DNA of 24,477 nt, taken from a virus. The stretch covers positions 1-24,477 of IMG/VR virus record IMGVR_UViG_3300024264_000168; one strand, written 5' to 3'. The notes under the pieces are model-generated. The model did not search any database, was not told where the DNA came from, and worked only from the letters and a program-made list of their open reading frames with translations. Positions 1-24,477 of the stretch are shown here, in pieces (position 1 is the stretch's first letter; every line of letters begins with the position of its first letter). The position numbers and the translations under genes were made by a program.

Positions 1-230
1 CGATTAATATCTATGGTGACTTTAAACTCTCTGTTGGTATGGTAATCACTTGTAATATTATGAAGAGTGTAGAGAATGCAGATAATAAGCGTGGTAAAGA
101 TAAGTACCTATCAGGGAAGTATCTTGTTACATCTATTGATCACAGATTTGAAGATGAATATATCATGCAGGTACTATTAAAGAAAGACTCCTATATAGAG
201 TCATTAGATACAATAGACAAGATTGGATAA
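1..230 (+). CDS. Baseplate hub protein, gp27/gpD-like, C-terminal fragment
   Basis: The reading frame is open from base 3 at the window edge to a TAA ending at 230, so this is the last 75 residues of a longer gene; the ATG at 39 is internal, not the start. The piece reads GDFKLSVGMVITC, then a charged linker, then LSGKYLVTSIDHRF and YIMQVLLKKDSY. That pattern (a 'start/G-D' strand, then 'G-x-Y-x-V-x-x-x-x-H', then a strand ending in a K-D-S) is what the last beta domain of gp27/gpD-type hub proteins looks like. Its position directly before gp5 supports this, because gp27 and gp5 form the hub-spike complex in T4. The assignment rests on a short fragment, so a different hub component is possible. 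Confidence 0.6.
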   Translation, partial: INIYGDFKLSVGMVITCNIMKSVENADNKRGKDKYLSGKYLVTSIDHRFEDEYIMQVLLKKDSYIESLDTIDKIG

Positions 231-233
231 CTC

Positions 234-255
234 GGATTTGTTTCGAAACGTATCC
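234..255 (+). other. Imperfect stem-loop between hub gene and gp5
   Basis: GGAT and ATCC flank the perfect palindrome GTTTCGAAAC (240-249), giving two helices separated by one mismatch and one wobble pair around a tetraloop. It lies just after the hub stop codon. It is followed by A residues, not T residues, so it is not a classical intrinsic terminator on the + strand. It could mark an mRNA processing or stability site, or be chance. The rest of the 69-base gap holds a C5G3 patch at 268-275 and the gp5 ribosome binding site. Confidence 0.3.
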
Positions 256-289
256 ATTAAAAAAATTCCCCCGGGAAAAAATATGGTCT

Positions 290-294
290 GGAGG
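290..294 (+). promoter_or_regulatory. Ribosome binding site of gp5
   Basis: A strong Shine-Dalgarno sequence, GGAGG, sits 5 bases before the ATG at 300 and fixes that start. It is one of the best matches in the window. Confidence 0.75.
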
Positions 295-299
295 CCGCG

Positions 300-806
300 A
301 TGAAAAACTTAGATCAATTTATAGGGTGTCAGTTTACCTGGTTCATAGGATCCGTTGTTGATATCAATGATCCTCTCTTCTCCAATAGAGTGAAGGTGAT
401 GCCATATGGTTTCTATGATGAGGACATTGATAAATCACATCTGAACTGGTCGACTGTGATGATGCCAAATACCTCCTCTTCCTTTAAAGGGTTCGGCTCG
501 AACCATGAGCTGATGGTTGGCTCCTGGGTTGTGGGTTTTTTCCGTGATGGTCCAAGTGCGCAGGATGCCATTATACTGGGGTCGATCGCATCCACGACTG
601 ATGGGACGATTGACATCCCGGTAGAAGCGCAACTCAACCCTCCTACCAATAAGGTTCATAAAACCGAAGCCGGCCATATCATAGAGGTCGACAATACCTC
701 TGGCTCAGAACGTATCAATATAAAGCATAAGACCGGATCAAGGTTGACAATGAATGCGGACGGTACAATAGATGTCGTCGCAACCAATATAAGACTGAAT
801 GCATAA
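300..806 (+). CDS. 5: gp5-like baseplate hub / spike protein, no lysozyme domain
   Basis: This is the central spike protein of the baseplate, which sits under the gp27-type hub and leads the tail tube into the host envelope. Residues about 10-100 match the OB-fold that opens T4 gp5: a W-F-x-G start, DPLFSNRVKV (T4 has a DPL...GRVRV stretch), LNWSTVMMP, and AIILGSI, the closing strand. Residues about 117-168 (HKTEAGHIIEVDN, then ERINIKHKTGS) look like the first strands of the trimeric needle found in gp5/VgrG/gpV proteins. At 168 residues it is far shorter than T4 gp5 (575), and both the lysozyme domain and the long beta-helix are absent. GC content over 301-840 is about 45% by hand count, with 481-780 near 50%, against roughly 30-37% in most lines I sampled elsewhere. 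The start has a strong GGAGG. The stop overlaps the next ATG by one base. Confidence 0.9.
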   Translation: MKNLDQFIGCQFTWFIGSVVDINDPLFSNRVKVMPYGFYDEDIDKSHLNWSTVMMPNTSSSFKGFGSNHELMVGSWVVGFFRDGPSAQDAIILGSIASTTDGTIDIPVEAQLNPPTNKVHKTEAGHIIEVDNTSGSERINIKHKTGSRLTMNADGTIDVVATNIRLNA

Positions 807-2113
807 TGAAAACGATCGCGATACCATGTGAGGCTAGCCTCTTACCAAAGCCTGGTGACCTGGTCAATATATTTAATCAGATCACGAATCTGATCGCACA
901 GTTAGAGATGCAAGGTTTGGCCGATGAAGCCCAGAAGCTTCGTGACCTATTAGATGGTATACGATCTGGTCTCGGTAACTTTCCAGTATCTATCTCTTAT
1001 CCAGTATTTGGTACGCTCGATATACCTGAAGTAGAATGGGAGAAGAGAATCAATGCCATGATAGAAGAGTATCATCTCTTTATACAGGCAAAGTTCTTAG
1101 AGATTATATCGGCTGTGATACCAGTATCCTTTGCGATTCCGGTTCCACCATTTGGTATCAGTGTGGATATTGTAAAGCTGTTCTCTGATCCAACATATAA
1201 GAGTACGATAAAGGCGCAGTTCGCCGTGAATATAGATACCTTCTATCCAATGTTACCAGACATTTATAAATCATTTGATGGTACATATGGATTAGAATCT
1301 CCAGATATGAAAGTAGAAGCAGTCTGGGAATATGTTATGACTCAGCTAAATAAAGGTGCATTAGGAGTATTGCATGGGTTGTTTGGAAGTCTGATTAGTA
1401 AGTTTAGTACAATATGGGAAGCATTAGGTTTACCGGCTCTTCCAAGTTTAACTGAGCTGAATGTACAAGGATTAATAGAAGGTACTATACAATCAATAGA
1501 AGCCCAGATCAAATCAGCACCGGCAGATTTAAAACACGAATTAAGAAAACAAGCAATTGATTTATTAGAAGGATTACAGATCGTTGGGTTTAGTATATTA
1601 GATTTATTAGGTGGTGAACCAACTGATTTTGTAGAAAGCCTAGAAAGAAAAATGGATAGGTTTAAAAGACGTATGAAAAACTTCGGTGAAGAATGGCCTA
1701 AGTTTCTTATACAAGAGTGGATGCAGAAAGTACAGAAGTTCTTTAAGGCAATTGGTCTTGGTGCATTGATTGAATGGATTACATTTACGTTCTGTGATTT
1801 CTTAAAACTAATTGGATTACCGTCAAGTGTTACAATAGCGACTGATATAACATTAACTTCTTTGGTTGGCAGTGGAGCAACATTACCTTCCCTAGCAGCA
1901 GTGGCCACAGACATGAGTGGCGTATATGAGTTTACAACAGAAGAAAATGTAACAGAGTATAGCCCAGCAAGAAGTCTTCCAATTACAGGAAGTCCTACTG
2001 TTATATTAGACAATATTGAATTGACTGAATCACAAGATTATACATGGAATTCCACAGAATTGTCTTTAACTTCTTCACCACTATCCGACAAGAAATTGCT
2101 AATCATCGAATAA
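806..2113 (+). CDS. Unknown helical protein coupled to gp5, probable virion or hub component
   Basis: I do not recognise this 435-residue protein. Its ATG shares one base with the gp5 stop (TAATG), which suggests translational coupling and stoichiometry tied to the spike. Residues 15-60 and 220-340 look strongly helical and amphipathic. Two segments are unusually hydrophobic for a soluble protein: about 98-126 (ISAVIPVSFAIPVPPFGISV in part) and about 312-340 (ALIEWITFTFCDFLKLIGLP in part). The motif LGLP/IGLP recurs at about 207-210 and 336-339, hinting at an internal repeat. The last 45 residues switch to a beta pattern (PTVILDNIEL, then DYTW, then LTSSP and KKLLIIE) resembling small strand-rich modules at the ends of phage fibre proteins. 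It could be a spike-tip, hub or ejected protein, or an assembly factor. The first third shares the GC-richer composition of gp5, while the last two thirds use TTA and AGA codons like the rest of the window. Confidence 0.6.
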   Translation: MKTIAIPCEASLLPKPGDLVNIFNQITNLIAQLEMQGLADEAQKLRDLLDGIRSGLGNFPVSISYPVFGTLDIPEVEWEKRINAMIEEYHLFIQAKFLEIISAVIPVSFAIPVPPFGISVDIVKLFSDPTYKSTIKAQFAVNIDTFYPMLPDIYKSFDGTYGLESPDMKVEAVWEYVMTQLNKGALGVLHGLFGSLISKFSTIWEALGLPALPSLTELNVQGLIEGTIQSIEAQIKSAPADLKHELRKQAIDLLEGLQIVGFSILDLLGGEPTDFVESLERKMDRFKRRMKNFGEEWPKFLIQEWMQKVQKFFKAIGLGALIEWITFTFCDFLKLIGLPSSVTIATDITLTSLVGSGATLPSLAAVATDMSGVYEFTTEENVTEYSPARSLPITGSPTVILDNIELTESQDYTWNSTELSLTSSPLSDKKLLIIE

Positions 2114-2118
2114 AGGAG

Positions 2119-2126
2119 TATAAATA
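2119..2126 (+). promoter_or_regulatory. T4-type late promoter, gp25
   Basis: TATAAATACTAGT matches the T4 late promoter TATAAATA exactly and its extended form TATAAATACTATT at 12 of 13 bases. Using T4 spacing, transcription would begin at about 2132, the A of the gp25 ATG. The gp25 ribosome binding site AGGAG (2114-2118) lies immediately upstream of the motif, so it would serve only read-through transcripts. Confidence 0.55.
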
Positions 2127-2131
2127 CTAGT

Positions 2132-2581
2132 ATGTCTACACAAATATTATCAGATAAATCAGTTATAGGGGATGTCAGAAAGGCGTCACGGTCTGCTCGT
2201 AGCCGACAGTGGACTGACCTAGATTTAAATCTTGCGCTTCATCCAATTCGACAGGATATTATTCCTTTGAAGGATGATGTAGCAATTAAATATGCAGTAC
2301 GTAATTTGCTTCTTACTAACTTTTATGAGAAGCCATTTAACCTGGGAGTTGGTGCAAATCTAAGAGCATTACTCTTTGAACCATCAGATGAGATCACAAA
2401 ACAAACATTACGTAAGAATATTGTAAGGTGTATAAAGGCAGGAGAACAAAGAGTTGATGTGGTGTTTGTAAATATTGTAGATGAACCAGATACAAACTCT
2501 TATAGAATACTTGTAAAATTTAGAATAAAAGAATACGATACTCAAGAAGATGTAGAAATCGTATTAAGGCGTTTAAGGTAA
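2132..2581 (+). CDS. 25: Baseplate wedge protein gp25
   Basis: gp25 joins the gp6 ring to the first sheath ring and nucleates sheath assembly; TssE of type VI secretion belongs to the same family. The 149 residues (T4: 132) show the family pattern: W-T-D-L-D-L at 27-32, a helix with YAVRNLLLTN (54-63), then FYEKPFNLGVGANLRALLFE (64-83), in which R-P-F/K-P-F plus G and L-L-F-E are diagnostic, then a TxxxxxxNI helix, and a final hydrophobic strand pair ending in VEIVLRRL. The conserved E-P-R motif that inserts into the gp6 core reads E-Q-R here (residues 105-107). The N-terminal 26 residues are rich in Ser, Arg and Lys and extend beyond the core. AGGAG lies 13 bases before the ATG. gp6 follows after 6 bases. 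Confidence 0.95.
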   Translation: MSTQILSDKSVIGDVRKASRSARSRQWTDLDLNLALHPIRQDIIPLKDDVAIKYAVRNLLLTNFYEKPFNLGVGANLRALLFEPSDEITKQTLRKNIVRCIKAGEQRVDVVFVNIVDEPDTNSYRILVKFRIKEYDTQEDVEIVLRRLR

Positions 2582-2587
2582 AATAAT

Positions 2588-4453
2588 ATGGCAACGAATT
2601 TAAATGTAACCGAACTTGATTTTGATCAAATCAAAAGTAATTTAAAAAACTATCTAAAGACTCAGACAGAGTTTAGTAGTCATGACTTCGAAGGTTCAGG
2701 TTTATCTTCGCTGCTTGATGTGTTAGCATACAATACGCATTATAATGCGATGGCTGCTCACTTTGCTTTGAATGAAGCATTCCTTGATTCGGCACAAATA
2801 CGTGGTAACATTGTATCACGTGCAAAGTTATTAGGTTACATACCCCGTTCAGTTTTAGCACCGAGAGCCATTGTCAATATTACAGTTGATGTCTCAGGAG
2901 AAAACTCGTCTAATATACCATCTACATTAACTCTTCCTCGAGGTGCTAAACTGACCACTAATGTTGATGGAAGAAATTACAGATATGTGGTACTAAACGA
3001 ACAAACTGCTTTACTATCACCTAGTTCAACATTTGTGTTTGATAATGTTACTATTGTCGAAGGTACAAGAAAGAAACTCTTATATAGAGTAGATAACGAT
3101 ATTGAAAATCAAAAGTTCCAGCTGTCAGACGACGATGCTGATACATCTACACTTAGAGTTCTTATTCAGGCAAATGAATTAAGTACTTCATACGATAACT
3201 ATACACAATTTGAATCTCTATTGAATGTTGATTCTTCTAGTCGTGTATATTATATACAAGAAAATTCAAATGAGTTTTATGAGATATACTTTGGTGATGG
3301 AGTAACTGGTAAGAAACCAATTAATAATAACATCGTAACTCTAGATTATATCTTTACAAATGCAGGCGATTCGAATGGTGCTAATGCATTTACGAAGGTA
3401 GATAATATTGGCGGTTATAGTAATATTAGTATTTCAACTTTATCAAAAGCTTCAGGCGGTGTTGAAAAAGAAACAAACGAATCGATTCGTTTTAATGCTC
3501 CACTTACTTTTACTTCTCAGAATAGAGCAGTAACATCAGATGATTATAGAGCCATCATTAAGAAAGAATTTACAAACATTAATTCCATTTCTACCTGGGG
3601 TGGTGAAGATAACGATCCACCAGATTATGGTGCTGTATATATTTCTATTAAGCCAATCGTAAATGAAATATTAACTGCGGCTGAAAAGAATGAAATCATG
3701 AATACTATTCTAAAAGGTAAGAGTGTTGTATCGATTACTCCAGTGATTGTAGATCCTAATTATACGTATTTGGAAATCGATTGCTTCTTTAAATATAATC
3801 CCAACCTAACAGACAGAAGTTCAGTAGAGTTGCAAGCTGTTGTAAGAGATACAATTTCAGATTATAACTTTAACGAACTAAATAAATTTGACGGTGTGTT
3901 TAGACATTCGCAATTATTAAAAGCAATTGATAATGCAGATCCCTCTATTCAAAACAGTAGTGTAAGACCATATATGTTTATGACTATTACACCAAACTTA
4001 AACGGCAGTCAATTAGATAATAACTTTTCTTTAAATTTTACTTCTCCATTTTACGATACTGGTTCTGCTGAGAAGCACGTTATCAGTTCAACTAAGTTTA
4101 AGTACAATAATGAAGAATTATATTTTGGTGATATACCAATTGACGGTTCTACTAATAGACAAGTGATTGCATATAAGACAGTAAATTCTCAAAATATTAC
4201 AGTGCTTAATGATTGCGGAATTGTTAATCCGTTAAAAGGAACAATCACATTAAATAAATTTACTCCTGATAGTGATTCGGATACAACTATTAGAATCACA
4301 GTTGTACCTAATTCTTTGGACCTAGCTCCTAAAAGAGATCAGTTAATTGCAATTGATCCATTAAGAGTTATTATTACTCCGAGCATAGATACAATATCAG
4401 TATCAGGTTCATCAGGAACAATTAATTATACAACGACCTCAAGGCTAAGATAA
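2588..4453 (+). CDS. 6: Baseplate wedge protein gp6 (baseplate J-like)
   Basis: gp6 forms the inner iris-like ring of the baseplate, as dimers holding gp25 and gp7. At 621 residues it is close to T4 gp6 (660). Residues 1-95 carry the typical entry helices: LDFDQIKSNLKNYLK, GSGLSSLLDVLAYNTHYNA, and the run leading to LLGYIPRSV. Residues about 228-265 hold FYEIYFGDGVTGKKP, and about 290-335 hold a GGVEKETNESIRFNAP stretch followed by NRAVTSDDYRAII, the hallmark of gp6/gpJ baseplate proteins. The C-terminal 150 residues are beta-rich. AAGG lies 9 bases before the ATG. Only one base separates its stop from the next start, so gp25, gp6 and gp7 are almost certainly co-translated from one message. 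Confidence 0.95.
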   Translation: MATNLNVTELDFDQIKSNLKNYLKTQTEFSSHDFEGSGLSSLLDVLAYNTHYNAMAAHFALNEAFLDSAQIRGNIVSRAKLLGYIPRSVLAPRAIVNITVDVSGENSSNIPSTLTLPRGAKLTTNVDGRNYRYVVLNEQTALLSPSSTFVFDNVTIVEGTRKKLLYRVDNDIENQKFQLSDDDADTSTLRVLIQANELSTSYDNYTQFESLLNVDSSSRVYYIQENSNEFYEIYFGDGVTGKKPINNNIVTLDYIFTNAGDSNGANAFTKVDNIGGYSNISISTLSKASGGVEKETNESIRFNAPLTFTSQNRAVTSDDYRAIIKKEFTNINSISTWGGEDNDPPDYGAVYISIKPIVNEILTAAEKNEIMNTILKGKSVVSITPVIVDPNYTYLEIDCFFKYNPNLTDRSSVELQAVVRDTISDYNFNELNKFDGVFRHSQLLKAIDNADPSIQNSSVRPYMFMTITPNLNGSQLDNNFSLNFTSPFYDTGSAEKHVISSTKFKYNNEELYFGDIPIDGSTNRQVIAYKTVNSQNITVLNDCGIVNPLKGTITLNKFTPDSDSDTTIRITVVPNSLDLAPKRDQLIAIDPLRVIITPSIDTISVSGSSGTINYTTTSRLR

Positions 4454-4454
4454 G

Positions 4455-7352
4455 ATGGCTGGAACTCATAAATCTAATAATACTCTTTTTAGTTCTAACA
4501 TATCCTCTCCTGGATATATAGAATCTATTGCTTCGTCGAATACAAAGACGAAAGAAACTTTAAGAACTCAAGAGCTAATACCTTCAGAGATTTTAGAAAA
4601 TTCTGGTGGTGTACAAGTATTATTAGATGCTTATTACAAATATATGAACTTACAAGAGTTTATATATCAAGAAACAGAAACATACGAAGATGTCATATTA
4701 GATAATAGAGCAGTCTTCAGAGTAAACGATCCACGAAATGAGAATGATCATTTCTTTACAGATGATGACGGAGCAAACTCTACATTAACTGTAAGAGATA
4801 GTAGCGGTAATATTACTGCTCTTAATCTAGGTGAATTAAATGTTTCTATTACTAATGGTAATAACCTTCCAGGATCTCTTGCCGATTCTACTTCAGATAT
4901 CGGTAAGACATTTACTGTAACAGGTTTTCAAAATAACGAAAATACTAAAACAGCAACTCTTATTACCCCAGTAAAATATTGGGCCGGCCCTGGTGCATCC
5001 TACGCTCTTAATACAATTGAAGAGTCAATGGATATTGATAGCACAGCTGCAGTATACTTAGAACTAATTCAAAAAGAAATTGCAGCTGTTGTTCCGCGAT
5101 CAATTCAAGTAAATAAAAGAAACCTATATAAAGCTATTGTAGACTATTATAAAATTCGTGGATCTTCAGATTCAATCCAAGTATTTTTTAGATTACTATT
5201 TGACGATGAAGTTGAAGTCGAGTATCCATGGGATGAAACTTTAATTCCTTCTTCAGGTAATTGGGATCAGCCAATAGATGTTAATTCTGTTTTATCTAGT
5301 GCCGTAAATAACAGTTCATTATTATTATTAACCGAAGAGAACCGAGAGATTAGATTATCATCAAGATTATCAGTTAATGATGTATATAGTAAGACTGATG
5401 AAATACGAGTCACTTCAGTTTTAGGTAGTTCTATTACTGTTTCCAGACCGAAGAAAATAATCTTTGATGCAAGAAATGCTAGTGTGGTTAACATATCTGC
5501 TGATACAATTAGACTATCGGCCGCTGACATTGTTAAATTTCCTATAAACACGAAATTAACTTATACAGTTCCTGAAAATGGTACTGCTATTGGTGGATTG
5601 GTGAGTGGTAACGATTACTTTGTAATATCAAATTCGCCTCCATTTATACAACTATCTTCAACAGAAGGTGGTTCCGCTATTAATTTAACATCAACTGGTT
5701 TATTGAATGAACATGAGTTAACCAGATATATTAAACTGGCTAATAACTCAAATATTACATTCCATCCTAAAGGACAATATCTTGACAAAAAAGGTTTCTT
5801 ATCTGACACAATTAAAATTCAAGATAGTTTAAGATATCAAAAGTTTTCGTATCTTATTCGTACTGGTCAAAATTTAAGTTCATGGAATTTTTTCTATGAG
5901 CGTCTAGTACATCCAGCCGGGTTTAAATACTTCGGCGAAATTCTAATACAATTATTTGGTTCACGTGATGAGCTTGGTGACGATCAGAAAATAGCTCGTG
6001 ACCTCTACCATATTGGCGGACCTAATCACAATTTACCAACCGGCGAAAGCTTTACTGGATATGGAAGAACTAATAGGTTTACATTATCTTCAATGCCAGA
6101 TTTACAACCAGGTGTTATCGGTATTGAGGATATTCCTTTACTAGTAAAACTTTTTGCTTCAAGCTTCTTACCATTTACGGCTGCTAAGATTCATTCATCT
6201 GCAAGATTGGCACTTACGGTTGATCAAAATTCTTCTAGTGGAACTTACGGTAAGATTACATCAGTTGAAATAGTTGAAGGTGGTTTTGGATATTCTACAG
6301 CTCCTACTGTTGTCGTGAATGGTGTTAATATTACAGGCCAATCAATTACACAAGCTTCTATTACAACCACATTAGACAGTCAAGGTAAAGTAATATCAGC
6401 GTCAATAACTAATGCTGGCGGAGGTTACTCATCTGCGTTTGCAAACACCGCAGCTAATCCAAATATATCTAAGCTTGCAAATTTAGTGGTCACACCTAAT
6501 ACAACTAGAACATATTCAACTCCACCAACAATAACGTTTACAGATCCTACATCTTTAGATTCAGATGGAAACTTAGCCTCTACAAACGTTACAGCAACTG
6601 CTAAATATATATTGCAGCCTACCGGGGTGGACAGAATAGAAATGAAATCAGGTGGTTCTGGTTATAATAGTGAACCTAATGTTTCAATAACTGGCGGTGG
6701 CGGAAGTGGAGCTACTGCGAGAGCTCGTATAGAAAATGGCCTAGTATCTTTTATTACAATAATAAATCCTGGAAGTGGTTATACAGAAGTTCCAACAATA
6801 TCTATTGCTGGTAACGCAACAGCTGTTGCTCAATTAGTTCCTAGTGAAGTTGCATCAACTGTTATTACAAATCCTGGATTTGGTTATATCTTTGAGCCAT
6901 TTATATATCTTGGTTCAAAAGCTAAAAACGAGAATAGAGTTAAAGAGGTTCAGCTTAAGAAACAAATAGAGCTTAATCATACTGACGTTGATCCGGAGTT
7001 TAATAAAGTTACAAATCCCGTTCAGACTAATCCTTCAGTAAGAGGAAGAACTTTATATAATGGTTCTCCTTTAAAGATAGGTGTTCTTACGTCTGGTCAA
7101 AATTGGACAATTGCGCAATCAACTCCAGCAAGTGATAAAGCAATGGGTGGTTATAATGTAAATGTTATTCCAGCTGGATATAGAACTAAAATAGAAAACA
7201 ACTACTACAATCAGAAAACAAATATATTAGAGTCTGGTATGTTGTACGATTTTAACGAAACTTTAGAAGTATTAGGCGATGTAGAATTGCAAAGTACTTC
7301 TATAAGTGATATAAATAAATATAACGTGAATTCTTTTATTCATAACAATTAA
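4455..7352 (+). CDS. 7: Probable baseplate wedge protein gp7 with added GGxGY beta modules
   Basis: The position between gp6 and gp8, and a length of 965 residues (T4 gp7: 1032), make this the gp7 equivalent, the protein clamping the wedge together. Direct resemblance is weaker than for gp6 or gp8. Residues about 45-80 (QVLLDAYYKYMNLQEFIYQE) and about 215-260 (NKRNLYKAIVDYYKIRGSSD, then FFRLLFDDEVEVEYPW) are helical and look like the conserved core of this protein in marine T4-like phages. Residues about 603-816 hold five degenerate repeats keyed on a Gly-Gly-x-Gly-Tyr turn at about 609, 655, 733, 772 and 807, several followed by a P-x-V/I-x-I/V strand (SEPNVSITGGGGSGATARAR is the clearest). 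The end (residues about 820-965) is non-repetitive and probably returns to the wedge fold. A late promoter motif for gp8 lies inside its last codons. Confidence 0.75.
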   Translation: MAGTHKSNNTLFSSNISSPGYIESIASSNTKTKETLRTQELIPSEILENSGGVQVLLDAYYKYMNLQEFIYQETETYEDVILDNRAVFRVNDPRNENDHFFTDDDGANSTLTVRDSSGNITALNLGELNVSITNGNNLPGSLADSTSDIGKTFTVTGFQNNENTKTATLITPVKYWAGPGASYALNTIEESMDIDSTAAVYLELIQKEIAAVVPRSIQVNKRNLYKAIVDYYKIRGSSDSIQVFFRLLFDDEVEVEYPWDETLIPSSGNWDQPIDVNSVLSSAVNNSSLLLLTEENREIRLSSRLSVNDVYSKTDEIRVTSVLGSSITVSRPKKIIFDARNASVVNISADTIRLSAADIVKFPINTKLTYTVPENGTAIGGLVSGNDYFVISNSPPFIQLSSTEGGSAINLTSTGLLNEHELTRYIKLANNSNITFHPKGQYLDKKGFLSDTIKIQDSLRYQKFSYLIRTGQNLSSWNFFYERLVHPAGFKYFGEILIQLFGSRDELGDDQKIARDLYHIGGPNHNLPTGESFTGYGRTNRFTLSSMPDLQPGVIGIEDIPLLVKLFASSFLPFTAAKIHSSARLALTVDQNSSSGTYGKITSVEIVEGGFGYSTAPTVVVNGVNITGQSITQASITTTLDSQGKVISASITNAGGGYSSAFANTAANPNISKLANLVVTPNTTRTYSTPPTITFTDPTSLDSDGNLASTNVTATAKYILQPTGVDRIEMKSGGSGYNSEPNVSITGGGGSGATARARIENGLVSFITIINPGSGYTEVPTISIAGNATAVAQLVPSEVASTVITNPGFGYIFEPFIYLGSKAKNENRVKEVQLKKQIELNHTDVDPEFNKVTNPVQTNPSVRGRTLYNGSPLKIGVLTSGQNWTIAQSTPASDKAMGGYNVNVIPAGYRTKIENNYYNQKTNILESGMLYDFNETLEVLGDVELQSTSISDINKYNVNSFIHNN
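6262..6912 (+). repeat. Five GGxGY beta repeats within gp7
   Basis: Degenerate protein repeats with turns GGFGY, GGGYS, GGSGY, GSGYT and GFGYI. Intervals between them are uneven (roughly 35 to 78 residues). The third is followed by GGGGSGATARA, which recurs as GGGGSDATARA in gp8. Repeats of this kind usually form strand-turn modules in phage surface proteins. Boundaries are approximate. Confidence 0.7.
7310..7317 (+). promoter_or_regulatory. T4-type late promoter, gp8
   Basis: An exact TATAAATA lies in the last codons of gp7. With T4 spacing the start of transcription is near 7323, giving a leader of about 42 bases before the gp8 ATG at 7365. The bases after the motif do not match the extended consensus well. 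Confidence 0.5.
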
Positions 7353-7364
7353 TAGGAAATAAAA

Positions 7365-8762
7365 ATGACGGCAATAGTAACTTCTAAATTCAGAACTTTG
7401 AATGCAGAAAATTTCAAAGAAGACATAGCGGCATCAGGTACAAGTGTATTTGTTGGTATTGGTAAAACCGACGTATGGTCTAACTCAACATCTGACACGA
7501 CCGATGCAGCACCATTTACTCCGTATGATACCATTGATTCGTTGGTAGAAGCTCGGGAAAACTTATTCGCGATGAAGCTATTGAATGCTTCTGATGTATC
7601 GCACGTTGTACCAAGGCACACTTGGACAACCGGTAATAGTTATGTCGCCTGGGATTCTGATGATGCAGATATCTTTGATAAAAAGTTTTATGTTATTACT
7701 TCTGAGTTTAAAGTTTACAAATGTATATATGCTCCAGGTAACGCATCTACTCAAGAACCAGCACAAACATTAACAGACCCTCAAGGTGAATCAGATAATT
7801 ACATTTGGAAATATATGTATACGGTAGCCGTCGCCGATGCAGAAAAATTCCTTACAACAGCTTACATGCCTGTAAAAACTATTGATCTTTCTTTATATTC
7901 CGATGATGCTACAGCTGAAGCTGCTTTATCTGAAGGTGACTATGCCCAGTATTTAAACCAAAAAGCTTCAACTAATGCAAGTAAAGCTGCGGGTATTGAA
8001 AGAATAGAAGTAACAGCTGGTGGTTCTGGCTATACTTCCAATCCAACGGTCATTATTACTGGTGCTGGAACTGCAGCTGCTGCTACTGCAGCGAGAACTG
8101 GTACGGCTGTAACAAGTATAACTCTTACAGATAAAGGTACAGATTATTCAACAGCTCATATTTTAATTTCTGGAGGCGGTGGTTCAGATGCTACTGCACG
8201 TGCAGTTATTTCTCCACAAAATGGACACGGTACAGATCCTGTAAAAGAGCTAGGAGCTTTCTTTATCGCTGTTAACACTTTGTTGGATGGAACCGGTGGA
8301 TCTGAAGAAGACCTTACAGTAGGAAATGATTTTAGACAAATCACCCTAATTAAAAATCCAACAAACATATCAGACGGTGCGGTTTCAACAAGCCCAACTC
8401 GTAAAGCAACTCCTGGTATCAGCTTTGCTTCAACAACTGGTACATTCCAGGTTGACGAACTTATCACTCAAGGAACTGGTGCTAATAGAGTAGAAGCTTT
8501 CATTACCGAAATTACTAGTGCGGGTGTTTATTACTATAACCAAAATAATAAAACTGGATATGGAAACTTCTTGCATACGGCTGGAACGGTCACTGGTGCT
8601 ACTTCAGGTGCAACTGGAACTCCAACATCTGCGGCTAATACATTCCACACTGCAGCAGATATTAATAAGCATTCTGGAGACATCGTCTTTCTTGAAAACA
8701 GAAATCCAATTGATAGGATCTCTTCACAGATCGAAGACATTAAAATTATTATAGAATTCTAA
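7365..8762 (+). CDS. 8: Baseplate wedge protein gp8
   Basis: gp8 is a dimer at the wedge periphery that holds gp7 and gp10 in T4. Matches to T4 gp8 run from end to end: AIVTSKFRT at residues 3-11 (identical in T4), VFVGIGKTDVWS, a V-P-R-x-x-W at about 83-88, DPQGESDNYIWKYMYT in the middle, FRQITLIKNPT, and the last 31 residues KHSGDIVFLENRNPID... (T4: RHSGEMIYMENRPPI). The protein has 465 residues against 334 in T4; part of the extra length is a stretch at about 214-285 with GGSGYTSNPTVIIT and GGGGSDATARA, matching modules in gp7, and another Gly/Thr/Ala-rich stretch lies at about 395-430. AGGA lies 7 bases before the ATG, and the start agrees with the T4 N-terminus. Confidence 0.95.
   Translation: MTAIVTSKFRTLNAENFKEDIAASGTSVFVGIGKTDVWSNSTSDTTDAAPFTPYDTIDSLVEARENLFAMKLLNASDVSHVVPRHTWTTGNSYVAWDSDDADIFDKKFYVITSEFKVYKCIYAPGNASTQEPAQTLTDPQGESDNYIWKYMYTVAVADAEKFLTTAYMPVKTIDLSLYSDDATAEAALSEGDYAQYLNQKASTNASKAAGIERIEVTAGGSGYTSNPTVIITGAGTAAAATAARTGTAVTSITLTDKGTDYSTAHILISGGGGSDATARAVISPQNGHGTDPVKELGAFFIAVNTLLDGTGGSEEDLTVGNDFRQITLIKNPTNISDGAVSTSPTRKATPGISFASTTGTFQVDELITQGTGANRVEAFITEITSAGVYYYNQNNKTGYGNFLHTAGTVTGATSGATGTPTSAANTFHTAADINKHSGDIVFLENRNPIDRISSQIEDIKIIIEF
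8004..8218 (+). repeat. GGxGY beta module inserted in gp8
   Basis: Residues about 214-285 of gp8 hold two strand-turn units, one with GGSGYTSNPTVIITGAGT and one with KGTDYS followed by LISGGGGSDATARA. They resemble the units in gp7 (GGSGYNSEPNVSITGGGGSG) and have no counterpart in T4 gp8 as I recall it. Confidence 0.65.
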
Positions 8763-8770
8763 TATAAATA
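8763..8770 (+). promoter_or_regulatory. T4-type late promoter, DUF4815 gene
   Basis: An exact TATAAATA in the 33-base gap after gp8, continuing as TATTAGT, so 11 of 13 bases of the extended T4 late consensus match. The predicted transcript starts near 8776, about 20 bases before the ATG at 8796, leaving room for the AGAGAG ribosome binding site (8785-8790). This is the best placed of the late promoter candidates. Confidence 0.7.
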
Positions 8771-8795
8771 TTAGTAAATATAAAAGAGAGAACTT

Positions 8796-11700
8796 ATGAC
8801 TACAACCTCAATTAAAAAATATTCCGAGTCTCCGTATTACGATGACTTTGATGAAAGTAAAAATTATCATAGAATTTTATTTCGTCCAGGTTACGCAGTA
8901 CAAGCAAGAGAGCTTACTCAATTACAAACTTCATTGCAGGCTCAAATAGATCGACATGGACAATATGCATTTAAAGATGGTTCAAGAGTTGTAAATGGAG
9001 AAGTATCTCTTAATGTAGAATACGATTTTATAAAGCTAGAATCAACATCTGATTTAAACTTATTTGAAAACACTGTTATCACTGGAACTAACGGAGTTAA
9101 AGCTACTGTGCTACAAGCAGTATCGGCCGTTGACGCTGCAAATCCGGATACATTATATATTAAATATATAAAATCCGATAGTACTAATGGTACTGTTGGC
9201 GTGTTTGCTGCAGGAGATAATTTTGCTTCTAATGCTTCAAGTTCTAAAGCAGGACAAGTTAGGACAACGACTTCTGTGTCAGATCCGGCTGTAGGTAAAG
9301 GTTCTACTGTATCTATTTCAGAAGGTGTTTATTTTATATCTGGTTGTTTTACATATGTTCCAGCATCAACTCTTATACTTGACAAATATAGTAATAATCC
9401 TTCTTATATTATTGGATTACAGGTCAATGAAAATGTAATCTCTTCTGGAGATGATGGTTCATTAGTAGATAACGCTCAAGGCGTACCAAACACTTCGGCT
9501 CCTGGTGCTAATAGATATCAAATTACTACAACACTAATTAAGCAACCAATTGCAATTGCATCAAGAACCGTTAATAACTATATTTCTTTAATCACCGTTG
9601 ATAACGGAGAAGTTGCCGTAGATAAAACTGATAAAACCGAAGATACTGGTTTATCATTAAGACTTGCACAAAGAACACATGACGAATCTGGTGATTACGT
9701 TGTTAAGCCTTTTGAGCTAGAGATTTTAGAACACTTAGATACAACCACAAACTTTGGTAAGTATCTGGTAGGTGACGGAGGTGATGATGGTAAAATCGCA
9801 TTAGGCATCGAACCTTCCACCGCATATGTTCAAGGTTATAGGAACCAAAAAGTTGGAACAACATACGTAAACATTGATAAGCCAAGAGACAATAATTCGG
9901 CAGGATTTCAGAATGAAGCTAACACTCAAATAAACTTTGGTAACTATATTAAGTGTAGTACTACCGGATTTAGAGGAGTTCCTGATTTAGAAGGCTTTTC
10001 AACCATTACTCTTAAAGATTCTGGGGCTTCGATTGGTACTGCAAGAGTTCGTGGTATGGAATTCAAAACCGACCATATAAGATTATATTTATTTGATATT
10101 GCTATTACAACAGCTGGAAAAACATTTAGCGATGTTGATAACGTTTCTGGAGCTAATAGTTTTGTTGCTACTCTTTCTGACGCAGGAACACGATTTAATG
10201 TTGGTACTAACACTGCGGTATTTAAATTGCCACAGTCAGCAATTAAATCATTAGCTGGAACTAATCCTCTAGGTGATCCGTTTGGAGATACTACATATAA
10301 AATAAAAAGAATTTTTTCAGCAACTACTAGTAGTACTGGAACATTAACATTTTCTACTTCTACTGGATTGTTTACAGATGATACAGATGTTATTATAGCA
10401 CCAGCTGGACAAGATGTAAAAACAAATTTAAGTGCATACAAAGTCGATGGAACAGGAAATGGTACAACGTCAGTAGAGTTTACTAATGGGATTGGTATTG
10501 GTAATAATATTGCATGTAGTATAATTGCTACTATTAAAAAGACAATAGCACCAAAATCCAAAACAAATACAACTGATACAGTAACAATTAATGTTACTAA
10601 CGGCAATACTGCATCTTACAATTTAGGATTAGCTGATGTTATTGAGATAGTTTCTATTGTAGATTCTGCAGGAACTAATATTACAAACGACTTTACATTA
10701 GATGACGGTCAACGTGATAATTTTTATGACGTAGCTAAAATTGTAAAGAATGGTGGTACAGCAGCTGTAGTGAATGGCAATATGGTAGTAACGTTGAAGT
10801 ATTACGTTCATGGTGCAGGAGATTATTTCTGCGTTGATTCGTATCCTAGTGCTGATTACAAAAATATTCAATCATTCGCTGGAGCTACAGGAAATCTAGA
10901 CTTAAGAGATTGCATAGACTTTAGACCAAGAAAAAATAATGCAGGCACAGGTTTTAGTTCTACCGGATCAAGCTTATCAGGTGCACCAAAAGTTGGTCAT
11001 GCACTAACTGCTGATATTAGTTATTATCTTCCAAGGATCGATAAACTCGTAATTAAAAGAGATGGAGGATTCGAAGTTATTAAAGGTGTTCCATCAGAAT
11101 ACCCTCAACCGCCAGCAGATAAGAAAGATGCTTTGACATTATATCAATTAAAACTTAAGCCTTATGTATTTACTTTAAATGATATTATTCCAGTAATTCA
11201 AGATAATAAAAGATACACAATGAAAGATATTGGTAAGCTAGATAAGAGAATCAAGAATCTAGAATATTACACTTCTTTATCTTTACTAGAACAATCAGCA
11301 GCAGATGTTCATATGGTTGATGGTACTACTCCAAGATTTAAAAATGGTATCATTGTAGATTCATTTAAAGATCACTCAGTAATTGATTCTACACATAAAG
11401 AATGCAGTGAATCAATCGATAAGCAAAATGGATTACTAAGGCCAGAATGTCCTAGTAAAAATATAAATTTAATTACTGATCCAGCACAAAGCGGGTCTGC
11501 TATAGCCCAGAAAAGAGGTTCTAATTGGATACTCAACTTTACTGAAGTCGCGCATACAACACAGCCTTACGCTTCAGTTGCTATTAACGTAAACCCATAT
11601 AATGTGTTTACATGGGACGGTAGAGTACATCTATCTCCGGCTTCTGATGAATGGAAAGAAACTGATGTTAGACCAGATGTTGTAATAGATGACAATGGAC

Positions 11701-13991
11701 AATATGAACAGTTTGTTGCTAGAGCTGAAGAAGAAGGAATACTTGGCACCGTATGGAACGAGTGGCAAACAAACTGGACTGGAAGGCAAGTAGAAACAGA
11801 GATCGAGACAAGAAGCAGACGTGGTAATTGGTGGAACTTTACTGACGGTGGATTTAGATTCGGCGGTGGGGGTGGAGGACGTGTTGGTACAACATCAATA
11901 GCAACTACTACAGTAACTTCTAATCAAGCAAGAACAGGATTAAGAACTGATGTTGCCTTTGACACTGTAACACGAGAAACTGGAAGTAGAATTGTTGAAG
12001 TTAACTTTGTTCCATTTATGAGATCAAGGAAAATTTACTTTAAAGCTTCTAGAATGAAGCCTAACACTAAAGTATACGCTTTCTTTAATGACGTTAACGT
12101 TACTGCATTTTGTAGAGAAGAAGCTTATCAAGAATGGTCTGATACAAGTACTGTTCTTAATTACGCGGGCGCAACATCACATCCAGAGGGAAGTTCTGGA
12201 GTATTAACTACAGATAATCAAGGTAAGGTTACTGGCACATTTATTATACCTAGAAATAATAGCACTAAATTTAAAACTGGTGTAAAAGAATTTAGATTGT
12301 CAGATTCTTCTACTGGCGATAGAGTTGCTGAAGATACTTCTGCGGAAACTTTATTCCATGCACAAGGTCTAATTGAATCGACTGAAAGAACTATTGTAAG
12401 TACTAAAGTTCCTAGATTAGAAACATCTAGATTAAGTGACTCTAGAGTAATCAGTGAAACATTTAGAAATGAAACTACCACTTGGGCAGATCCATTGGCT
12501 CAATCAATATTGATTGAAAAATCTGGCGGTCTATTTGTAACTTCTATTGATCTATTCTTTAAATCTAAATTTACAATTAAGAGTGGAGATGATACCGATA
12601 TACCTGTATCTGTAAGCATCGTAGCTAATGAGAATGGCATACCCACACAGATTACTATTCCAGGAACTGAAGTTGATAAGTTTTCTGCAGACGTTAGTGT
12701 ATCGGCTACAGCAAGTAATGCAACACGATTTACTTTTGACTATCCTGTTTACCTTATGCAAGACCAAGAATATTCAATTGTGATACAATCACAATGTGAT
12801 GAGTATGAAGCTTGGGTCGCTGAAATGGGTGGCTTTGATGTAACAAATACTAATTACAGAATTAATAAGCAACCACACGGCGGTTCATTCTTTACTTCTC
12901 AAAACGCTTCGACTTGGACTCCAGATCAAAGTAAAGATCTTAAGTTCACTTTAAACAGAGCTGAGTTTGGTTCATCTCAGAAAGAATTATATTTAGTGAA
13001 TGACGTTGTACCAGTTAAAAAATTAAAAGCAGATTGTTTAGAATCAACTAGTGGTTCTACTAGTATCACAGTAAGACATAAGAATCACGGATTGCATGGC
13101 GGATCATCTAAAGTTATTATTTCTGGAGCAGCCACATTTAATAACATTAATGCAAATGATATTAATGGCACTCATACTATTGGTAATGTTACTCATGACA
13201 CTTATACAATTTCTGCTGGCAGCACGAACGCTAATGCTTCTGGTTCAGGTGGTGGATCTACGATAACCGCTACTGAAAATTACCATTATGATTTATGCAA
13301 TTTAACTGCTGCGACTATGATTGTACCAGGAACTGATATAAGATTTTATTTAACTCCTTGTTCAGGAAAATCGATTAATGGTAGCGAAGTTGCTCACAGT
13401 ATGCCAACTACGCCAATAGAAATTTTGCCGAACATGAATCAATTTTTCAATGTTCCACAAACTGTAGTTTCTTCAGTAAATGAATCTTTGATTACTGGTG
13501 CTGGTAAATCGTTTAAAATTAAATGTGTACTTACGAGTAACAGTACTCACTTAACTCCTGTACTAGACGCTGATACATTATCCGCAACTCTAGTACAAAA
13601 CAGAGTCGGTGATAATGGAACTACTGCTGAAACAAATGCTTACGGTGGTTCGGAGCTTTGTAAATATATAACTAAGAAAATTGATTTGGCTGAAGAAGCA
13701 GATGTTATTGATGTTTATTTTGCTGCTAATATTCCAGCTGGTGGTAATATAGATTTATATTATAAAACCTTAGCAGCTGGTTCAGATGTTGACTTTAATT
13801 CATTAAACTGGATTGAAGCTTCACCCGCTGATGATTTACCGATTGATAACGGTGGTGTTTATAGCGAGGCTAAATATAGTATTGATCCGACTGGAAGTTT
13901 TGGTTCAATGGCCTTTAAAATAATTTTGAGATCTAAGAACTCATCTACACCTCCAACGATAAAAGACTTTAGAGCGATAGCTGCGACATAA
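8796..13991 (+). CDS. Large virion structural protein, DUF4815 type
   Basis: A 1731-residue protein that follows gp8 where T4 carries gp9-gp12. The N-terminus shows the DUF4815 signature: YYDDFDESKNYHRILFRPGY, then QARELTQLQTSLQAQIDRHG and FKDGSRVVNGE (residues about 14-67). Residues 806-825 (RYTMKDIGKLDKRIKNLEYY, then TSLSLLEQSA) and 984-996 (GTVWNEWQTNWTG) are stretches I associate with the large structural proteins of marine T4-like phages. A short loop at 1023-1028 is six glycines in a row, flanked by aromatic and arginine residues (WWNF, FRFGG). The rest is beta-rich and Thr/Asn/Gly-heavy. The likely role is a baseplate-periphery or fibre-network component; I cannot tell whether it replaces gp9, gp10 or gp11. 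It has its own late promoter. The ribosome binding site is AGAGAG, 5 bases before the ATG. Confidence 0.85.
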   Translation: MTTTSIKKYSESPYYDDFDESKNYHRILFRPGYAVQARELTQLQTSLQAQIDRHGQYAFKDGSRVVNGEVSLNVEYDFIKLESTSDLNLFENTVITGTNGVKATVLQAVSAVDAANPDTLYIKYIKSDSTNGTVGVFAAGDNFASNASSSKAGQVRTTTSVSDPAVGKGSTVSISEGVYFISGCFTYVPASTLILDKYSNNPSYIIGLQVNENVISSGDDGSLVDNAQGVPNTSAPGANRYQITTTLIKQPIAIASRTVNNYISLITVDNGEVAVDKTDKTEDTGLSLRLAQRTHDESGDYVVKPFELEILEHLDTTTNFGKYLVGDGGDDGKIALGIEPSTAYVQGYRNQKVGTTYVNIDKPRDNNSAGFQNEANTQINFGNYIKCSTTGFRGVPDLEGFSTITLKDSGASIGTARVRGMEFKTDHIRLYLFDIAITTAGKTFSDVDNVSGANSFVATLSDAGTRFNVGTNTAVFKLPQSAIKSLAGTNPLGDPFGDTTYKIKRIFSATTSSTGTLTFSTSTGLFTDDTDVIIAPAGQDVKTNLSAYKVDGTGNGTTSVEFTNGIGIGNNIACSIIATIKKTIAPKSKTNTTDTVTINVTNGNTASYNLGLADVIEIVSIVDSAGTNITNDFTLDDGQRDNFYDVAKIVKNGGTAAVVNGNMVVTLKYYVHGAGDYFCVDSYPSADYKNIQSFAGATGNLDLRDCIDFRPRKNNAGTGFSSTGSSLSGAPKVGHALTADISYYLPRIDKLVIKRDGGFEVIKGVPSEYPQPPADKKDALTLYQLKLKPYVFTLNDIIPVIQDNKRYTMKDIGKLDKRIKNLEYYTSLSLLEQSAADVHMVDGTTPRFKNGIIVDSFKDHSVIDSTHKECSESIDKQNGLLRPECPSKNINLITDPAQSGSAIAQKRGSNWILNFTEVAHTTQPYASVAINVNPYNVFTWDGRVHLSPASDEWKETDVRPDVVIDDNGQYEQFVARAEEEGILGTVWNEWQTNWTGRQVETEIETRSRRGNWWNFTDGGFRFGGGGGGRVGTTSIATTTVTSNQARTGLRTDVAFDTVTRETGSRIVEVNFVPFMRSRKIYFKASRMKPNTKVYAFFNDVNVTAFCREEAYQEWSDTSTVLNYAGATSHPEGSSGVLTTDNQGKVTGTFIIPRNNSTKFKTGVKEFRLSDSSTGDRVAEDTSAETLFHAQGLIESTERTIVSTKVPRLETSRLSDSRVISETFRNETTTWADPLAQSILIEKSGGLFVTSIDLFFKSKFTIKSGDDTDIPVSVSIVANENGIPTQITIPGTEVDKFSADVSVSATASNATRFTFDYPVYLMQDQEYSIVIQSQCDEYEAWVAEMGGFDVTNTNYRINKQPHGGSFFTSQNASTWTPDQSKDLKFTLNRAEFGSSQKELYLVNDVVPVKKLKADCLESTSGSTSITVRHKNHGLHGGSSKVIISGAATFNNINANDINGTHTIGNVTHDTYTISAGSTNANASGSGGGSTITATENYHYDLCNLTAATMIVPGTDIRFYLTPCSGKSINGSEVAHSMPTTPIEILPNMNQFFNVPQTVVSSVNESLITGAGKSFKIKCVLTSNSTHLTPVLDADTLSATLVQNRVGDNGTTAETNAYGGSELCKYITKKIDLAEEADVIDVYFAANIPAGGNIDLYYKTLAAGSDVDFNSLNWIEASPADDLPIDNGGVYSEAKYSIDPTGSFGSMAFKIILRSKNSSTPPTIKDFRAIAAT

Positions 13992-14006
13992 TGGAGAATA
14001 ATATAA

Positions 14007-14234
14007 ATGGCTAAGAAGAAAAAAGTTGAAAATAATCCTGACCTTATTAGGGATATGGCCAATCAAGCTATTATAAATACTAATACAGATGCTTACCTCA
14101 TGAGGCGAGCTCAGATTAAAGCAACAGAACAAAAACGAAAACTTGATGAACAGCAAAGTCTTGATATAGATAACCTTAAAGATGACGTTGCTGAGATTAA
14201 GAAAATGTTACAGAAACTAATTGGTGGAAAATAA
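14007..14234 (+). CDS. Small lysine-rich coiled-coil protein, function unknown
   Basis: Seventy-five residues, not recognised. It opens with MAKKKKVENNPDL, and residues about 30-70 form a heptad-patterned helix (ATEQKRKLDEQQ, then LDIDNLKDDVAEIKKMLQKL) that should make a coiled coil. GGAG lies 10 bases before the ATG, and the stop overlaps the fibre start by one base (TAATG), so the two are probably translated together. Small coiled-coil proteins beside long fibre genes in T4-like phages often act in fibre assembly or attachment (T4 gp38, gp57A and wac are examples of the kind, not homologues I claim here). The real function is open. Composition is like its neighbours, and the reading frame is intact. 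Confidence 0.75.
   Translation: MAKKKKVENNPDLIRDMANQAIINTNTDAYLMRRAQIKATEQKRKLDEQQSLDIDNLKDDVAEIKKMLQKLIGGK
14072..14079 (+). promoter_or_regulatory. Possible T4-type late promoter for the giant fibre
   Basis: TATAAATACTAAT matches the extended T4 late consensus TATAAATACTATT at 12 of 13 bases. It lies inside the 75-residue gene, about 149 bases before the giant fibre ATG. About two or three chance TATAAATA matches are expected per strand in a window of this length and composition, so this one is uncertain. Confidence 0.35.
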
Positions 14235-17200
14235 TGGCTAACAAAGAAACTAGAATTTATAAATCAGATACACTAGAAACTCTTAGGCAAAAGTCTAACG
14301 AGATTTCACTGCATCTAGGTGATAACGAACAGCTTAATTCGTTAATGGCAGATAAGACTTACGTCTATAGTGCTGGAGCTGGTGATACATTATTTGCCGG
14401 TTCTGATACTTCAACCCCAGCTAAAACAGCTCGATTTGAAACAAGTCCTGTACATACCTTGGATAATACTGGAGGATATATTATCCTTGAAAGTGTTTCT
14501 TCTTTAGCAAGTAGTTATATTGCTGGAGCCATTATTTATCAAGGTACTTCTGGATCTGCTAGTTATTCAGCGACTATCGTTTCGGCTTCAACCGATAAAA
14601 TTTTAGTTAGAGATTCTTCTGGAAACTTTAGTACTTCTACTGATTTAAAAGTTGGTGCTGCTTCACCTGATACAATAGCTCATGCAAAAATAGCTAGAAT
14701 TGTAATTGAAGCAAATCCAGTTGGTATTGTAAGAGTGTACAAAAACGGAACAGAGCTAAGTCAAACTATGACAGCAAACGGTTTCCACGTAGCTGATATC
14801 AAAGCAACAATCACTCATACTGGATCTCCAACACTTACAAACTTTACAAGAGGAGTTACTGTTTATCAAGGTAGCTCAGAATCAACTCAAGCTGGCGTTG
14901 AAGCAAATGCTGATTGGTATGGTACTCTACACTCAGTTTCTGGTGGAGTTATTAGAGTAAAAACTTACAACGGAAACTTTATTACATCTGGTGCTGGTTC
15001 ATCTATAAGAGCTTTAGGTTCTAGTAATACAATTACTACACACGGAAGTCTTACTGCAATAGATAACACTTACGGATCTTACATCGAATTAACAACACCT
15101 GCTGCAGGATCTGATCAAATTAAAGTTTTCTCATTAGATGTTGTTGCTGCAATTAACGAATTACAAGATGACATTGGCACGGTTGAGAGTTTAACAACTG
15201 CTGCTAATGATTTAGTTTTAGCAATTAATGAACACGATGCTGAACTTGGAACAATTACTGCTGGAGCAATGGGTACAGCTGCTTCAACTGTAAGTACTGC
15301 TATCAGAGAACATGAAGATCAAATTGGTAATATCGATATTACTGACATTGCATCTGGCGAGGATACTATCACTGGTGCTCTTGAGCAATTACACGATGAA
15401 GTTGGAGATGTTACAGCTTCTAATATGGGAACATCAGCTTCGAACCTAACGGCAGCGGTAAGAGAACATGAAGATCAAATTGGTAATGATAATATCAACG
15501 CGATTTCTTCTACTAATAATACAATTAAAACTGCGCTAAATCAATTACATACTGAGATCGGTTCATCGTCTCTTGCAGATAATTTACCTAATGATTTTAC
15601 GTATAATGTAACTGATCATACTACTGCAACAAATACAATGTCTAGCTTTATTGGTGATACTTCTATTGCTAATATCGGAACAACAGATACTGTAACAGGT
15701 GCATTACAAAAATTACATGCTGAACTTGGTTCATCTGTAATCACAGATAATTTACCTGATGATATTACGTATACAGTAACAGATCATACGACCGCGATTA
15801 ACACAATGTCTGGTTTTATTGGTAGCACATCAATTAATAATATTGGTGCACCTGACACTCTTACTGGAGCATTGCAATCTTTACACGGTGAAATTGGTAC
15901 TATGGTATTTGGATCTTTAGGTCCTGTAGATGCTGCTAATTCGACAACACTAACCGGTGCGGTAAACGTCCTAGATGCTGAAATCGGAGATACTGATTTT
16001 AGTTTGGTAGGTTCTGATATTACTACAGCTCTTAAAAATACTTACGATGATATTTATGTGACAGGAAATGTAACAGGTCTCAACACAACCGCTACTCATT
16101 TGATTGGAGCAATCAACGAATTAGAACAAGATTTGTTTAATGCCGAAGGCGGAACTAAAAGAACTAGATCAAGTTTATTGACTTCAGATAAGACTTCTAT
16201 TGTAGATGCAATTAATGAATTACACACTGAGTTATATGTTTCTGGTGCTTCGTTCACTGGTCTCTCAGCTAATAATTTTAAATCTGGTATTAATGAACTA
16301 AGAGCAGAACTTGGTGATGTTAATGATATTAATGATGCTGCTGGTTATATAGCAACAACAGCTGTAACTGGTATCACGGAAATTCAAGGTGATATCGGAG
16401 ATGTTGATACATTAACTTTAGATGCTGGTACAATTGTCGGAGCTCTTAATGAAATTGAAGCTATCTTCGATGCATCGACAAGAGAAATTACTGCAGGCAC
16501 TGATCCTTTTACTATCACATCAAATACGTTTCTAGTAAATTCATCGGCCGATATTGTTTTAGATGCTGCCGGAAGTGATATTGTATTAAAGAAGGATTCC
16601 GTTGAATTTGGTAGGTTCTCGCATAGTGGTGGACAATTAAAACTTAAATCTGGAGCTAATCAGTTATTCTTAACAGCAAGTAATACAAACGCTACATTTA
16701 ATAATAACTTAACAGTAGAAAATAATTTAGAAGTAGATGGTACTGCTGGAGTTGATGGTAACTTTAGAGTTGGAGTATCAGGCGGTAGCCACTTTACCGT
16801 AGCTGCTTCTACTGGAAATACTTCTGTAGCTGGTACACTTGGAGTAACAGGAAATACTTCTGTCGGCGGTACGCTTGGAGTAACAGGAGCTACAGCTTTA
16901 TCTTCAACATTAAATGTTACTGGAGCTACTGAATTAGATTCAACACTAGGTGTTGATGGCAACTTAAGAGTTGGTGCTGATAAGTTTAATGTAACAGCAG
17001 CTTCTGGTAATACACAAATTGATGGAACTCTTGAAGTTGATGGCGCTACTGGAATTGATGGTAACTTTAGAGTTGGCGCTGGAGATGAAAGTAAGTTTAC
17101 TGTGACTGCTTCTAACGGTAATACTACAGTGTACGGAACACTTGGCGTAAGTCTACATACTTCGGTATCTACTCTTTCAGCTTCTGGTAATACAAGCGTT

Positions 17201-20200
17201 GGTGGTACATTAGGTGTTACTGGAGCTACAACTTTAGCTTCAACATTAAATGTTACTGGAGCTACTGAATTAGATTCAACACTAGGTGTTGATGGAAACT
17301 TTAGAGTTGGTGTTAATAAGTTTAATGTTACGGCTTCTAATGGTAATACACAAATCGATGGTACATTAGATGTTGATGGAAACTTTGAAGTAGGAGCAAC
17401 TAAGTTTAATGTTACTGCTTCTAATGGTAACTTTGTTGCTAAAGGAACTGGTAGAGTCGATGGTCATACAGATCTTAATTCAACAGTAACTATTGATGGT
17501 ATTACTACAATAACAAATACTACCCAATCAGCAGAAAACAGTGCAACAGACGGAGCATTAATTGTTGCGGGTGGTGCATCTATTGGTAAGAATTTGTATG
17601 TTGGTGGAAACTTACAAGTTGAAGGTACACAAACAGTTCTAAATACTGAGACATTAGAAGTTGAAGATACATTAGTATTGGCTGGTAATGATTTAAGTTC
17701 AGAACCATCAACGGGTGGTTTTGGTTTAGAAGTTGGTCCAATCACTAGTCCAAGTGGTGTTGCTAGTAACGTAACTGGTGCTCACAGTATTGTATACAAC
17801 TATGCAAATGATCGATGGGAAGCTGATGGATCTTTAATTCTTTCGACTGCTACACTTGCGACTCCTCAAATTGAAGGTGTTGATTTTGGTCCATCTGATA
17901 ACTTAACATTTAACGCAGGTGTCGGCCTTAGCGAAACTGTTGTTAAAACAGGTGCTACAATCGTTACTGAGTATGTTAATACTGATAGAGGTTCTGTTGC
18001 GGCAGCTGCTCTTAATATATTCTCTAGCGCAGTTCCTTCATCAGGTACAACTGCAACAGCTGATAATAATAATGATGCGTTAAATCTTACACAAGGTACT
18101 GGTATTTCTACAGTAGGTAGTGGTGATAATGTTATTACTATTAGTAATACTGATAGAGGTTCTGTTGCTGCTACAGCATTAAGAATGTTTAAAACTATTA
18201 CTCTTGCAGATACACCAGATTCAACAAATGCTAATGTTGTAGCTGATAGCAACGCCGATACTCTTAACTTAAGAGGTCTAGATGCAATCACATTAACATC
18301 TAATGCAACCACTGATACGATTAGTATTGATCATAATAACTTTGGTACTGCTGGAACTTATGGACAAACAAGTACGCAAGACGGTAAGTATGTTAAATCG
18401 ATTATTACTAATGATCAAGGTCACGTTACTGCAATAACAACTGGTGATTTTGATACAAGATACGAAGCATCAGATCCTACATGGGCATTATATAATAATG
18501 CAACTAAAATTGACGATGTTGCAAATGGAGACATTGTTAAGTTTATTGGCGGTAATGCAATTGATCTAGTAAGTTCGCATGCTTCTGGAACTTCTACTTT
18601 ACAGTTTAATCATGCTAATACATCAAGTGTAGCTAATCTATCTTCAGATAATTCAGGCGGTACTGTATTACAAGATATTTCATTAACATTCGATACATAC
18701 GGCCACGTAACAGCTAGATCAATTGGAACTGTCAATTTAGATAACAGATATATTAGATCATTCCAAGTTGAAGATGGGGATGGTACTGAAGTTACGATTA
18801 ATCAGGCAAATGAATGGAAATTTGTAGAAGCAGCTGGAGATGGCGCGTCAATTAATATTAACTGGTCTGATACATCAAATGGTACTGATGGCGATCCTTA
18901 CGATTTATCATTCTCTGTAACTAATACTGATAAAGGTTCTGTTGCTGTAGCACCGTTAAGAATATTTAAGAACGTTGCTTCAGATAGTGGAACAGCAGTT
19001 GCTGATAATACTGCAGATACACTTAGCATATTGGGTGGTACAAACATTAATACAGCGGTTGTTGGTGATGTTCTTACAATTAATAACGAATACACTTACA
19101 CTCACCCAACATATAACGGTGATGATTTCAGTATCGATACCGGACCACTTACCGGTGCAACTGTAATTTCCGATTTAGATATTAATGTTACAACTGATAC
19201 ATTAGGACATGTCGTTGATGCTAATGGTGTAGTAGCTACAAGAAACTTAACGCTTGGAGATTTAGGATTTTTAGGTTGGGACGTTGAAGTTAATGGAACT
19301 CATGTATTAGACGTAGGCAATAATACTGATGTAGACTTTAAGAACGGTGCTCATACAACTGCACAATGGACAGCTTCAGGTAATAGAATCCAATGGAATC
19401 ATAATACATTTACTTCAGGTGGAACATTCGTAGGTGGTGCTGATAACGGTATCGTAATTGAAGATTTCTATATTGATTCATATGGCCACATTAGAAGTGT
19501 TGGAACAAGAGATCTTGATAGCAGATACGATAAGTATAACGAATGGAGACTTCAAGATAACGGCGATGGTACCAATTATGGTCATGTAGATTCTACTGAA
19601 TATGTAAAATTTATTAACGGTACTAATACAACAACGGAGAGAGGTGGTACTGGTACTGTATCCGATCCGCATACAATCAAAGTTAACTTTGTAGATCCAG
19701 GCTACCTTCAATCTCAAAGATCTGCTACATTCGATGCAATACAAAACGGTGGCAGTAATAATAATCCATTCTTAAGAATGACTGATGCTGCTAACCATGA
19801 TGTGAAAATCGTTGGTGGTACTAATGTTACTGTTACAAGAGATAGCAATCATCAAATTACTATTGCAGCCAATGACACTGATGTTGATGTAACTGATGCC
19901 AACCTAAGAGCAAGACTTGCTGGATTAAATCCTGCTCAAGGTGTTGTATATATTGGAGATAGTGGTAACGATCTAGATCTTAGAATCAGAGGTAATCTAA
20001 GAGTTGAAGGTACTCAGACGATAATGAACACTGAGACAGTTACTACTCATGATAATAAGATTGAGCTTAACTCAAATGCTGCTTCTACTCCTACTGAAGA
20101 TGCTGGCCTAATCGTTAATAGAGGATCATCAACGAACGCACAAATTTACTGGAGTGAAGCAAATGATAGATGGTATCACACTTATGGTGATGGCGGTACT

Positions 20201-22618
20201 GCATATGTAATTCCGCTTCCATCAGAAAGTATGAGTGGGTTTACTATGCACGATGGTGATGGTACACAAAGAACAATCGCTGATAGTAAAGAAATAAAAT
20301 TCCAAGAAGGTACTACCTCTGCAGTTAGAAGTGGTGATGATTATATTCAAATTAATTGGACTGACACATCTACTGGTTCAGATACCGATCCTTATGATTT
20401 AACATTTGCCCATAAACTTACTACTCGTACTGATCCTACAGTTACTTCAACCACTCTTGCTCATTCCGGAAGTTTTTCTGCTGTTACCGGTGTAAGTACA
20501 AATGCTACAGGTCACCTTATTGCTGTTAATACTTCACAGTTTACTTTACCTGCAGGTGCTGTTCCAAATAATGGTTTACTAGATATTAATCCTGGCGCTT
20601 TAATCGACTTGACAATTACTGGTGGAGACTTTACTGCAGATAAATCTACTGAGACAGATATTACAATCAATGTCGATCTAACAGAGCTTACCGATATGGG
20701 TGATGCCACTGCAGTTGTTGGAACACTAGACTATATGCTAGTACTTGATGGTAATACAGCACAGCGCAAGAAGAAAATTAGCACAGTCACACTAAGTGAC
20801 TTTAATAATGACCTAGGTTGGACATCAAATACTGGTGATATTACACAAGTTAATATTACAGCAGGTAACGGTTTAACAGGAAGTACAAATACTACATCTG
20901 GTAATCACGTACAAACTATTCACGTTGGTGCTGGTGCTCTTATTGATGTTCGAGCTGATCATGTTGATGTCGATCTAAACGAACTTACCGATATGGGCGA
21001 TGCCACTGCAGTTGTTGGAACAGCAGATTATTTACCAATTCTTGATAGTGGTGTACAGAAGAAAAAGAAAATTAGTACAATTACACTAAGTGATTTTAAT
21101 AATGACCTTGGAAACTATGGTAATTGGACACAAAATATTGGTGATATTACAAGAGTTAATATTACAGCAGGAACTGGTTTAAGTGGAAGTGTAAATACTG
21201 CTTCAGGTGATCACGTACAAACACTAGCAGTTGACTTATCTGAATTAACTGATATGACTGCAGATGTTGTGGGAACACAAGATGAACTTATCTTGCTTGA
21301 TAGCGGTGCTGACAGAAGAAAACTTATTAGTGAAATTAAGTTAAGTCAATTTAATAATGACCCAGGGTTTAAAACCACTGATACTCACTTAACTGATGTA
21401 ACAGCTATCACTGACAATACAACTGATATTAAATTGGTTCACACAATGTCAAATGGCTCTGCACACGACATTGTTATAGAAGCTGGAGACGGTATTACAC
21501 TAACAGATAATGCTAATAATGATTACGCATTTGAAATCTCTGTTGATGAATCTGCTCTTGACTTTGATAATTATACATCTTGGACGTTCATGGAAGGTAA
21601 TGGTACTGAGACTGGAGTTATTACTTCAGAAGATACTTTACACTTCGAGCAAGGGACCGGAATGCAGGTTGAAAAGACTGCAGACGATCAATTAACGTTT
21701 ACAAATACCGCTCCTCACGTTGGTACTAATATAACTGTCACACAAACAGTCTCTGCTGGCGATCTGGTAGAAATTAATTCAAGTACTGGTAATAATGGAG
21801 TTATGTTGACTGCATCTTCGTTATATGCTGGAGTAATGAGTAAGGCTGATAAAGTAAAACTCGATGCTATTGATCCGAGTGCTGATGTTAACCAAAATTC
21901 ATATTTAACTATTAATGCATATAGAACAGCAACCTCTAATCTAATTAGTACTGGTAATCCTTATGGTCAAAGTACAACATGGGTTCCATCGGCTGCAACT
22001 TCTGTCAATGATAGTATATCATTTTTCTCTGGCCCTGGTATTGATATTAGAGGCGGTCATGTAAGTTCTACCGCAACTAATGAAATTCAATGGGACTTAG
22101 ATAGCGACCAAAGAAGCGTCATCAAGAAAATCGGTGTTATTGGCACTGGTAATATGTCAATTGATACCAGCGCAACTGCATATATTTATTTTGATAGTCA
22201 TAGTAGTCCTAGTAATACAACGGGAACACATAAAGTTAGATTTACTGGAGGTGGTCAAATTGATGCCGCTGGAGATATTGTTGCATATGCATCTCTTGGT
22301 AGTTCAGATAGAAAATTAAAAGAAAATATCCAAAAGGTTGAAGGTGCATTAGAATTAGTATCACAACTAGACGGAGTTACTTTTGATTGGAAAGATAAAG
22401 AAAGAGGTTCATCGGCTGGTGTAATTGCACAGAATGTAGAAGAAGTGTTACCTTCAGCTGTTAAAGATGTAGACACTTTAGGTGAAGAAGGTCAGACACA
22501 TAAAGCAGTAGATTATAATCAACTATCTGCTCTCTTTATTGAAGCAATTAAAGAATTGAAAGAAGAAAATAAATTACTTAGAGCTGAGATTGAAAGTTTA
22601 AAAGATATAAATAACTAA
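14234..22618 (+). CDS. Giant tail fibre with C-terminal S74 self-cleaving chaperone
   Basis: A 2794-residue host-contact fibre. Residues 5-32 (TRIYKSDTLETLRQKSNEIS, then LHLGDNEQ) look like the short N-terminal adaptor common in marine T4-like fibres. Residues 306-746 hold about 14 helical repeats of the AINELxxEIG kind (AINELQDDIG, AIREHEDQIG twice, ALNQLHTEIG, GINELRAELG and others). Residues about 825-1097 hold beta repeats of the LGVTGxTxLxSTLxVxG kind. Further modules follow: VEGTQT (1120- and 1920-), three TDRGSVA/TDKGSVA units, and three ELTDM units (2147-2379). The C-terminus is a peptidase S74 intramolecular chaperone: SDRKLKENIQ starts at Ser2691, with Lys2696 at +5 as in the endosialidase Ser-Lys dyad, then GVIAQNVEEVLP, and a coiled-coil end. 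Cleavage before Ser2691 would release 104 residues after trimer folding. The gene is continuous with no frameshift; GGTGGA precedes the ATG, and overlap with the upstream stop suggests coupling. Confidence 0.93.
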   Translation: MANKETRIYKSDTLETLRQKSNEISLHLGDNEQLNSLMADKTYVYSAGAGDTLFAGSDTSTPAKTARFETSPVHTLDNTGGYIILESVSSLASSYIAGAIIYQGTSGSASYSATIVSASTDKILVRDSSGNFSTSTDLKVGAASPDTIAHAKIARIVIEANPVGIVRVYKNGTELSQTMTANGFHVADIKATITHTGSPTLTNFTRGVTVYQGSSESTQAGVEANADWYGTLHSVSGGVIRVKTYNGNFITSGAGSSIRALGSSNTITTHGSLTAIDNTYGSYIELTTPAAGSDQIKVFSLDVVAAINELQDDIGTVESLTTAANDLVLAINEHDAELGTITAGAMGTAASTVSTAIREHEDQIGNIDITDIASGEDTITGALEQLHDEVGDVTASNMGTSASNLTAAVREHEDQIGNDNINAISSTNNTIKTALNQLHTEIGSSSLADNLPNDFTYNVTDHTTATNTMSSFIGDTSIANIGTTDTVTGALQKLHAELGSSVITDNLPDDITYTVTDHTTAINTMSGFIGSTSINNIGAPDTLTGALQSLHGEIGTMVFGSLGPVDAANSTTLTGAVNVLDAEIGDTDFSLVGSDITTALKNTYDDIYVTGNVTGLNTTATHLIGAINELEQDLFNAEGGTKRTRSSLLTSDKTSIVDAINELHTELYVSGASFTGLSANNFKSGINELRAELGDVNDINDAAGYIATTAVTGITEIQGDIGDVDTLTLDAGTIVGALNEIEAIFDASTREITAGTDPFTITSNTFLVNSSADIVLDAAGSDIVLKKDSVEFGRFSHSGGQLKLKSGANQLFLTASNTNATFNNNLTVENNLEVDGTAGVDGNFRVGVSGGSHFTVAASTGNTSVAGTLGVTGNTSVGGTLGVTGATALSSTLNVTGATELDSTLGVDGNLRVGADKFNVTAASGNTQIDGTLEVDGATGIDGNFRVGAGDESKFTVTASNGNTTVYGTLGVSLHTSVSTLSASGNTSVGGTLGVTGATTLASTLNVTGATELDSTLGVDGNFRVGVNKFNVTASNGNTQIDGTLDVDGNFEVGATKFNVTASNGNFVAKGTGRVDGHTDLNSTVTIDGITTITNTTQSAENSATDGALIVAGGASIGKNLYVGGNLQVEGTQTVLNTETLEVEDTLVLAGNDLSSEPSTGGFGLEVGPITSPSGVASNVTGAHSIVYNYANDRWEADGSLILSTATLATPQIEGVDFGPSDNLTFNAGVGLSETVVKTGATIVTEYVNTDRGSVAAAALNIFSSAVPSSGTTATADNNNDALNLTQGTGISTVGSGDNVITISNTDRGSVAATALRMFKTITLADTPDSTNANVVADSNADTLNLRGLDAITLTSNATTDTISIDHNNFGTAGTYGQTSTQDGKYVKSIITNDQGHVTAITTGDFDTRYEASDPTWALYNNATKIDDVANGDIVKFIGGNAIDLVSSHASGTSTLQFNHANTSSVANLSSDNSGGTVLQDISLTFDTYGHVTARSIGTVNLDNRYIRSFQVEDGDGTEVTINQANEWKFVEAAGDGASININWSDTSNGTDGDPYDLSFSVTNTDKGSVAVAPLRIFKNVASDSGTAVADNTADTLSILGGTNINTAVVGDVLTINNEYTYTHPTYNGDDFSIDTGPLTGATVISDLDINVTTDTLGHVVDANGVVATRNLTLGDLGFLGWDVEVNGTHVLDVGNNTDVDFKNGAHTTAQWTASGNRIQWNHNTFTSGGTFVGGADNGIVIEDFYIDSYGHIRSVGTRDLDSRYDKYNEWRLQDNGDGTNYGHVDSTEYVKFINGTNTTTERGGTGTVSDPHTIKVNFVDPGYLQSQRSATFDAIQNGGSNNNPFLRMTDAANHDVKIVGGTNVTVTRDSNHQITIAANDTDVDVTDANLRARLAGLNPAQGVVYIGDSGNDLDLRIRGNLRVEGTQTIMNTETVTTHDNKIELNSNAASTPTEDAGLIVNRGSSTNAQIYWSEANDRWYHTYGDGGTAYVIPLPSESMSGFTMHDGDGTQRTIADSKEIKFQEGTTSAVRSGDDYIQINWTDTSTGSDTDPYDLTFAHKLTTRTDPTVTSTTLAHSGSFSAVTGVSTNATGHLIAVNTSQFTLPAGAVPNNGLLDINPGALIDLTITGGDFTADKSTETDITINVDLTELTDMGDATAVVGTLDYMLVLDGNTAQRKKKISTVTLSDFNNDLGWTSNTGDITQVNITAGNGLTGSTNTTSGNHVQTIHVGAGALIDVRADHVDVDLNELTDMGDATAVVGTADYLPILDSGVQKKKKISTITLSDFNNDLGNYGNWTQNIGDITRVNITAGTGLSGSVNTASGDHVQTLAVDLSELTDMTADVVGTQDELILLDSGADRRKLISEIKLSQFNNDPGFKTTDTHLTDVTAITDNTTDIKLVHTMSNGSAHDIVIEAGDGITLTDNANNDYAFEISVDESALDFDNYTSWTFMEGNGTETGVITSEDTLHFEQGTGMQVEKTADDQLTFTNTAPHVGTNITVTQTVSAGDLVEINSSTGNNGVMLTASSLYAGVMSKADKVKLDAIDPSADVNQNSYLTINAYRTATSNLISTGNPYGQSTTWVPSAATSVNDSISFFSGPGIDIRGGHVSSTATNEIQWDLDSDQRSVIKKIGVIGTGNMSIDTSATAYIYFDSHSSPSNTTGTHKVRFTGGGQIDAAGDIVAYASLGSSDRKLKENIQKVEGALELVSQLDGVTFDWKDKERGSSAGVIAQNVEEVLPSAVKDVDTLGEEGQTHKAVDYNQLSALFIEAIKELKEENKLLRAEIESLKDINN
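15149..16474 (+). repeat. About 14 helical AINEL-type repeats in giant fibre
   Basis: Each unit has A/G-[ILV]-x-x-[LH]-x-x-[EDQ]-[ILV]-[GY] and units are mostly 20-45 residues apart. They probably make short coiled-coil breaks in a trimeric shaft. Two units share an exact 27-base DNA repeat (15305-15331 and 15461-15487) reading REHEDQIGN in protein. Unit count depends on how strictly the motif is read. Confidence 0.8.
16902..16959 (+). repeat. 58-base perfect direct repeat, copy 1
   Basis: Identical base for base to 17238-17295, 336 bases away centre to centre, with mismatches on each side (T/G before, C/A after). Both copies lie in frame in the giant fibre and encode the same S-T-L-N-V-T-G-A-T-E-L-D-S-T-L-G-V-D-G stretch. 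The lack of synonymous differences suggests a recent duplication or ongoing gene conversion. Confidence 0.9.
17238..17295 (+). repeat. 58-base perfect direct repeat, copy 2
   Basis: Second copy of the repeat at 16902-16959. Recombination between the copies would delete or duplicate exactly 336 bases (112 codons) and keep the reading frame, changing the fibre length. Confidence 0.9.
17591..17842 (+). repeat. VEGTQT fibre module, copy 1
   Basis: Residues about 1120-1203 of the giant fibre: NLQVEGTQTVLNTETLEVED, then VLAGNDLSSEP and, after a loop, NDRWEADG. The same module recurs at 19991-20199 (NLRVEGTQTIMNTETV..., SEANDRWYHTYGDGG) and, more distantly, in the next fibre gene at 24109-24348 ([20 protein letters not shown]). 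Confidence 0.8.
19991..20199 (+). repeat. VEGTQT fibre module, copy 2
   Basis: Residues about 1920-1989 of the giant fibre. It carries GNLRVEGTQTIMNTETV, then NKIELNSNAAS, AGLIVNRG and ANDRWYHTYGDG. It ends like copy 1 with an N-D-R-W turn, a likely bulge on the fibre shaft. Confidence 0.8.
20672..21370 (+). repeat. Three ELTDM tandem modules in giant fibre
   Basis: Units begin at residues 2147 (VDLTELTDMGDATAVVG), 2246 (VDLNELTDMGDATAVVG) and 2333 (VDLSELTDM). Each runs through a K-x-I-S-x-[IV]-x-L-S-x-F-N-N-D segment. Units 1 and 2 share a 39-base DNA match with one difference (20687-20725 and 20984-21022). This unit is similar in outline to the [15 protein letters not shown] stretch of the 81-residue gene at 22976. 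Confidence 0.8.
22304..22615 (+). other. Peptidase S74 chaperone domain, predicted self-cleavage at Ser2691
   Basis: Residues 2691-2794 of the giant fibre. The first residues are Ser-Asp-Arg-Lys-Leu-Lys-Glu-Asn-Ile. In endosialidases the cleavage is just before the Ser and the Lys five residues on is the catalytic partner, so Ser2691 and Lys2696 fit. A GVIAQNVEEVLP segment and a terminal heptad helix (FIEAIKELKEENKLLRAEIE) complete the family pattern. Function is inferred from the family. Confidence 0.85.
22606..22613 (+). promoter_or_regulatory. T4-type late promoter, 113-residue gene
   Basis: An exact TATAAATA inside the last codons of the giant fibre. Expected transcription start is near 22619, about 16 bases before the ATG at 22635, which leaves room for the TGGA ribosome binding site. 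The following bases (ACTAA) differ from the T4 extended consensus. Confidence 0.5.
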
Positions 22619-22634
22619 AGGAAATGGAATAATA

Positions 22635-22976
22635 ATGGCAATATATTCTAATTTAACGGTCGACCAAGGTACTACCTTCGGTGCCGAGATAGACGTTACA
22701 GATTCTAGTGGTGATCCATTAGATCTTGCTGGATATACTGTCGCAGGACAGTTAAGAAAAACTTATAGTTCTACAACATTTACACCCTTTGTTGCGTCTG
22801 TATATAGCGCCGTTGGAGGAGTAGTAAAAATAGAATTAAGCGCAGTAACTACAAATCTACTAAAAGCTGGTAGATATGTGTATGACGTAGAAATAACAAA
22901 AACTGTTACTTCAGAAGTTACAAGAATTATTGAAGGGCAAATAGAAGTTAGACCAGGAGTTACAAGGGTAAGCTAA
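22635..22976 (+). CDS. Small fibre-associated beta protein, unknown function
   Basis: A 113-residue all-beta protein. It reads IYSNLTVDQGTTFGAEIDVT, then LAGYTVAGQLRKTYSSTTFT, then LLKAGRYVYDVEITK and IIEGQIEVRPGVTRV. The order 'D-L-A-G-Y, Q-L-R-K, G-R-Y-V-Y-D-V-E-I, E-G-x-x-x-V-R-P-G-V-T' is one I associate with small proteins next to fibre genes in marine T4-like phages and, in outline, with the N-terminal domain of BppU-type baseplate proteins. No catalytic motif is visible. TGGA lies 6 bases before the ATG. Its stop overlaps the next start by one base (TAATG). A fibre-base connector or an assembly partner is plausible, but this is inference. Confidence 0.75.
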   Translation: MAIYSNLTVDQGTTFGAEIDVTDSSGDPLDLAGYTVAGQLRKTYSSTTFTPFVASVYSAVGGVVKIELSAVTTNLLKAGRYVYDVEITKTVTSEVTRIIEGQIEVRPGVTRVS

Positions 22977-23221
22977 TGAGCATAAAAGCTAAAGTAAGAA
23001 CCACTGGTAGATTGAAAGGTAATGCTAATCTACAACAAGAAATAGTTGCTACTACTATGAAAATTCAAGCTGGAGAATTAAGGCTTGGCGATTTGGCAGA
23101 CGTTAATGCCTCTGGACAAAGCGATGGCGTCATGATGATATATGATGCAACAGCTGGAGAATATAAAGTTACAACTCAGATTGAAAATGAGAATCTGAAT
23201 ATAATAGGAGGCACATACTAG
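22976..23221 (+). CDS. Small fibre-associated protein, unknown function
   Basis: Eighty-one residues, starting [20 protein letters not shown]. The middle carries [20 protein letters not shown], then DATAGEYK. This 'D-L-A-D-V-x-x-x-G-x-x-D-G-x-x-x-x-Y-D-A' turn is common in phage fibre proteins and is similar to the ELTDM units of the giant fibre, so the protein may be a free-standing fibre module. AAGGG lies 7 bases before the ATG, within the upstream gene. Its TAG stop overlaps the next GTG start by one base. No signal peptide, membrane segment or enzyme motif is seen. Confidence 0.7.
23206..23211 (+). promoter_or_regulatory. Ribosome binding site that fixes a GTG start
   Basis: A full AGGAGG, 9 bases before the GTG at 23221. 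It is the strongest Shine-Dalgarno match in the window and lies at the end of the 81-residue gene. With the overlap TAGTG it makes the GTG the only sensible start for the next gene. Confidence 0.85.
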
Positions 23222-24477
23222 TGGCTAATTTAACAAGGATAAAGATATTAACTACGGGCGCCACCACCAGTGCACCTAGTAATATTAAAACAGGTGAACT
23301 TGCTTACTCATATGTGGCTGGTACTCAGGGAAATAATGGTGATAGACTATATATCGGAACAGGTGCAGAATCTGGTGGAGTTGCATCTAGTGTAGACTTA
23401 ATCGGCGGTAAGTACTTTACTGGATTATTAGACCATGTACACGGAACTCTCACTGCATCAAGTGCGATTATTACAGATTCAAATAATAAGATTAATCAAT
23501 TAAATGTAGATAATCTAAGATTAGATGCTAATACTCTAACATCAACCAATACTAACGGCGATGTTATTATTGACCCTAATGGAACAGGTAAGACTGTTCT
23601 TCATAACGTATATATTGACGGAACATCAGATTCATTAGCAGAATTCATCTATGATACAGTGGGTGGTGCTGTAACCGGTGGAACTGGTATTACAGTAACA
23701 AATAGTGATGGGGCAGATACCTCAACAGTTTCTATTACTAACACTAGTGTTACAGCTGGTTCATATGGTTCTGCAACTCAGATTCCAACCTTTACAGTTA
23801 ATGCTCAAGGCCAATTAACAGCAGCAGGTGTCGCAAACGTTGCTACAGCTCTTACTGTTGATGGCGATACTGGTACAGGCGATGTTGATCTTTTAACTGA
23901 CGATCTAAGAATTGTTGGTACTGCAAATGAGATTGTTACAGTTTCTTCTAAATCTGGAACCGATGTTACAGTTACACTAAGCTTACCCGATGATGTTACT
24001 ATTGGAGATGCATTAACAGTAACTGGTGCAGCTTCAGTAGGTGGTAACTTCTCAGTAGATGGTAACGTTACTCTTGGTAATGCTACTTCAGATACAGTAA
24101 ATACTTCTGGTAACCTAACAGTTGGCGGCGATCTTACTGTTAATGGTACTACAACTTCTGTAAATTCAACAGTTATTTCTCTTGATGATCCAGTTCTTGT
24201 ACTTGCTGATAACAGTGGTACTACAGTAGATGGTATCGATAGAGGTATTAGATTTAAGTATGGTGATGGAACTGCTACTAAAGAAGGATTCTTTGGTTTT
24301 GACCATCAAACAGAAAGATTTGTATTTACTAAAGATGAAGACTTTAGTGGCGGGGAAGATGCTTCTTCACCATGGCATGATGCACAATTCGGTGGCGTAT
24401 ATGCTGGAGATTTAGATTTAGGTATAGGTGCTAATAATAAGATTACTACAACAGCTGGTAATTTAGTATTAGATTCT
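23221..24477 (+). CDS. Second tail fibre protein, N-terminal part, GTG start, cut by window end
   Basis: The frame from GTG is open for 419 codons to the end of the window and contains no in-frame ATG, so ATG-only searches miss it. It begins [20 protein letters not shown], then [25 protein letters not shown] and [16 protein letters not shown], then [19 protein letters not shown]. This is the proximal segment of a kind of fibre seen in marine T4-like phages, and it differs from the N-terminus of the giant fibre, so the two probably attach at different sites. Residues about 297-376 carry the VNGTTT module related to VEGTQT in the giant fibre, and residues about 265-300 carry [18 protein letters not shown]-type units. 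The end of the gene and any receptor-binding tip are outside the window. Confidence 0.9.
24109..24348 (+). repeat. VNGTTT fibre module shared with giant fibre
   Basis: Residues about 297-376 of the second fibre: [20 protein letters not shown], then [19 protein letters not shown], then HQTERFVFT. It matches the outline of the two VEGTQT copies (shaft strand, D-x-x-[VI]-x-L, then a loop ending in an R-W or R-F turn). Confidence 0.65.

Follow-up and report, generated by a model that had tools for sequence, protein, structure and literature searches.

The last gene of this contig raises the question why a fibre-type reading frame begins with GTG, and whether that codon is itself a means of regulation. 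The window, that is the whole stretch of DNA analysed here, is a complete viral contig record of 24,477 bases, the end of which cuts off the gene in question. We assign it to a T4-like marine myovirus, because its baseplate protein (2588-4453) resembles over its full length, at 39-41% identity, the homologues of the Pelagibacter phages Mosig and HTVC008M and of the Methylophilales phage Melnitz. Phage records searched by nucleotide megablast with the end of the window gave no match. According to the available text of PMC7029224, tail fibres of pelagimyophages sit in a 'host recognition cluster'. The features that matter for the question are:

14234..22618, + strand: first fibre, 2794 aa, with a C-terminal Peptidase_S74 (chaperone of endosialidase) domain
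22606..22613, + strand: TATAAATA, possible T4-type late promoter core 21 nt upstream of the three-gene cassette (count of such cores not above chance)
22635..22976, + strand: 113-aa protein, phrog_1084 and also phrog_3304, 'L-shaped tail fiber protein assembly'
22974-22978, + strand: TAATG overlap from the 113-aa gene to the 81-aa gene
22976..23221, + strand: gene of the 81-aa small protein, upstream partner of the fibre, phrog_13853
23206..23211, + strand: AGGAGG Shine-Dalgarno (SD) inside the GGA GGC codons of the 81-aa gene
23207..23218, + strand: C-terminal GGTY codons of the 81-aa protein, from the sequence and a codon control
23219..23223, + strand: TAGTG one-base stop/start overlap, the TAG of the 81-aa gene sharing its G with GTG
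23221..24477, + strand: fibre-type coding sequence, GTG start, 419 codons to the contig end, 'TRIKIL...TGELAYS' N-terminus, phrog_15769

The frame that starts at GTG 23221-23223 stays open for 419 codons up to the contig end; GTG occurs in frame only at codons 1, 32 and 147, and in-frame ATG and TTG are absent. A sequence-only reading of this DNA had described the start and the lack of ATG in the same way. It had also stated that ATG-only gene finding misses the gene, which is indeed absent from the ATG-only ORF list; since GTG is an accepted start in standard prokaryotic gene callers, this omission carries little weight. The best ribosome binding site, likewise claimed for this gene, is found there: the + strand has a single AGGAGG, which begins at 23206 and lies 9 nt ahead of the GTG, and the anti-SD duplex energy of the 20 nt upstream (-10.2 kcal/mol) is the strongest of the 12 genes scored (next best -9.3), a value matched by 0.3% of 3000 random 20-mers from the window. 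The frame is coding, because synonymous codon differences exceed nonsynonymous ones against both the related locus L005 (127 and 81 over 419 codons; 76/39/158 differences by codon position) and L006 (53 and 11 over 293; 13/5/54). The N-terminus matches phrog_15769 (E 1.1e-46, best stretch residues 6-128), as do 13 of 13 members of the group A1, and in line with the fibre N-terminus proposed from the sequence it recurs in genes annotated as tail fibres in Melnitz and Mosig. A stop soon after the window end, which had been named as speaking against the gene, was not seen: in L005 (80% identical, GTG start, no internal Met) the fibre has 499 residues and stops only at codon 500, and 44 complete relatives encode 478-647 residues.

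Selection against methionine in the fibre was considered and rejected, as the internal Met rate of these 44 relatives is 0.37%, which gives a probability of about 0.21 for none in 418 codons, and seven of them have no internal Met either. The lack of an in-frame ATG is hence nothing unusual; what exceeds chance is the strength of the SD, the reading frame and the conservation. AlphaFold2 models of the L005 fibre (pLDDT 52.5, pTM 0.24) and of the 81-aa protein (pLDDT 55.1) were too poor for a fold search, and the family profile had no match among PDB sequences at E 0.1.

The comparison of start codons is based on four scans of viral contigs, three of them comprising the best 80 loci each, among the matches listed. 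They yielded 52 junctions of the TRIKIL/TGELAYS family, no two of them identical over the 200 nt compared (as proteins, 51 rows are distinct); if ATG and GTG both occurred within seven codons of the motif, ATG was taken as the start, which can only undercount GTG. Among the matches listed, 18 of 52 junctions, window included, have a GTG start, and all 18 are TAGTG; the remaining 34 have ATG, five as TAATG and 29 with a gap of 0 to +3 nt. In the same listed matches the spacing between small gene and fibre is -1 to +3 nt in 52 of 52 and exactly -1 in 23, and the SD is strong at 41 and weak at 11, which are still tight. GTG is found at 18 of the 41 strong-SD and at 0 of the 11 weak-SD junctions (Fisher 0.0095, uncorrected for kinship). 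A tree of the partner and the fibre N-terminus requires at least six ATG/GTG changes, two of which are forced by well supported branches; in the second-smallest well supported group holding the window all six rows, window included, have GTG. The start codon tracks the purine that it shares with the upstream stop: G gives TAG plus GTG, A gives TAA plus ATG. The one-base stop overlap described earlier, in which the TAG of ORF 22976-23221 and the GTG share a G, is thus also the reason for GTG at 23221, where the first base of the start doubles as the last base of the stop. In L010, the small-protein gene just upstream of 8001 appears to be GTG-started as well.

The SD is supplied by the choice of GGA GGC for the two glycines of a conserved GGTY, as a codon control on this tetrapeptide demonstrates. 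Among the matches listed, GGTY terminates the small protein at 36 of 52 junctions and the fibre in 40 of 44 complete members. GGA encodes the first glycine in all 36 of these small proteins, but in 0 of these 40 fibres. When any terminal Gly-Gly is counted, GGAGG is present in 40 of 41 small-protein ends versus 0 of 42 fibre ends (Fisher 5e-23, which overstates independence because the rows are related, the GGA contrast being complete nonetheless), and within fibre bodies 19 of 442 Gly-Gly pairs read GGAGG. The 11 junctions whose small protein has no Gly-Gly (NSGTY, AGLF and similar) all have a weak SD and ATG. One tetrapeptide therefore documents an SD selected within the C-terminal codons of a protein.

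An end of the form [GC]G[TSED][YF] is common to the TGELAYS-class fibres and the 81-aa protein (window 23207-23218). It is found in 110 of 111 complete TGELAYS members, seven with an extra A (91 by the strict pattern and 19 of 20 exceptions by reading the endings), and in 1 of 69 of the GELAxN class; the C-terminus of the window fibre is cut off, and that of L005 ends IDGGTY. The shared end is perhaps a docking or assembly tag. With hhalign, no further homology was detectable between the GGTY ends of small protein and fibre (probability 2.6, six columns aligned).

Gene pairs that overlap by one base, TAGTG included, are an established arrangement according to the available text of Huber et al. 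2023 (PMC10666635) and of a review (PMC12548453); the former lists TAGTG among -1 nt overlaps and reports short-distance gene pairs as enriched among subunits of heteromeric complexes. Like the TAATG, TGATG and TAGTG pairs with termination-reinitiation coupling treated in that text, our junction combines TAGTG, an SD in the upstream coding end and neighbouring structural genes; unlike those cellular pairs, it belongs to a phage fibre cassette, whose coupling is predicted from the sequence. Prochlorococcus phage P-HM2 has the same three-gene order (PHM2_090-092; T4-GC 211, 508, 509) and a one-base small/fibre overlap, there TAATG, and its small protein ends in GGSF; unlike in the window, its fibre (561 aa, 49.6% identity over 27% of the query) is ATG-started. 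The gene order is also that of Pelagibacter phage Mosig (00068-00070) and Methylophilales phage Melnitz-3 (184-186), whose fibres, annotated as tail fibres, are 55.8% and 48.7% identical over the matched N-terminal part. In contrast to the window, both start with ATG and their genes lie 9 and 26 nt apart without overlap, so that tight spacing is not universal outside the counted family. A literature search on GTG/TTG starts, TAGTG overlaps and phage tail fibers did not find the cassette at the level of titles and abstract openings, and the accessible part of the Melnitz paper treats riboswitches and T4-like late promoters and does not contain the term 'start codon' (PMC9004378).

Very probably, then, positions 22635-24477 hold a three-gene cassette chained by one-base overlaps, in which the shared base sets GTG, GGA GGC provides the SD and co-production of small protein and fibre is probable. 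The cassette of this T4-like marine myovirus would encode a 113-aa protein, an 81-aa protein and a fibre of about 500 aa, with a TAATG overlap followed by TAGTG. The comparisons above establish coding, start position, overlap, selection of the SD and a spacing kept within the family. From this architecture and the literature, we infer that ribosomes leaving the 81-aa gene may reinitiate at GTG 23221, or that AGGAGG may recruit new ones; small protein and fibre would probably be co-produced, and the small protein may assemble with the fibre. This is an ordinary one-base-overlap coupling architecture: the arrangement is already known, and what is unusually clear is an SD placed in the end of the neighbouring gene.

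Three other explanations have to be weighed against this cassette. That the GTG was misread or wrongly chosen, with the real start elsewhere, is hardly credible. GTG is a minority codon in relatives, not only in the 18 of 52 junctions but also in an earlier set of 79 rows made up of the window, three isolates and 75 of the best 80 loci (the other five stop short of residue 1); 62 of these rows are distinct, and five of the distinct ones, window included, have a GTG start. However, the closest in-frame stop lies 11 codons 5' of the GTG, no ATG, GTG or TTG occurs between that stop and codon 1 or from there to codon 32, residue 5 is the first of the TRIK motif, orthologues carry ATG at the equivalent place, and a GTG start is also seen in L005, L006 and other contigs. 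The start position is thereby settled for a class of fibre genes. The sequence-only reading had further suggested that GTG tunes the ratio of fibre to small protein, which would imply that it was selected as a weaker start. Its use in all six rows of the window's group and its pairing with a strong SD in 18 of 18 cases fit this idea, but we regard it as improbable: ATG replaces GTG freely across the family (34 against 18 of 52), with at least six switches on the tree, and GTG is confined to the TAG overlap (18 of 18) and found at 0 of the 29 junctions that lack an overlap. Conservation concerns the spacing and, in most cases, the SD, and the suggestion of tuning could not be upheld; the scattered GTG starts of the family are by-products of base sharing between stop and start.

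Independent initiation of the fibre at AGGAGG, with the overlap as mere genome compaction, is a more serious competitor, although we still consider it unlikely. A duplex of -10.2 kcal/mol at 9 nt from the start would suit it, since so strong an SD might let the fibre be initiated on its own and render coupling superfluous, and so would the separated genes of Mosig and Melnitz. Against it stands the spacing of -1 to +3 nt in 52 of 52 family junctions, those with a weak SD included. As these 11 relatives keep a tight junction, a strong SD is not essential, which also counts against our own reading. On balance we favour the coupled cassette.

Beyond the window, the next gene downstream is another fibre with an xLRRS...GELAxN N-terminus. 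It starts with TTG in 43 of the 43 readable loci among the 44 with a complete TGELAYS fibre (41 distinct leaders); the sequence of the 44th, L120, is too short to read this start. No in-frame ATG, GTG or TTG occurs between the preceding stop and the TTG. Most loci have ATT, ATA or ATC six codons inside, where a non-standard start in place of TTG would be conceivable. The TTG start stands behind AGGAG, and CCAAAATTGGC spans it in 34 of the 43 leaders. In the nearest complete relative the leader lies at L005:9583-9619. When phage records were searched by blastn with the TTG leader of L098, the matches were weak, with a lowest E of 0.01 among the 30 of 89 records listed.

These leaders share a hairpin, NNN-TANATA-NNN with three paired flanking bases, in 43 of 43 cases. 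Its forms are CTCTATATAGAG (26), CCCTATATAGGG (8), CCTTATATAAGG (4), TCTTATATAAGA (3) and two others once each, and more distant loci have other stems, CGGT/ACCG in L304 and CAGT/ACTG in L313 and L377. Examples upstream of GELAxN fibre starts are:

L005:9583-9594
L010:9557-9568
L304
L414 (P-SSM2)

TANATA lies within 80 nt upstream in 134 of 143 distinct GELAxN-class starts, 81 of them with four flanking pairs; elsewhere in those loci four pairs flank 169 of 4140 TANATA sites. In the TGELAYS class, TANATA precedes 6 of 46 starts, and four pairs are found at 0 of 46. The stem covaries across the GELAxN fibre class, because in 67 distinct 14-mers the three inner positions are paired in 58, 58 and 48 cases, above all 2000 shuffles (means 26.6, 25.3 and 28.2); the fourth position is weaker (33 of 67; shuffle mean 24.9, reached by 40 of 2000 shuffles). 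Such a hairpin also precedes 32 of 1864 other ATG ORFs, many of which belong to the GELAxN fibre class by their N-termini. Some loci were fetched by a TTG-leader pattern, which biases the TTG counts of the 143-start and 1864-ORF sets and leaves the 43 of 43 unaffected. Among the 40 records listed, annotated isolates of the GELAxN class have ATG in 10 of 10 annotated starts and the hairpin in five of 10; TTG therefore characterises a clade, and the hairpin does not occur throughout the class. Rfam gave no match at gathering scores for the window and five loci, and a literature search at the level of titles and abstracts found no description of such a hairpin.

The two fibre starts suggest a broader idea, which we would put somewhat short of even: start-site design, and not only promoters, may set fibre dosage, with a coupled second fibre beside an independent UUG/hairpin next fibre. 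The second fibre would be slaved to its small partner by an overlap with the SD in codons that tolerates GTG or ATG, and the next fibre would be an independent unit, with the NNN-UANAUA-NNN hairpin followed by AGGAG and, in this clade, mostly by CCAAAAUUG with a fixed UUG. The hairpin may act at the RNA level (in translation, in stability or as a repressor operator) or as a palindrome in the DNA. If the idea is true, aquatic T4-like phages would have in this hairpin a cis element of their fibre genes that is so far undescribed, and the hairpin/UUG leader is a candidate for post-transcriptional control of phage adhesins. This leader of the adjacent fibre is a more novel lead than the GTG start.

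As to promoters, the window has five TATAAATA late promoter cores against 4.23 expected. The available text of PMC7029224 states that older middle/late promoter methods performed poorly on pelagimyophages, which weakens a late-promoter reading of the core at 22606. The core at 2119 was ruled out as promoter of gene 2132, as it sits between the SD and the start of that gene. The + strand sites are 2119, 7310, 8763, 14072 and 22606, and at four of the five the first base lies 13-55 nt ahead of a gene start.
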